Of a stretch of 64,000 nt of DNA, positions 1-64,000 are shown one piece after another. Every line of letters begins with the position of its first letter. Position 1 is the stretch's first letter. This DNA comes from Thiobacillus sp. Lineage in GTDB: Bacteria; Pseudomonadota; Gammaproteobacteria; Burkholderiales; Thiobacillaceae. The DNA lies in NCBI GenBank assembly GCA_019459055.1, contig JAIBEI010000041.1, forward strand, positions 126,863 to 190,862, written 5' to 3'. The translations under genes were made by a program, and so were the position numbers. The notes beneath the pieces are model-generated. The model did not search any database, was not told the DNA's origin, and was given only the letters and a program-made list of their open reading frames with translations.

Positions 1-1
1 G

Positions 2-463
2 CGCGCCTCGTCGACCGCGGTGCGCCAGGCGCTCGCCGCGGGCGAACTCGAACACGCCGCGCGCCTGCTGGGCCGGCCCTACAGCATCTCCGGGCGGGTG
101 GTGCACGGCGACAAGCTGGGGCGCGACATCGGCTTTCCCACCGCCAACATCCAGCTCAAGCACAACCGGCCGCCGCTACTGGGGATTTTTGCAGTCGAGG
201 TCTACGGTCTCAACGGCGAGCCGCTGCCGGGGGCGGCCAGCCTGGGCAAACGCCCGACGGTCAAAAATCCCGATGCCGTGCCGGTGCTCGAAGTGCACCT
301 GTTCGACTTCAATGCGGAGATATACGGCCGCCGCGTGCGGGTGGATTTTCTGCACAAGCTGCGCGACGAAGAAAAATACCCCGACCTCGACAGCCTGGTC
401 GCGCAGATCCGACGCGACGTCGACAACGCCAAACAATTCCTGAAGCAGCGCCGTGCCCGTTAA
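2..463 (+). CDS. ribF: Bifunctional riboflavin kinase/FAD synthetase, C-terminal part (5' end outside window)
   Basis: The reading frame is open from the window edge, so the start codon and most of the N-terminal FMN adenylyltransferase domain are missing. The visible part begins with the end of that domain (a [12 protein letters not shown]-like stretch) and continues into the riboflavin kinase domain, with the motif [14 protein letters not shown] that binds ATP and flavin. The enzyme phosphorylates riboflavin to FMN and adenylates FMN to FAD in the cytoplasm. Only two bases separate its TAA from the ileS ATG, so the two are probably co-transcribed. The ribF-ileS-lspA-ispH order is common in proteobacteria and supports the call. 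Confidence 0.93.
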
Positions 464-465
464 AC

Positions 466-3255
466 ATGCCCGACTATAAAAGCACCCTCAACCTGCCCGA
501 CAGCCCATTCCCGATGCGCGGCGACCTCGCCAGGCGCGAGCCCGGCTGGGTCAAAAGCTGGCAGGAGAAAAAGCGCTACGAAGCCATCCGCGCCGCTGCC
601 GCCGGGCGCCCCAAGTTCATCCTGCACGACGGCCCGCCCTACGCCAACGGCGACATCCACATCGGCCACGCAGTCAACAAAATCCTCAAGGACATCATCG
701 TCAAGGCCAAAACCCTCTCCGGTTTCGATGCGCCCTACGTGCCGGGCTGGGATTGCCACGGCCTGCCGATCGAACTGCAGGTGGAAAAAACCCACGGCAA
801 GGCCATTCCGCCGGCAAAATTCCGCGAGTTGTGTCGCGAATACGCCGCAACGCAGATCGAGCGTCAGAAGGCCGACTTCATCCGCCTCGGCGTTCTGGGC
901 GACTGGGGCAATCCTTATCGCACGATGGACTTCCAGTTCGAGGCCGACACCCTGCGCGTGCTGGGGCAGATCCAGACGGCGGGTTATCTGTATCAGGGCG
1001 CCAAGCCGGTGCACTGGTGCGTCGACTGCGGCTCGGCGCTGGCCGAAGCCGAGGTCGAATACGAGGACAAGACCTCGCCCGCGATCGACGTCGGCTTTGC
1101 CGTGGCCGACCATGCCGACCTCGCGCACCGCTTCGACATCGCGGCGATCAACGAACCCATCCAGGTCGTCATCTGGACCACCACGCCGTGGACGCTGCCG
1201 GCCAACCAGGCGGTGGCGCTGCACCCCGATTTCCAGTACGCGCTGGTGCGCACCGCGAAAGGCCTGCTGATCCTGGCCGACAGCCTGCGCGAAGCGGCGC
1301 TGACGCGTTACGGTTTGAATGAAGGCGCCGAAGTCATTGCGCACACCACCGGCCAGGCGCTGGAAGGCGTGCTGCTGTGGCACCCGTTCCAGCAGCGCGA
1401 GGTTCCGGTCATCGTCGGCGACCACGTCACCGCCGACGCCGGCACCGGCGCCGTGCACACCGCCCCCGGCCACGGCCTCGATGACTACGTGGTCGGCAGC
1501 CGCTATGGCTTGAAGGTCGACAACCCGGTGGGCGACGACGGCCGCTTTTACGCCGGTGTGCCGCTGGTCGGCGGCATGAGCATCTGGCAGGCCAACCCGC
1601 TGATTCTGGACACGCTCGAAGCCAGCGGCAATCTGCTGGCGCACGAGAAACTGCTGCACAGCTACCCGCACTGCTGGCGCCACAAGACGCCGATCATCTT
1701 CCGCGCGACGCGGCAGTGGTTTATTGGGATGGATGCGAGGGGTGAGGCGTCCGGGGTGAGGGGTGAGGCGAACTTGCGCGAGCAGGCGATGGCGGCGGTC
1801 GAGGCGACTCAATTCTTTCCCTCGTGGGGCCGTGCGCGGCTGGAGGCGATGATCAAGAACCGTCCCGACTGGTGCGTGTCGCGCCAGCGCAACTGGGGCG
1901 TGCCGATGCCCTTCTTCACTCACAAGGAAACCGGCGACCTGCACCCGCGCACGGCGGAGCTGCTGGAAACCGTGGCAAAGCGTGTCGAAGCCGCCGGCAT
2001 CGAGGCCTGGTTTGCGCTCGACCCGGCCGAGCTGCTGGGCGAGGACGCCGCGCACTACAACAAGACCGGTCACACGCTCGACGTCTGGTTCGATTCCGGC
2101 GTCACCCACGCTTGCGTGCTGAAGCGCCGCCCCGAGTTGGCGCACCCGGCCGACCTCTACCTTGAAGGCTCCGACCAGCATCGCGGCTGGTTCCAGTCGA
2201 GCCTGCTCACCGGCTGCGCCACTGACGGCCGTGCGCCCTACAAGGCCTTGCTCACCCACGGCTTCGTGGTCGACGGCAAGGGCCACAAGATGAGCAAGTC
2301 GAAAGGCAACGTGATCGCGCCGCAGAAGGTGATGGACCAGTACGGCGCCGACATCCTGCGCCTGTGGGTGGCGACCACCGACTATTCGGGCGAACTCACC
2401 ATCTCGGACGAAATTCTCAAGCGCGTGGTGGAAGGCTACCGGCGCATCCGCAACACGCTGAAATTCCTGCTCGCCAACCTGTCGGATTTCGACCCCAGGG
2501 CGCACGCGCTGCCGGTGGCGGACTGGCTGGAAATCGATCGCTACGCGCTGGCGCTGACGCGAAAACTGCAGGGCGAACTGCAGGGACATTACGACGCCTA
2601 CGAATTCCACTTCATCGTGCAGAAGCTGCAATCTTTCTGCTCCGAAGACCTCGGCGGCTTCTACCTCGACATCCTGAAGGACCGCCTCTACACCGGCGGC
2701 GCCGACAGCCGCGCCCGCCGTGCCGCGCAGAACGCGTTGTTCCACATTGCCCAGGCCCTTACCCGCTGGATGGCGCCGATCCTGTCATTCACCGGCGAGG
2801 AAGTGTGGGGGGAACTTTCGGGTAGTTCGGACGATTCGGTGTTTCTGCATACCTGGCACGAACTGCCGGCGCAGGCCGGCGAGGCCGATCTGCTGGACCG
2901 CTGGACCCGCATCCGCGCCGTCCGCGCCGAGGTGCAGAAAGAACTGGAGACCGTGCGCGTCGCCGGTGCCATCGGCTCGTCGCTGCAGGCCGAAGTCACG
3001 CTGCAGGCCGGTCCCGACACCCTGGCCCTGCTGGCGCCGCTGGGCGACGACCTGCGCTTCGTGCTGATCACCTCGCAGGCACGGATCATCGCGGCCGATA
3101 CCGACCACGTTGCAGTGACCCCGAGCGCCGCGAAAAAATGCGAGCGCTGCTGGCATTACCGCGACGACGTCGACGCCCACGCAGACCACCCCGGCCTGTG
3201 CGGACGCTGTGTCAGCAACCTCTATGGCGACGGCGAAGCGCGCACGCATGCCTGA
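466..3255 (+). CDS. ileS: Isoleucyl-tRNA synthetase
   Basis: Class I aminoacyl-tRNA synthetase of 929 aa, the usual length for bacterial IleS, which charges tRNA-Ile with isoleucine and edits valine. The HIGH signature is at residues 65-68 in a [11 protein letters not shown] context, and KMSKS is at 608-612. A C-terminal zinc site uses C892, C895, C912 and C915. The ATG at 466 follows the ribF stop by two bases. One oddity is that residues 424-435, between WFIGMD and NLREQAM, are coded by a GTGAGG-rich repeat also found beside leuB. It keeps the frame and falls in a segment whose length varies among IleS proteins, so activity is probably intact. Confidence 0.98.
1735..1770 (+). repeat. GTGAGG-type repeat arm inserted in frame in ileS
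   Basis: About 36 bases (12 codons) built from GTGAGG units, reading GGTGAGGCG, then GGGGTGAGG, then GGTGAGGCG. The same units occur as palindromic elements at 55863-55920 and 57005-57068. The copy here is a single arm, has no stop in the ileS frame and encodes a Gly/Arg/Glu/Ala-rich loop. That it arrived by insertion is inferred from the match to the other copies. Confidence 0.6.
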
Positions 3256-3256
3256 A

Positions 3257-3282
3257 TTGCGGCCGGCCGTCACTGGCCGCAA
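3257..3282 (+). terminator. Hairpin just after ileS stop, possible terminator
   Basis: TTGCGGCC at 3257-3264 pairs perfectly with GGCCGCAA at 3275-3282 around a 10-base loop, two bases after the ileS TGA. There is no T-run after it, so a role in termination or mRNA 3'-end protection is only a suggestion. Confidence 0.35.
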
Positions 3283-3366
3283 AGCCATTCAACCGAACAG
3301 GGCGCTGCGGCATTGCGATGACCACACCTTCGGCCCGAGGCGGGCCTCTCACCACAACCCCGCCCC

Positions 3367-3427
3367 TTGTAGGGTGCGCCAAGCGCACCATTTATTTGAG
3401 GACTGGTGCGCACGGCGCACCCTACAA
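3367..3427. repeat. REP-like palindrome, copy 1 (GTAGGGTGC family)
   Basis: The arms TTGTAGGGTGCGCC (3367-3380) and GGCGCACCCTACAA (3414-3427) are perfectly complementary. An inner pair, GCGCACCA with TGGTGCGC, extends the hairpin. It lies in the 239-bp gap between ileS and lspA and matches copies near 14.0, 16.5, 37.3, 41.3 and 49.0 kb. Confidence 0.85.
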
Positions 3428-3494
3428 CCCGGGTCAAAGCAACAATGAAACCCCGGATTACTCCCTGGCCCCGGCCCGATTAAACTTCTACGCC

Positions 3495-3989
3495 ATGAAA
3501 TATTTCTCTGACCCCGCGATGCGCAAATGGCTAGGCCTCGCCCTCGCCGTCATCGTCCTGGACCACCTGACGAAATGGTGGGTATCCTCCACCCTCGACT
3601 ATCAGGAAGTCATCCCGATGCTGCCGTTCTTTTCGCTGGTGCGGGTGCACAACACCGGCGCGGCATTCAGCTTCCTGGCGGATGCCGGCGGCTGGCAGCG
3701 CTGGTTTTTCATTGCGGTCGGCATCATCGCCACCGTCATCCTCGTGCGCCTGCTCAAGCACCACGCGCGCGAGCCGCGGATGGCCTTTTCGCTGGCGCTG
3801 CTGCTCGGCGGCGCGCTCGGCAACGTGATCGACCGCGCTCTCCTGGGGCACGTGGTCGACTTCCTGTATTTCCACTACAGCGGCTTTGCCTGGCCGGCGT
3901 TCAACGTGGCGGATTCCGCCATCTCCGTCGGCGCCGCCCTGCTGATCTGGGACAGCCTGTTCGGCAAAGACGCCGCACGGAAATCATGA
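3495..3989 (+). CDS. lspA: Lipoprotein signal peptidase (signal peptidase II)
   Basis: Inner-membrane aspartic protease of 164 aa that removes signal peptides from diacylglyceryl-prolipoproteins. Four hydrophobic segments are visible. The family motifs are NVIDR (residues 110-114), VVDF with catalytic D122, and FNVADSAIS with catalytic D140. The ATG at 3495 gives the normal N-terminus with a first membrane helix after residue 10. The frame is open further upstream, but that stretch runs through the REP-like repeat and the end of ileS and is not protein-like. The TGA overlaps the ATG of fkpB as ATGA, so the two are translationally coupled. Confidence 0.97.
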   Translation: MKYFSDPAMRKWLGLALAVIVLDHLTKWWVSSTLDYQEVIPMLPFFSLVRVHNTGAAFSFLADAGGWQRWFFIAVGIIATVILVRLLKHHAREPRMAFSLALLLGGALGNVIDRALLGHVVDFLYFHYSGFAWPAFNVADSAISVGAALLIWDSLFGKDAARKS

Positions 3990-4423
3990 CCGATCGCGCC
4001 GTCGCCGCGGGCGACACCCTCCAACTCCGCTACGCCTTGCGCCCGCGCGGTGGCGACGACCTCATCTCCAACTTCGACGACCCCGAGCCGGAAACCGTGA
4101 CCCTCGGCGACGGCACCCTGGCGCCGATGCTGGAACAATGGCTGATCGACATCCACCCCGGCGAACGCCATGTATTCCTGCTCGACCCCTGGCAGGCCTT
4201 TGGCGAAAGCCAGCCCGACCTGATCCAGACCCTGCCCAAATCCGACCTGCCAACCGATATGGAATTCGAGATCGACCAACTGTTCGAATTCGCCATGCCC
4301 AACGGCGAGACCCTGGCCGGGCGCATCCTGGAAATCGGCGACGACGCGGTGAAAGTCGACTTCAACCACCCGCTCGCCGATCTGTCGATCGAATTCGAAG
4401 TGGAAATCGATCGCATCCTGTAA
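3986..4423 (+). CDS. fkpB: FKBP-type peptidyl-prolyl isomerase, SlpA/FkpB-like
   Basis: A 145-aa cytoplasmic FKBP of the SlpA/SlyD type, which catalyses cis-trans isomerisation at proline and acts as a chaperone. It opens with a short FKBP half ([10 protein letters not shown]). An inserted-flap domain follows in the middle, and the FKBP fold closes with a segment ending near [20 protein letters not shown], where FNHPLA is the family signature. It is an acidic protein. It overlaps lspA by four bases and is followed 16 bases later by ispH, the usual lspA-fkpB-ispH order. Confidence 0.92.
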
Positions 4424-4439
4424 CAACGGAAACCCCTCC

Positions 4440-5366
4440 ATGACGCCCACCATTCTTCTCGCCAATCCCCGCGGCTTCTGTGCCGGCGTCGACCGCGCCA
4501 TCGCCATCGTCGAGTCGGCGCTTGCAAAATTCGGCGCGCCGATCTACGTGCGCCACGAAGTCGTCCACAACACCTTCGTCGTCAACGACCTCAAGGCCAA
4601 GGGCGCGATCTTCGTCGAGGAACTCGACGAGGTTCCCGCCGGCGCCACCGTCATCTTCAGCGCGCACGGCGTATCGCAGGCGGTACGCATGGAGGCCGAA
4701 GCGCGCGGGCTGAACGTGTTCGACGCCACCTGCCCGCTCGTCACCAAGGTGCACGTCGAAGTCAGCAAGATGCGCGACAAGGGGCTCGAAATCGTGATGA
4801 TCGGCCACAAGGGCCACCCCGAAGTCGAGGGAACCTTGGGCCAGTCGAGCGGCGGCATGTACCTGGTCGAAACGCCGGACGACGTCGCGGGGCTACAGGT
4901 ATCCGACCCCGACAAACTCGCCTACGTCACCCAGACCACGCTGTCCGTCGACGATGCCGCGCGCGTGGTCGACGCCCTGCGCGCGCGCTTCCCCAACATC
5001 ACCGGCCCGAAAAAGGACGACATCTGCTACGCCACGCAAAACCGCCAGGATGCCGTCAAGGCGCTGGCGCCGCAGTGCGATGTGGTGATTGTGGTGGGGT
5101 CGCCGACCAGTTCAAATTCCAACCGGCTGCGCGAGGTTGCACAAAACCTGGGCGTGCCGGCCTACATGGTGGACAACGCGTCGGAAATCCAGTCCGAGTG
5201 GATATCGGGCAAGAACCGGGTTGGCCTGACCGCTGGCGCCTCCGCCCCGGAAATCCTGGTGCGCGCGGTGATCGAGCGCTTGAATGAACTTGAAATCGGC
5301 TCGGTGGAAAATCTCGACGGCGCCCAAGAGAAGGTGTCATTCGCTTTACCGAAAGGCCTGACCTGA
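4440..5366 (+). CDS. ispH: 4-hydroxy-3-methylbut-2-enyl diphosphate reductase
   Basis: Last enzyme of the MEP isoprenoid pathway. It is an iron-sulfur enzyme that reduces HMBPP to IPP and DMAPP. It has 308 aa, the usual length. The three cluster cysteines are C14 (in [10 protein letters not shown]), C98 (in [12 protein letters not shown]) and C196 (in CYATQNRQ), and the [12 protein letters not shown] substrate motif is present. It is the last gene of the ribF-ileS-lspA-fkpB-ispH run and faces the pilus operon tail to tail, with 21 bases between the two coding regions. Confidence 0.98.
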
Positions 5367-5392
5367 GCGCCTGAACCACCCAGCGGCTCAGG
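5362..5392. terminator. Hairpin spanning the convergent ispH and fimT stops
   Basis: CCTGAGC (5362-5368) pairs perfectly with GCTCAGG (5386-5392) across a 17-base loop. The stem contains the stop codons of both convergent genes. There is no T-run, so a bidirectional terminator role is tentative. Confidence 0.3.
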
Positions 5393-5927
5393 GACAGGAA
5401 GCGAGTGTAATCTTTTCAGTACGTGGCCGCCCGGTGCTGCTGATAACGACCTTCCTGGCTGAATTCAACGACCCTGACTCGTTGCACAAAATCAGCGTTC
5501 CTGCCTGAAAAGCGCCTGAAATCAGCTTGGTCGCGCCGCCGGGTGTATAGGAAATGTATTTCGAGACATGCTGGTTGCCCGTCAGGCTGAAACCCGCCGG
5601 CAGCGCCTGCCTGGCCAGAATCACCGTCTCACCTGCGTCGAGCAGGGCATTGTTGTTGGCGTCATGGAAGACCAGCCAGCCCTGGTGCCAGCCGCCGCTG
5701 TCCGCGCACGCAGTTCCCGTTGCCGACGTACACATCACCGTGCGCGAATTACGCTTGATCGCCTCGCTGCGCGCGAGGTGAAGAGACGAAACAAGTTCAT
5801 TGGTGGCGCTCGCCAAACGGCTGCTGCAGGTGAAAGCGGAAAAGCTGGGGATACCAATACCCAGTAGTATTGCCGACACGGCCAGCACCACCATCAACTC
5901 CAGCAATGTCGCACCCGACTGTTTCAT
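5388..5927 (-). CDS. fimT: FimT/GspH-type minor pseudopilin, second copy
   Basis: A 179-aa type IV pilin-like protein. It has a very short leader (MKQSG), prepilin peptidase cleavage before ATLLELMVVLAV with the conserved Glu five residues in, and a hydrophobic helix of about 20 residues. The soluble part has the GspH/FimT pattern, with LHLARSEAIKRN followed by a Cys-containing sheet (MCTSATGTACADSGGWHQGW). It is probably a minor pilin that helps prime pilus assembly. It is the last gene of the operon, 115 bp after a related paralogue, and shares its ARSEAIKRN and TGRP segments. The exact role is not known from sequence. Confidence 0.85.
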   Translation of the reverse strand: MKQSGATLLELMVVLAVSAILLGIGIPSFSAFTCSSRLASATNELVSSLHLARSEAIKRNSRTVMCTSATGTACADSGGWHQGWLVFHDANNNALLDAGETVILARQALPAGFSLTGNQHVSKYISYTPGGATKLISGAFQAGTLILCNESGSLNSARKVVISSTGRPRTEKITLASCP

Positions 5928-6042
5928 GGCCGCCCCTTGTTTTCTCGTATCGAGACAAGAGTGACACTTCGAAATGCAGCCGGCTATACAACTTTAGTCG
6001 TAGTTCGCCGCCAAGTGGATGATATTGAAATCTTTAGCCTTA

Positions 6043-6573
6043 TCAGTCTGGGCAGGTAAACGTGGTGGATTCTGAGACTGTCGGCCGGCCCGTCGTACGG
6101 ATGGTCACAACCCGCTCCTTGCTGCTCGTGTCTTTCGTCATCGTCAGCTTGGCACAGGTTGCCCCCACGCCAGTCGGCTGGAAGACGACGCTGGTGACAT
6201 TGCCGGAAAGCGCGAAACCGGCAGGCAACGGACCCTGGGTAAGAACCGACGAACCTCCCGCCAGCACCACCCAGCCATTTTTCCAGACGCCAGCGCAACT
6301 GTTGCCGTCGGACGAGGCACACAGCGTCACGGTCGTGTTGCGCTTGATCGCCTCGCTGCGTGCCAACTGCGCGCTGGCCACAAAACTGTTGGTCAGCGAA
6401 TTCAGCTTGCTGTTCACCATGGCTTCGCTGAACGCGGGAACGGCCAGCGACGCCAGAATGGCGGCGATGGCAACGGTGATCATCAGTTCGATCAGGGTGA
6501 AACCGCGCTGCCCCTGACGGGGGCGGCCCAATGGTGTCGGCGCCGTCAGCATGAGCGTCGCATTCTGCCTCAT
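6043..6573 (-). CDS. fimT: FimT/GspH-type minor pseudopilin, first copy
   Basis: Pseudopilin of 176 aa when started at the ATG at 6573, which overlaps the pilY1 TGA (ATGA). A longer open frame exists upstream inside pilY1, but the coupled start is preferred. The leader is long for a pilin (about 24 residues, ending RQGQRG). It is cleaved before [24 protein letters not shown]. The mature part carries AQLARSEAIKRNTTVTLC and a second Cys in NSCAGVWKNGW, the GspH fold signature. It is probably incorporated at the pilus tip with PilV, PilW, PilX and PilY1. Confidence 0.85.
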   Translation of the reverse strand: MRQNATLMLTAPTPLGRPRQGQRGFTLIELMITVAIAAILASLAVPAFSEAMVNSKLNSLTNSFVASAQLARSEAIKRNTTVTLCASSDGNSCAGVWKNGWVVLAGGSSVLTQGPLPAGFALSGNVTSVVFQPTGVGATCAKLTMTKDTSSKERVVTIRTTGRPTVSESTTFTCPD

Positions 6574-9500
6574 TGCTCGATCTGCCAGTAGACCCGGCTC
6601 TTGGGCTGGTTTGCCCAGCTCGGGGCTGGTGGGTCGGTGGCATCCAGCGGCTTGTCTGAGCATCCGATACAGAACGGGACTGTTTCACCCGGTTTATCCG
6701 CAACCCCATCCCCATTCGTGTCCTCGCCGTCCAGGGTCACCGATCCGCCGACCGGAGAGGGCGGCAGGCCGCCCCCCTCGATTTCGGTAGACCTGTTGCC
6801 CGATCCGCCCGCAGCGGCATTGGTGTAGAGAATGTTGTAGCTGTACGACGTTCCGAGGTCGCTGGTGCACACATTCGGGTCGGTAATGACCGGTTTCGGC
6901 AGGTGGGTGCTGAAGCTCACCACGCCAAAGATCGTGAGCGCGCTGGTCACCACCTGTTCGCGCGGCCGCAAATCCAGCACCCAGCCCTTGTTTTCATTCA
7001 CCGTGGCGACAGTCGGGCTGGCGTCATTGACGCCGATGGACACCAGCGAAGCCATGCTGACCAGGCCACCCGGCTCCGACGACAGCCACGTTGGATCCTC
7101 GGGATCGTCCATGAACATGAAGAACTTGTTGGCCACGCCTGCCGCATGGGTGTAGTTGCTCAAGGGTTTCTCGCGGTCGCCGGAACCGAGCAGCACCACG
7201 TACTTGCCCTGGTCGTACACCACATCCGGCGTAAACATGAACTTGCGGTCGTTTGCCCCGCTGCCGCCGAACGCGGCGACCTTGGTGATGGTCCAGTCCG
7301 CAGGCACATCGGTGCCGATATTGATGCGATAGACGTTGCCGCCCAGGTCCGCCGCATAGGCCATCTTGGCCAGTCCGGACGTCCTGTCCGGCACCACGAA
7401 CACGTCGGCCACAACGGCGCGGTCAGTATCCAGCGTCTTCAGACGTGCTCCACTGACTGCATCCAGAACATAGATCTTGTTGCCCTTGGTCGACGTGGTG
7501 CAGGTATTGGGGTCCGCGTCCTCGCAGGTGTCGTAGCCGCCCCCCATGATCAGCAGGGGATCCGTGGTGGCCGGCACCCGCAATTCCTTGGGCGTGGACC
7601 AGGTCTGGCCGATGCCGGTGAACCCGGTCGTGCAGGTGCTGTCGTCGGTCTGGCTGGTGCAGCCCAGCTTCCATTTCAGCGCGGGGCTCGCGGGGTTGGT
7701 CACGTCGAAAGCGTAGACCGAGCGGCCACCGCGTCGCAGGGTTGAAAGGATCCAGGTTTCGTCGCCGTTCTTGAACGCGGAGACCGCGCCATCCATGCCG
7801 TACGATTTGGGCGCGGGGGGAAATTCGAATTCCGTCATTCCCATATAGCTGATCGGTGTGGTGTTCTCGTAGATGCGCTTGATGTAGGGATAGAACTCGG
7901 GCGGCATGAACGACCACAACTCCATCCCCGGCGCAAGTCCGCCGATGTTCTTCCCGCCGTCGCGGTTGCCGTTGACGGCGCGCAGCATGCCGTCGTTGCC
8001 GCCATAGAACACCACCACTTCCGCCGTCGCCGTCGTGTCGCCGGCGCCGAAGTTGATGGCCACCGGACGGGAATGGACCACGTCGCCGTGCACCGAAGGC
8101 CGCATGGCCAGGGTGGTGGGCGCGGGGTCGATCTCCCGTTCGTTGTCGACGTCCAGCCCCGTTGACCATTTGATCAGCTTGTCGCGCTCAGCGGCATTCA
8201 CAGCCCCCAGCGCCTCCGGCGGGATGCTGTTGCTGAAATCGGCCAGCTCGGTGCAACTGGCGGACGAACAGGTTTTGACGGTTCGCGCGGTGGTGCTGCG
8301 CAGCTTGTAGGCCTGGGCGCCCTTTTCCACGATGTTGCCGTCCGGCGTGTTCGATTCGTCCGAACCGGCGACAAGACAGCTGCCTTGCGGGTTGAACGCC
8401 CAGTAGGTATCGGCGGCGGTGGGGGTCCAGAAACTGCGCGCGCATTCCGAGATGAAGTTCGTTTCGAAGTTGATCGCGTCCTTGCCGTTGGCGTCGAGGG
8501 TGGTGAGCTTGCCGGTCGAGCCGTAACCCATCTTGTACTGCTTGAGGTTGCCCGCCCAGCGCGGCAGCGCACTTTCACCCGGGCGGAACATACCGATGAA
8601 CATCTGGTTCAGGTAGGTTCCCTGGGTGTTGACGCTCACCGGCAGGCTGACCGAGGCGAACACGCTGTTGACCGCCTGCACTTCCGAGAAAATGGACCGC
8701 AGCGCGGCGGCGACATCCTCGCCGCCGTTGCCCGAACTGACAGAAAAATACTTGCCCTTGCTGACCTTCGCCATGCTTTTCAGCAGAGCGGTCCAGCCCG
8801 GGCCATCACCGGTGGTTTTCCTGTCGATATCGATGGTATAGGTGGTCGCGGCGAGGGCGGAATTTTTCATGAAGCGCGCCCATTCGTCGCTCAGGTTGCC
8901 CGCCGACCCGCTGGGCGAAACCGGAATGGCCGCGGCGGCATTGGCGATCCCCAGCTTGGCCGCTTCCGCCAGCAGCAGGGTCCGGGCCTCGCTGATCACG
9001 CTGGTGTTGTCGTTCGGGGCCCCGTTGCTCAGATAGATGATGAACGTCTTGCGGCAACCCGAAGCGTCCGGCTTGTTGTAGGTGGTCGCATCGATCGAGT
9101 CCAGCGCATTGCCGGCCAGCGCATAAACCGCCCGATCTTGTGCCGTGGTTTTGCTGGGATTGCTGTTGCCGGCGTAGTCCGTCTTGACCTTGCCGTTGCC
9201 GGCATACGGCGTGCCGCCGGACAGGTACAGATACGCCTCGGCCATCACCAGGCTGGATTTGCCGCCGTTGCCCTTATCATTAAGTTTATCGAAGCTGCCC
9301 AGCAAATTTGCGTACAGCGGTTTGTTGGTCGCGTCCATCAGGCGGATGGCCGCTCGCACGTAGCCGCCGGATGTGTTGTTGTTGCCGGTGCCGGTTTCGG
9401 CGGAAAACAGGATGCCGACCCGGAATTTGTCCTGCGGAAGCGAGTTGACTGTTGCAATCAGCGCGGCCATTTCATTTTCGAACGCCGTGTTCCAGTTCGC

Positions 9501-9647
9501 CGTGTTGTCGACGACGAACAGCACGTTGGGGGCGGAGAATTCCACGGGGTTGGCGCCCACGAACAGGTCGATGTCCTCGGCCGCGGCCGATAGCGAGCAC
9601 GCCAGCAAACCTGCTGTCATTATGATTTTAAGGATACGGTTTTTCAT
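6570..9647 (-). CDS. pilY1: Type IV pilus tip adhesin/biogenesis protein PilY1
   Basis: Large secreted protein of 1025 aa with a Sec signal peptide (about residues 1-23, ending SAAA). The N-terminal third resembles a von Willebrand A domain (NVLFVVDNTANWN, then TFIIYLSNGAPNDNTS), with a metal site that departs from DxSxS. The C-terminal half fits the PilC/PilY1 beta-propeller (VVFYGGNDGMLRAVNGN, WSTPKELRVP, IMGGGYDTCEDADPNTC). A calcium-loop-like DTNGDGVAD lies near the C-terminus. PilY1 caps the pilus, promotes assembly against PilT retraction and mediates adhesion. It is 23 bp after pilX and overlaps the next fimT by four bases. Confidence 0.92.
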   Translation of the reverse strand: MKNRILKIIMTAGLLACSLSAAAEDIDLFVGANPVEFSAPNVLFVVDNTANWNTAFENEMAALIATVNSLPQDKFRVGILFSAETGTGNNNTSGGYVRAAIRLMDATNKPLYANLLGSFDKLNDKGNGGKSSLVMAEAYLYLSGGTPYAGNGKVKTDYAGNSNPSKTTAQDRAVYALAGNALDSIDATTYNKPDASGCRKTFIIYLSNGAPNDNTSVISEARTLLLAEAAKLGIANAAAAIPVSPSGSAGNLSDEWARFMKNSALAATTYTIDIDRKTTGDGPGWTALLKSMAKVSKGKYFSVSSGNGGEDVAAALRSIFSEVQAVNSVFASVSLPVSVNTQGTYLNQMFIGMFRPGESALPRWAGNLKQYKMGYGSTGKLTTLDANGKDAINFETNFISECARSFWTPTAADTYWAFNPQGSCLVAGSDESNTPDGNIVEKGAQAYKLRSTTARTVKTCSSASCTELADFSNSIPPEALGAVNAAERDKLIKWSTGLDVDNEREIDPAPTTLAMRPSVHGDVVHSRPVAINFGAGDTTATAEVVVFYGGNDGMLRAVNGNRDGGKNIGGLAPGMELWSFMPPEFYPYIKRIYENTTPISYMGMTEFEFPPAPKSYGMDGAVSAFKNGDETWILSTLRRGGRSVYAFDVTNPASPALKWKLGCTSQTDDSTCTTGFTGIGQTWSTPKELRVPATTDPLLIMGGGYDTCEDADPNTCTTSTKGNKIYVLDAVSGARLKTLDTDRAVVADVFVVPDRTSGLAKMAYAADLGGNVYRINIGTDVPADWTITKVAAFGGSGANDRKFMFTPDVVYDQGKYVVLLGSGDREKPLSNYTHAAGVANKFFMFMDDPEDPTWLSSEPGGLVSMASLVSIGVNDASPTVATVNENKGWVLDLRPREQVVTSALTIFGVVSFSTHLPKPVITDPNVCTSDLGTSYSYNILYTNAAAGGSGNRSTEIEGGGLPPSPVGGSVTLDGEDTNGDGVADKPGETVPFCIGCSDKPLDATDPPAPSWANQPKSRVYWQIEQ

Positions 9648-9670
9648 GCTGGCTCCTGCTGAAAACGGGT

Positions 9671-10204
9671 TTAAATACTACAGTGGGTGGTCTTTTCGGC
9701 TTTGCTGAGCAGTTTGCGGATCCCCTGGCGAATCCGGATCGACGCGCCGCTGACGGGGTCACTCACGCCGGCATCGATATCCCATACCGTGTTCCAGTAG
9801 TCGTCACTCGAGAATGTCACCGGCAGGGAAAGACTACTGCTCAAGGAGGGGATCGCCTTGGTCGCGCCAACGCAGGTGGGCTTTTTCAGCGGCGGGACCA
9901 ACACCGGCGCCCCGGGGGCATCGCCGATCCACACCGTATAGTCCGTACTCCCGTCGTTGTTGATGTCCACCCCGATTTCCTCGGCGACGGGGGCATCGGT
10001 GAAGGGCGACGCCAGCACCTGCTCGATCGCCCGGTTGGCCGCCGCGATCGCCTCGCTGCGGAACTGCATGTTGGCGACCGCCTTGAGGTTGCTGGTGCTC
10101 ATCATGAACGCCGTGGTCACCATCAGGGTGATCAGCACCAGCAGGATGAGGCCCACCACCAGGGTGGCGCCGCGCTGTGCGCGCATGGAAGCTGGGGTGA
10201 TCAT
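9671..10204 (-). CDS. pilX: Minor pilin assembly protein PilX
   Basis: A 177-aa pilin-like protein. After a short basic leader (MITPASMRAQRG) comes ATLVVGLILLVLITLMVTTAFMM, the PilX-type N-terminal helix, which lacks the Glu5 of major pilins, as is common in PilX/GspK proteins. Next is a SNLKAVANMQFRSEAIAAANRAIEQ heptad-like stretch. The start ATG overlaps the pilW stop (ATGA). PilX acts with PilV, PilW and PilY1 in priming the type IV pilus tip. The remainder is poorly conserved, so the name rests on the helix and position. Confidence 0.87.
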   Translation of the reverse strand: MITPASMRAQRGATLVVGLILLVLITLMVTTAFMMSTSNLKAVANMQFRSEAIAAANRAIEQVLASPFTDAPVAEEIGVDINNDGSTDYTVWIGDAPGAPVLVPPLKKPTCVGATKAIPSLSSSLSLPVTFSSDDYWNTVWDIDAGVSDPVSGASIRIRQGIRKLLSKAEKTTHCSI

Positions 10205-11586
10205 GGCGTTTCCCTCCGTCCGGACGGGTTGGCAAGGCGTGCCGTGCTGGAAAAGACATGGCGCTTGAAGCCGTCGCCGAACGGCCCCAGGGTAAACGGC
10301 GTTCCATCAGCTTTTTTACCCAGCTGATAGGTTTTGCTGTCGACATAACCGGGCGTTGCCCTCTCATTGCGCGCCAGCACATGAATCTTGACCGCGACGA
10401 CGTTGGCGGCATCGCATAGGCCGATGCCTGGGCCGGTGCAGGTCACCCCCGCCTCGTCGACCCATTTGTCAGGGATGCCGTCGCCACGGTTCGTGGGCGA
10501 CACATAGTTGTCCGGATCGGCCCATACGATGCCGACCGAATTGTTTACATCCGCTCCGGAGTCGCTTTTGTCGTCGATGCCGTATTCCACCCGGAAGCCT
10601 TCGATGCCTTCGATCAGGGCGGTTGCTGGCTGATGACTGAGTGTGCCGCCCGCCAGGTCGAACGACGAGCGCATGAGCGTAGGGATGCCGTCGCCCGAAG
10701 TGTTTGCGAAATTGCGGACGTAATAGATATTGGAAACGAATTTGCGCTTGTCCGCCGGGGTGGCACAGTCCATGCTGCTGAAGATAAAGGCCTGGTCTGA
10801 CAGCACGTAGCCGTGGCCGAAAGCATAGACTGAAGAATTGTCGGGCGCGGTGGTCCATGGCGGGTTGACGGTCGCGACCTTGGTGGTGCCGTCATAGCCG
10901 GTGATTGTGGAAAACTTGTCGCCGGTCGACACATTTCCGGGGCCATTGATAATGCGGATTACCGCGCCTTCGTAGAAACCGTCCGTGCTGGAGGCATTCG
11001 CACTCAGGGTGATGGTTGTGGTGCTGCCTGCCTGCGCCGGGCCCGAAACCTCCGCAGCGCAGCGCGTGGACTGGAAGTACATCTTGCCGGCCGTGTCCGC
11101 ATCGCAGTTGCCGCCCGCCCCTGCCACACAGGTCTGGGCATGGCGCACCACCAGCACGTCGGTATCGTCCTGCTGGCTGCCGACCACGCCGCAGCTGCCG
11201 AGATCCGCCTGCACCGGAATGCCGATCAGGTTCTTGGTGTAGTCCGTGGTCCAGTCCGTGGCGCTGTAAGCCAGACAGGGGTCGGGGAGTTCGTCGGGCG
11301 TGTCGATCGGGATGTTCCTTGCCGTGAGGTCGTCGAAATTGGGAACGTACGTCCCCCAGTAACCGGCATGGATGATGTCTTCCTGCAGCAGCTGAATGGC
11401 GAAGCGGCCATTCTCGATCTGCCGGTTCATCTTCGACATCTCGTTGTTGGTGGTGGTGATGTTGAGATACAGCGCCAGCAGCGCGGCCACAACCAGCATG
11501 CCGAGCGTGATGCCGATCATCAGCTCGATCAGCGACAAGCCCCGGATACGGGCGATACGGGCGGGCACGATGATTTTTCTGGTCAT
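10201..11586 (-). CDS. pilW: Minor pilin assembly protein PilW
   Basis: A 461-aa minor pilin. The leader is [16 protein letters not shown], followed by LSLIELMIGITLGMLVVAALLALYL with Glu5, then SKMNRQIENGRFAIQLLQEDIIHAGYWG, the PilW signature. The ATG at 11586 overlaps the pilV TGA. The frame is open further upstream, but that part runs through pilV in another frame. Residues 60-460 form a large cysteine-containing domain. It lies between pilV and pilX as in Pseudomonas-type clusters. Confidence 0.93.
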   Translation of the reverse strand: MTRKIIVPARIARIRGLSLIELMIGITLGMLVVAALLALYLNITTTNNEMSKMNRQIENGRFAIQLLQEDIIHAGYWGTYVPNFDDLTARNIPIDTPDELPDPCLAYSATDWTTDYTKNLIGIPVQADLGSCGVVGSQQDDTDVLVVRHAQTCVAGAGGNCDADTAGKMYFQSTRCAAEVSGPAQAGSTTTITLSANASSTDGFYEGAVIRIINGPGNVSTGDKFSTITGYDGTTKVATVNPPWTTAPDNSSVYAFGHGYVLSDQAFIFSSMDCATPADKRKFVSNIYYVRNFANTSGDGIPTLMRSSFDLAGGTLSHQPATALIEGIEGFRVEYGIDDKSDSGADVNNSVGIVWADPDNYVSPTNRGDGIPDKWVDEAGVTCTGPGIGLCDAANVVAVKIHVLARNERATPGYVDSKTYQLGKKADGTPFTLGPFGDGFKRHVFSSTARLANPSGRRETP

Positions 11587-12146
11587 GACGTCAGGTCCCC
11601 GATACGTATAACCGTGGTGACGACGCGACGGCACAGGTCGCCCGTGCAGGCCGTTCCGCCGTTGTACAGGCCCTGCCCACAGGCGGGGGCGGGGGCCGAA
11701 ACGGGCGTCATTCCCTGCCAGGCCACGGTGATGAGGTATTCGTTGTTGCCGAGGTCTTCGACACAGCCGCGTCCGCCGACGACGGCGCCGACCTGGCCCC
11801 CGCCCATCGTTTCCGCCGCGCCCTGCAAGGCATTGCACCATTCATTGGCATCAATTTTCTGCGGGGTCGCGCCAGTGGGACAGGTCATGCCGGCCCCCAG
11901 CGGGCTGCCGGCGCCGGTGACATAGCTCGCCGCATCGGCCCGGTTGCTGGCGATGCGGCCGGCCATGTCGTTCACCAGCATGATGGCCTGGGAACGTTGA
12001 TAGGCCTCCATCTCGGACGACTGCAGGCGCATCTGCAACCCGGCCAACCCCAGCAGGCCGATAGTCAGGATGATGATGGTGACCAGTACCTCGATCAGCG
12101 AGGTGCCGCGCTGGGCAGGAGAGGAGAGCGTGAAGACGTCTACCAT
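11583..12146 (-). CDS. pilV: Minor pilin PilV
   Basis: A 187-aa pseudopilin with leader [14 protein letters not shown] and processed helix [28 protein letters not shown] (Glu5 present). [28 protein letters not shown] follows, a hallmark of PilV. Cysteines in the C-terminal half probably form disulfides. It overlaps pilE by seven bases and pilW by four, so translation of the operon is tightly coupled. Confidence 0.92.
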
Positions 12147-12529
12147 TTTTCCGCCGGCGTCTTGACGCCCCCGCTGTTCAGAGTGAGAACGCCGTCGCTG
12201 GTCTGTGTCCCCGTTGCAGTGAAGGTGATGGTGAAGTTCGGCGGCGTCGCCGCATTGTTTGCATTCATGGCGGGGGTATATTTCGCACCCACTGCGGCAG
12301 GAAGCCTATAGCTCATGGCTGCCAACGTGGTTGCATAGCTGCGGTTGGCCATGAAGAACTGCTGCTGGCGGTTGGCGATGTCCATCATCTCGGACTGCGC
12401 CGCGGCGCGATGGCCGCGTATGACGTATTGGGTGTAGGACGGATAGGCGATGGCCGCCAGGATGCCAATGATCGCCACGGTGATCATCAGCTCTATCAGG
12501 GTGAATCCTTTTTGTCTGCCTGACTTCAT
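12140..12529 (-). CDS. pilE: Type IV pilin PilE, first gene of the minor-pilin operon
   Basis: A 129-aa pilin with a classic short leader, MKSGRQKG, cleaved before [28 protein letters not shown]. The ComP/PilE minor-pilin signature [26 protein letters not shown] follows. The C-terminal part is short, so it is more likely a minor than the major subunit. AAAAGGATAGAGAC before the ATG is a possible ribosome site. The 199 bp between this gene and the divergent thiO (12530-12728) should hold both promoters; I see no clear sigma-54 element there. Confidence 0.9.
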
Positions 12530-12728
12530 GTCTCTATCCTTTTTATATGTCCTGAATCCTAATTACCGCGCCAGCTAGCCGCCACAGTTGACCGATGACT
12601 GGCGCTTTGGGGCGAATGGGCGGGAGACTGGCCCCCATCGATGGGAGTGTGCTACCCGGTTATTACGGTACACGGCGCAAATTCTGTAGCCGCTGGGTGC
12701 GGCGCCGGCATGGCGAATCCCTTTAGAA

Positions 12729-13970
12729 TTGCGCGATGAAGAAAATCTGTTTCTGCCGGATAAAAGGGGCCGCAGCTTGACCGGGCATACGCTGGTGGTG
12801 GGCGCGGGAGTATCCGGGCTGAGCGTGGCGCTGGCTTTATTGCAACGTGGCCACGGGGTGAGCGTGCTGGAACGCGGTGCCGTGGGCGACGAGTCGTCGT
12901 GGGCGGGAGGCGGAATCCTCTCGCCGTTGTTGCCGTGGGAGTACGCAGAGGCGGTTGCTGCGCTGGCCCTGCTGTCGATGACGGGCTATGCGGACTGGGT
13001 GGCGGACATCGAGGCGATATCGGGACGGGATGCGGAATTCTGGCTTTGCGGGATGCTGGCGCTGGATGTGGCTGACCCCGAGCAGGCGCTGGTCTGGTGT
13101 GGGGCGCACGGGGTGGCGGCGGAGCGGAACTGCCCGGACACGCCGCATCTGGCGCCCGTCGTGCCGAAGGAAGTAAAGCAATCCGGAATGTCGGCGAAAT
13201 CGAAGGCTTCCAGATCGCCGCGTCGCGTCGCGCCTCGCGATGACGGAATTATTCCATGCATCCCTAAAGAAAATCACATCTGGCTGCCCGATATCGCCCA
13301 AGTGCGCAACCCGCGCCTGGTGGCGGCATTGCGCGCGGCGGTGGTGCGGCTGGGCGGGGTGATCCACGAGCATTGCGCGGCCACCGGGGTGTTGACGCAG
13401 GGCGGACGGGTGACGGCCGTGCAGACGACAGCGGAGACGTTCCCGGCGGACAGCGTGGTGCTGGCAACCGGGGCGTGGTCCGGCCTGGGCCTGGCTGGGC
13501 TGGCGGCCGCGCCGCACATTCGGCCAATACGGGGGCAGATGCTGCTGTTCAAATTGCAGCCGGGCGTGCTGGATACGATTCTGTATCGCAACGGGCTGTA
13601 TCTGATTCCGCGCCGGGACGGCCATGTGCTGGTGGGCAGCACGCTGGAGGATGCCGGCTTCGACAAATCGACCGACGACGCCACGCGCCAACGCCTGCAC
13701 GCAGAGGCGTCCGAACTACTGCCCGCGCTCGCCGCCATGCAACCGGTGCGGCACTGGGCCGGCTTGCGTCCCGGTTCGCCGGACAATATCCCGGTGATCG
13801 ACCGCCATCCGGATTTCGACAACGTGTTCGTCAACACCGGGCATTACCGCTACGGGGTGACGCTGGCGCCCGCTGCGGCGGAATTGCTGGTTGACTTGAT
13901 GGAGGGCAAGGCGCCTGCACTGGATCCTGCGCCGTATCGCTGGCAGGCGGCTTTGGATAGGCATTGGTGA
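12729..13970 (+). CDS. thiO: Glycine oxidase (FAD-dependent), thiamine thiazole synthesis
   Basis: FAD-dependent amine oxidase of the DAO family. ThiO oxidises glycine to the imine used to build the thiazole ring of thiamine. The Rossmann motif is TLVVGAGVSGLS (residues 21-32). Later motifs include SSWAGGGILSPLLPW (57-70) and the C-terminal HWAGLRPGSPDNIPVI and NTGHYRYGVTLAPA. The start is unclear. No in-frame ATG precedes the Rossmann motif, and TTG codons at 12729 and 12777 are the choices; the longer is given. Residues 148-178 come from a dispersed palindromic repeat inserted in frame just before HIWLPDIAQVRNPRL, so the enzyme carries about 30 extra residues. Confidence 0.9.
   Translation: MRDEENLFLPDKRGRSLTGHTLVVGAGVSGLSVALALLQRGHGVSVLERGAVGDESSWAGGGILSPLLPWEYAEAVAALALLSMTGYADWVADIEAISGRDAEFWLCGMLALDVADPEQALVWCGAHGVAAERNCPDTPHLAPVVPKEVKQSGMSAKSKASRSPRRVAPRDDGIIPCIPKENHIWLPDIAQVRNPRLVAALRAAVVRLGGVIHEHCAATGVLTQGGRVTAVQTTAETFPADSVVLATGAWSGLGLAGLAAAPHIRPIRGQMLLFKLQPGVLDTILYRNGLYLIPRRDGHVLVGSTLEDAGFDKSTDDATRQRLHAEASELLPALAAMQPVRHWAGLRPGSPDNIPVIDRHPDFDNVFVNTGHYRYGVTLAPAAAELLVDLMEGKAPALDPAPYRWQAALDRHW
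13170..13260 (+). repeat. Palindromic repeat (CAATCCGGAATG family) inserted in frame in thiO
   Basis: AAGCAATCCGGAATGTCGGC, then GAAATCGAAGGCTTCC, closely match the reverse complement of the element at the folC start (47188-47250). The second half, GATCGCCGCGTCGC...CTCGCGATGACGG, resembles the opposite arm. It encodes SGMSAKSKASRSPRRVAPRD in ThiO without a stop. The boundaries are approximate. Confidence 0.75.
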
Positions 13971-13997
13971 CCCGGGATTGTTCATTATTCGGAGAAC

Positions 13998-14053
13998 GTA
14001 GGGTGCACTCCGTTCACCTTCCGGCGTCAATCGGTGCACAGAGTGCACCCTAC
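13998..14053. repeat. REP-like palindrome, copy 2
   Basis: GTAGGGTGCACTC (13998-14010) and GAGTGCACCCTAC (14041-14053) are perfect arms around an imperfect inner hairpin with CGTCAATCGGTGCA. It lies in the 225-bp gap after thiO. Confidence 0.85.
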
Positions 14054-14195
14054 CCGCAAACGCGACGCCTGTTGAACAATTCTGGATTATTTCCAGGGAG
14101 GCGCCGAGGTGTAGCGCAACCCAGCCAAGCCACTCGCTTCATTTCATGCCGAATCAATAGGATAATCAGCGCGTCCAGCCACCCGCTCACCCTCC

Positions 14196-14381
14196 ATGTC
14201 GCAAGCTCATGTCCCTTCGCCTGTCGATGAAGCCGCTTATCTGCGTGGGGAAGAAACCGCGGCCGCCAGGTTTGAACAGGAACTGTCCGCGGACGACCGC
14301 GTCGACGTGGCGTGCGACGGCACCAGGCGGACGCTGACCCTGGACGACCTGTACGAGGACACGGGGCTACTCGTTGTCTGA
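14196..14381 (+). pseudogene. Small ORF, possible internally deleted Uma2-family remnant
   Basis: A 61-aa frame. Its first half (DEAAYLRGEETAAARFEQ) resembles the start of Uma2/DUF820 proteins, a YL..EE....R.E pattern. Its last third (RRTLTLDDLYEDTGLLVV) resembles their C-terminal end. The central nuclease-like core of about 100 residues would be missing. This assignment is from pattern only and the gene might instead be a real small protein. Its last eight bases overlap the next gene. No function is proposed. Confidence 0.35.
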
Positions 14382-15300
14382 GGCTGCCGGCAAGCGTTCG
14401 CCGCTGATCGTCTGGATCGTCAGCGACGGCAAGCCGGGGCACGTCAATCAATCGCGGGGACTCGCCGAGGCACTGGCGCGCGCCACCACCACCGAAATTC
14501 ATACCTTCCGCGTTTTGCCACCCTGGCGTGCCTGGCTGGCGCTGCTGCTGAAACGTTTTCCCGACAACGCGCTCACCCAACCCGATCTGATCCTCGGCGC
14601 AGGTCACGCCACCCACCCGACGCTGCTGGCCGCACGGCGCGCGCACGGCGGACGCGCAGTGGTGCTGATGAAGCCGAGCCTGCCGCGCCGCTGCTTCGAC
14701 CTGTGCATTCTTCCCCGGCACGATGACATTGCGACGGATGCGCATACGCTGGTGACCGAGGGGGCGCTGAACCGCATCCGTCCGGCGACGGCCCGTGATG
14801 CGAACCGCGGTTTGCTGCTGATCGGCGGCACCTCGCCGCATTTCGAATGGGACAGTGACGCCATCCAGGTGCAGATCAAGCGCATCCTTGCGCGCACGCC
14901 CGACATGCAGTGGACACTGACCACCTCGCGCCGCAGCCCGAAGGATTTTCTGGCGCTGCTGCCGCAGCATCCCCAGCTGAGCATCGTTCCCCACACCGCC
15001 ACCTCGCCCGACTGGCTGCCCGAACAACTGGCCCGATGCGGCACGGTGTGGGTGACGCCCGACAGCGCCTCGATGGTATTCGAGGCATTGACCGCAGGCG
15101 CGGCGGTCGGCGTATTCGACCTGCCGGCCAGCCCGAAAAGCCGCGTCGGCCGTGCGATTGCCCAACTCGCCGATGCGCAGCGCATCACCCGCTTCGCGAA
15201 CTGGTGCGCGAACGATCAATTGCAACCCAACACGCACCCGCTGGCCGAGGCGGATCGCTGTGCCGAATGGATCCTTGAATGGCTGAAGAAAATAAACTGA
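14374..15300 (+). CDS. ELM1/GtrOC1-like protein, putative sugar-nucleotide glycosyltransferase
   Basis: A 308-aa protein of the family named after mitochondrial fission protein ELM1 (DUF1022). The N-terminal signature is IVWIVSDGKPGHVNQSRGLAEAL (about residues 12-34). LILGAGHATHPTLLAARR follows, and later LIGGTSPHFEWD and VTPDSASMVFEALTAGAAVGVFDL, the last resembling the nucleotide-binding end of GT-B enzymes. In bacteria such genes sit in LPS core clusters, as here. The start is TTG at 14374 and overlaps the preceding small ORF. It overlaps the next glycosyltransferase by 22 bases, so they probably work in one pathway. Confidence 0.8.
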   Translation: MSEAAGKRSPLIVWIVSDGKPGHVNQSRGLAEALARATTTEIHTFRVLPPWRAWLALLLKRFPDNALTQPDLILGAGHATHPTLLAARRAHGGRAVVLMKPSLPRRCFDLCILPRHDDIATDAHTLVTEGALNRIRPATARDANRGLLLIGGTSPHFEWDSDAIQVQIKRILARTPDMQWTLTTSRRSPKDFLALLPQHPQLSIVPHTATSPDWLPEQLARCGTVWVTPDSASMVFEALTAGAAVGVFDLPASPKSRVGRAIAQLADAQRITRFANWCANDQLQPNTHPLAEADRCAEWILEWLKKIN

Positions 15301-16421
15301 CCGTCCTGCAACTATTGCCCGCGCTGGAATCCGGCGGGGTGGAACGCGGCACACTCGAAGTGGCGCAGGCGCTGGTCGAGCACGGCCACCGCGCGCTGGT
15401 GATGTCGGCCGCCGGCCGACAGGTCGCATCGCTGGTGGCGTCGGGCGCCGAGCACTTCGCCTGGCCGATCGGAGAAAAGTCGTTCAAAACGCTGCTGCTC
15501 GTCGGCAAGCTGCGCAAGTTTCTGCTGGAACAAAAAGTCGACATCCTCCATGCGCGCTCGCGCGTGCCGGCCTGGATTGCGTATCTGGCCTGGCGCGGCA
15601 TGGATCCGGCGACGCGGCCGCATTTCGTCACCACGGTGCACGGCATGTATGGCGTCAATCGCTACAGCCGCATCATGACGCAGGGCGAAGCCGTGATCGC
15701 CGTTTCCAACACCGTGCGCGACTACATCCTGCGCGAATACCCAGACACGCCGCCGTGGCACATTCAAGTCATCCATCGCGGCGTCGATGAGAAAGACTAT
15801 CCGCACGGCTGGAAACCCGACCCTGTCTGGCAGCAGGCGTTCTTTTCCCAGTTTCCGCGCGCCGCGGACAAGCTGCTGGTCACCCTTCCCGGCCGCATCA
15901 CCCGGCTCAAGGGCCACGAAGACTTCATCGAGCTGATCGCACGGCTGAAACGGCGCGGGCTACCGGTGCACGGCCTCATCGTCGGCGGCGCGTCGACGTC
16001 CAAGCAACGCTATCTGCACAAGCTGCGCTACCGCTTACGTAGCATGGGGCTTGAAACCGACGTCAGCTTCACCGGCCAGCGCGATGACCTGAAAAACATC
16101 CTGGCGATTTCCAGCCTGGTGCTGTCGCTCTCCACCCAGCCCGAATCCTTCGGCCGCACCACGCTGGAGGCGCTGCGACTGGGGGTGCCGACCGCCGGAT
16201 ACGATCATGGCGGAGTGGGCGAGATTCTCAGGGCTGTGTATCCGCAAGGGTTGCTGCCGATTGGCGGCATCGATGCGACGACGCAACGCATCGCATCCCT
16301 GCTGCAACAACCGATCCCGATACCTGAGGGCGAGTACTTTCCGCTGCGCGACATGCTGTCGCAGACATTGGATCTGTATGAGCAGCTTGCCCGGACACCG
16401 CGCAGACAGTCCGGGCAATAA
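15279..16421 (+). CDS. Glycosyltransferase family 4
   Basis: A 380-aa GT-B enzyme. The N-terminal acceptor domain opens with LTVLQLLPALESGGVERGTLEVAQAL, typical of GT4 LPS core transferases. The donor-binding domain has LPGRITRLKGHEDFIELIARL, LSTQPESFGRTTLEALRLGVPTAGYDHGGVGEIL, and the E...E pair that binds the sugar nucleotide. The donor is not predictable from sequence. It begins inside the last 22 bases of the ELM1-family gene. A REP-like repeat follows 23 bp after its stop. Confidence 0.88.
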   Translation: MAEENKLTVLQLLPALESGGVERGTLEVAQALVEHGHRALVMSAAGRQVASLVASGAEHFAWPIGEKSFKTLLLVGKLRKFLLEQKVDILHARSRVPAWIAYLAWRGMDPATRPHFVTTVHGMYGVNRYSRIMTQGEAVIAVSNTVRDYILREYPDTPPWHIQVIHRGVDEKDYPHGWKPDPVWQQAFFSQFPRAADKLLVTLPGRITRLKGHEDFIELIARLKRRGLPVHGLIVGGASTSKQRYLHKLRYRLRSMGLETDVSFTGQRDDLKNILAISSLVLSLSTQPESFGRTTLEALRLGVPTAGYDHGGVGEILRAVYPQGLLPIGGIDATTQRIASLLQQPIPIPEGEYFPLRDMLSQTLDLYEQLARTPRRQSGQ

Positions 16422-16444
16422 TGAATCAGGATGGAATGCTTAAA

Positions 16445-16500
16445 GTAGGGTGCACTCCGTGCACCTTCAGGTCTCAATCGGTGCACGGAGCGCACCCTGC
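16445..16500. repeat. REP-like palindrome, copy 3
   Basis: GTAGGGTGCACTCCGTGCACC (16445-16465) faces GGTGCACGGAGCGCACCCTGC (16480-16500), imperfect at two positions. It lies in the 264-bp gap between the GT4 gene and the O-antigen ligase gene; nothing else is recognisable in that gap. Confidence 0.8.
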
Positions 16501-16685
16501 GCGCGACGAATCGCCAAATGGGCAATCCGGGATGAATTGCCATACCGCATAGTCAACCGCTTCACGACCTATGCGACTAAAATCCAGCCTGCTTGAAAAC
16601 AGGCACTCATCCAATAACACATGGCTGGTCATCCCGACGCTCATTGACCTCGGCTTTCCGCATAAATCTGATTGAAAGTATTTAA

Positions 16686-17858
16686 GTGCGAGCCCCTTTG
16701 TTACCCGCCTCTCTCATGTCGTCCGTCGGCACACGCAAAGCGTCAATAGCACTTTTTTTGCTGTTCGTTTTAGCCGGCAGCCTGCCTCCGAAGTGGGCAG
16801 GCTTCCACATTGCGGGATTTGCCCTGGTCGCCGCCATAGGTTTCGCGCGCCGCGAGGATTGGCACAGCGCCGCAGTACGAACATTTCTGCTATGTACTGC
16901 GCTGTGGCTGGTTCCGGTTCTGCTGACCGCCAGCTTGCAACATGCGCTAGGCATTGCCACAGCGCCAGACTGGCTGGAATTGCCGAAACTCGTCCTGCGT
17001 ATGCTCGGCATTGGTCTAGGCATCATCATCCTTATCCAGCGCGGATGGCTAACCCTGTATTCCGCAACATTCGCATTGCTCTGCGCGTTATCGATACATG
17101 CCGGTGCTGGTGTTATCGACTTGCTTACCGAACCGAATGCAAATCTGAGAGCCTGGCGTCAGATACGCATCAGCGGACTGGTGTTCAACCCCAATCCTTT
17201 CGGCATGTTCATGGCCATTACGGCCATTCTTTCTGCCGGCCTTCTTCGCAACCAGTCATCACATCGTCCAGCGCTCTGGGGGTTACTGGTCGCAGCGCTG
17301 CTCTGCGTGTGGGCATCAGGATCACGCGGTGCGATTCTCACCGTCGCCGCAGGGCTTGTGGTTTTGTACCCGCCTACCAGCCGGACGCGCCTGCTTCTTT
17401 ATATAGGTGCTGCCCTGGCCACTTCGGTTTACCTGTACAGCGGCTTGCAGGCCAATGATATGCACAGCGACAGCGCACGCATGCAAATCATTTCATTTAC
17501 GCTGGAACAGATTCGCCAGGCGCCATGGCTCGGCTGGGGAATTGGCGCGTACGAGCGCCTTCCCGGCCATGTAGTCAACGCACCCCACAACATGTGGCTT
17601 GACCTGGCAGTAAGCAGTGGCTTGGTGGCACTGGCAGGCGGCCTGCTGTCGGCTGTGTTGCTGGTTGTCCGGCTATATCGTCAAAACCAATCCGCGGCGC
17701 GGTTGGCCTTGGCGATGTTCGTGGCCGCTTTGGTGGCGGGCACACTGGAGTATTCCATTCTGGATTCCACGCATTTCAGGGGAGTCTGGGTTCTCGTTGT
17801 GGCATTGGCGTGTTGCACCCTGAATGAAAGTTGCACCCCGCGCGAGACGGCCGGGTGA
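16686..17858 (+). CDS. O-antigen ligase/polymerase-like membrane protein (WaaL/Wzy type)
   Basis: A 390-aa protein with about ten hydrophobic segments and a large loop between late helices. The loop contains WLGWGIGAYERLPGHVVNAPHNMWLDLAVSSGL. The GxG..(N)xxHN(x)xL pattern fits the O-antigen ligase (Wzy_C) domain, in which the His is important. NPNPFGMFMAI and CVWASGSRGAILTVAAG are also typical. It would join or polymerise lipid-linked glycans in the periplasm. The first possible start is GTG at 16686; an ATG at 16716 is an alternative. WaaL and Wzy cannot be told apart from sequence. Confidence 0.82.
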   Translation: MRAPLLPASLMSSVGTRKASIALFLLFVLAGSLPPKWAGFHIAGFALVAAIGFARREDWHSAAVRTFLLCTALWLVPVLLTASLQHALGIATAPDWLELPKLVLRMLGIGLGIIILIQRGWLTLYSATFALLCALSIHAGAGVIDLLTEPNANLRAWRQIRISGLVFNPNPFGMFMAITAILSAGLLRNQSSHRPALWGLLVAALLCVWASGSRGAILTVAAGLVVLYPPTSRTRLLLYIGAALATSVYLYSGLQANDMHSDSARMQIISFTLEQIRQAPWLGWGIGAYERLPGHVVNAPHNMWLDLAVSSGLVALAGGLLSAVLLVVRLYRQNQSAARLALAMFVAALVAGTLEYSILDSTHFRGVWVLVVALACCTLNESCTPRETAG

Positions 17859-18028
17859 AGGCTGAAAGACCTACAGCAATGTGTTGATAAAATACATACG
17901 GTTCGGCACCTTGATTTCAGACCGCAGGCTTTCCAGGCGGATCGGAAAGTCCTGCGTGTCTTGCCCAATGCAGGGTCGACTCGCTCCGCCCACTCTTTAG
18001 ACCTTCTGGAAAGTCCACGTCCCGACCC

Positions 18029-18781
18029 ATGCCACACGTAAACATTCTTTGCCTCAAATGGGGCACCCGCTACGGGCCGCATTACGTCAACATGCTTTAT
18101 CGCGCCGTCGGCCGCAACCTGAACCGGCCATTCCGTTTTTTCTGCTGCACGGACGATGCAAGCGGGCTGGATGCGGGCGTGGAAATCATCCCGTTTCCTG
18201 GCAACCCTGGCGTCAAGCGCGGCTGGCCGGACATTCTGGTCAAGCTGGCGATTCTGCAAGATGGCTTTGGTGGCTTGCAGGGGCCCACGCTGTTTCTCGA
18301 TCTCGACGTCGCCATCACGGGTCCGATGGATTGTTTCTTCGACTACAAGCCGGGCGAGTTCTGCATCATTCACAACTGGGTGAATTGGCGAAAGGCGGTG
18401 CTGGGACGGCGTCCCGCAGTGGGAAATTCCTCCGTTTTCCGTTTCGAGGCCGGCCAGTCGAATTACGCCTACGAAATCTTTCTGCGCGAAATGCACCGCG
18501 CTGAAGACCGCGCCCAATTCAACACCGAGCAGGCTTTTCTGACGTATGCGCTGGGCAACCCGCAGTGGTGGCCGGAAGAATGGGTCAAAAGCTACAAGTG
18601 GAACTGCCGCCCGGCCTTTCCGTTCAACCTGTTCCGCGTGCCGCAACTGCCCGAGGGCTGCCGGATTCTGGTGTTCCACGGTCGCCCCGACCCGGACGAG
18701 GCGATACAGGGGTATCGCGGACGCAAACTCCATCACCGCACGCTCCCCGCGCCATGGATCGCCAACTACTGGAAGCTGTAA
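18029..18781 (+). CDS. GT-A type glycosyltransferase of a polysaccharide cluster
   Basis: A 250-aa cytoplasmic protein. It begins VNILCLKWGTRYGPHYVNMLYRAVGRN, followed by FRFFCCTDD and an acidic DLDVAI motif in TLFLDLDVAITGPMDCFF. That DxD-like site would bind metal and sugar nucleotide, as in GT8/GT32-like enzymes. FNTEQAFLTYAL and FPFNLFRVPQLP mark the acceptor side. The donor and linkage are unknown. The TAA overlaps the ATG of the next gene by one base. The 170 bp upstream (17859-18028) hold no gene and may carry a promoter. Confidence 0.75.
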   Translation: MPHVNILCLKWGTRYGPHYVNMLYRAVGRNLNRPFRFFCCTDDASGLDAGVEIIPFPGNPGVKRGWPDILVKLAILQDGFGGLQGPTLFLDLDVAITGPMDCFFDYKPGEFCIIHNWVNWRKAVLGRRPAVGNSSVFRFEAGQSNYAYEIFLREMHRAEDRAQFNTEQAFLTYALGNPQWWPEEWVKSYKWNCRPAFPFNLFRVPQLPEGCRILVFHGRPDPDEAIQGYRGRKLHHRTLPAPWIANYWKL

Positions 18782-19620
18782 TGCCGCAGCCGCAACGCGA
18801 CGCCTTCTGGGACATGATCGACGGCGTGCTGGTGGTCAACCTCGACAGCCGTCCAGACCGCTGGCAGGACATGCAAGGCACGACTGCCGGTTTCATTTCC
18901 GCCGACAAATTGCATCGCCTCCCCGCCACGCTGGGCACGGCGCTGCCGGGGTACGGCGCGCCCCCCTGGTTTCGCGGCCGCAAGCGCGACAAAACCTGGG
19001 CCGGGCGCGCCGGGGTCACGCTGTCGCACCGCGCGGCGATCGCCCATGCCCGGCAACAAGGCTGGCGCACGGTGTTGATCCTGGAAGACGATATCGAACT
19101 TGAACCGATGCTGGCCGAGGTGCTAGCGGAGCTGCCCGCAGCCTTGCACGCCAACGATTGGGATGTGTGCTATCTGGGGTTTACCGACCCGGTTTCACCC
19201 TTTCGGACGCTCGCCAAGCTGCCTGCCGGGCATAGCCTGTGCGCCGTCAGCGGTTGCAACACCGCGCACGCCTACCTGTTACGCGACAGCACGTACGACA
19301 AACTACTCGCACGCCTGCCCGAGGCTGCCAATATTTGGCACTGGATCAGCCGCCACCGCGCCATCGACCGTTGGTACTACCGCAATCTGACGCGCTATTT
19401 CAACGTATGCGTGGTGTCACCTGCGCTGATCAATCAGCAGGGTGGCTTCTCCGACATTACCCAACGCCTGCACGAGAAGGTGCACACCACGCGCGTGCCC
19501 GACACCCGGCAGGGGACGCTGAGTTTCCGGCTGTTGGGTGCATGGCGCTGGCTGGGCTACCGGCTGGCAGAGCCGCGCGACTGGCTGCGCGGACGTGTCA
19601 AACAAGCGCGCGGATTCTGA
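18781..19620 (+). CDS. Glycosyltransferase family 25 (LOS/LPS type)
   Basis: A 279-aa protein of the GT25 family (LgtB/LpsA-like). The N-terminus GVLVVNLDSRPDRWQDMQ is the family signature, followed by LSHRAAIAHARQQGWRTVLILEDDIEL with the metal-binding EDD. The central part has VCYLGFTDP and CNTAHAYLLRDSTYDKLL. It would add a sugar to the LPS core or O-chain in the cytoplasm. The chosen ATG overlaps the previous stop (TAATG); the frame is open further upstream, but that part lies within the previous gene. Confidence 0.87.
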   Translation: MPQPQRDAFWDMIDGVLVVNLDSRPDRWQDMQGTTAGFISADKLHRLPATLGTALPGYGAPPWFRGRKRDKTWAGRAGVTLSHRAAIAHARQQGWRTVLILEDDIELEPMLAEVLAELPAALHANDWDVCYLGFTDPVSPFRTLAKLPAGHSLCAVSGCNTAHAYLLRDSTYDKLLARLPEAANIWHWISRHRAIDRWYYRNLTRYFNVCVVSPALINQQGGFSDITQRLHEKVHTTRVPDTRQGTLSFRLLGAWRWLGYRLAEPRDWLRGRVKQARGF

Positions 19621-20697
19621 ATGCCCATGAGCGACCTGCAGACCCCAGCCGCGCGCTTGCGCATCAAGTTTCTTGGCAAGTACAAGCCCGGCCACGACGG
19701 TGAGGGCTGGCTGAAATGCTTTCCCGGCAGGCAACCGCGCTGGGGCAATTGCGACTTCATTTTCGACCGTGACTGCCGCGACTACGACTGGCTGGTGGTC
19801 TACGACGATCTGCCCTCGGTAGCCGGCGAGCGTCACCCGCTGTGGGTGGAAGAGTTGGCCTGCCCGCCGGAAAACACCCTCTTGATCACCGTTGAGCCAT
19901 CCTCGATCAAAACCTATGGCAGAACCTACCTGCGCCAGTTCAACTGGCTGCTGACCACGCAAGAAGCGTGGTCGACGGGCAAGCACCAAGGCCTGATTTT
20001 TCAGCAACCCGCCCTCATCTGGTTTTACGCCACCAGCTCGCCGCGTGGCGACTACGACAGCCTGCTGGCGCACGTACCGTTGGCCAAGACGGCAGATTTA
20101 TCGACGGTCTGCTCAAGCAAACGGCAGGGGCATACCCTGCACCGCGAACGCTACGATTTCACCCAGGCGCTCAAGGTTACATTACCGTTCATGGAAATCT
20201 ACGGCCACGGCGTGCGCCCGCTGGTCGACAAGGCCGACGCCCTCGACCCTTACCGATACCACCTGGCAATCGAGAACCACCTGGGCCCACACCACTGGAC
20301 GGAAAAGCTCGCGGACCCCTTCATCGGCGCCTGCATGCCGATTTATTATGGCTGCCCGAATGCCGAAGACTATTTCCCGCCAGAGAGTTTCATCCGCATC
20401 GACATCGCCGATGTCGAGGCCGCCGCCGAGATCATCGAGCGCGCCATCCGTGACAAATTGTGGGAAAAGAATCTGTCCGCGATTCTGGAAAGCCGCCGTC
20501 GGGTGCTGGAGGAATACGGGCCGATTGCCACCGTCGTGCGACTGGTAAATGAAAGACAAGCCGCCAACCGCGCCCTGCCCTCGACGCCCGTCCACATCCA
20601 GAGCCGCCGACGCCTGCATCGGCAATGGCTACCGGGCTTGCGCTACGGCCTGGAAAAACTCTATGTGCGCGCCCGCCACCGCTGGTCCGGCGATTGA
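19621..20697 (+). CDS. GT10-like (fucosyltransferase-type) glycosyltransferase
   Basis: A 358-aa protein. The C-terminal half carries the alpha-1,3-fucosyltransferase pattern in PYRYHLAIENHLGPHHWTEKLADPF, then IYYGCPNAEDYFPPESFIRID. Family members have (Y/F)xFxLxFENS...YVTEK followed by G..PVV.G..NY..F.P..SFI. The N-terminal domain binds the acceptor. The use of GDP-fucose is not proven; other deoxysugars are possible. It starts directly after the GT25 stop. A 162-bp MITE-like repeat follows 23 bp after its end, and a related gene lies beyond it in the opposite direction. Confidence 0.8.
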   Translation: MPMSDLQTPAARLRIKFLGKYKPGHDGEGWLKCFPGRQPRWGNCDFIFDRDCRDYDWLVVYDDLPSVAGERHPLWVEELACPPENTLLITVEPSSIKTYGRTYLRQFNWLLTTQEAWSTGKHQGLIFQQPALIWFYATSSPRGDYDSLLAHVPLAKTADLSTVCSSKRQGHTLHRERYDFTQALKVTLPFMEIYGHGVRPLVDKADALDPYRYHLAIENHLGPHHWTEKLADPFIGACMPIYYGCPNAEDYFPPESFIRIDIADVEAAAEIIERAIRDKLWEKNLSAILESRRRVLEEYGPIATVVRLVNERQAANRALPSTPVHIQSRRRLHRQWLPGLRYGLEKLYVRARHRWSGD

Positions 20698-20720
20698 GCG
20701 TTGCAACGCGTGAGGATGCA

Positions 20721-20882
20721 AGTGTCGTGAATCAGAAATAGCGGGACAAATAAAACGGATGGATTTTTTCGCAGGGCAAGGCGCGAGGAGGCGACATAGC
20801 CCGGACTATGGCAACGACGAGCAACGCCGCCATGAGGAAAAAGACGCCGTTTTATGTTTCGATATTTCTGATTCACGACACT
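20721..20882. mobile_element. 162-bp MITE-like element, copy 1
   Basis: The ends AGTGTCGTGAATCAGAAATA and TATTTCTGATTCACGACACT are perfect 20-bp inverted repeats. Complementarity continues imperfectly inward (TAAAACGG with CCGTTTTA). There is no coding capacity. A second copy of exactly the same length is at 63788-63949. It sits between two convergent GT10-like genes. No transposase with matching ends is visible in the window, and I see no clear target-site duplication. Confidence 0.75.
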
Positions 20883-20887
20883 AGGCT

Positions 20888-21874
20888 TCAGGCAAGTGCC
20901 TGGCGCAACCTGAACCAATGCCCGCGCGGGAAACTGCGGAAAGCCTTGTGCGAACGCAGCGTCAGTTGTCTTTCTGGCAAACCGGGTTGGTACAGACGCT
21001 CGGCCCAGTGCGCCGCCCAGGCGAAGGGGTTGTAGACGTTCAGCACGCGATTCCGGGCTTCCGCCAGCGCGGCCTCGCGCCGGGAATCGAGCGGCTGGGC
21101 GAGCAGTTCGGCAATCCTCGCCGCTGCCGTATCGACGTCAAGATTATTGATGGACAGCAGCGCTTCCGCCGGCAGGTAATCGTCCACGTTCGGGCAGCCA
21201 AGATAAACCGGATACGCCCAGCCGAGGTAGGCATCGGCGAGTTTTTCAGTCCAGTAGTTGGGCTGCACGCAGTTTTCCAGAACCAGATGAAAGCGGTACG
21301 GCAGGATCGCATCCATCTTGTCGTCGATGGGCTCGAATCCGCGCCCGAAATGCACCAACCGATCGCCCAAACGCTGTTTCAGGCCATCGAGCAGCACCAG
21401 CCGCTGACGCTGGCCTTCGGTCTTGCTGGCGTTCGAACACACCACGGCAATGCGGTTCTGCTTGTCCGGGCAGGCCAGCGCAGTCAAATAATCAAAACCG
21501 TACCGGTAGCGGTTGCTGCTGTGGTCCAGACCGACATGCCAGTTCAGCCCCAGTGCGCTGACATGCAGATGTGGGTGGCAAGACGCTGTGTGACTATCGA
21601 CCACATGGCCAAACTGTCGGTAGAAAACTTGCGGATAAAGCTTTTTTTCCAGCGGCTCGCCGGCAATGAACAGGGTGTTCTGCGGCGCGCAGACGAAGCG
21701 GTCGCGCGGCTGCGCATTGCCCATCACCACGGCAAAATCCGCGCGACCGCCCTCTTCTGGGTTGAAGTCAAAGCGGCAGCGGCCCCAGCTCAGACTGCTG
21801 CCAGGCGTGAGTAGCGCCATGCCAGCCGGTGAGCAGTCCATGTTGGTGCGTACCAGGATTTCGCGCTGGCTCAT
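20888..21874 (-). CDS. GT10-like glycosyltransferase, second copy
   Basis: A 328-aa protein related to the convergent gene at 19621-20697. The motif region reads PYRFHLVLENCVQPNYWTEKLADAYLGWAYPVYLGCPNVDDYLPAEALLSI. The N-terminus carries GRCRFDFNPEEGGRADFAVV and a CAPQNTLFIAGEP stretch equivalent to CPPENTLLITVEP in the other gene. The ATG at 21874 overlaps the stop of the upstream dehydratase gene (ATGA). The donor is unknown. The two copies probably arose by duplication and then diverged. Confidence 0.8.
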   Translation of the reverse strand: MSQREILVRTNMDCSPAGMALLTPGSSLSWGRCRFDFNPEEGGRADFAVVMGNAQPRDRFVCAPQNTLFIAGEPLEKKLYPQVFYRQFGHVVDSHTASCHPHLHVSALGLNWHVGLDHSSNRYRYGFDYLTALACPDKQNRIAVVCSNASKTEGQRQRLVLLDGLKQRLGDRLVHFGRGFEPIDDKMDAILPYRFHLVLENCVQPNYWTEKLADAYLGWAYPVYLGCPNVDDYLPAEALLSINNLDVDTAAARIAELLAQPLDSRREAALAEARNRVLNVYNPFAWAAHWAERLYQPGLPERQLTLRSHKAFRSFPRGHWFRLRQALA

Positions 21875-23739
21875 AATCCAGATTGAGAATGGATTGGCAC
21901 TTTCACGGTAGTTTTCGACTCCGCCCGATATTCCGGCACCCACGTCTGCAGCTGGCGCTTGACCGCCGCTTCATCGTAGGTGTCTGGGTGTGCCAGCCAG
22001 GTCAAACACTCGGCATACCAGCCGGCATCGGCTGCCCGCGCCTTCGCCACCCGCAACTTCGGGTGCGGCGTCGGCAGCGTCGACTCGTCATCGGCGAGGA
22101 GTTCCTCGTACAACTTTTCGCCGGGTCGCAGGCCGGTGTATTCGATGCGGATGCGGTCTTCGTCCGCGCCGGACAGGCGAATCATGAGTCTGGCCAGCTC
22201 GGCGATTTTCACCGGCTCGCCCATGTCGAGCACGAAAATCTCGCCGCCCTCGCCCATCAGGCCCGCCTGCAGCACCAGCTGCGCAGCTTCAGAAATCGAC
22301 ATGAAAAAGCGCGTGATCTCGGGATGCGTCACCGTCACCGGCCCGCCCGCTTCGATCTGTTTCTGGAACTTGGGGATCACGCTGCCGGACGAGCCGAGCA
22401 CGTTGCCGAAGCGCACCGACACGAAGCGCGTGCCGCTCGGCTTTTGCATCGCCTGGCAGGTCATCTCGGCGAGCCGCTTGGTCGCCCCCATGACATTGGT
22501 CGGGTTGACCGCCTTGTCGGTGGAGATCATCACAAACTTGCCCACCCCATGCGCCTGCGCCGCTGCCGCGACAATCTGGGTGCCCAGCACGTTGTTGCGC
22601 ACTGCCTCCCAGGCGTTGCAGCCCTCCATCAAGGGTACGTGCTTGTAAGCCGCCGAGTGGAACACCACGGCAGGTCGATGCTCGGCCATCACCTGATTCA
22701 CCCAGACTGCGTCCTTCACATCGCCGATCACCGGTGCAATCTGCAAGCCATGGAAACGTGTCGACAACTCCTCCTCCATCGCATACAGCGCCAGTTCTGA
22801 CTGCTCGAACAATACAAGTTTCGCAGGATCAAAACGCGCAATCTGGCGGCACAGTTCCGAGCCGATCGAACCGCCTGCGCCAGTCACCATCACCACCTGG
22901 CCGGTCAATAACTGGTGCAGGCCGCTGTCGTCCAGTTCCACCGGGTCGCGCCCCAGCAAGTCGTCAAGTTCGATAGGGCGCAAGCTTGACACCGATACCC
23001 GACCTGACACCAGGTCTTCGAGCGAGGGCACGGTCAGTACATTCAGCCCGGCTTCGGCACATATCTGGGTAATGCGCTTGCGCACCTCATGCGCGGTCGA
23101 TGGCAGCGCCAGCACCACATCATCAACGCCCATACTTTGTGCGTAGGCCACGACATCGTCCAGCGTTCCCAACACCGGAATCCCCTGCACCAGCCGCCCC
23201 TGCTTGTCGCGGCTGTCGTCCAGCAGACCCACCACATGAAACCCGGACGGATTGCGTGCCAGTTCGCGCAGCAAGAAGTCCGCCGCCGATCCGGCGCCAG
23301 CCACCAGCACCGGCTTGCTGTCCGGGTGCAAGACACTGGCCAGACGATGCTCTTTCCAGGCCCGATAGGCCATGCGACTGCCACCCATCAGGATCACCAG
23401 CAGCAGCGGGTCGAGAATCAGCACTGAACGCGGCACGACCGCACTGACATCGAACAGGATCAACACCAGTGGAATCAGCAGTGCCGCCAGGCCGATGGCC
23501 AGCACAATGCGCTTAAGGTCGGGCAGGCTGGCAAAACGCCAGATGCCGCGGTACAGGCCGAAGCGCCAGAATGCCACAGCCTGCAGCGGCACCACCCAAA
23601 CCAGCGTGGTCAGCGCCGCCGCCTGGAACTCGGCGGGCACATCCAGATTGAAGCGCAGCCAGTACGCCCCCAGCCAGGCGAAAAACGCAGCCAGAATGTC
23701 ATGCAGGATGATGGCGACAGTGCGGGGGTTAAGGTTCAT
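21871..23739 (-). CDS. wbpM: UDP-GlcNAc 4,6-dehydratase, WbpM/CapD/FlaA1-like membrane protein
   Basis: A 622-aa protein. Four N-terminal membrane helices come first (about residues 5-115), then a CoA/NAD-binding-like domain (LVAGAGSAADFLLREL). A C-terminal SDR domain has VTGAGGSIGSELCRQI (NAD binding), FHSAAYKHVPLME and STDKAVNPTNVMGATKR, where Met replaces the usual SDR Tyr, as in WbpM. It should convert UDP-GlcNAc to the 4-keto-6-deoxy sugar, the precursor of FucNAc, QuiNAc or related residues. Together with the next two genes upstream it forms a wbpV-wbpL-wbpM-like set. The symbol is by family. Confidence 0.88.
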   Translation of the reverse strand: MNLNPRTVAIILHDILAAFFAWLGAYWLRFNLDVPAEFQAAALTTLVWVVPLQAVAFWRFGLYRGIWRFASLPDLKRIVLAIGLAALLIPLVLILFDVSAVVPRSVLILDPLLLVILMGGSRMAYRAWKEHRLASVLHPDSKPVLVAGAGSAADFLLRELARNPSGFHVVGLLDDSRDKQGRLVQGIPVLGTLDDVVAYAQSMGVDDVVLALPSTAHEVRKRITQICAEAGLNVLTVPSLEDLVSGRVSVSSLRPIELDDLLGRDPVELDDSGLHQLLTGQVVMVTGAGGSIGSELCRQIARFDPAKLVLFEQSELALYAMEEELSTRFHGLQIAPVIGDVKDAVWVNQVMAEHRPAVVFHSAAYKHVPLMEGCNAWEAVRNNVLGTQIVAAAAQAHGVGKFVMISTDKAVNPTNVMGATKRLAEMTCQAMQKPSGTRFVSVRFGNVLGSSGSVIPKFQKQIEAGGPVTVTHPEITRFFMSISEAAQLVLQAGLMGEGGEIFVLDMGEPVKIAELARLMIRLSGADEDRIRIEYTGLRPGEKLYEELLADDESTLPTPHPKLRVAKARAADAGWYAECLTWLAHPDTYDEAAVKRQLQTWVPEYRAESKTTVKVPIHSQSGL

Positions 23740-24685
23740 TTGGAATACGGTGCCAGCGCCAATCGATGGCCAGAAAGATCAGGAGATAGATAGCGGCCGA
23801 CAGTATAAGCAACCATGCGGTGTATTGGACATTACGCAGCAGCGCGAAGGCCAGCGCGGCCGCCGCCAGCATCAGCGCATAGGCTGCCAGGGCAAGCTGG
23901 CGATGCGACGCGCCGAGCAGCACAACCCGCTGATAATAATGCGAACGGTGCGCCCGCCAGACTCTTTCTCCGCGCAGCGCGCGCCGGATGAGCGTCACGC
24001 TGGCATCGACGATGAACGGCGAGAACACCAGCAGCGGGAACAGCAACGGCCACACATGCTGCATCGCGCCCGCAATGCCCAATGACGCCGCCAGGAACCC
24101 CAGCGGAATCGACCCCGCGTCGCCCATGAACACCCGTGCGGGCGGGAAGTTGAAGCGCAGGAATGCCAGGGCTGACGCCGCAATCGCCGCGCAAAACGCG
24201 GCCAGCCCCGGTGCATCGCCCAGCATTGCCGCCAGCGCCAGCGCGCCGAAGCCGATTGCGGCCATGCCGCCCGCCAACCCGTCCGTGCCGTCCATGAAGT
24301 TGTACAGGTTGGTCATCCAGACCACGGCCAGGGTCGCCCCGACCAGCGCCCAGCCGGTCAAGCCCAGCGCCAACAGGCATGCCACGGCCGCAACAAAATG
24401 CGCCAGCAAGCGCGCCACCATCGACAGGCTCCGCACATCGTCCAGCAGCGACAGCGCAGCCAGGGCAAACGCTGCGAGCATCGCTGGCAGCAGAACCGCG
24501 TCCGCCAGCCACAGGCTGGCGACGCCCACCCCGGCCATGATGCCCAGCCCGCCGATGCGTGGCGTCGGCGTTACATGCAGCGAACGTACATTGGGGTGGT
24601 CCATCGGAAGGCGGCGGCGTTGCAGAAGCCAGGCCAGCACCACCCAGCAGACGATGAAGGCGGAGATGACAGCAAGCCCCTTCAT
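23729..24685 (-). CDS. wbpL: Undecaprenyl-phosphate sugar-1-phosphate transferase, WbpL/WecA family
   Basis: A 318-aa polytopic protein of the WecA/MraY superfamily. HVTPTPRIGGLGI follows the first helix. VWMTNLYNFMDGTDGLAGG is the Asp-rich Mg site, and FPPARVFMGDAGSIPLGFLAA is the second signature. HRSHYYQR near the C-terminus resembles the WecA His motif. It transfers a HexNAc-1-phosphate to undecaprenyl phosphate, starting O-chain synthesis at the inner membrane. The ATG at 24685 overlaps the stop of the preceding epimerase gene, and its end overlaps the dehydratase gene by 11 bases. Confidence 0.9.
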   Translation of the reverse strand: MKGLAVISAFIVCWVVLAWLLQRRRLPMDHPNVRSLHVTPTPRIGGLGIMAGVGVASLWLADAVLLPAMLAAFALAALSLLDDVRSLSMVARLLAHFVAAVACLLALGLTGWALVGATLAVVWMTNLYNFMDGTDGLAGGMAAIGFGALALAAMLGDAPGLAAFCAAIAASALAFLRFNFPPARVFMGDAGSIPLGFLAASLGIAGAMQHVWPLLFPLLVFSPFIVDASVTLIRRALRGERVWRAHRSHYYQRVVLLGASHRQLALAAYALMLAAAALAFALLRNVQYTAWLLILSAAIYLLIFLAIDWRWHRIPNEP

Positions 24686-25626
24686 GGTAAAGAAGCCACC
24701 GTTGCCGCCAGCCCTGCTTCCATTGAATACGGAGGCGCCCAGTTCAGCTGCGACCGGATCAACGAACTGTCCACCCACAACGAACCCGTCAGACGAGCCA
24801 CGGCGGCGCGTTTTCCCAAAAGCGCGCCGGCAAATTCAATCAGCCTCAGTGGAACCGCCGGCAGGCGCGCAGTCCGGCCCATGGCATGCGCCACTGCGCG
24901 AATCAGGTCGGGTGTCGAAACCGCCCCGCCATCGTCCAACAGAAAAGTCTGCCCCGCAGCGGTCGGGTGCTCGACACACAGCCGGATCGCATCGACTAAA
25001 TTACCCAGATACAACAGGCTGCGGCGATTGCGAATCGCCCCCAGCGGAAGCGGCCAGCCCTTTTGAATCAGCTGCATCAGCCGCAGGAAATTCGCCTTCA
25101 CCCCCGGCCCATACACCAGTGGCGGGCGCAGGATGACAACGTCCAGTCCGGTTTCCTGGGCAATTCGCCACAAGCCCTGCTCGGCCTCCCATTTGGAAAT
25201 CGCATACGCATCCGCAGGCGCCGGCACGTCGGTTTCACGATAAGGCGCATCGCGCCCTTCGCCGTTGACCTTGATCGTGCTGATAAAGACGAAGCGCTTC
25301 ACCCCGGCTTCGGCCGCCTGGCGGGCAAGATTGAGGGTGGCATCGGTATTGACGGCCCGATACAACGCCAGCGGATTCTGGGCTGTTTCAGCCAGCACGT
25401 GGACACGGGCTGCCAGATGCACCACCGCGTCGCAACCTGCAAGCGCCTGGCGCCAATCCGTCGATGATTCGATATCCCCGATCACAGCCTCATTCGGAAA
25501 ACCCGCTTTACTCCGCACAGCTGGGGTAAGCGCATGGCCAGCCGTCATCATTTGTTGACACAGTGCGCGGCCGACAAAACCAGTGGCGCCTGTGACCAAC
25601 ACGCTTGAATGGCTGGAACCCATCAT
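24682..25626 (-). CDS. wbpV: NAD-dependent epimerase/reductase, WbpV-like
   Basis: A 314-aa extended SDR protein. VLVTGATGFVGRAL is the NAD-binding loop. HLAARVHV and the catalytic FISTIKVNG...YAISKWEAEQ (Ser, Tyr-x3-Lys) follow. RPPLVYGPGVKANF and RRSLLYLGNLVDAI resemble WbpV and related UDP-4-keto-6-deoxy-HexNAc reductases, which act on the product of WbpM to give UDP-FucNAc or UDP-QuiNAc. The ATG at 25626 overlaps the TGA of the upstream GT2 gene. Neighbours support this pathway more than a galactose role. Confidence 0.82.
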   Translation of the reverse strand: MMGSSHSSVLVTGATGFVGRALCQQMMTAGHALTPAVRSKAGFPNEAVIGDIESSTDWRQALAGCDAVVHLAARVHVLAETAQNPLALYRAVNTDATLNLARQAAEAGVKRFVFISTIKVNGEGRDAPYRETDVPAPADAYAISKWEAEQGLWRIAQETGLDVVILRPPLVYGPGVKANFLRLMQLIQKGWPLPLGAIRNRRSLLYLGNLVDAIRLCVEHPTAAGQTFLLDDGGAVSTPDLIRAVAHAMGRTARLPAVPLRLIEFAGALLGKRAAVARLTGSLWVDSSLIRSQLNWAPPYSMEAGLAATVASLP

Positions 25627-26399
25627 TGCCAAGTACGCGTTTTCGGCAAGCGCAACCAATGCCTCACCAGATAGCGGGCCATACTGACAGCATGCCAGCG
25701 CATGTAACGCGGATTGCGCCGGCTTGCGCGGCGTGCATCATGAATCACCTGCGCCTTGGGACAGGCCAAAACGCCCCGGCCAGCCTTCCATAAGCGTATG
25801 CAGATGTCGACATCTTCGTAATATAGAAAGAAACCCTCGTCAAAACCACCCACGCGCTGGAAATCCTCTGCGCGGAACAGCATGAACATACCGCCCACCC
25901 AGTCCGCCGCGAAGGTCTCATCGCCGATCGCAAATGAATATCGATCGTCTCCTCGGCCCAGCAATTTCCTAACCAGAGAAAACGGTGTCGGGAACCGCCG
26001 GATGCTGTCCTCCATCCGGCCTGTCGACGAAAGCACCGCAGGCGCAATCATGGCTGCCTGCCGCCAAGAAAGCTCATTCAGCAAAATGGGGAATGGGTTC
26101 GCCGGCATGCGGATATCCGGATTCAGGACACCAAACCACTCCCCCGCCGCGTGTTGAAAGGCGGCATTATGATTGGCACCGAATCCTGCTGGCACGGCAT
26201 TCTCTATGACTTTTACAGGGTATGGGAAGTCCTCAATGGAGAATGGAAACAGCTCCGGGAGATTTTTGGTCAGGATGACCTCGACATGCATCAAATTGCC
26301 AAAGCGAGCGAGGTCAGCCAGAACGCCACCGACAAGTTTGCCTTGCCCGTGGCTAACGATCGAAATCGTGATGAAAGGAAGCGTGTCAACAGGGGGCAT
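25623..26399 (-). CDS. Glycosyltransferase family 2 (rhamnosyltransferase-like)
   Basis: A 258-aa GT-A enzyme. The N-terminus is ITISIVSHGQ. The acidic donor site is GEWFGVLNPDIRMP. The acceptor region, FAADWVGGMFMLFRAEDFQRVGGFDEGFFLYYEDVDICIRLWKAG, is typical of GT2 rhamnosyltransferases (GG.F.L.R...F..VGGFDE.FF.Y.ED.D). The ATG at 26399 is preferred; a GTG 15 bases upstream is also open. It is the first gene of the coupled wbpV-wbpL-wbpM run. Donor specificity is inferred only by resemblance. Confidence 0.85.
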   Translation of the reverse strand: MPPVDTLPFITISIVSHGQGKLVGGVLADLARFGNLMHVEVILTKNLPELFPFSIEDFPYPVKVIENAVPAGFGANHNAAFQHAAGEWFGVLNPDIRMPANPFPILLNELSWRQAAMIAPAVLSSTGRMEDSIRRFPTPFSLVRKLLGRGDDRYSFAIGDETFAADWVGGMFMLFRAEDFQRVGGFDEGFFLYYEDVDICIRLWKAGRGVLACPKAQVIHDARRASRRNPRYMRWHAVSMARYLVRHWLRLPKTRTWQ

Positions 26400-26486
26400 C
26401 AAAGGATTGCCCACGCGGCAATGGTTTTCATTTTTTCAGTTTCCGGCCAAGCCTGAACTGGGAACAGTTCAGCGCACCCTTACGAA

Positions 26487-28322
26487 TCAGGCTCTACTGC
26501 GCTTCAGTCGCCACGTCTTCAGCGCCAGGCCGTGTCTTTTGTATATAAGGCCCACCACCATTGGCGAATAAACCATGGAGTGCAATCGTCGGCCCAGAAA
26601 GCCCATGAAACCCTTGGCAGTAGAAACATACGCAGCACGCCAATAGGAGTTTCTGTAGCCTGAAAATGTGAACGCCTCCCTGTCGACGATCTGTGCGTAT
26701 TTGCTGCCGCCAAAGCCTTCCGCATGACCAACACCATAAAAGGCCTCAATCATCTCAGCGTCTGGCTTGATCAGATAGCGATTGAATAAAATATCGAGAG
26801 ACCTGAGATAAAGTCTGCTGTCGCAATGCAAAATATTTGCCACGCTTCCATAGTCTTCAATAAATTGCCTGCATCCTTTCGCAATTTCCTGCCTCAACTC
26901 AATTTGTTTCTGCTGCTCATCATCAACATATTCATAGCCAAACTCACCATTGTTATGGCAAATACGTTTCAAGCTTCGCACAGGTTCAGTAAACAAAAAT
27001 TCAAAGACCGGAAGCGCCTGAAAAATTCTTGAAAACCGCCTCCGTGGTACACAATCATTAAAATAGAATCCATGCATATCTTCCGAGCTGACAATGCTAC
27101 CAAAATAATATCCGGTCATTTTGCACTGTTCTCCAATGACTGATTTCATGGAATCCTGTAATGTTCCCCTCCAACCCAGATCGACCAAAGCCACATTACC
27201 GGAAAAATCCTGACTTTTAAGGTAATCAAGCAGAACAGTCGCGTCTTCCTCCGAACGCTGGAAAAAATCACTTTCCTTAAGCGCTTGCATGAAAAGTGGT
27301 TTGTTTTTGCATGGATCCAGGTCAACCAGGCTCTCAGGCGCCACAACATCAATTCGCTCAAAGAACTCTCGCCCGGAAATGCGCCGCTCAAACAGACGCT
27401 CTTTATTTTTATGGCATGAAAATGCAGGCACATACAAGGCGCGTCTCGACAATCTCAAATAACAACTTGTTGCTTCAGCGGCGAGTTGATCAAACGCCTC
27501 CTTGATAAGATAAGTATCTCGCGCGCAAAAGAAAACCTTGTCGATCCCTCTGCGTTCGATATCATCCTTGATGAACTTTGCAAAGGCAACACAGGCTGGC
27601 CCAACCAAGGAATATCCTAGTTTGGCCAATGTATTGCCTTGAAAATCATCATGGGGCGCGAAGTATTCAAATATGCTGCTGGCACCATCCCGAACCGAGC
27701 GGTCAGGCATTCTATTCACCGCCATTCCCAGCCGCTCTGGAACGATGCAATCCGAATAGTGATTATCACCAACATGCTGGATTTCAGAGAAATCGAGACC
27801 GTAATGTTCAGCGACCCGTTTGTACAAATTACCGCTATGTTTCGTTGCTCCAAAACTTGACGATGCAAAAATATTGATGCCGTGCGCCACATGCTCTTGA
27901 ACGATTTTGCGCAAGAACCAGAGAGGCAAGTACATATCTGTAACAATGCAGCACTGCTTGCCTTGATCGATCAGCGATGCGACAACCTGAACATTTTCGG
28001 GAATCGGCTTTAGAAGGGCGCGCTCAAGGGCGAGCTCCTGCTTGAGCACCTTGGCCGGATTGTGAACAACCCAGCCCAATACCCGGTAAATTTGCCATAT
28101 GGATATATCTTCTTTTTTGCTGAGCTTCCTTGCGACACGCTCCGCCATAACACGCCAGCGCCGAAAGCCAAAAACACCAAAGCCCGGAAAACGATAATGG
28201 ACCACACCCGTGCATTCGACCAGGTCAAACACATGGAAAGGTCTCTTCAGCGGGCGAGAAATTAGCGTATCGAACAGATCGAAACTATACAGTTTCTTGT
28301 TTTTTTCTAATTGGTCTAACAT
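26487..28322 (-). CDS. HAD-superfamily protein of a polysaccharide region, AT-rich
   Basis: A 611-aa protein. Motif I is YSFDLFDTLISRP near the N-terminus. QGKQCCIVTDMYLPLWF fits motif II, and HVGDNHYSDCIVPERLGM fits motif IV of the HAD fold. A second part begins DKVFFCARDTYLIKEAFDQL and includes VALVDLGWRGTLQDSM, seen in large HAD-like proteins of O-antigen and capsule clusters. Phosphatase activity is plausible but the substrate is unknown. The ATG at 28322 is chosen; GTG at 28364 is open too. Base composition is clearly richer in A and T than the neighbours, suggesting recent acquisition. It is 87 bp upstream of the GT2 gene and on the same strand. Confidence 0.7.
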   Translation of the reverse strand: MLDQLEKNKKLYSFDLFDTLISRPLKRPFHVFDLVECTGVVHYRFPGFGVFGFRRWRVMAERVARKLSKKEDISIWQIYRVLGWVVHNPAKVLKQELALERALLKPIPENVQVVASLIDQGKQCCIVTDMYLPLWFLRKIVQEHVAHGINIFASSSFGATKHSGNLYKRVAEHYGLDFSEIQHVGDNHYSDCIVPERLGMAVNRMPDRSVRDGASSIFEYFAPHDDFQGNTLAKLGYSLVGPACVAFAKFIKDDIERRGIDKVFFCARDTYLIKEAFDQLAAEATSCYLRLSRRALYVPAFSCHKNKERLFERRISGREFFERIDVVAPESLVDLDPCKNKPLFMQALKESDFFQRSEEDATVLLDYLKSQDFSGNVALVDLGWRGTLQDSMKSVIGEQCKMTGYYFGSIVSSEDMHGFYFNDCVPRRRFSRIFQALPVFEFLFTEPVRSLKRICHNNGEFGYEYVDDEQQKQIELRQEIAKGCRQFIEDYGSVANILHCDSRLYLRSLDILFNRYLIKPDAEMIEAFYGVGHAEGFGGSKYAQIVDREAFTFSGYRNSYWRAAYVSTAKGFMGFLGRRLHSMVYSPMVVGLIYKRHGLALKTWRLKRSRA

Positions 28323-28781
28323 AATCAAATACTTGAACAGCTCGAATTTTTCGATGGAATGCACCGTCCATTGATGAGCACAATCAAATCCAGCTCAATT
28401 TCAGTAAATCGCAAATCACATCTCATTAGCAGCGCCGCGTCGTTTTATTTACCGCTGTGACAGTCATTTCGCCCTTCCAGGCATCAAAAGTCCGCGATTC
28501 CGTGCTTTGACAAACCTGCCAGTTGACCATTATCGCCATCGCAAGTTCGCCCTCGCTGACCAATAGGTCGAATCAACTTGCCGCTTATCTGAGTCATGGC
28601 CACGAAGATATGACCATCCCGGGGAGCCTTGCAATGCGTTGATTGCCCCGTTGCCGGCATTCGGACAGAGGGTACACGAGACCTTGCGGCGGATAGCGTT
28701 ATGTGGAAGCTAGCGTGCTTGAGCCTGATTGCAGCTGGGCGCGCTTTTTCCCTTGAACACTGCGGGGAATCACGGAGGCAG
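28323..28781. other. Junction without a recognisable gene between polysaccharide region and hisG
   Basis: About 460 bases between the HAD-type gene and the end of hisG. A 112-codon frame on the minus strand (28484-28822) overlaps the hisG end but shows no family pattern, so it is not called. No tRNA, att-like repeat or hisD remnant is visible. In related bacteria hisD often follows hisG, so this may be a rearrangement boundary. Confidence 0.5.
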
Positions 28782-29444
28782 TTACGCAGCGCCGCGTGCG
28801 CCGACCGCCGACAAGAAGCCATCGATCACGGGCTGGATCAACCCGCGCTTGAGCTTGAGCGCAGCCTGATTCACCACCAGGCGCGAACTGATGTCGCTGA
28901 TGTGTTCCACCGCGACCAGGCCGTTGGCCTTGAGGGTGCCGCCGGTGGAGACGAGGTCGACGATGACGTCGGACAGCCCCACCAGCGGGGCCAGTTCCAT
29001 CGAGCCGTACAGCTTGATCAGGTCGATGTGCACGCCCTTGGACGCGAAATGGTCGCGCGCCGCGTTGACGTATTTGGTGGCGACGCGGATGCGCGCGCCC
29101 TGCTTTACGTTGCCGGCGTAGTCGTAGCCCTCGCGCACGGCGACCATCATGCTGCAGCGCGCGATCCGCAGGTCGAGCGGCTGATAGAGGCCGTTGCCGC
29201 CGTGCTCGTTGAGCACGTCCTTGCCGGCGATGCCGAGGTCGGCGGCGCCGTATTGGACATAGGTGGGGACGTCGCTGGCGCGCACGATAATGAGCCGCAC
29301 GTCGGCGCGGTTGGTGCCGATGATGAGCTTGCGCGAGGACTCGGGGTTCTCGGACGGCGTAATGCCGGCCGCCGCCAGCAGCGGCAGGGTTTCTTCGAAG
29401 ATGCGGCCCTTGGACAGGGCGAGGGTGATTCCGGAGTAGGTCAT
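28782..29444 (-). CDS. hisG: ATP phosphoribosyltransferase, short form
   Basis: First enzyme of histidine synthesis, joining ATP and PRPP. At 220 aa it is the short HisG form, which lacks the C-terminal regulatory domain and needs HisZ elsewhere. Motifs include [18 protein letters not shown] at the N-terminus, [14 protein letters not shown] and the PRPP loop [17 protein letters not shown]. The ATG at 29444 removes a repeat-derived extension. It follows murA with a 147-bp gap containing a palindromic repeat; the next his gene is not present downstream. Confidence 0.96.
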
Positions 29445-29548
29445 GTTGGATTGTGTTGGAGATTGCAACGATTCATCCCGGATGATCCATTGAACGCGAC
29501 CGCGCCCACAGGTGTGCGTGGCGATCCAGGGTTCTTCGATCCCGTCGC

Positions 29549-29582
29549 CATTCCGGATTGCTTCGCGTTGCTCGCAATGACC
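29549..29582. repeat. Palindromic repeat (CATTCCGGATTGCTTCG family) between murA and hisG
   Basis: CATTCCGGATTGCTTCGCG, followed by TTGCTCGCAATGACC, matches the element at the start of folC (47188-47250) and, inverted, the insert in thiO. It lies in the leader of hisG, downstream of the murA stop. Confidence 0.75.
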
Positions 29583-29591
29583 TGCATGGCT

Positions 29592-31083
<1,492 letters not shown>

Positions 31084-31098
31084 GCGTGTATGCCTCTT

Positions 31099-31854
31099 CT
31101 AGTGTCTGAGTTTGTAGCCGCTTCTCAGCAGCGCCAGGGTGAGCGCGGATATTGCCACAAAGCAGGCGCCGGCGACCAGCAGGCCGAGCCAGGGATCGGT
31201 GTCGGAGTGGCCGACGAAAGCGTAGCGGAAGCCGTCGATCAGATAAAAAACCGGGTTGGCGTGCGAGACGCCCTGCCAGAAGGGCGGCAGCGAATGGATC
31301 GAATAGAACACGCCGGAGAGGAAGGTGAGCGGCAGGATGAGGAAGTTCTGGAACGCCGCCAGCTGGTCATATTTTTCCGCCCAGATGCCCGCCACGATGC
31401 CAAGCGCGCCCATGATGGCGCAGGCCAGCAGTGCATACGCCAGCAACCACCCCAGGTGCGGCAGCTGCAATGGGGCGAACCACAGGGTCACCGCCCAGAC
31501 GCCGAACCCGACCACCAGGCCGCGGATCACCGCCGCCCCCAGATAGGCCAGGAAGAATTCCAGATACGACAGCGGCGGCAGCAGCACGAACACGATGTTG
31601 CCCTGCATCTTCGACTGGATCAGGCTGGACGAGCTGTTGGAAAACGCGTTCTGCAGCATGCTCATCATCACCAGCCCCGGCACCAGGAAACTGGTGTAGG
31701 AGACGCCGGGATAGACCTCGACGTGCGCTTCCAGCACGTGGGAAAAGATCAGCAGGTAGAGGAGCGCGGTCACCACGGGGGCGACTACGGTCTGCACCGC
31801 AACCTTCCAGAAGCGCAGCATTTCCTTGTAGAACAGTGCCGACAGTCCGCTCAT
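31099..31854 (-). CDS. ABC-2 type transporter permease
   Basis: A 251-aa membrane protein with six hydrophobic segments and the ABC-2 signature LTFLSGVFYSIHSLPPFWQGVSHANPVFYLIDGFRYAF. It pairs with the ATPase gene just upstream, whose stop overlaps its ATG (ATGA at 31851-31854). The frame extends upstream into that gene, but the coupled ATG is preferred. The pair resembles YadG/YadH-type exporters found next to Mla genes. The substrate is unknown. Confidence 0.93.
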   Translation of the reverse strand: MSGLSALFYKEMLRFWKVAVQTVVAPVVTALLYLLIFSHVLEAHVEVYPGVSYTSFLVPGLVMMSMLQNAFSNSSSSLIQSKMQGNIVFVLLPPLSYLEFFLAYLGAAVIRGLVVGFGVWAVTLWFAPLQLPHLGWLLAYALLACAIMGALGIVAGIWAEKYDQLAAFQNFLILPLTFLSGVFYSIHSLPPFWQGVSHANPVFYLIDGFRYAFVGHSDTDPWLGLLVAGACFVAISALTLALLRSGYKLRH

Positions 31855-32750
31855 GTGCGCTTCATGATGTCGGTGAAGACATCCTCCAGGTCGGGCTCGT
31901 GCAGCTGCATTTCGGTAACGCGGATGCTGGCGCCGCGCAGGTCGGCGAGCAGGGTCTCCAGGTCGGCATACTCGCTGAAATTGATGCGCCAGCTGCCGTC
32001 GGCGTCGTGCTGCAGGCGGGCCTGCCAGGCGGACGGTATGGCGTCGGCGTCGAGGCGCAGTTGCGCGCAATGCTCGTTGGTCAGCTGCAGCAGGTTGCGG
32101 GTGGTGTCGCAGGCGACCACACGCCCGCTTTTCAGCATGGCGATGCGGCTGCACAACGCCTCGGCCTCTTCCAGGTAATGCGTGGTCAGGAGGATGGTGT
32201 GCCCTTCGCGGTTGAGGCCGCTGATGAATTTCCACAGCGAGCGGCGCAGGTCGACATCGACCCCGGCGGTCGGTTCGTCGAGCACGATCACCGGCGGCTT
32301 GTGCACCAGCGCCTGCGCCACCAGCAGGCGGCGCTTCATGCCGCCCGACAGGCTCTGCGTGTTCTTGTCGGCGTGCGGGGCGAGATCGAGGTGGTGCATG
32401 ATCTCGTCGATCCAGCCGTCGTTGTGCTTGAGGCCGAAGTAACCGGACTGGATGCGCAGCGTTTCGCGCACGTTGAAGAAGGGATCGTAGACCAGTTCCT
32501 GCGGCACCACGCCCAGCGCGCGGCGCGTCTGCCGATAGTCTCGCACCACGTCGTGGCCCATGACGGCGGCGTGGCCGGAATCGGCGCGGGTGAGCCCGGC
32601 GAGGATCGAAATCAGCGTGGTCTTGCCGGCGCCATTGGGGCCCAGGAGCCCGAAAAATTCGCCCGGCTGGATGTCGAGCGAGACGCCGTCGAGCGCCTGG
32701 GTGACGCCGAAGCGCTTGCGCAGATCGCTAACATGGATCGCGGGACTCAT
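31851..32750 (-). CDS. ABC transporter ATP-binding protein (YadG-like)
   Basis: A 299-aa ATPase with Walker A GPNGAGKTT (37-45), the signature LSGGMKRR (134-141) and Walker B VIVLDEPTAGVD. Its C-terminal extension of about 80 residues is typical of ABC-2 exporters. It powers the adjacent permease. The ATG overlaps the stop of mlaB by four bases, linking it to the phospholipid transport operon. Confidence 0.95.
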   Translation of the reverse strand: MSPAIHVSDLRKRFGVTQALDGVSLDIQPGEFFGLLGPNGAGKTTLISILAGLTRADSGHAAVMGHDVVRDYRQTRRALGVVPQELVYDPFFNVRETLRIQSGYFGLKHNDGWIDEIMHHLDLAPHADKNTQSLSGGMKRRLLVAQALVHKPPVIVLDEPTAGVDVDLRRSLWKFISGLNREGHTILLTTHYLEEAEALCSRIAMLKSGRVVACDTTRNLLQLTNEHCAQLRLDADAIPSAWQARLQHDADGSWRINFSEYADLETLLADLRGASIRVTEMQLHEPDLEDVFTDIMKRT

Positions 32751-33025
32751 ACGGGCAGCAGTTCGGATACTCCGTACAACTCGGCCAGGGTGGTGAAACT
32801 GGCCGGCAAGCCGGTGCAGGCCAGCGTGCGGCCGGCCTGCCGGGCTTGTCGCATGGCGCTGAAGATGAGGGTGAGCGCAGCCGAATCGGCGGTTTCGACG
32901 CCGCTGAAGTCCAGCATGTCGATGCCTTTCGCAAGCTGCGGCTGCAATTCGCGCAGCAGGCTGCCGACGCTGTCGACGGTCACCGCGCCGGTGATGCGAC
33001 AGCGTGTTCCCTCACATGCGATCAC
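32747..33025 (-). CDS. mlaB: STAS-domain protein MlaB
   Basis: A 92-aa STAS protein that in E. coli binds the MlaFE complex and controls its assembly. The phosphorylatable-Ser-like position appears in DFSGVETADSAALTLI. The rest follows the anti-sigma-factor antagonist fold (GAVTVDSVGSLLRELQPQL). Both ends overlap neighbours by four bases (mlaC before, ABC ATPase after). Confidence 0.9.
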   Translation of the reverse strand: MIACEGTRCRITGAVTVDSVGSLLRELQPQLAKGIDMLDFSGVETADSAALTLIFSAMRQARQAGRTLACTGLPASFTTLAELYGVSELLPV

Positions 33026-33657
33026 GAGCCGTTGCGCGGGACCGGCATGGTCTCGCCGCGCGCCGATTGGACCGCCAGGGTTTTGATCAGGCCATCTATC
33101 CCGCTTTGACGGATGGTGCTGGCGAAGGAGGCCCGGTAATTGGTCACCAGGCTGACGCCGTCGATCGTCACATCGTAGACCTTCCAGCCGAAGGCCGTTT
33201 TGTAAAAGCTGTAGTGGATGGGGATCGGCTGCCCGCCCGGCTGACGGATTTCGGAGCGCACGGTCACATCGGTTTCGCCCGGCTTCATCGCCAGCGGCTT
33301 GAATTCGATGACCTGGTCGGTGAACGCGGTGAGCGAACTGGAATAGGTGCGCACCAGCAGGTTGCGGAATTCGGTCACCAGCGACTGTTTCTGCTTGGCC
33401 GTCGCACGCGGCCAGTGCTTGCCGAGGGCCAGCTGGGTCATGCGGTTGAAGTCGAAGTGGGGCAGGATTTTGGCCTCGACCAGCTGATGCACCTTGGCCA
33501 GGTTGCCGCGCTGAAGCTCCTTGTCCTGTTTCAGGATGGTGATGACTTCCTGCGTGGTGGTACGCGCCAGCACGTCGGGCGGGGATTCGGCGGCCAGCGC
33601 CGCCGGGGCATTGGCCCCCAGCAGTAACGCTAGCAGCAGTAAAAATGAACGCAGCAT
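33022..33657 (-). CDS. mlaC: Periplasmic phospholipid-binding protein MlaC
   Basis: A 211-aa protein with a Sec signal peptide (MLRSFLLLLALLLGANAPAA, cleavage near ALAAE). The MlaC/Ttg2 family pattern is seen in RMTQLALGKHWPRATAKQKQSLVTEFRNLLVRTYSSSL and in KVYDVTIDGVSLVTNYRASF. It shuttles phospholipids between the outer-membrane component and MlaFEDB. AGGAAC lies nine bases before the ATG. Its leader contains a run of twelve C on the coding strand, between the tolC-like stop and the ribosome site. Confidence 0.95.
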   Translation of the reverse strand: MLRSFLLLLALLLGANAPAALAAESPPDVLARTTTQEVITILKQDKELQRGNLAKVHQLVEAKILPHFDFNRMTQLALGKHWPRATAKQKQSLVTEFRNLLVRTYSSSLTAFTDQVIEFKPLAMKPGETDVTVRSEIRQPGGQPIPIHYSFYKTAFGWKVYDVTIDGVSLVTNYRASFASTIRQSGIDGLIKTLAVQSARGETMPVPRNGS

Positions 33658-33684
33658 AATCAGTTGTTCCTATTCGAGAAAATC

Positions 33685-33696
33685 GGGGGGGGGGGG
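33685..33696. repeat. Homopolymer of 12 G (12 C on the coding strand) upstream of mlaC
   Basis: An uninterrupted run of twelve G on the plus strand, 27-38 bases before the mlaC ATG and outside any coding region. Such runs can slip during replication and may vary among cells; a length error in sequencing is also possible. Confidence 0.9.
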
Positions 33697-33729
33697 AAAT
33701 TGAGCAGGGGTGAGGCGCAGACGCCCGGC

Positions 33730-35127
33730 CTACCAGAGTTCGCCCGTCAGGCGCGCCAACTGCGCCACATTCATGTTGTAGTCGTTGACCGTGCGCAAAT
33801 ACTCGGTCTGCGCCAGGGCATAGTTTTTGATCGCGTCGGCCACGTTGTCGGCGCTTTCCAGCCCGGCCGAAAAATCGGCCAACGACGCCACCATCCAGCG
33901 CCGCGCCGCCGCCGCGCCTTCGGCCAGATCGCGCTGCGAATCGTGGTTGGCGCGGGCGTTGGCATAGGCCTCGCCCACTTCAAACGGAATGCCGGCTACC
34001 GCAAAGGCCTTCTTGTGGTTGAGCGCTTCCAGTTCGGCCTGCGCCTGATTCACGCGGGCGCTCGTCGCCCCGAACACACCGTCCCATTTCACGCCCACCA
34101 CCGGGGTAAGGCCGCCGCCATTGAAGGGGTCGTTGAGGTAGGAGTTGTCCAGCCGCTCGCGCTGCGAGGCGTAGTTGAACTGCCCGACCACGCCGGCGTA
34201 TACGTCCGGCATGCGGTCGGCCTTTTTGGCGGCCACCAGGGCTCGGCGGGTGCGCAATCCCGCTTCGAGCTGCTGCATTTCGGGGCGCTCCAGCAGGGCG
34301 CGCGACTGCAGCTCGGCCAGCTCGATCTGCGGGAAGGCCACCGGCTCGATGCGATCATCGGCCACCGCGAGTTCGGCCTTCAGCCCGGTGCCGGTCAGCA
34401 CCTTCAGGCCGTCGAGGCTAATTTTCTCGATCGCACGCGACTGGTGCACGTACTTGGCGAGCATGCCTTTTGCGGTTTGCAGCGCATACAGGTCGGACTG
34501 CCGGGATTCGCCGGTTTCCTCTTCGAGGTTGCGCTCGACCGATTTGATGGCCCAATTCAGCCGTCCCTGCATGTCCTCCAGGAAAATCCGGATGTCGCGC
34601 GAGGTCAGATAGCCGTAGTAGGCGCGCTTGGTGTCGTATACCGTGTCGCCGCGCGTCTGCTTGAGCTCGCCGCGCTTGAGGTCGACATTGCCCTGCGCGG
34701 CCTCGCCGTACCGTTCGATCTTGCCGAAGGTATAGAGCGGTTTGGTCAACGCGAAGTCGAGGTGGGTCCAGTCGGAAACGCCGTTCCAATCGTCCCCGGA
34801 AGAGTTCAACGCGCAGGGTGGCGTGTTGCAGGTATTGTTGTCACCGCCCTGATTCTGAAAAAAACCGCCCTCGGCCTTGGGCGCGAGCCCGATAAAGGCG
34901 TTGGCGCTCACCCGCCAGCCGGCGTTGCCCCGCACTTCCTGCAACATGCCGCGCGCGGCTTCGACCACCTGTTCGCGCTCCTTGATGCGGGGGTCGGCAG
35001 CGAGGCTCATTTGAACGGCCTGCTGCAGGTTGATGGTTTCCGCCTGTCCGGGCAGCACGGCCAGAAGCATGCCCGCTGCCAGCAACATGCGAGTGACTGG
35101 ATTGAATCGGGTTGTGACAAATTTCAT
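33730..35127 (-). CDS. TolC-family outer-membrane protein within the mla operon
   Basis: A 465-aa protein with a signal peptide (about 1-28, ending GQAE) and two outer-membrane efflux protein repeats. The first has INLQQAVQMSLAADPRIKEREQVVEAARGM, the second LAELQSRALLERPEMQQLEAGLRTRRALVAAKKADRMPDV. Long alpha-helical stretches fit the periplasmic tunnel. Its ATG overlaps the mlaD stop (ATGA), so it is translated with MlaD. In Burkholderia-type operons the lipoprotein gene mlaA/vacJ sits at this position. A role as the outer-membrane partner of MlaD/MlaC is inferred, not shown. Confidence 0.88.
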   Translation of the reverse strand: MKFVTTRFNPVTRMLLAAGMLLAVLPGQAETINLQQAVQMSLAADPRIKEREQVVEAARGMLQEVRGNAGWRVSANAFIGLAPKAEGGFFQNQGGDNNTCNTPPCALNSSGDDWNGVSDWTHLDFALTKPLYTFGKIERYGEAAQGNVDLKRGELKQTRGDTVYDTKRAYYGYLTSRDIRIFLEDMQGRLNWAIKSVERNLEEETGESRQSDLYALQTAKGMLAKYVHQSRAIEKISLDGLKVLTGTGLKAELAVADDRIEPVAFPQIELAELQSRALLERPEMQQLEAGLRTRRALVAAKKADRMPDVYAGVVGQFNYASQRERLDNSYLNDPFNGGGLTPVVGVKWDGVFGATSARVNQAQAELEALNHKKAFAVAGIPFEVGEAYANARANHDSQRDLAEGAAAARRWMVASLADFSAGLESADNVADAIKNYALAQTEYLRTVNDYNMNVAQLARLTGELW

Positions 35128-35591
35128 TGTGGCGCTCCTTCCTGAGCTTGGCCATACATAAACCGTCCGATCAGATTCTCCAGCACTACGGCCGATTGAG
35201 TGATGAAAATCTGGTCCTGGTTCTTCAACATCCGGCTGTCGCCCCCCGCTTCCAGCCCGACATACTGCTCGCCCAGCAGGCCCGAGGTCATGATGGCCGC
35301 GGAGGTATCCTTGGGAAAAGCATAGCGGTTATCCAGCCGAAGGGTAACAACGGCTTCGTACGTCTCGTTGTCGAAATGGATATCCGCCACCCTGCCCACC
35401 ACCACCCCGGCGCTTTTAATCGGCGCACGCGGCTTGAGTCCGCCGATGTTGTCGAAGCGGGCAGCCACTTCGTAGCTGTCCGACGCGCCGACGGTGTTCA
35501 TGCTGCCGACCTTGAGCGCGAGGAACAGCAGCGCGGCGATGCCCGCGACAACGAATAATCCCACCCAGAAATCGAGTACGGTCCTGTTCAT
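35124..35591 (-). CDS. mlaD: Phospholipid transport substrate-binding MCE protein MlaD
   Basis: A 155-aa protein with one N-terminal helix (VLDFWVGLFVVAGIAALLFLAL) and a single MCE domain. The domain includes VAARFDNIGGLKPRAPIKSAGVVVGRV and ends in SGLLGEQYVGLEAGG. It forms the hexameric ring of the MlaFEDB complex in the periplasm. The gene directly follows mlaE, with no spacing, and overlaps the tolC-like gene. Confidence 0.96.
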   Translation of the reverse strand: MNRTVLDFWVGLFVVAGIAALLFLALKVGSMNTVGASDSYEVAARFDNIGGLKPRAPIKSAGVVVGRVADIHFDNETYEAVVTLRLDNRYAFPKDTSAAIMTSGLLGEQYVGLEAGGDSRMLKNQDQIFITQSAVVLENLIGRFMYGQAQEGAPQ

Positions 35592-36380
35592 TTAGTTGAG
35601 TCCCCGAAACATGAATGCGGTCAAAATAAAATCCAGCGCCAGCACGGCCAGGCTGGATGTCACCACGGTGCGCGTGGTGGCGCCCGATACGCCTTCGGCG
35701 GTCGGTGGCGCGTCGTAGCCTTCGAACAGCGCGATGGTGGTAATGGCGACGCCGAACACCACGCTCTTGATGACGCCATTCAGGATGTCCTGCTCGAAAT
35801 CGACCGCGCTCTTCATCTGCGACCAGAACGCACCTTCGTCGACGCCGATCAGCTGCACGCCGACCAGGTAGCCGCCGAAAATCCCCATCGCCGAGAACAG
35901 CGCGGCCAAAAGCGGCATCGAGATCACCCCCGCCCAGAAACGCGGCGCCACCACGCGGGCAATCGGATCGACCGCCATCATTTCCATCGCCGACAGCTGC
36001 TCGGTCGCCTTCATCAGGCCAATCTCCGCGGTGATGGCCGAGCCGGCGCGGCTGGCGAACAGCAGCGCCGCCACCACCGGCCCCAGTTCGCGCACCAGCG
36101 ACAGCGCCACCAGAATCCCCAGCGCATCTTCCGCGCCGTAGGTTTGCAGCGTCTCGTAGCCCTGCAGACCGAGCACCATGCCGACGAACAGCCCCGACAC
36201 CAGGATGATGATGAGCGAGAGCACGCCGGTGAAATACATCTCGCGGATGGTCAGCCCGAAGCGGCGGAATGCGGTGCCCGAGTGCAGCAGCACCGCCACG
36301 AAGAAGCGGGCCGCAAAGCCGATGCGCCAGACCGCCTGCAAGGTGCGGTTTCCGAGGTTTTCAATCGATCGTTTAAACAC
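35592..36380 (-). CDS. mlaE: Phospholipid transport permease MlaE
   Basis: A 262-aa inner-membrane permease of the MlaE/YrbE family. [77 protein letters not shown] is represented by its key parts GLQGY, RELGPV, AGSA and EIGxMK. The chosen GTG at 36380 gives the standard [10 protein letters not shown] start and overlaps mlaF by eight bases; an ATG at 36410 is also open. Confidence 0.94.
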
Positions 36381-37185
36381 GCTGTTTTCCCAGTCGCAAG
36401 TCGTCGGCATAGGGCGGCGCCGGATAATGGAACGGCACCGGGCCATCGGCCTCGCCATGCACGAACTGATGCACGTACGGCAAGTCGGACGCCCGGATCT
36501 CCGCTGCAGTTCCCTCGGCGACGATCACGCCTTCCGAGACGAAATAAATGTAATCGACGATCTTAAGCGACTCCTGCACGTCGTGGGTCACCACCAGCGA
36601 GGTCAGTCCCAGCGTGTCGGTCAGGCGGCGGATCAGGTTGCCGGTGACGCCCAGCGAAATGGGGTCGAGCCCGGCAAACGGCTCGTCGTACATCACCAGC
36701 ATGGGGTCGAGTGCGATCGCGCGCGCCAGCGCCACCCGTCGCGCCATACCGCCGGACAGCTCTGCTGGCATCAACTGCGCGGCGCCGCGCAGACCCACCG
36801 CGTGCAGCTTCATCAGCACCAGGTCGCGGATGGCGTCTTCAGGGAGGTCGGTGTGCTCGCGCAGCTGGAACGCCACGTTGTCGAACACCGAAATGTCGGT
36901 GAACAGCGCGCCGAACTGGAACAGCATGCCCATCTTGCGGCGCAGGCGGTAGAGGCCGGCCTGGCCGAGCTCGCCCACCGATTGGCCCGCCACCCGCACC
37001 CGTCCCTGGCCGGGCTTGAGTTGCCCGCCAATCAGGCGCAAAAGGGTGGTTTTGCCGCAACCGCTGCTGCCCATGATGGCGATGACCTGCCCGCGCCGGG
37101 CGGTCAGGTTGACGCCCTTCAGAACCGGGCGGTCGCCATAGCCAAATTCGACATCCTCGATTTCGACCAGATTGTCGTTATGCAA
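36373..37185 (-). CDS. mlaF: Phospholipid transport ATP-binding protein MlaF
   Basis: A 270-aa ABC ATPase with Walker [10 protein letters not shown] (39-47), the signature [14 protein letters not shown] and Walker [15 protein letters not shown]. The C-terminal tail interacts with MlaB in known complexes. It is the first gene of the mla operon in this window. The 228 bp upstream of it (37186-37413) carry a REP-like repeat, so its promoter lies in or near that repeat. Confidence 0.96.
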
Positions 37186-37281
37186 AAAATCCAGCCTGTA
37201 TTTTTGTTGGGGGCTGCCATTTTACCCAAGCAGCCCGTCCGCCACAGCCTTGACATAGTCTTTTTCAACCAGATTCAGTGT

Positions 37282-37352
37282 GTAGGGTGCACTCTGTGCA
37301 CCGATTGACGCTTGACCGATTGACGCTTGAAGGTGCACGGAGTGCACCCTAC
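37282..37352. repeat. REP-like palindrome, copy 4, with internal 15-bp tandem duplication
   Basis: GTAGGGTGCACTCTGTGCACC (37282-37302) faces GGTGCACGGAGTGCACCCTAC (37332-37352). The loop holds two perfect tandem copies of ACCGATTGACGCTTG (37300-37329), which other copies have only once and in part. It lies upstream of mlaF and downstream of the DUF72-like gene. Confidence 0.88.
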
Positions 37353-37413
37353 CCAAATTTCTCGCGCCCCAAATGAATAGTCCCGGATATTGCAGGCGCT
37401 TTTCAGCCGGCAT

Positions 37414-37869
37414 TCAGTACCCCATCACCTGCTTCAGGGTGTTGGCCTGTTCCAGCAAATCGGAATCGCCGCTGCGGCTGAATACGAACAGGGGCTCGCC
37501 CGTCGTCGCCTGCTGCATGATACGCTGCGCCAGCGCACGCAGGTCAGGTGCCTCGTCCAGCCACCAGACATGCGCCGCTTCCCATTCCGGCGTTGCCAGC
37601 AGCACCCGCTCCGAAGCGGGTGCTGCTGGCGCCGCCTCGGCCGGTTCCAGCACAAAATAGAAGCCGTCGCGAGTGTCGTACAGCCATTGCGCCCAAGCCG
37701 CCTCGGATGCGGCCTGCCAGACCGCTGCCGGCAGATAGACCGCCTGCAACTGCGTGTTGTAGTACGACAACAGCCAGTCGTCGGGCATATCTTCGGGATA
37801 AAACCCGCCCCGCCACGCAGGATGCTGCCAGCCGCTGGCGCCAACCAGAACAAGGGGATTCGGCGTCAT
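37414..37869 (-). CDS. Short DUF72/YecE-like protein
   Basis: A 151-aa protein. Its N-terminus, LVGASGWQHPAWRGGFYPEDMPDDWLLSYYNTQLQAVYLPAAVW, resembles DUF72 proteins (VGTSGW.Y..WRG.FYP....R.WL.YYA..F..VE.N..FY). Normal members are about 240-300 aa, and the following part here does not clearly match. It may be a divergent or shortened homologue. The start lies ten bases after the cysS stop, so they probably form one transcript. No function is known. Confidence 0.6.
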   Translation of the reverse strand: MTPNPLVLVGASGWQHPAWRGGFYPEDMPDDWLLSYYNTQLQAVYLPAAVWQAASEAAWAQWLYDTRDGFYFVLEPAEAAPAAPASERVLLATPEWEAAHVWWLDEAPDLRALAQRIMQQATTGEPLFVFSRSGDSDLLEQANTLKQVMGY

Positions 37870-37879
37870 GGCAAAGGCA

Positions 37880-39247
37880 TCAGGCGCGACGCCAGGTGGT
37901 GCCGCCCGCCCCGTCTTCCAGCACGATGCCGGCCGCCGTCAGCTCGTCGCGGATGCGGTCGGAACCGGCGAAGTCCCGCGCCTTGCGCGCCGCCTGGCGC
38001 GCGGCGATCAGGGCCTCGATTTCGGCTTCGGAGAGGCCGCCGGGAGCGGTCCCCGCCTGCAGGAAATCCGCCGCATCGCGCTGTAGCAGGCCGAGCACCC
38101 CGCCGAGGCTGCGCAGCGTCCGCGCGGCGGCGGCATCGCCCCGATTGGCCTCGCTGGCCAGGTCGAACAGCACCGCAATCGCTTCCGGCGTGTTGAAGTC
38201 GTCGTCCATCGCCGTGCGGAAGGCCGCTGCCGCGGGCCCGCTCCAATCGGGCGCGGCCGCCGTCACGGGCGCATGCTTCAGCGCGGTATAGAGGCGGCTC
38301 AGCGCGCCTTTGGCGTCGTCCAGATGCGCGTCCGAATAGTTCAGCGGGCTGCGGTAGTGCGCGCGCAGGATGAAGAAACGCACCACCTCGGCGTCGTATT
38401 TCTCCAGCACCTCGCGGATGGTGAAGAAGTTGCCCAGCGACTTCGACATCTTTTCGTTGTCCACCCGCACGAAGCCGTTGTGCATCCAGTAATTGACGAA
38501 TTTGCAGCCGTGCGCGCCCTCGGACTGGGCGATCTCGTTTTCGTGATGCGGAAACTGCAGGTCCTGACCGCCGCCGTGGATGTCGAAATGCTTGCCGAGC
38601 AGGTCGGCGCTCATCGCCGAGCATTCGATGTGCCAGCCGGGTCGCCCCGGGCCCCAGGGGGACTCCCACGCCGGCTCGCCCGGCTTGGCGGCTTTCCACA
38701 GCACGAAATCCATCGGATCGCGCTTGCTGGGGTCGACCCCCACGCGCTCGCCCGCGCGCAGCTCGTCGAGACTTTTGCCGGACAGGCGGCCGTATTCGGG
38801 GAAGGCGCGCACGCTGTAATAGACGTCGCCGTTGGGCGCCGGATAGGCCAGGCCGTTCTGGATCAGTTGCTTGATCAGCGCCAGCATCTGCGCCACATAT
38901 TCGGTGGCGCGCGGCTCGTGGTCGGGCGGCAGCACGCCGAGCGCGCTCTCGTCCTCGTGCATCGCGGCGATGAAGCGCCCGGTCAGTTCGGCCGGGGTTT
39001 CGCCGTTGTCCGCAGCGCGCTTGATGATCTTGTCGTCGATGTCGGTGATGTTCCGCACGTACTCGACCCGATAGCCGCTCGCGCGCAGCCAGCGCGTCAC
39101 CATGTCGAACACCACGAACACCCGCGCGTGCCCCAGATGGCACAGGTCGTACACGGTCATGCCGCAGACGTACATGCGGACCTGGCCGGGGGTGAGCGGA
39201 ACGAATTCTTCCTTGGTGCGGGTGAGGGAGTTGGTGATGTGCAGCAT
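37880..39247 (-). CDS. cysS: Cysteinyl-tRNA synthetase
   Basis: A 455-aa class I synthetase charging tRNA-Cys. HLGH is at residues 37-40 within [12 protein letters not shown], and KMSKS is at 266-270. Zinc ligands include C28 in [10 protein letters not shown], the C in HIECSAM and the H-H-E in [10 protein letters not shown]. The ATG at 39247 gives the normal [14 protein letters not shown] start; the frame extends upstream without homology. It is divergent from the TPR gene. Confidence 0.98.
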
Positions 39248-39363
39248 GGTGCGGATTCGGGCCAAAGGCAAAAATGACAGGAACGGGAATGAAAGCGGCG
39301 TATCGATTGATGAAATATCCGGGCTAAAATGCCGGCTTATCCAGGATGATCCGAGCATATCAC

Positions 39364-39933
39364 ATGGCTTTGCCGCGCTTTTTCGCCGCCGTTGTCGCCT
39401 GCGCCCTCCTCGCCGGCGTGCCCGTCCTGGCCGATGAAATCCAGGACATCAACCAGCAATACCGCGAAGGCGACCTGTCCGCCGCGCTTGACCGCGCCGA
39501 CCGCTTCCTGGTCCAAAACCCGCAGGATGCGCAGGCGCGCTTCCTGAAAGGCCTGATCCTCGCCGACCAGGGCAAGACCAGCGACGCCGTCGCCGTGTTT
39601 AGCGGGCTGACCGAGGACTACCCCGAACTGCCCGAGCCCTACAACAACCTGGCCGTGCTCTACGCTTCGCAAGGCCAGTACGAAGCGGCCAAATACGCGC
39701 TGGACATGGCGATCCGCGCCCATCCCGGCTACGCCACCGCGCACGAAAATCTCGGCGACATCCATGCCAAAATGGCGGCGGTCGCGTATGACAAGGCCCA
39801 GGCGCTGGACAGCGCCAATACGACTGCGAAAGCCAAGCGCACGCTGATCCGGAACATGCTGGGGGAACCGCCGGACAAGCCGGCTACGGCCAAGCCCCTG
39901 CCGGATCCCGTGCGACCCGCACCGGCCAGATAA
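39364..39933 (+). CDS. Exported TPR-repeat protein
   Basis: A 189-aa protein with a signal peptide ([24 protein letters not shown]). About three tetratricopeptide units follow: [47 protein letters not shown], then [29 protein letters not shown], then [16 protein letters not shown]. The tail is Pro-rich. An ATG 18 bases upstream (39346) is also possible. It precedes ppiB and is probably a periplasmic scaffold. Its partner is unknown. Confidence 0.8.
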
Positions 39934-40002
39934 CGCCCGCGCCGGCGCCACGATAACGGCCGCCGGAACATCATCCACCTTAACGTTCCTTAGGACACAC
40001 AC

Positions 40003-40494
40003 ATGATCAAGCTGCACACCAACCACGGCATCATCACCCTTGAACTCGACGCCGAGAAAGCGCCGAAAACGGTGGAAAATTTCCTCCAATACGTGCGTGA
40101 CGGGTTTTTTGACGGCACGATTTTCCATCGCGTGATTGACGGTTTCATGATCCAGGGCGGCGGTTTCGAGCCCGGCATGACGCAGAAGCCCACCCGTGGC
40201 CCGATCGGGAACGAAGCCGGCAACGGCCTGAAGAACGAGGCCTACACCGTCGCCATGGCGCGCACCTCCGACCCCGCTTCGGCCACCGCGCAGTTCTTCA
40301 TCAACATCGCCAACAACAGCTTCCTCAACTTCAGTTCGCCCACACCGCAGGGCTACGGCTATGCCGTATTCGGCAAGGTCGTCGAAGGCACCGAGGTGGT
40401 CGACAAGATCAAGAAGGTGAAAACCGGCAACCGCGCCGGACACCAGGACGTGCCGCTGGAAGACGTGGTCATCACCAAGGCGGAAATCATCTGA
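40003..40494 (+). CDS. ppiB: Cytoplasmic peptidyl-prolyl cis-trans isomerase B (cyclophilin)
   Basis: A 163-aa cyclophilin without a signal peptide. The catalytic and binding region is [19 protein letters not shown], followed by [21 protein letters not shown]. Peptide bond isomerisation helps protein folding. AGGA precedes the ATG at a suitable distance. It ends two bases before lpxH and forms a common ppiB-lpxH pair. Confidence 0.97.
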
Positions 40495-40496
40495 AG

Positions 40497-41246
40497 ATGA
40501 ACCCGCCCGCGTCGGGAACAGGCCGCAGCTTTTTTGTTGCCGACCTGCATCTGACCGACGAACGCCCGGTCGCCACCGGGCGTTTTTTTCGCTTTCTGCA
40601 GGAAGACGCTGCCGGAGCGGATGCGCTCTACATCCTCGGCGACCTGTTCGATGCCTGGGTCGGCGACGACCACGACGCGCAGGTGGCGCATGACACTGCC
40701 CGCCAGCTCAAATCCCTTGTCGACGCAGGCACGCCGGTGTATTTCATGCACGGCAACCGCGACTTCATGCTGGCCGCGCGCTATGCCGCGCAGTCCGGCA
40801 TGACGCTGCTGGCCGACCCCGCACACATCGACCTGTACGGCACGCCAACGCTGCTGATGCACGGCGATACGCTATGCACCGACGACACCGCCTATCAGAC
40901 GTTCCGCCGCCGCGTGCGCCACCCGCTGACGCTGGCACTGCTGCGCCGCCTGCCGCTGGCGCTGCGCCACCGCCTGGCACGTCAGGCGCGGGCGGGCAGC
41001 GAAGCGGCCAAGGCCGGCAAGGCCGCCGAAATCATGGATGTAAATGCCGAAGAGGTGGTGCGCGTGCTGCGCGAGCGACAGGTCTGCCGCCTGATCCACG
41101 GCCATACCCATCGTCCGGCGCGGCATCGCCATGCGGTCGACGGCCAGGACTGCGAGCGCTGGGTGGTGCCGGACTGGTATGCCCGCTGGGGTTATGTGGC
41201 GTGCGACGCCGCCGGCTGCACGCTCAGGGTGGAGGATTTAACCTGA
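40497..41246 (+). CDS. lpxH: UDP-2,3-diacylglucosamine diphosphatase
   Basis: A 249-aa Mn-dependent metallophosphoesterase of lipid A synthesis, releasing lipid X and UMP at the inner-membrane face. Motifs in order are ADLHL (D16, H18), ILGDLFDAWVGDD, MHGNRDFM, LMHGDTLCTDD and LIHGHTHRPARH, the full set of metal ligands. It is preceded directly by ppiB and followed by a repeat-filled 212-bp gap. Confidence 0.97.
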   Translation: MNPPASGTGRSFFVADLHLTDERPVATGRFFRFLQEDAAGADALYILGDLFDAWVGDDHDAQVAHDTARQLKSLVDAGTPVYFMHGNRDFMLAARYAAQSGMTLLADPAHIDLYGTPTLLMHGDTLCTDDTAYQTFRRRVRHPLTLALLRRLPLALRHRLARQARAGSEAAKAGKAAEIMDVNAEEVVRVLRERQVCRLIHGHTHRPARHRHAVDGQDCERWVVPDWYARWGYVACDAAGCTLRVEDLT

Positions 41247-41254
41247 ATTCCTCA

Positions 41255-41440
41255 CCACAGAGGCACATCTATACAGGAAAGAAACAGGATTTTGCGGCAC
41301 GCTGCGCGATCCCTCATCGGGTCAGTAGGGTGCGCCATGCGCACCGATCCGCGCTCCATGGTGCGCACGGCGCACCCTACGAGCCTTAAATCGGCTAATG
41401 GACAATCCGGATCTAACGGGTTTTCTCTGTGTCTCTGTGG
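41255..41440. repeat. Outer CCACAGAG / CTCTGTGG inverted repeat enclosing a REP-like element
   Basis: CCACAGAGGCACA from 41255 and TGTGTCTCTGTGG ending at 41440 are imperfect inverted ends. They resemble the widely seen CCACAGAGGCACAGAG type of dispersed sequence. A complete GTAGGGTGC element lies between them at 41325-41380, which suggests nesting. Confidence 0.5.
41325..41380. repeat. REP-like palindrome, copy 5
   Basis: GTAGGGTGCGCCATGCGCACC (41325-41345) and GGTGCGCACGGCGCACCCTAC (41360-41380) form a long, nearly perfect stem around a short loop. Between lpxH and the convergent exported-protein gene. Confidence 0.88.
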
Positions 41441-41458
41441 TTCAACCGCTTTCCAGGT

Positions 41459-42112
41459 TCATGACGGCGCGTCGATCGCCGTCATGCCGTCGGGCACGCG
41501 GAACAGTTCGGGTTGCAGGGGCTGGCTCGATTCGCTTTCAAGCTGCCGCGTGCGGCCGCTGAACTCGCGTTCCTCCAGCGGCAGCCCGAGTTCGAGCGTG
41601 GCGCCGGACGCCCACACCATATTCGCCAGGTCGCAGTCGTGCTGCATCTCGCGCGGCGAAGCCTGCCAAACACGGTGCTGGGTCGCGGCCAGGATGGCCT
41701 TCAACTCGGCCATCACGCGAGCCACATCCGGCACGGCTGCACGGGCGGCCACGCCTTCACTGCACACCACACCGTTCACCGCGAGACTGAAGCGCTGGAT
41801 GCCGTGTGCGGCCTTCCGGGTGTCGAGCCGGGGTCTCCAGCTGGCGGGTTTGGGCGGGACGATGCCGGAGGTAAAAACCATCGCGAGCTGGTTGTCGCGC
41901 AGCACGTTGATGACTTTCCGCTGGCGCCGGTCCAACAGGACGAAATCGCCGCCGTCCTCGCCGCTGTCCATGCGCATGAAGTCCGGGGTCACAAGAATAC
42001 GCGTCAGGGAAGGCGGATCGCCGGGATCCTGGTCGATATAGCGCACGACGGCCATGTCGGCCGCGTGCGCCGCGCCCGCGCCGAGCAGCAGCAGGCCGAG
42101 CAATGCCTTCAT
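41459..42112 (-). CDS. Exported protein of unknown function, coupled to metZ
   Basis: A 217-aa protein with a clear signal peptide (MKALLGLLLLGAGAAHAAD). The mature part has DFVLLDRRQRKVINVLRDNQLAMVF, reminiscent of periplasmic proteins whose domain reports a bound state (DUF4412-like), but I do not recognise a family with confidence. Four cysteines or fewer are visible (NGVVCSEG, HDCDLANMVW). The ATG overlaps the metZ stop by one base (TGATG), so it is co-translated at the end of the metZ-purF transcript. Confidence 0.75.
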   Translation of the reverse strand: MKALLGLLLLGAGAAHAADMAVVRYIDQDPGDPPSLTRILVTPDFMRMDSGEDGGDFVLLDRRQRKVINVLRDNQLAMVFTSGIVPPKPASWRPRLDTRKAAHGIQRFSLAVNGVVCSEGVAARAAVPDVARVMAELKAILAATQHRVWQASPREMQHDCDLANMVWASGATLELGLPLEEREFSGRTRQLESESSQPLQPELFRVPDGMTAIDAPS

Positions 42113-43277
42113 CAGCCCAGCCCGCGCGCCAGATCCGCCTGGATATCGGCCACCGATTCCAGCCCCACCGCGATGCGCACCAGGCCGTCGCCGATGCCGG
42201 CCGCCGCGCGCTGTTCCGCCGTCATGCGGCTGTGGGTGGTGGTGGCCGGATGGGTGATGGTGGTCTTGGTGTCGCCCAGGTTGGCGGTGATCGACAGCAG
42301 CTTCGTCGCGTCGATCAGCTTCCATGCCGCCGCCTGGCCGCCCTTCAGCTCGAACGCGACGATGCCCCCGCCGGTCTTCTGCTGCGCCATCGCCAGTTGA
42401 TGCTGCGGGTGCGACGGCAGGCCGGGATACCACACGCGCGAAACCTGCGGCTGCGCCTCCAGCCATTGCGCCAGCGCCAGGGCATTTTTCGAATGCGCCT
42501 CCATGCGCAGGGAGAGCGTCTCCATGCCCTTCAGGATCACCCAGGCGTTGAACGCGGACAGCGTCGGCCCGGCGGTGCGCAGGAAGGTGTAGACGCCCTC
42601 CATCAGCGCCTGGCTGCCGAGCACCGCGCCGCCGAGCACCCTGCCCTGGCCGTCGAGATATTTGGTGGCGGAATGGATCACGATGTCGGCGCCGAGCTTC
42701 AACGGCTGTTGCAGCGCCGGCGAGCAGAAGCAGTTGTCGACCGCGAGCCATGCGCCGGATTCGTGCGCGATGTCCGCCAGCGCGCGGATGTCGCTCACTT
42801 CGGTGAGCGGGTTTGACGGCGACTCGACGAAGAAGAGTTTCGTGTTCGGCTTCACCGCCGCCCGCCATTCCGCCGGGTCGGTCGGCGAGACGTAGGTCGT
42901 TTCGATGCCGAAGCGGCCGAGGATGTTGGTGAACAATTGAACCGTCGAGCCGAAAATCGAGCGCGACGCGACGACGTGCTCGCCCGCCTTCATCAGCCCC
43001 ATCACGGTCGCCAGGATCGACGCCATGCCGGAGGCGAACGCCACGCAGCGCTCGGCGCCTTCGAGCGCTGCGAGCCGCGCTTCCATCATCTGGACCGTAG
43101 GATTGGTGAAGCGCGCGTAGATCGGGCCGGGCTGCTCGCCCTTGAAGCGCGCAGCGGCCTCGGCCGCATTGGCGAACACGAAACTGGAGGTGAGAAACAT
43201 CGCCTCCGAGTGCTCGTTGAACTGGCTGCGCACCGTGCCGGCGCGCACCGCCAGAGTTTCAAGGTCGTATTCTTCGT

Positions 43278-43281
<4 letters not shown>
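42112..43281 (-). CDS. metZ: O-succinylhomoserine sulfhydrylase
   Basis: A 389-aa PLP enzyme of the Cys/Met metabolism family. It makes homocysteine directly from O-succinylhomoserine and sulfide. The PLP lysine is K207 in HSATKYLDGQGRVLGGAV, and the phosphate-binding SGMASI lies near residue 84. The purF-metZ order (purF upstream, overlapping as ATGA) is widespread in beta- and gammaproteobacteria and favours MetZ over MetB or MetC. Confidence 0.95.
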
Positions 43282-44801
<1,520 letters not shown>

Positions 44802-44823
44802 GCTGCGCACCTATCCATAAAAA

Positions 44824-45315
44824 TCACTCGAAACGAACGTATTTCGCCATATCTGCCGGCAGCAGCGGCAACGCGCGCTGCGCCATCGCCTGCAGGCTGT
44901 CCGACAGCCTGGCATGTCTCCAGAAGTCGGTACGCGGCAGCGAGGTCAGCCCCGCCGCCAGTGTCAGGCCGACCAGGATCACCAGCCCCTTGGCCAGCCC
45001 CAGCACCCCGCCCAGCACCTTGTCGGCACTGCCCAGCCCGACTGCCTTGACCAGCGAAGCCAGCGCATGCCCCAGCAGCAACACGCCAATCAGAACCAGC
45101 AGGAAGACCACCACAAAGCCGGCGAAATAACGGATTGCCGGATTTTCGATGCCGATCGGCAGCAGCGGCGCCACCATCAATGCGCCCCACTTGCCCAGCA
45201 CGAACGCCAGCACCCAAGCCGCCAGTGAAAACAGCGTGTCGACCATGCCGCGCATCAGGCCGCGCACCACGGCGAGGATCAGCACCAGCAGCACGATGAG
45301 GTCGAGCATGCTCAT
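44824..45315 (-). CDS. cvpA: Colicin V production protein CvpA
   Basis: A 163-aa inner-membrane protein with four hydrophobic segments. The N-terminus, LDLIVLLVLILAVVRGLMRGMVDTLFSLAAWVLAFVLGKWGA, is the CvpA signature. It is needed for colicin V export in E. coli and is generally tied to envelope integrity and purF. The dedD stop overlaps its ATG. Confidence 0.94.
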   Translation of the reverse strand: MSMLDLIVLLVLILAVVRGLMRGMVDTLFSLAAWVLAFVLGKWGALMVAPLLPIGIENPAIRYFAGFVVVFLLVLIGVLLLGHALASLVKAVGLGSADKVLGGVLGLAKGLVILVGLTLAAGLTSLPRTDFWRHARLSDSLQAMAQRALPLLPADMAKYVRFE

Positions 45316-45932
45316 TTTGCAAGGATCTGCCCGGACATGCCGTTTTCGGCCAGCTTCACCGCGGCCGCCACGGCGGCTTCACGCGACGGATAGGGCCCCA
45401 CCCGCACGCGCGTCAAGGCGCCCACCTTGTCCGTGTAGGCCGGCAACCCGGCGGCGGCGGCGCGCGCCTTGAGGGCTTGGGCCTTGGCGGCATCGGACAG
45501 GGCGGCCAGTTGCACCACAAAAGCCTCGCCGGCAGTGGCAGGCTTGGCCTGCGACGCAGGCATCGCGGCGGGCTGGGGCACGGACACCGGTTTGACCGGT
45601 GCAGGCTTGAGCGGTTCAGATTTGACCGGTGCAGGTTTGGGCGGTGCAGGCTTAGAGGCGGGCTTGACGGGCTCGGCCGGCGGCGCAGGTTGCGGAGGTG
45701 AGGGCTGCGGCTCCGGTGTGGCCAGTTCGTCGGGCGCGGCCGCCGGATCCGGCGGCGGCGCCTCATCGGGCGATGCGGCCGCCATGTGCACCGCCAGCGA
45801 ACTCGCCGGCGGGGGCTCGTCTTCCAGCAGCAGCGGCAACACAATCACCGCCAACAGGGTCAGCGCAACCGCGCCAATCAGGCGCCGCCGGGCAAGGCGT
45901 TTGAGATCATTTTCACTGCTGGGTGGCGGCAT
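45312..45932 (-). CDS. dedD: SPOR-domain cell division protein DedD-like
   Basis: A 206-aa bitopic protein. The cytoplasmic basic start (LKRLARRRL) precedes one helix (IGAVALTLLAVIVLPLLL). A long Pro/Ala/Lys-rich linker follows, with repeated KPAPVK-type units, and then a C-terminal SPOR domain (AFVVQLAALSDAAKAQALKARAAAAG...LTRVRVGPYPSREAAVAA). SPOR binds denuded septal peptidoglycan. It overlaps the end of folC by 20 bases. The linker is coded by imperfect direct repeats at about 45590-45660. Confidence 0.9.
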   Translation of the reverse strand: MPPPSSENDLKRLARRRLIGAVALTLLAVIVLPLLLEDEPPPASSLAVHMAAASPDEAPPPDPAAAPDELATPEPQPSPPQPAPPAEPVKPASKPAPPKPAPVKSEPLKPAPVKPVSVPQPAAMPASQAKPATAGEAFVVQLAALSDAAKAQALKARAAAAGLPAYTDKVGALTRVRVGPYPSREAAVAAAVKLAENGMSGQILAK

Positions 45933-47214
45933 GGTCGAGGACGGCGGCAACGGTATAGAACGAACCGAAGACGAGAATTCTATCACCTTCGTGCGCCACA
46001 CTTCGCGCCTCCGCAAGCGCCGTGTTCACATCCGGCTGCACGCTGACCGGTGCACGGCCGGCATGCGCCCGCAGGAGGACGGCCAGCGCCTCGGCATTCT
46101 GCGCGCGCGGCGAGTCGGGCGTGCACGTCCACCACGCATCGATCTCGCCGCGTAATGCAGCGAACACCCCACCCGCATCCTTGTCGGCCAACATCCCCAC
46201 CACCGCCAGCGTGCGCCCGGCCACCGGCTGCTCGCGCAGAGTGGCGGCAAGCGCCCGCGCCGCTTCCGGGTTGTGCGCCACGTCGAGAATGACCTCGGGC
46301 GCGCGGGCAATGCGCTGGAACCGCCCCGCCGCACGTGCCTGCGCCAGTCCCTGGCGGATGGCCGCCTCGCTCACCGGCAGACGGGCGCGCACGGCCTCCA
46401 GCGCCGCCAGCGCAGCGGCCGCATTGCGCAGCTGAAATGCCCCCGCCATGGCGGGTAGCGGCAGCGCCGGCCAGACGATGGCCTGACCGCGATAGGTCCA
46501 CTGGTCGCCCTCGCGCTGCGCGGAAAAGTCGCGCCCCACGCAGCGCAGATCGGCGCCGATGCGCCGGGCATGATCAAGCAGGCTGGTAGGCGGCGCCGGG
46601 TCGGCGCAGATCGCGGGGCGGCCCGCACGGTAGATCCCGGCTTTCTCGAAGCCGATCTGCTCGCGGGTGTCGCCCAGATAATCCATGTGGTCGAGGTCGA
46701 CGCTGGTGATGATCGAGGCCTCGCCATCGAACACGTTCACCGCGTCGAGCCGCCCGCCGAGGCCGACTTCAAGAATCGCCACGTCGACGCTGGCGTCGAC
46801 GAACTGCGCCATCGCACCCAGGGTGCCGAATTCGAAATAGGTCAGCGAGATGTCGCCGCGCGCGGCGTCGATTTTTTCAAACGCCTGCACCAGCGCGGCG
46901 TCGGTGGATTCCTGGCCGGCAATCCTGACCCGTTCGTTGTAGCGCAAAAGATGCGGCGAGGTGTACAGGCCGGTCTTGTAACCCGCGGCGCCGAGGATGG
47001 CTTCGAGATAGGCGCAGGTGGAACCCTTGCCGTTGGTGCCGCCGACAACGATGAGCGGAAAAGTCGGATCGAGCCCAAGCGCATCCTTGACGCGCCGAAC
47101 CCGGTCGAGTCCCAGTTCGATGGTGCTGGGATGAAGCCGTTCGAGCCGGGAAAGCCAGTCAGTGAGGGAAAGTCCGGGGATGCTCCACCCGGAAGCCTTT
47201 GATTTCGCCGACAT
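45913..47214 (-). CDS. folC: Bifunctional dihydrofolate synthase/folylpolyglutamate synthase
   Basis: A 433-aa Mur-ligase family enzyme adding glutamate to dihydropteroate and to folates. The P-loop is VVGGTNGKGST (56-66). FEFGTLGAMAQFVDA and TSVDLDHMDYLGDTREQIGFEKAG are typical. The C-terminal domain has VLDVAHNPEAARALA. The start codon and first residues (MSAKSKASGW) come from a dispersed palindromic repeat; the conserved part begins at LTDWLSRLERLHP. An original start may have been lost or displaced. Confidence 0.94.
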   Translation of the reverse strand: MSAKSKASGWSIPGLSLTDWLSRLERLHPSTIELGLDRVRRVKDALGLDPTFPLIVVGGTNGKGSTCAYLEAILGAAGYKTGLYTSPHLLRYNERVRIAGQESTDAALVQAFEKIDAARGDISLTYFEFGTLGAMAQFVDASVDVAILEVGLGGRLDAVNVFDGEASIITSVDLDHMDYLGDTREQIGFEKAGIYRAGRPAICADPAPPTSLLDHARRIGADLRCVGRDFSAQREGDQWTYRGQAIVWPALPLPAMAGAFQLRNAAAALAALEAVRARLPVSEAAIRQGLAQARAAGRFQRIARAPEVILDVAHNPEAARALAATLREQPVAGRTLAVVGMLADKDAGGVFAALRGEIDAWWTCTPDSPRAQNAEALAVLLRAHAGRAPVSVQPDVNTALAEARSVAHEGDRILVFGSFYTVAAVLDHAATQQ

Positions 47215-47250
47215 TCGGGATTGCTTCGCTTCGCTCGCAATGACGGGAAT
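47188..47250. repeat. Palindromic repeat (CATTCGGGATTGCTTCG family) at the folC start
   Basis: GGAAGCCTTTGATTTCGCCG, then ACATTCGGGATTGCTTCGC, then TTCGCTCGCAATGACGGG. It matches the reverse complement of the insert in thiO and the copy at 29549-29582. On the minus strand it provides the folC ATG and the residues MSAKSKAS. Confidence 0.8.
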
Positions 47251-47270
47251 GGATGTATCCGGCTGTTTTC

Positions 47271-48137
47271 CTAGGCCGCCAGCGCGGGCCGCCCCATCAT
47301 CATCGCCAGCGTGGCGGCGAGCTCGTCGCGCATCTGACGGCGGTCGATGATGCGGTCAACGGCACCCTTCTCGACCAGGAACTCGGCACGCTGAAAGCCT
47401 TCCGGCAGCGTCTCGCGCACGGTCTGCTCGATCACACGCGGGCCGGCAAAGCCGATCAGCGCATTGGGCTCGGCCACGACCAGGTCGCCCAGCATGGCGA
47501 AACTGGCCGATACGCCGCCCATGGTGGGGTCGGTGAGCACCGAGATGAAGGGCAGCCGGTTGCGCGACAGCTGCGTCAGCGCAGCCGAGGTTTTTGCCAT
47601 CTGCATCAGCGAAAACAGGCCTTCCTGCATCCGCGCGCCGCCGCTGGCGGCAAAACAGACGAAGGCCGAATTCGACTCGATCGCCGCTTCCACGCCGAGG
47701 ACAAAACGCTCGCCCACCACCGAGCCCATCGATCCGCCCATGAACTTGAACTCGAACGCCGCCGCCACCACCGGCACCGCCTTGACGCTGCCACCCAGCA
47801 CCACCAGCGCGTCGGTCTCCGAGGTGCCGGCCTGCGCTTCCTTCAGGCGGTCGGGGTATTTCTTGCCGTCCTTGAATTTCAGCGGATCGAGCGGCGTCAC
47901 CTGCGCGCCGATCTCGTGCTGGCCCTCGGCATCCAGCAGCATGGCCAGTCGCGCGCGGGCGCCGATTCGATGGTGATGACCGCACTTGGGGCACACCTCC
48001 AGATTGCTTTCGAGGTCGGCGCGGTAGAGCACTTCGTTGCAGGCCGGGCACTTCGACCACAGCCCTTCCGGCATCGATTTGCGCGCCTCCACCCGGCGCT
48101 TGATTTTGGGCGGCAGTATTTTCTGGAACCAGCTCAT
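47271..48137 (-). CDS. accD: Acetyl-CoA carboxylase carboxyltransferase subunit beta
   Basis: A 288-aa protein with the N-terminal zinc ribbon C30-x2-C33...C49-x2-C52 and a crotonase-like carboxyltransferase core ([65 protein letters not shown]). It forms the acetyl-CoA carboxylase complex with AccA, starting fatty acid synthesis. The ATG at 48137 gives the standard MSWF start; it follows trpA by 11 bases. Confidence 0.98.
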
Positions 48138-48148
48138 GGGATCTCCTG

Positions 48149-48955
48149 TTATTTCGATGCGGCGTCGACGCCGCGGCGCAACTCGGCCACCAGATGCCCG
48201 ACGCGGCTGGCGCACGCACCTTCCGGCGCGGATTCGATCTCGCTCACGATGCGGCTGCCCACCACCACGGCGTCGGCAATCCGCGCCACCGCCTCGGCGG
48301 TCGCCGCGTCGCGGATGCCGAAGCCCACGCCGACCGGCAGACTGCAATGCTTGCGAATCATGGCGATTTTTTGCGCCACTTCATCCATGTCGAGGTTGGC
48401 CGAGCCGGTCACCCCCTTGAGCGAGACGTAATAAATGAAGCCGCCCGCGACTGCCGCCACCTGCTCCACCCGCGATTCCGGCGTGGTCGGCGACAGCAGG
48501 AAAATCGGGTCGAGCCCGTGCGCCTTGAAAACGTCCGAAACCCCCGCCGATTCCTCCGGCGGAATATCCACCGTCAGCACGCCGTCCACCCCGGCCGCCT
48601 TCGCCGCCAGGGCAAAGGTCTCGTAGCCCATGTGCTCGATCGGGTTGGCATAGCCCATCAGCACCACCGGCGTCGTCGTGTTGGTCTTGCGGAATTCCGC
48701 CGTCATCGCCAGCACATCTTTGAGCCCGACCTTGTTCGCCAGCGCCCGCTCGGACGCCCGCTGGATCACCGGCCCGTCGGCCATCGGATCGGAAAACGGC
48801 ACCCCGAGTTCGATGATGTCGGCGCCCGCTTCCACCAGCGCGTGCATCAGCGGCACCGTCAGCCCCTTGCCGGGATCACCGGCGGTGATGAAGGGAATGA
48901 GGGCTTTCTTGTTGTGCGCTTTGAGCGCGATAAAGGTCTGGCCGATGCGGCTCAT
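48149..48955 (-). CDS. trpA: Tryptophan synthase alpha chain
   Basis: A 268-aa TIM-barrel enzyme that cleaves indole-3-glycerol phosphate to indole and G3P. Catalytic E49 and D60 are in [17 protein letters not shown]. Phosphate binding is at [16 protein letters not shown]. It is downstream of trpB in the trpF-trpB-trpA-accD run, but the trpB-trpA gap has been widened to 81 bp by a truncated REP-like repeat. Confidence 0.98.
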
Positions 48956-48999
48956 GGTTCGGTCTTCTAAAAAAAGCTCTATTAAATTAATCCGCGGAT

Positions 49000-49036
49000 T
49001 GCACCGTTTGATGCCTGAAGGTGCACAGAGTGCACC

Positions 49037-49040
<4 letters not shown>
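49000..49040. repeat. Half copy of the REP-like palindrome, supplying the trpB stop codon
   Basis: GCACCGTTTGATGCCTGAAG and GGTGCACAGAGTGCACCCTAC match the right arm and loop of the family; the left GTAGGGTGCAC arm is absent. On the minus strand the terminal GTAGGG contributes the TAG stop of trpB (49037-49039). Confidence 0.75.
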
Positions 49041-50232
<1,192 letters not shown>

Positions 50233-50236
<4 letters not shown>

Positions 50237-50853
50237 GATGCTTCTTTTGCCTTCGCTATGAATTGCGCAATCAGGTACGCGTCCTTGATGCCTTTTGTGA
50301 CTTCGACGCCGGAGGACACGTCCACCGCCCACGGGCGCACGCGCCGCACCGCTTCGGCGACGTTGTCCGGCGTCAGCCCGCCTGACAGGATGATCGGCGT
50401 GGGCAGGGCCGGCGGGATCAGGCTCCAGTCGAAGCGTTCGCCGGTGCCGCCCGGCACGCTGGGCACATAGGCGTCGAGCAGCAGGCCGCGCGCGGCATCG
50501 AAGTCAGCCGCGCATTTTAGCAAATCCGTGTCCCGATTCACGCGCACCGCCTTGATATAGGGCCGGCCGAAACGCACGCAGTCGGCCGGCGTCTCGTCGC
50601 CGTGAAACTGCAGCAGGTCGAGCGGAATGGCCTGCAGCACCGATTCGATGAAGGCCGGTTCGGCATTGACGAACAGCCCGACCGCCTGCACGAACGGCGG
50701 CAACTCGCGCAGCAGCGCGGCGGCGGCGGCAATGCTCACATGACGCGGGCTTTTCTCGTAGAACACGAAACCCAGCGCATCCGCGCCGGCGTCGCAGGCG
50801 GCATGCAGGTCCTGCAGTCGGGTGATGCCGCAGATTTTTACGCGTACAGCCAT
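50233..50853 (-). CDS. trpF: Phosphoribosylanthranilate isomerase
   Basis: A 206-aa TIM barrel. The catalytic Cys is in VKICGITR (C8), and the general acid Asp is in [20 protein letters not shown]. The C-terminal [13 protein letters not shown] and VDVSSGVE bind phosphate. Third step of the tryptophan branch. The start lies inside the end of truA (16-base overlap), and the stop is coupled to trpB. Confidence 0.97.
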
Positions 50854-51617
50854 CGATCGGAGGTTTCCGGCAAGCCAAAGTGCGCAGGATACCGGATGTG
50901 GGTGAGATACAGTCCGGCGCCGTCGAAGGTAGGCGCGGCGAGCGTACGGTCGCGGCCGGCCAGGATCTCGCGCAGCCATTCGGGCGGCTGGCTGCCGGCG
51001 CCGACCTGGACGAGACAGCCCATGAGGTTGCGCACCATGTGGTGCAGGAAGCCGTCGGCATGGAAGTCGCATAAAAGGTAATCGCCGCGCCGCTCGACAT
51101 GCGCCCGCCGCAGTTCCTTGACCGGCGATTTGGCTTGGCAGGCTGCGGCACGAAAGGCGGAAAAATCGTGCTGTCCGATCAGATGCGCCGCGGCCAGGTT
51201 CATCGCAGCGGCATCGAGCGGGCGGTGATGCCAGCCGATCAGCCCGCGGTTGATCGCGGGTCGCACCGGGTGGTTCAACAGCACGTAGCGGTAGCCGCGA
51301 TGGGTGGCGGCAAACCGCGCATGAAAGTCCTCGTTGGCTTCGCGCGCCCACAGCACGGCCACGCCCGACGGTAGATGGCTGTTGACGCCGCGCACCCAGG
51401 CGGTCAGCGGGCGCTTCGCCGCGGTGTCGAAATGCACCACCTGCAGCGCGGCATGGACGCCGGTGTCTGTGCGTCCGGCGGCAATGATGCTTGTTTTTTC
51501 ACCGGCGATGACGGACACCGCGGCTTCCAGCGCATCCTGCACACCGCAGCCCTGCGGCTGCGACTGCCAGCCGCAAAAGCCGACGCCGCAATATTCCAGT
51601 CCCAATACGATTCTCAT
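50838..51617 (-). CDS. truA: tRNA pseudouridine(38-40) synthase
   Basis: A 259-aa pseudouridine synthase acting on the anticodon stem-loop. Catalytic D51 is in [27 protein letters not shown] and [17 protein letters not shown] are family signatures. The ATG at 51617 overlaps the stop of the membrane-protein gene upstream and gives the typical [11 protein letters not shown] start. The frame continues upstream without homology. Confidence 0.97.
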
Positions 51618-52195
51618 ACCCAAACGACGACGAGCAACAAAAGCAAGCCCGCAAGTATGACGGCGCTGTCGCAGCCTTGCCAGCGTTCGGTGTGCAGGGT
51701 GTAGGTGGCGGGCCCCGCATCGTCCGGCAGCGGCGCGCGCAGCGCATCCAGCCAGCGCGTCGGTTTGGGCGCGTGTTCGACATAGTCCAGGGTCAGCCCC
51801 AGGCGCACCGCAAAGGCGCGGCGGTCGAAGCCGAGCCAGGCCAGCGGCCGGGCCAGCGCGTACAAGCCGTAAATCAGGCGGGGGCGGGACGTATAGGCCA
51901 GCAGCACCGCCAGCCCGGCCAGCAGCAGCACCAGCCGCCCGATTCGCAGCGCGCCTTGCTGCAGCCCCTCCACACTGGGGCTGGCCCATCCCAGCGACGG
52001 CCACAACGGGGTTCCCGGCAGGCTGTAGGCATAGGTGAGCAGCAGCACCGCCATCAGCCAGCGGGTACGGCGCAGCAGGCGCCAGCCTTCATGACGGGCC
52101 GGCGCAGACAGAAAGGCCGTCGCAGCGGCGACGGCCAGGATCATCAGCGGGGACAGCGCAGCGCGTTCCACCGCCACGGCCCACCCGCACCACAA
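51614..52195 (-). CDS. Integral membrane protein, possibly CbiQ/EcfT-like
   Basis: A 193-aa protein with five or so hydrophobic stretches. SRPRLIYGLYALARPLAWLGFDRRAFAVRLGLTLDYV resembles the T-component pattern of energy-coupling factor transporters (T..RDLI.AL..L..PL......P..A.RLALTLRFV). No partner ATPase or S-component is nearby, so the function is open. The start is a TTG at 52195, with no ATG available. It overlaps truA by four bases and lies 46 bp after fimV. Confidence 0.6.
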   Translation of the reverse strand: MWCGWAVAVERAALSPLMILAVAAATAFLSAPARHEGWRLLRRTRWLMAVLLLTYAYSLPGTPLWPSLGWASPSVEGLQQGALRIGRLVLLLAGLAVLLAYTSRPRLIYGLYALARPLAWLGFDRRAFAVRLGLTLDYVEHAPKPTRWLDALRAPLPDDAGPATYTLHTERWQGCDSAVILAGLLLLLVVVWV

Positions 52196-52241
52196 CAGGA
52201 TGCGGGCAGCCGGATGGGGGCATGCAAGGCCGGGAATACGC

Positions 52242-54596
52242 CTAACCCAGCGAACTCAGCATGCCTTTCGCGTCGGCCTTTTGCTTGTCGCTGCCTTCAG
52301 CCAGCACTTCGTTGAGAATTTCACGCGCGCCTTCCTTGTCGCCCATTTCCACATAGGCGCGGGCAAGGTCGAGCTTGGTTCCGGCTTCATCGAGCTCGAG
52401 GTCGTTGCCGCCGGCCTCGCCGAGGTCGAGGTCGAGGCCGCTGAAATCGAATTTGTTGTCCGGGCCGTTCTCTTCATCCTGGCCCAGGTCGAGTTTCAGC
52501 GTGTCATCGGCTGTCGCGGGCAAGTCCAGATCAGGCAGGTCGAAATCGAGTCCCAGGGGATCCATTGCCACGTAGCCGGCCTCGGGCGCCACGACCGCTT
52601 CGGGCTGCTTGTCGAAATTGAACACATGGCCCGCTGACTCGAATTCCAGCGGTCCGCTGGCCGCCACGACCTCGGGCTCAAGTTCGGGCTCGGGCTCGTC
52701 GGCAAACGTCACCGCTCCGCCGGCAACGGCGGCAGTGGCCGCCACCGTGGCGACCGCTGCTGCGGGCGCGGCGCTCGACTGTACGCCGCCATACAGCGGG
52801 TTGGTCGGATCGATGCTGCGGCCCATTTCGCAGGCCTTGTCCCACAGCGGGCTCGACTTGCTGCCCAGCGCGGCATAAAGCTCGCCGGCGACCGCTTCGA
52901 ACGTCGCGGTGTTGTGCCGTGCGGCGTAAATCTCAAGCAGCTTGACGCGGATCTCGTGGCGGTCCGGGTTGTTGTTGATGGCCTCCTTGAGGATTTCCTC
53001 GGCCTGCGCATCGCGGCCATAGGCCATGTACACCTCGGCTTCGGCGATGGGGTCGACATCGTGGGTATCGATGGTGCCCAGGCCCGCCTGGCTGAAGTCG
53101 GTGAGGAAGGAGGTGTCGCCGGTATTGACGCTACCACCCGATGCATCCCCGATAACGGTATTGGGCTGAATGTCGCCGCCGGTGATGAGGCTGTCGTCCA
53201 GCGCAGCAGCGCTTTTTTTGCGGCGACTGCCGCCTGCCAGCATCCACCACAACACGCCGCCCAGGCCAAGCGCGGCCAGGCCGCCCCCCCAGTAAAGCGG
53301 GCTGGCGAGCAAGGGGTCGTACCAGCGGTCGGAAGATGCGGATTCGGGAACGGCAGGCGGCGCCACAACGGCTGGCGCAATCGGTGCGGGAGCAGACGCT
53401 GCCGCAGCAGGGACAGCTGGGGCAGCAACCGGTGCTTCAGCCTGTGCCTGTTCCTTCAACTCGACCAGCTTCTGCATGTCCTGAATCTGTTTTTCCAGCG
53501 TGGCCACGCGCTGATCCGATTCCCGCAGCGAATTTTCGCGTGCGGTCGCATCCTCTTCCTGGGCGCGCAGCTTTTCCTGCAGGGTACGGGCTTCATCCGC
53601 TTTGCCCGCAGCACCGGCCGGCGGCGTAAGCTTGGACAGCTTCAGCACATCCTGCTGCGCTTCGGGCGCTGGCTTGGCACGGTCTTCCACCTTGGGCGTG
53701 ATCTTGCCGCTGCTGGCTTGGTCCGCAGTGGCCTTGGCCTCGGGGGCAGCGCTTACCGCCCCGGCCAGCTTCTGGCGATAGGCCCGCCAGTCTTCTGCCT
53801 GCAGCTTGATCTCACGCACCGCCTCCTGTTGTGGAATGGCGGCCACTTTTTCAACCGACGGCACCTTGAGCGTCTTGCCTGCCTTCAGGCGGTTCATGTT
53901 GCCGTCGAAAGCCTGGTCGTTCTCGCGGTAGAGCCCCAGCAGGGTCTGCTCCAAACTGACGCTTTCGGGACGCACGCGGCTGGCAATGCCCGTCAGCGTG
54001 TCACCCCGTTTGACCTTCACGCGATCTGGCGCCACGGTCTGCGGGGCTGGCGCGGGCTTGACGGCAGCCGTCGCCGGAGTCGCCGGAGTCGCCGGAGTCG
54101 CCGGAGCCGTCTGAGCTTGCGGAGCCGCCGCGGGTGCGGGCCTGGCAATGGGCGTTGGCGCAACAGCCACGGGCGCCACCGTCTGGACGCCAGCCATGCC
54201 AGGCGGGTCGAGCAGCATGGTGTATTCGCGCACCAGCCGTCCCGAGGCCCAGTTCAATTCGACCAGCATGTCGATGAAAGGATCGTTCACCGGGCGGCTG
54301 GAGCTGACCTTCAGCACCGCCTTGCCGTTGGGCTTCTTCGCGACGGTAAAACGGAGGGAGGACAGCACCGGAGCGAATTCGACGCGCGCATCGCGAAAGG
54401 CCTGATCGGAAGCAAGGCTGGCCGACAGGCTGTCGAGCTCGGCCTTGTCTGCCGCGAACAGTTCGATTTCCGCCGCGAGCGGTTGACCCAGCGCCGAAGT
54501 AACCGACAGCTTGCCCAGCCCGGCGGCGTGCGCCATCAGCGGCATGGCGATCAGGCCTGCGGCCACCAGTTGGGTGGTGAAGCACTTCAATTTCAT
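52242..54596 (-). CDS. fimV: FimV/HubP-type pole-organising protein
   Basis: A 784-aa protein. A signal peptide (about 1-24) is followed by the FimV N-terminal domain (GLGKLSVTSALGQPLAAEIELFAADKAELDSLSASLAS). A Pro/Ala/Thr linker comes next, then a LysM domain (VKRGDTLTGIASRVRP), a coiled coil (ARENSLRESDQRVATLEKQIQDMQKLVELK) and one membrane helix (WGGGLAALGLGGVLWWML). The tail is a large acidic cytoplasmic region with TPR-like units and a final FimV C-terminal domain (LDLARAYVEMGDKEGAREILNEVL). It supports type IV pilus function and polar localisation. Confidence 0.93.
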   Translation of the reverse strand: MKLKCFTTQLVAAGLIAMPLMAHAAGLGKLSVTSALGQPLAAEIELFAADKAELDSLSASLASDQAFRDARVEFAPVLSSLRFTVAKKPNGKAVLKVSSSRPVNDPFIDMLVELNWASGRLVREYTMLLDPPGMAGVQTVAPVAVAPTPIARPAPAAAPQAQTAPATPATPATPATAAVKPAPAPQTVAPDRVKVKRGDTLTGIASRVRPESVSLEQTLLGLYRENDQAFDGNMNRLKAGKTLKVPSVEKVAAIPQQEAVREIKLQAEDWRAYRQKLAGAVSAAPEAKATADQASSGKITPKVEDRAKPAPEAQQDVLKLSKLTPPAGAAGKADEARTLQEKLRAQEEDATARENSLRESDQRVATLEKQIQDMQKLVELKEQAQAEAPVAAPAVPAAAASAPAPIAPAVVAPPAVPESASSDRWYDPLLASPLYWGGGLAALGLGGVLWWMLAGGSRRKKSAAALDDSLITGGDIQPNTVIGDASGGSVNTGDTSFLTDFSQAGLGTIDTHDVDPIAEAEVYMAYGRDAQAEEILKEAINNNPDRHEIRVKLLEIYAARHNTATFEAVAGELYAALGSKSSPLWDKACEMGRSIDPTNPLYGGVQSSAAPAAAVATVAATAAVAGGAVTFADEPEPELEPEVVAASGPLEFESAGHVFNFDKQPEAVVAPEAGYVAMDPLGLDFDLPDLDLPATADDTLKLDLGQDEENGPDNKFDFSGLDLDLGEAGGNDLELDEAGTKLDLARAYVEMGDKEGAREILNEVLAEGSDKQKADAKGMLSSLG
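54070..54105. repeat. Four perfect 9-bp tandem repeats in fimV
   Basis: GTCGCCGGA repeated four times without error. On the coding strand it reads as PAT-type tripeptides in the linker before the LysM domain. Changes of one unit would keep the frame, so linker length could vary. Confidence 0.9.
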
Positions 54597-54727
54597 CCAG
54601 TATCTCCTTGTTCGCCCCGCGTGCCGGAGCTGTTGAATCCTTGACGCCTGTATTGACGGCTCGACGAGCGCAATCTTTAATGCACAAACCGCACCAGCCC
54701 GGAGCCTACTGTTCGGTCCTTGCCCAC

Positions 54728-55840
54728 TCAGGCTTCCAGCAGGATCCTCAGCATGCGGCGGAGCGGCTCCGCCCCGCCCCACAGCAGCTGGTCGCCCACG
54801 GTGAACGCGGTCAGATATTCCGGCCCCATGGTGAGCTTGCGCATGCGGCCGATCGGCACGGTCAGCGTGCCGGTCACCGCCGCCGGGGTGAGTTCGCGCA
54901 TGGTGAGCTCGCGGTCGTTGGGCACCACTTTCACCCACTGGTTGTGGGCGGCGATCAGGCTGTGGAGCTCGGCAAGCGGCACATCGCGGGTCAGCTTGAC
55001 GGTGAGCGCCTGCGAATGGCAGCGCATCGCACCGACGCGCACGCACAGGCCGTCGATGGGAATCGGCTTGTCGCTGCGGCGCATGATCTTGTTGGCCTCG
55101 GCCTGCGCTTTCCACTCTTCCTTCGACTGGCCGGACTCCAGCGCGACGTCGATCCAGGGAATCAGGTTGCCGGCCAGCGGCACCGGCCAGGCGTCGACCG
55201 GATAGCGGTCGGAACGGATGAAGTCGGCCACCTTGCGGTCGATTTCGAGGATCGCCGAGGCCGGGTCGTCGAGCAGGTCCGCGACTTCGGCATGCACCGC
55301 GCCCATCTGCCGGATCAGCTCGCGCATGTTGCGCGCACCGGCGCCGGAGGCCGCCTGATAGGTCATCGGCGACACCCATTCGACCAGGCCGGCGTCGAAC
55401 AGCCCGCCCATCGCCATCAGCATCAGCGACACCGTGCAGTTTCCGCCGACGTAGGTCTTCACTCCGTTGGCGATACCGTCCCGAATGACCTGGCCGTTGA
55501 CCGGGTCGAGGATGATGATGGCCTCGTCCTTCATCCGCAGCGTCGAGGCGGCATCGATCCAGTAGCCGTTCCAGCCAGCCTCGCGCAGCTTCGGATAGAC
55601 CTCTTTCGTGTAATCGCCGCCCTGGCAGGTGATGATGGTGTCGCACAGCTTCAGTTCGTCAATGCTGTTGGCGTCCTTCAATGGCGGCACGTCACGGCCG
55701 ATGTCGGGGCCCTTGCCGCCGACATTCGACGTGGTGAAGAACACCGGATCGATGTGGTCGAAATCGCGCTCTTCCTTCATGCGCCCCATCAGCACGGAAC
55801 CCACCATGCCACGCCAGCCGATCAGTCCTACCTTCATCAT
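54728..55840 (-). CDS. asd: Aspartate-semialdehyde dehydrogenase
   Basis: A 370-aa enzyme reducing aspartyl phosphate to the semialdehyde used for lysine, methionine, threonine and diaminopimelate. The NADP loop is [14 protein letters not shown], and catalytic C135 is in [11 protein letters not shown]. The ATG at 55840 is chosen because GGAG lies six bases before it; TTG or ATG codons a few codons upstream are possible. It follows leuB with a GTGAGG-type repeat between. Confidence 0.97.
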
Positions 55841-55862
55841 GTTCATCTCCAATTAATCGGGG

Positions 55863-55920
55863 TAGGCGTGAGGGCGAGGCGTGAGGATTCCGTCCTCACC
55901 CCTGCCCCCTCACCCCTCAC
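55863..55920. repeat. GTGAGG-type palindromic repeat, supplying the leuB stop codon
   Basis: Units GGCGTGAGGGCGAGGCGTGAGG face CCTCACCCCTGCCCCCTCACCCCTCAC in inverted orientation; each arm is given by its parts here. On the minus strand the TGA of leuB (55917-55919) is the TGA within the first GTGAGG unit. The element resembles 57005-57068 and the arm in ileS. Confidence 0.75.
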
Positions 55921-56993
55921 AAACTTTTAACCACCGCGTCACCCATTTCGCTGCACGACACCTTCCGTGCGCCTTCGGTCCAGATGTCGCCGGTGCGCAG
56001 GCCCTGCGCAATCACTTTCTTCACCGCGTTCTCGATGCGATCGGCGGTCGCCAGGTCGGCGAAGGTGTAGCGGTACATCATCGCCACCGACAGGATGGTC
56101 GCCAGCGGATTCGCCAGGTTTTTCCCTGCGATGTCGGGCGCGGAGCCGTGGATCGGCTCGTACATACCCTTGTTGTCCTCGTCGAGCGAGGCCGACGGCA
56201 GCATGCCGATCGAACCCGACAGCATCGACGCCGCGTCGGACAGGATGTCGCCGAAGATGTTGCCGGTGACGATGGTGTCGAACTGCTTGGGCGCGCGGAT
56301 CAGCTGCATCGCCGCATTGTCGACGTACATGTGGGAGAGCGCGACCTCGGGGTAATCCTTCGCCACCTCGATCATCACTTCCTTCCACAACTCGGAGCAT
56401 TCCAGCACGTTGGCCTTCTCGACCGAGCACAGCTTTTTGCCGCGCTTCATGGCGATGCCGAACGCGACGTGCGCCACCCGGCGCACCTCGGATTCCGAAT
56501 ACAGCATGGTGTTGAAGCCGACGCGCTCGCTCCCCCCGGTTGGGCTTGGCCGAATTTCGATTCCGCGCGGCTGGCCGAAATACACGTCGCCAGTCAGTTC
56601 GCGCACGATCATGATGTCGAGGCCGGACACCACTTCGGGTTTCAGCGACGACGCGCCTGCCAGCTCGGGATACAGAATCGCCGGGCGCAGGTTGGCAAAG
56701 AGGTTCAGCTCCTTGCGGATGCGCAGCAGGCCGCGCTCGGGGCGCAGCGGGCGATCGAGCGCGTCGTACTGCGGCCCGCCGACGGCGCCGAGCAGCACCG
56801 CGTCGGCTGCGCGCGCGAGCGCAAGCGTCGCCGCCGGCAGCGGATCGCCCGCCGCATCGTAACCGGCGCCGCCGATGGGTGCGGTTTCCATTTCGATTTT
56901 CGCGCCTTCGGCACGCAAAACCTCCAGCACCTTGACGGCCTGGGCGACGATTTCGGGACCAATGCCGTCACCGGGGAGAACTGCTAATTTCAT
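55917..56993 (-). CDS. leuB: 3-isopropylmalate dehydrogenase
   Basis: A 358-aa NAD-dependent decarboxylating dehydrogenase of leucine synthesis. The N-terminus is [21 protein letters not shown]. The substrate site has [21 protein letters not shown]. The NAD site is [24 protein letters not shown]. The ATG at 56993 removes an upstream repeat-derived extension. The terminal TGA lies in a GTGAGG repeat, so the last residues (VVKSL) may be followed by what was once more sequence or a nearby original stop. Confidence 0.98.
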
Positions 56994-57004
56994 ATCAACT
57001 CCGT

Positions 57005-57068
57005 AAGGCGTGAGGCGAAAGGCGTGAGGCCGGGCGCCGACTGCCTCACCCCTCACGCCTCACCCTTC
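57005..57068. repeat. GTGAGG-type palindromic repeat between leuD and leuB
   Basis: GGCGTGAGGCGAAAGGCGTG and AGGCC on one side face CCTCACCCCTCACGCCTCAC on the other, enclosing a GC-rich loop. It occupies nearly all of the 79-bp leuD-leuB spacer and may fold in the leu mRNA. Confidence 0.75.
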
Positions 57069-57072
57069 ACCA

Positions 57073-57711
57073 TCAATTAAACAGCCACGGCGCTTCCTGC
57101 TTGCGCCGATCTTCGTACGCCTTGATCTTGTCGGCCTGAAGCAGGGTCAGGCCGATGTCGTCCAGGCCGTTCAACAGCCGGTGCTTGCGCCCGCCGTCAA
57201 CGTCAAATTTCAGTACCTCGCCGCCCGGCGTGGTCACGGTCTGCTTGTCCAGATCGACGACAAGGCGGTAGCCTTCGCTGGCTTCGCATTCGCGGAACAG
57301 GCGTTCGACCGCCGCGGCGTCGAGCACGATCGGCAGGATGCCGTTCTTGAAGCAGTTGTTGTAGAAGATGTCGGCGTAGGACGGCGCGATGATGGCGCGG
57401 ATGCCGTAGTCCTCCAGCGCCCACGGCGCGTGCTCGCGGCTCGAGCCGCAGCCGAAGTTGTCGCGCGCGAGCAGCACGGAAGCCCCCTTGTAGCGCGGGA
57501 AGTTCAGCACGAATTCCGGGTTCGGCTGGCGCGTGGCAGGGTCCATGCCCGGTTCGCCGTGGTCGAGGTAACGCCATTCGTCGAACAGGTTGGGACCGAA
57601 GCCGGCGCGCTTGATCGACTTCAGAAACTGCTTGGGGATGATGGCGTCGGTGTCGACGTTGGCGCGGTCGAGCGGCACCACCAGCCCATTGAGTGTGCTG
57701 AATGCCCGCAT
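57073..57711 (-). CDS. leuD: 3-isopropylmalate dehydratase small subunit
   Basis: A 212-aa swivelling domain of isopropylmalate isomerase. The signature is [41 protein letters not shown], with the N-terminal [22 protein letters not shown]. It pairs with LeuC. It follows the small entericidin gene by five bases. Confidence 0.98.
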
Positions 57712-57716
57712 GCTGG

Positions 57717-57851
57717 CTAGTTGCCCGCCTTGCTGCCGGCTTTCTCGATCGAGTCGCCCGCTTTCTGGACATCCTGACCAAAGCCTTCCATCGTATTGCA
57801 GCCCGCCAGGGTGAATGCAGCGGCCATCAAAACAGCGATCATTGATTTCAT
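57717..57851 (-). CDS. ecnB: Entericidin-like small lipoprotein
   Basis: A 44-aa protein. The lipobox is [11 protein letters not shown] (lipidation on the Cys at about residue 18), followed by [23 protein letters not shown], the amphipathic helix of entericidin A/B. Entericidins are cell-envelope lipoproteins linked with stress or lysis. A lone gene between leuC and leuD is a recurring placement in betaproteobacteria, so it probably rides on the leu transcript. A role in leucine synthesis is not implied. Confidence 0.85.
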
Positions 57852-57861
57852 GGTGTTCTCC

Positions 57862-59265
57862 TTAAAAGTTACGCACATCGACAAAATGCCCGGCACACGC
57901 GGCAGCGGCGGCCATCGCCGGACTGACCAGGTGGGTTCTGCCACCCTGCCCCTGCCGTCCTTCAAAATTGCGGTTGCTGGTCGAAGCACAGCGCTCACCC
58001 GGCTCCAGCCGGTCGGCGTTCATCGCCAGGCACATCGAGCAGCCCGGCTCGCGCCATTCGAAACCGGCCGCGACAAAAATCCTGTCCAGGCCTTCGGTCT
58101 CGGCCTGCTGCTTGACCAGCCCGGAACCCGGTACCACCATCGCCAGTTTGACGTTGGGCGCGACCTTGCGCCCCTTCGCCACGGCAGCGGCCTCGCGCAA
58201 ATCCTCGATGCGCGAATTGGTGCATGAGCCGATGAACACCTTGTCGACCGGGATCTCGGCAATCGACGTACCGGCCTGCAGACCCATGTATTCCAGCGCA
58301 CGCGTCCAGTCGTGCCGCTTGACCTCGCTCGGCGCGTCGGCCGGATTCGGCACGCGGCCGCCGATGGTCGTCACCATCTCGGGCGAGGTTCCCCAGGTGA
58401 CCTGCGGCTCGATCTTTGCGGCATCGAGCTCGATCACGCGGTCGAACGCCGCATCGGCATCCGAGTGCAGCGTGTTCCACCACGCCACCGCCTTGTCCCA
58501 TGCGTCTCCCTTGGGCGAATAGGGACGGCCCTTGACGTAGTCGATCGTGGTCTGGTCGACCGCCACCATGCCGGCGCGCGCGCCCGCCTCGATCGCCATG
58601 TTGCACAGGGTCATGCGGCCTTCCATCGACAGCGCGCGGATCGCCGAGCCGCCGAACTCCAGCGCGTAGCCGGTGCCGCCTGCGGTGCCGATCTCGCCGA
58701 TGACGGCGAGCGCAATGTCCTTGGCGGTGACGCCGCGGCCCAGCGCGCCGTCGACCTTGACCAGCATGGTCTTCGACGGCTTCTGCCACAGGCATTGCGT
58801 CGCCAGCACGTGCTCGACCTCGGAAGTGCCGATGCCGAAGGCGAGCGCACCGAACGCGCCATGGGTGGAGGTGTGCGAATCACCGCACACCACGGTCATG
58901 CCGGGCAGGGTCAGGCCCTCCTCGGGACCGATGACGTGGACGATGCCCTGGCGGATGTCGTCCATCCTGAATTCGGTGATGCCGAACTCGGCGCAGTTGG
59001 CGTCGAGCGTTTCGACCTGCAGGCGCGAGATCGGATCGGCGATGCCCTGGCTGCGGTCGGTCGTCGGCACATTGTGGTCTGGCACGGCAATGGCTGCCTC
59101 CACCCTGCGGGGGGTGCGCTGGGCCAGCTTCAGCCCCTCGAACGCCTGCGGGCTGGTGACTTCGTGCACCAGGTGGCGGTCGATATAGAGCAGCGTGGTG
59201 CCGTCGGCCTCGACGTGGACGACGTGGGCGTCCCACAGTTTCTGGAATAAGGTGAGTCCTGGCAT
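57862..59265 (-). CDS. leuC: 3-isopropylmalate dehydratase large subunit
   Basis: A 467-aa aconitase-family enzyme. The [4Fe-4S] cysteines are in [17 protein letters not shown] and [36 protein letters not shown] and [16 protein letters not shown] are typical. It isomerises 2- to 3-isopropylmalate with LeuD. It is the first gene of the leuC-ecnB-leuD-leuB-asd-fimV run. The 66-bp spacer to the MFS gene may carry its promoter; none is obvious. Confidence 0.98.
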
Positions 59266-59331
59266 GCGGAATAAGGCGAGACAGCGCGTAAAACGCCGAT
59301 TATTTCATAGCTTGGCCTTTTTCCATCATTA

Positions 59332-60489
59332 TCAGTGGGGCGCTGGCACGGATTTTGTCTGCCCCCACGCGGCGTATACCCCCCAGGCCAGCGCCGCGCT
59401 CCCGGCGGCCAGCGTGAAAGTCCAGGCCGGCCCCAGCGTGTCCCAGGTCAGGCCGCTCGCCAGTCCGCCGATGGTGCCGCCGACGCCGAAGGACAGACTG
59501 GTGTAGAGCGCCTGCCCGCGCGCCTGGTGGCGCCCGCGGAAATGCTGGTGGATCAGCGCCACCGCCGCCGCGTGATGGGTGCCGAAAGTGAAGGCATGCA
59601 GCGTCTGCGCACCCCACACCAGCCAGGCCGACTCCACCCCCCAGGCAATCAGCAAAAAACGCAGCACCGCCAGCGCGAAACTGGCCAGAATCAATTGGCG
59701 CGGCGTCACCCGCGCGAAGATGCGCGGAACAATCAGGAAAATGCCGATTTCGCACAGCACGCCAAACGCCCACAGCCAGCCCACGGTGGACTTGTCGTAG
59801 CCGTGGTCGACCAGATAGATCGAATAGAAGGTGTAATACGGCCCGTGCGTCACCGCCATCAGCATGCAGGCTGCCAGCAGCGACGCCACCTCGGGCCGCT
59901 TCACGATCGCCCACCCCGAATGCAGGTCGGTGGGGTGCGGCAGGATCTCGGCCTCCGGAATCACCCGCGCAAACGCAACGATGCCCAGCATCACCGCCAG
60001 CACCGCCCACGGCAACCAGGCGATCGACACCGTGTTGAAGGCGTAGCCCAGCCCCACCACCATGACGATGAAGCCGACCGAGCCCCACAGGCGGATGCGG
60101 CCATAGGCATCGGTGCGCTCGCCCAGATGCGACAGCGTCATCGCCTCGACCAGCGGCAGCGAAGCGCTCCAGAAGAAGCCCAGCGCCGCCATCACCGCGA
60201 ACAACCACCAGAAGCTGTCGCCGACAAACACCCCGGCAAACACCAGCACGCTGCCGACCGCCGTCACCTGCACGATCGCCGTGCGGCGACCGGTGCGGTC
60301 GGCAATATGCCCCCATATGTTGGGCGCGAAAATCCGCATCACTTGCAGCAGCGACATCAAGACGCCGATCTGGAAGGCGTTGAATGCCAGCGACTGCAGG
60401 TATAGGCCCCAGAAAGGCGACATCGCCCCGACGAAGGCAAAATAGAAGAAATAGAAACCGGACAGGCGCCAGTAGGGCACAGCATTCAT
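59332..60489 (-). CDS. MFS transporter, MFS_1-like/HcaT type
   Basis: A 385-aa membrane protein with twelve hydrophobic segments. The N-terminal helix YWRLSGFYFFYFAFVGAMSPFWGLYLQSLAF, and IWGHIADRTGRR after helix 2 (the MFS loop 2-3 motif), fit the MFS_1-like family, whose members include HcaT and LacY relatives. The substrate is unknown. It ends upstream of leuC on the same strand but may have its own promoter. Confidence 0.88.
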   Translation of the reverse strand: MNAVPYWRLSGFYFFYFAFVGAMSPFWGLYLQSLAFNAFQIGVLMSLLQVMRIFAPNIWGHIADRTGRRTAIVQVTAVGSVLVFAGVFVGDSFWWLFAVMAALGFFWSASLPLVEAMTLSHLGERTDAYGRIRLWGSVGFIVMVVGLGYAFNTVSIAWLPWAVLAVMLGIVAFARVIPEAEILPHPTDLHSGWAIVKRPEVASLLAACMLMAVTHGPYYTFYSIYLVDHGYDKSTVGWLWAFGVLCEIGIFLIVPRIFARVTPRQLILASFALAVLRFLLIAWGVESAWLVWGAQTLHAFTFGTHHAAAVALIHQHFRGRHQARGQALYTSLSFGVGGTIGGLASGLTWDTLGPAWTFTLAAGSAALAWGVYAAWGQTKSVPAPH

Positions 60490-60547
60490 GCGGCCGGATT
60501 ATCCCCGAGCTTGGCGCCGAATCCGCATGCGCGGATCAATCCGCTTG

Positions 60548-61084
60548 CTATTTCATCGCCGAGCGCAGCTTGACCGTCTCGCCGGCCACCGCGAACACGC
60601 CGCTGCCGCGGTGATGGAGCGTCTGCGCCTGCTTGATGGCAGCATCGACCCACGCCTGCACTACCTCGAGAACGAAGAAGTTGTAGCGGTTCACCAGCCG
60701 CGTGTCCACCACCCGGCATTCGAGGCTGGCGTAGCACTCTCCGATCAGCGGCGCGGCGACCTCGGCGGCCGGCACCGGTGTGAGGCCGAATTTGGCGAAC
60801 TTGTCGACCGTGCGCCCGGAACAATTGCCGACGCCCACGACCTGCTTCACCCATTCCCGCGTCGGGATATTGATCACGCATTCCTTCGTTGCACGCAGCA
60901 CGTCGAACGACGCATTGCGGCCGCTGATCACGCAGCCGACGAGCGGCGGCTCGAACTCCATCATGGTGTGCCACGACATCGTCATGATATTGGCTCGGCC
61001 CTTGCGGGCGGTCGTCACCAGAACCACCGGACCGGACTCCAGCAGGCCATAGACCTTGGACAGCGGAAAGGATCGTTTTGCCAT
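60548..61084 (-). CDS. Flavin reductase-like FMN-binding protein
   Basis: A 178-aa protein of the flavin reductase-like domain family (flavoredoxin type). GPVVLVTTARKGRANIMTMSWHTMMEFEPPLVGCVIS binds FMN, followed by ECVINIPTREWVKQVVGVGNCSGRTVDKF. It may be an NAD(P)H:flavin reductase or an electron carrier; the partner is unknown. No close neighbour indicates a pathway. Confidence 0.82.
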   Translation of the reverse strand: MAKRSFPLSKVYGLLESGPVVLVTTARKGRANIMTMSWHTMMEFEPPLVGCVISGRNASFDVLRATKECVINIPTREWVKQVVGVGNCSGRTVDKFAKFGLTPVPAAEVAAPLIGECYASLECRVVDTRLVNRYNFFVLEVVQAWVDAAIKQAQTLHHRGSGVFAVAGETVKLRSAMK

Positions 61085-61145
61085 GGCGTCACCCCTTCTA
61101 TGGATCGGGCGCTTTCAGCTTAGTTGTTATTTCAGGGTGCGGCTT

Positions 61146-61595
61146 TCATGGCCGGTGCGGGGCGTCGCGCGAGGGAATACGGACGATCCAGGCCGCCAGC
61201 AGCATCCCGCCGATGCCCATCGCCAGTTTGGCCGTCCAGCCGGGCACGAAGAATGCGATGGAGATGCCGAAGCTCAACACAATCAGCAGCAGCGCGCGGC
61301 GCTTGGCGCGATACGGCATGCTGCGATGCTCGCGCCATTCGCGGAGCAGCGGGCCGAAATGCGGATGATGCAGCAGCCCGTGGTAGATGCGGCGCGAAGA
61401 ACGCGCGTAGCAGGCGGCGGCCAGCAGCAGAAAAGGCGTGGTCGGCAGCACCGGCAGAAAAATACCGAGTAGCCCCAGCAGCAGAAACAGGGTGCCGAGG
61501 CCGGCAAACAGCAGGCGCACCGGGAAAGGGTGACGGTGGTGCATCGTCCTCACATCGTCTGCTGCCGATTCCAGATCCAAGCGTTTCTCCTTCAT
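61146..61595 (-). CDS. DUF454 (YbaN-like) inner-membrane protein
   Basis: A 149-aa protein with three or four hydrophobic segments. The DUF454 signature is LGTLFLLLGLLGIFLPVLPTTPFLLLAAACYARSSRR, followed by LLREWREHRSMPYRAKRRALLLI. The N-terminal 17 residues are not typical; an ATG at 61544 (MHHRHPF) may be the true start. Function unknown. It is divergent from the DsrC-like gene, and the 218 bp between them hold no other gene. Confidence 0.88.
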   Translation of the reverse strand: MKEKRLDLESAADDVRTMHHRHPFPVRLLFAGLGTLFLLLGLLGIFLPVLPTTPFLLLAAACYARSSRRIYHGLLHHPHFGPLLREWREHRSMPYRAKRRALLLIVLSFGISIAFFVPGWTAKLAMGIGGMLLAAWIVRIPSRDAPHRP

Positions 61596-61813
61596 TGCAC
61601 CGAATCCATCGCCGCGCCCTCGTGCTGCACATCACGATTATAGGGATGCCCCCGCTGCCCAGAATGCATTCATTTGCCGCCGAAGCCTTCCCTGTCGAAC
61701 CCTTGCCCGGAAGAAAAGCTGCCGCCATGCGTTGAGTTGCCCGTGTTGCCTTGAATCCGGGCAAGGCCTGGCCTATTTTTAAGATGTCCACGAAAACCCT
61801 TGAGGAGATGATC

Positions 61814-62185
61814 ATGGAAAACGTTTCAACCGATATCAATAAATTGATGCAGGAGCCGGCGACCGACCCCGACTTTCCCTGTGCCCCGTTTGAGTGGACG
61901 CGGAATGAAGCGAAGCGAATCGCCAGCGAGGAAGGGCTTGAACTCACGGACGAGCACTGGGAAGTCATTCGCGCGCTGCAGCGCTTCTATGCCCAGCATG
62001 AAAACAACGCAGCCATCAACCTGCGCGAATTGCACGATGCCCTGGACGAGCACTTCCACCCGAAAGGCGGCGTCAAGTATCTGTACACCCTGTTTCCGGG
62101 CGGCCCCATCGCCCAGAGTTGCCGCCTGGCGGGGCTGAAGGCGCCGTTCATGGCCACCGACCGCGGCTTCGGCAGCGTAGCCTGA
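61814..62185 (+). CDS. DsrC/TusE-like protein lacking the terminal cysteine
   Basis: A 123-aa DsrC-family protein. FEWTRNEAKRIASEEGLELTDEHWEVIRALQRFYAQHE is the fold core, followed by HPKGGVKYLYTLFPGGPIAQSCRLAGL. C103 corresponds to the inner arm cysteine (CysB). The penultimate CysA of DsrC and TusE is missing; the tail is APFMATDRGFGSVA instead. It is therefore unlikely to be a normal trisulfide carrier and may be a regulatory or otherwise modified paralogue. GAGGAG eight bases before the ATG at 61814 fixes the start. Confidence 0.88.
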   Translation: MENVSTDINKLMQEPATDPDFPCAPFEWTRNEAKRIASEEGLELTDEHWEVIRALQRFYAQHENNAAINLRELHDALDEHFHPKGGVKYLYTLFPGGPIAQSCRLAGLKAPFMATDRGFGSVA

Positions 62186-62386
62186 CGCTTTTGCACCATG
62201 TGCCGTGGCGCAAAAACGGGGGCCCAGCCCGCATCTGCCCATCAATGCATCAAGTCTTTTCGTCACCCTTTGAAAGGTAAAAAGGAACTCCCCTGCGCGT
62301 GATCCGTTGACGGCATGCGGCGATTGGCCGATGATCTTTTAGTCGGGCTTGCCTGTCCGAAATACGCATACAACAGGGGGGCCGCC

Positions 62387-63739
62387 ATGCCGCAAACCAA
62401 GTTCCTGCTCGACGAATCCGAGATCCCCACCCACTGGTACAACGTCGTGGCCGACATGCCCAATCCGCCGGCGCCGCCGCTGGGTCTGGACGGCAAGCCG
62501 ATCGGACCCGATGCGCTGACGGCGATCTTCCCGATGAGCCTGATCGAGCAGGAAATGTCGGCTGAAAGATGGATCCCGATCCCGGAAAAGGTTCGCGAGA
62601 TCTACCAGCTGTGGCGCCCTTCCCCACTGATCCGTGCCCACCGCCTGGAAGCGGCGCTCGGCACGCCGGCCAAGATCTACTACAAGTACGAAGGCGTCTC
62701 CCCGGCCGGTTCGCACAAGGTCAACACCTCGGTCGCCCAAGCCTATTACAACGCCGAAGCCGGCATCAAGCGCATCGCCACCGAAACCGGCGCCGGCCAA
62801 TGGGGCTGCTCGATGGCGCTGGCCGGGCAGATGTTTGGACTGGAAGTGCGGGTCTACATGGTCAAGGTCAGCTACGGGCAGAAACCCTACCGCCGCTCGA
62901 TGATGCATACCTGGGGCGCCGAAGTGTTCGCCAGCCCGAGCATGGAAACCAACACCGGGCGCGCCGCGCTGGCGGAAGACCCGGACAACCCGGGCTCTCT
63001 CGGGCTGGCGATTTCCGAAGCGGTGGAAGAAGCCGCATCGCGCCCCGACACCAATTACACACTAGGCTCGGTGCTGAACCACGTGCTGCTGCACCAGACC
63101 GTGATCGGGCTGGAAGCCAAGAAACAGTTCGCAAAGGCGGGCGACTACCCGGACATGATCTTCGCCCCCTGCGGCGGCGGTTCCAATTTCGGCGGCGCGG
63201 CCTTCCCCTTCTTTGCCGACAAGGCCGCCGGCAAGAACGTGCGCCTGGTCGCGGTCGAGCCCGACTCCTGCCCGACCCTGACGCGCGGTCATTACGCCTA
63301 CGATTTCGGCGACACCGCCAAGCTGACGCCGATGATGCTGATGTACACCCTCGGCCACGACTTCATGCCGCCCGGCATCCACGCCGGCGGCCTGCGCTAC
63401 CACGGTGACTCGGCGCTGGTGTCGCAGCTCTACCACGAGAAGCTGATCGAGGCGATTGCCGTGCCCCAGCTTGCCACCTTCCAGGCCGGCGTCACCTTCG
63501 CCCGCGCCGAAGGCATCATCCCCGCCCCCGAATCCAACCACGCCATCGCCGCCTGCATCGACGAGGCCCTGCGCTGCAAGGAAAGCGGCGAGGCGAAGAC
63601 GCTGTTCTTCAATCTTTCGGGACACGGCCACTTCGACATGGCGGCCTACGACAGCTATTTCAGCGGCAAGCTGGAAGACTTCGCCTACCCGGAAGAAGCG
63701 ATCAAGGCCGCGCTCGAGCGCTTGCCCAAGGTGGGGTGA
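62387..63739 (+). CDS. trpB2: TrpB2-type tryptophan synthase beta-like protein
   Basis: A 450-aa PLP enzyme of the TrpB2 subgroup, longer than TrpB1 at the N-terminus ([22 protein letters not shown]). The PLP lysine is K111 in [16 protein letters not shown], and the phosphate site is [14 protein letters not shown]. It converts indole and serine to tryptophan in known cases, alone or as an indole rescue enzyme; other substrates are possible. No trpA is next to it. An AGGGGG ribosome site lies six bases before the ATG at 62387; upstream in-frame codons are rejected. Confidence 0.93.
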
Positions 63740-63787
63740 TTTTCTTCCAGGCCAGGATGCATGCCCGCCGGATTGCCTGTCGGCGCT

Positions 63788-63949
63788 AGTGTTGCGAATC
63801 AGGAATAGCGAGACAAATGAAACCGATGGATTATTTCGCCAGGCTAGGCGCAGACCCGCAGCCGTATGGGGTATACGGCAAGGGGCTGCAACGACGCATG
63901 GCGGAAAAAGACGCTGTTTCATGTTTCGATATTTCTGATTCGCGACACT
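63788..63949. mobile_element. 162-bp MITE-like element, copy 2
   Basis: The ends AGTGTTGCGAATCAGGAATA and TATTTCTGATTCGCGACACT are inverted repeats with two mismatches. It is the same length as the copy at 20721-20882, with conserved outer 40 bases and a diverged centre, which contains a small palindrome, CCGTATGGGGTATACGG. It lies 48 bp after trpB2. Confidence 0.75.
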
Positions 63950-64000
63950 AGATCACAGACGCAATCTGCTTTTGAAAATTCATCCATTTTCCCGGTCTTT

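Follow-up and report, generated by a model that had tools for sequence, protein, structure and literature searches.

A Thiobacillus sp. (assembly GCA_019459055.1; 2.93 Mb in 51 contigs) encodes the octapeptide MSAKSKAS in the unrelated proteins ThiO and FolC, which raises the question of how one repeat came to be read as protein in two genes. We addressed this question for 64,000 nt of contig JAIBEI010000041.1, the whole stretch being referred to as the window. thiO, for glycine oxidase, is an open reading frame (ORF) at 12729..13970 on the plus strand (TIGR02352, 275 bits with a cut-off of 250.8; PF01266), in which the real start may lie further inside. The closest relatives of this ThiO have labels that are mostly Thiobacillus or Hydrogenophilales. 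A sequence-only reading had attributed both MSAKSKAS stretches to one dispersed repeat in the same frame and had likened this repeat to the Rickettsia palindromic elements (RPEs). RPEs, which Ogata et al. reportedly described in 2000 and 2002, are said to be dispersed palindromes that lie in frame in conserved genes and add tens of residues.

The common origin and the common frame were confirmed. The 20-mer encoding the start of MSAKSKAS occurs exactly at 13188-13207 (plus strand) and with 1 mismatch at 47195-47214 (minus strand), and its 3 matches at ≤3 mismatches, compared to 0.01 expected from shuffles, rule out that the octapeptide is shared by chance. Also, the estimate of approximately 30 added residues was accurate, as ThiO has 32 extra codons just before IWLPDIAQ (192 nt versus 96 nt in the insert-less copy L040). 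The repeat had been placed correctly at 13170-13260, while its length was slightly underestimated, the repeat being at approximately 13157-13274. That reading missed the whole MITE, its sharing by nine genomes, and the insertions in other genes. Based on the analyses described below, the thiO stretch is very probably an old copy of a non-autonomous IS5-type MITE that was moved by an IS5 transposase and whose frame has been kept by selection on ThiO.

Structure of the element and its target duplications

Using a profile iterated over 206 sequences (1.15 Mb) and seeded with copies from the window's genome and from thiO relatives, we obtained a consensus 131-bp unit with the structure GGAAGCGCTGATTAATTC...CGTCATTGCGAGCGAAGCGAGGCAATCCA - spacer - TGGATCGCCACG...CCTCGCGATGACGGAATTAATCAGCGCTTCC and YTAR as flanks. 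The outer part of the consensus consists of terminal inverted repeats (GGAAGCGCTGATTAATTC.../...GAATTAATCAGCGCTTCC) of the IS5 type (GGAARCRCTGA...), while two CGTC-tagged REPs in head-to-head orientation, separated by a 25-nt spacer, make up the inner part, the two units reading CGTC-ATTGCGAGCGAAGCGAGGCAAT-CCA and CGTC-ATCGCGAGGCC...GGCGAT-CCA. The characteristics of the CGTC REP superfamily, i.e., the CGTC tag, a stem starting with AT, and a CCA-like tail, are all present in the consensus, which also constitutes one of the head-to-head dimers typical of these REPs (single units uncounted). A plain REP pair without outer ends was discarded as a description once the iterated profile revealed the terminal ends. 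The previous description as a palindromic repeat was therefore correct for a dispersed repeat but not for a mere palindrome, the consensus being a MITE of approximately 131 bp with IS5-type ends and target duplications. Element plus duplication amount to 135 nt, or 45 codons, and are stop-free in one of the six frames. Upon RNA folding, two copies scored no better than many shuffles (z of -1.33 and -0.38), and we therefore make no claim about RNA.

Target duplications were searched for in full-length copies with 300-nt flanks, allowing one base of play per side, and the outcome was compared with 200 re-pairings evaluated by the same rule. Exact 4-nt direct repeats flank 41 of the 73 full-length copies versus a mean of 14 and a maximum of 22 among the shuffled partners, and 31 of these 41 duplications are YTAR. 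The other 32 copies have no exact 4-nt repeat, presumably because it was lost through age. In genome G003, 9 of 10 near-identical copies have exact 4-bp duplications (e.g., CTAG/CTAG, TTAG/TTAG, and TTAA/TTAA), which supports that the family moved recently; this burst of 131-bp copies maps to loci L370-L379.

The copy within thiO (13157..13274, plus strand) was delineated by an HMM match and by comparison with longer thiO copies. On the same strand, the MSAKSKAS codons (13188..13211; sequence and 20-mer search) lie in the spacer between the two REP units, the right-hand CGTC REP unit is at 13210..13246 (sequence and alignment; the minus strand reads CCGTCATCGCGAGG), and CTAA at 13264..13267 is the right-hand copy of the 4-bp target duplication, in a register taken from the duplications of other copies. 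The left-hand duplication in thiO has decayed in most carriers. Judged from the longer copies, an in-frame deletion on the left side would account for the window copy being approximately 39 nt net below the full insertion of 135 nt. HMM matches also identified the left part of a second copy, which is inserted at the stop codon of accD, lies upstream of folC, and extends into it (47189..47264, minus strand; supported by relatives), and a third, partial copy between murA and hisG (29517..29582, minus strand).

The copy census was based on search tools and sampled regions of genomes. A 150-nt element query matched 43 of the 56 Thiobacillus-genus genomes (E≤0.01), in some cases over part of its length only, and 14 of 200 sampled genomes of the order, including the window's own and mostly over the REP part only. 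CGTC REP units with IS5-type ends were observed in other families of the order (L421, L422, L435, L442, L431, and L439). At L015 (G000:C13:2957-5992), a CGTC REP unit is close to a GTAG-type GTGCAC repeat.

Genomic placement and open frames

Flanks of 240 nt were available for 146 copies: neither flank is coding in 46 and one is coding in 60, while both are coding on one strand and in the same frame in 17, on one strand in different frames in 19, and on opposite strands in 4. Gene ends were found nearby in 39 cases; the gene end overlaps with the duplication in 22 and starts at base two of the duplication in 18, the TAA or TAG of the gene then being part of YTAR. Counted per copy, a gene end overlaps the duplication in 21/73 and the stop is at the second base in 17/73. 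For comparison, 446 kb contained 660 YTAR sites, 395 of which were not fully inside called coding stretches, with 49 consisting of Y plus a gene stop; the 17/73 copies with the stop at the duplication exceed this background of 49/395 (p = 0.007). Thus, YTAR targets often coincide with gene stops (TAA or TAG), an example in the window being the copy at the accD stop (47189-47264). Insertion at such a site restores the stop codon, which would help to explain the reported preference of REPs for 3' ends.

The sequence-only reading had offered selection for readable frames as one explanation for the in-frame copies, meaning that the length and the single open frame would be maintained as those of a protein-coding selfish element. 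The 135 nt of element plus duplication in the standard class agree with this explanation, as do the 22 of 33 full-length 141-column copies outside thiO (a set that includes those in elm1, the AMP-ligase gene, and XFP) that are stop-free in one frame. Even without the elm1, AMP-ligase, and XFP copies, 18/29 are open compared to 11.6 expected under crude neutral decay, with 3/300 simulations as high. However, the copies share ancestry and hence are not independent, and the excess is confounded by this ancestry as well as by a high mean divergence (0.29), which probably includes ungapped misalignment. Moreover, shuffled copies have approximately 1.2 open frames of six and the observed copies approximately 0.9. 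Among the 33 standard-length copies, the main frame is open in 22 and the other five frames in 3, 0, 3, 3, and 0, versus approximately 0.2 per frame in shuffles, which supports that the count of open frames is unremarkable and that one frame is open by descent. In the youngest subfamily, the G003 burst, 7/7 copies checked are closed in all six frames (142 nt including duplications). Finally, the three codon positions are equally variable (0.926, 0.885, and 0.921 bits), and most copies lie outside genes. Selection for readability is improbable in light of these data, and we conclude that the in-frame copies are explained by the survival of genes and not by the design of the element.

In-frame copies in other genes and the folC start

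The elm1-like gene adjacent to thiO (PF06258; 14374..15300, plus strand) has an empty site at approximately 14553 in the window based on the alignment of relatives, while the element is in frame in elm1 of G037 and G015, in the same frame as in thiO. Among 61 elm1 rows, some of which duplicate loci, 52 linkers were readable, 49 without the insert and 3, from two genomes, with it. Similarly, an AMP-binding/acyltransferase (AMP-ligase) gene contains the element in frame in G037 and G052, and five further genomes of the 56 match this gene without the element, four of which were read directly. In L365 and L366, tandem GDRVAPDPN-like units were noted beside the in-frame element of this gene, with a shorter form in insert-less relatives. 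In the phosphoketolase (XFP) gene, which matches in 44/56 genomes, the element is in frame at the N terminus in G003 and G052 and in none of the others among 30 fetched loci. Occupied and empty sites differ by exactly 135 nt in thiO (L036 versus L040), elm1 (L152 versus the window), and XFP (L462 versus L464), the length predicted for element plus duplication; the difference is 132 nt for the copies in L155 (elm1) and L035 (thiO). These cases substantiate the proposed RPE-like invasion of genes in frame in a betaproteobacterium of the Thiobacillus clade.

A search covering the one frame left open by the consensus yielded 119 distinct stop-free stretches of the element peptide, 33 of which have ≥30 open codons on both sides; 13 of the 33 have a coding score on both sides (9 in thiO, 2 in elm1, and 2 in the AMP-ligase gene). 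In-frame elements at or near the 5' ends of four ORFs that we read as BioH-like (L149), MltB-like (L234), PilV-like (L122), and NHL-repeat lipoprotein (L367) were set aside, the left-hand coding signal being absent or the real start possibly being downstream.

The second case of MSAKSKAS is at the start of folC (45913..47214, minus strand; identified by sequence, family matches, and relatives), with the predicted ATG and first eight codons inside the second element copy. Judged by the reading frame, folC of L331 and L332 probably starts with a GTG that immediately follows the accD stop. In G052 and the window, where the element occupies the accD TAG, this GTG is missing and the folC frame extends open into the element; G037 has the same arrangement. 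In the remaining 53/56 genomes, the best FolC match starts at residue ≥10 of the window protein. This comparison of sequences suggests that the folC start likely lies inside the element; with the repeat at the 5' end and an ATG inside it, the repeat would provide the start while leaving the protein uninterrupted.

Inheritance and constraint of the thiO insertion

In the alignment of ThiO with its relatives, the insert is present in 8/61 sequences and in the same reading frame in all 8. A ThiO match was found in 48/56 genus genomes, the one in G036 being a C-terminal fragment only. Eight genus genomes were called carriers because their alignments continue through the site unbroken; direct reading of the linker covered 7 of them and subsequently the eighth, G054. 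Including L048 from another collection, the insertion is common to nine Thiobacillus-clade genomes with nine distinct thiO copies. The insert region measures 192, 207, 228, 231, 246, 246, 255, and 255 nt, and 261 nt in G003 (derived). All lengths are multiples of three, and their seven distinct values imply at least 6 length changes, although one of these steps, between 228 and 231 nt, corresponds to one codon that may be located immediately outside the element. By comparison, length was altered in 26 of the 55 full-length copies that lie outside thiO, elm1, the AMP-ligase gene, and XFP, the change being a multiple of three in 7 of these 26 (6/6 versus 7/26, Fisher p=0.0019, with events and copies not all independent). 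Pairwise counts among the nine carriers gave an omega of 0.69 for the insert and 0.17 for the rest of ThiO. Together, the omega values and the lengths in multiples of three support that ThiO is normally constrained, that the frame is kept, and that the inserted peptide is weakly constrained.

We rejected a thiO pseudogene on the basis of the omega of 0.17 outside the insert and the single ThiO match in 7/8 carrier genomes. Separately, a 60-residue N-terminal thiO fragment was observed near the intact thiO in G003 (G003:C43:203543-203722). The suggestion that ThiO tolerates the insert proved sound: the site is in a segment that is variable in length among ThiO proteins in any case and that shows gaps when solved glycine oxidases are aligned. 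The inserted peptide is presumably translated, and the alignments suggest that it may be on the surface of ThiO.

In a tree of 41 ThiO sequences computed with the insert region left out, the insert-less L039 groups with L035 (95/91) and the insert-less L044 is placed within a group supported at 100/99 that includes L037 and L048. The insert label requires 5 changes on this tree, at least 3 of which are forced by well-supported branches. With L039 and L044 nested among carriers, losses or exchange must be assumed. The identical site, strand, and frame favor one insertion followed by losses, while the tree alone is insufficient for this conclusion.

Retention of the insert in nine genomes, an omega below 1 (0.69), and core residues such as KQS that recur in the alignment could also be taken to indicate that the peptide has been co-opted and contributes to ThiO function as a new surface or interaction loop. 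Against this, the omega of the insert is four times that of the rest of ThiO, whole codons have been gained or lost repeatedly (L038 has 7 codons fewer than L035, and the window copy has 13 fewer than L036), and insert-less relatives are nested among the carriers. Co-option is therefore slightly less credible still than selection for readability, and the data are in better agreement with a tolerated MITE copy in a constrained enzyme.

A candidate mobilizer of the element

Two autonomous elements in the genus have ends that closely resemble those of the MITE, i.e., a 1214 bp element in G014 (L388) with the duplication CTAA/CTAA and a 1229 bp element in G045 (L385) with the duplication CTAG/CTAG. 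Their transposases belong to the IS5 family (NF033581, 335 and 348 bits with a cut-off of 140), that of L388 matching DUF772 and DDE_Tnp_1 in Pfam. At two further loci (L386 and L387), a transposase match located at a contig end is accompanied by one IS5-type end. No matching autonomous IS5 copy was identified in the genome to which the window belongs. The CGTC REP core is absent from the terminal 45 nt of the L385 and L388 ISs, the comparison covering the termini only, and an origin of the MITE by simple deletion from an autonomous IS thus finds no support in these termini.

To relate IS5-type ends to REPs, we counted ends with ≤2 mismatches within 45 nt outside a REP head. Such ends were present beside 126/261 REP heads in genus loci (4 in the shuffled control), a proportion biased upward because these loci were fetched with the full-element query. 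The corresponding values were 10/62 (control 2) in matches from the other genera of the order and 0/18 (control 1) in ThiO loci from other genera. YTAR is the target of IS5. Based on the matching ends and duplications, an IS5-family transposase probably moves the MITE.

Mobilization by a RAYT, as for the REPs/BIMEs of enterics and pseudomonads, is the least credible alternative that we considered and was rejected, since the REP-like hairpins in head-to-head pairs and the two Y1_Tnp (RAYT-like) genes in the genome are offset by the tag being CGTC rather than GTAG, by the 4-bp YTAR duplications and IS5-type ends, and by the neighborhoods of the RAYT loci, in which L108 is flanked by another repeat (GTAGGGTGC) and holds a single 8-mer GTCATCGC inside the gene match, while the exact 10-nt heads of the CGTC units (GTCATTGCGA / GTCATCGCGA) are absent from both loci.

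A second dispersed palindrome, GTAGGGTGCAC...GTGCACCCTAC, is GTAG-tagged and occurs in the window at 13995-14057, 16442-16504, 37281-37353, 41322-41384, and 49003-49040. It flanks the Y1_Tnp (RAYT-like) gene on contig C4 (G000:C4, L108), which supports the coexistence of a GTAG/RAYT and a CGTC/IS5 family in this genome.

Discussion

We propose that an IS5-family transposase would recognize the GGAARCRCTGA... ends, insert the element at YTAR, and duplicate 4 bp. A full insertion of 135 nt is a multiple of three and, in the readable subfamily, stop-free in one of six frames; owing to this length and open frame, insertion in the right orientation and phase would add a 45-residue peptide rather than inactivate the gene. 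An ancestor shared by a Thiobacillus subclade may have acquired one such insertion in thiO, within a linker of already variable length, and losses probably followed. Selection on ThiO would have preserved the frame, while the inserted peptide would have drifted with whole codons gained and lost. Insertions in a bad frame or at a vital site would have been removed, so that only readable ones would remain in genes.

The element combines features of several known systems. With IS5-family MITEs, it shares terminal inverted repeats that correspond to those of an autonomous IS, 4-bp YTAR duplications, multiple copies, and the lack of a transposase gene, but it differs by its REP-pair core, its one stop-free frame, and its 135-nt unit. 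With CGTC REPs, as described by Di Nocera et al. 2013 (PMC3733652), it shares the CGTC tag, the stem starting with AT, the CCA-like tail, the head-to-head dimer with a conserved spacer, and intragenic copies. According to the same paper, intragenic GTAG and CGTC REPs are known, and no transposase is associated with CGTC REPs; in Thiobacillus, by contrast, the dimer forms the core of a MITE for which an IS5-family mobilizer can be proposed. The paper also assigns RPE-4 and RPE-6 of R. conorii to the CGTC REPs. Like these two, the tag of which we take from that report, the Thiobacillus element is a CGTC-tagged dispersed palindrome that lies in frame and adds tens of residues. What sets it apart from the Rickettsia RPEs as reported is that IS5-type ends and YTAR duplications surround its core, that autonomous IS5 relatives are present in the genus, and that the hosts are betaproteobacteria. 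Through the CGTC REP core, its kinship with the Rickettsia RPEs may be closer than analogy, again with the shared tag known by report. PMC5896051 describes Coxiella QMITEs as MITEs that likewise become in-frame extensions of genes or fusions with them, mostly in hypothetical ORFs and at gene ends. MITE-gene fusions and RPEs are reviewed in PMC10969869.

Within the open-licence literature, no paper was found, by title or abstract, that describes the Thiobacillus element or a link between CGTC REPs and IS5 MITEs, nor was any paper listed on MITEs in Thiobacillus; a search of papers by the letters of the repeat gave nothing on the Thiobacillus repeat among the 25 of 303 matches listed; and in the searched text of PMC12306157, the term CGTC occurred solely in its citation of the 2013 paper. 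Intragenic CGTC REPs are thus known, while no earlier account of an IS5 link was encountered in that literature.

A broader scenario, which we put forward tentatively and regard as doubtful, is that CGTC REPs in general, RPE-4 and RPE-6 included, travel or have traveled as cores of IS5-type MITEs. Their spread in genes would then be a by-product of YTAR targeting and of a unit that is a multiple of three with one stop-free frame, giving rise to 45-residue loops in conserved enzymes in many lineages. If true, this would answer the long-noted transposase gap of the superfamily. Di Nocera et al. 2013 left the mover of CGTC REPs open, and the Thiobacillus IS5-family transposase is a concrete and testable candidate. 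Furthermore, thiO and the other genes represent natural experiments, in which a transposon lies in conserved enzymes with empty-site relatives and tolerance of 45 residues is measurable. VIASEAKQS and SAKSKASGSPR exemplify peptides that derive from the transposon here and that may lead to mis-set start codons in annotation, folC being a possible case. At one level, the thiO insertion is an ordinary transposon accident; at another, it is a well-documented betaproteobacterial counterpart of the protein-coding palindromes of Rickettsia, with a specific candidate mobilizer.
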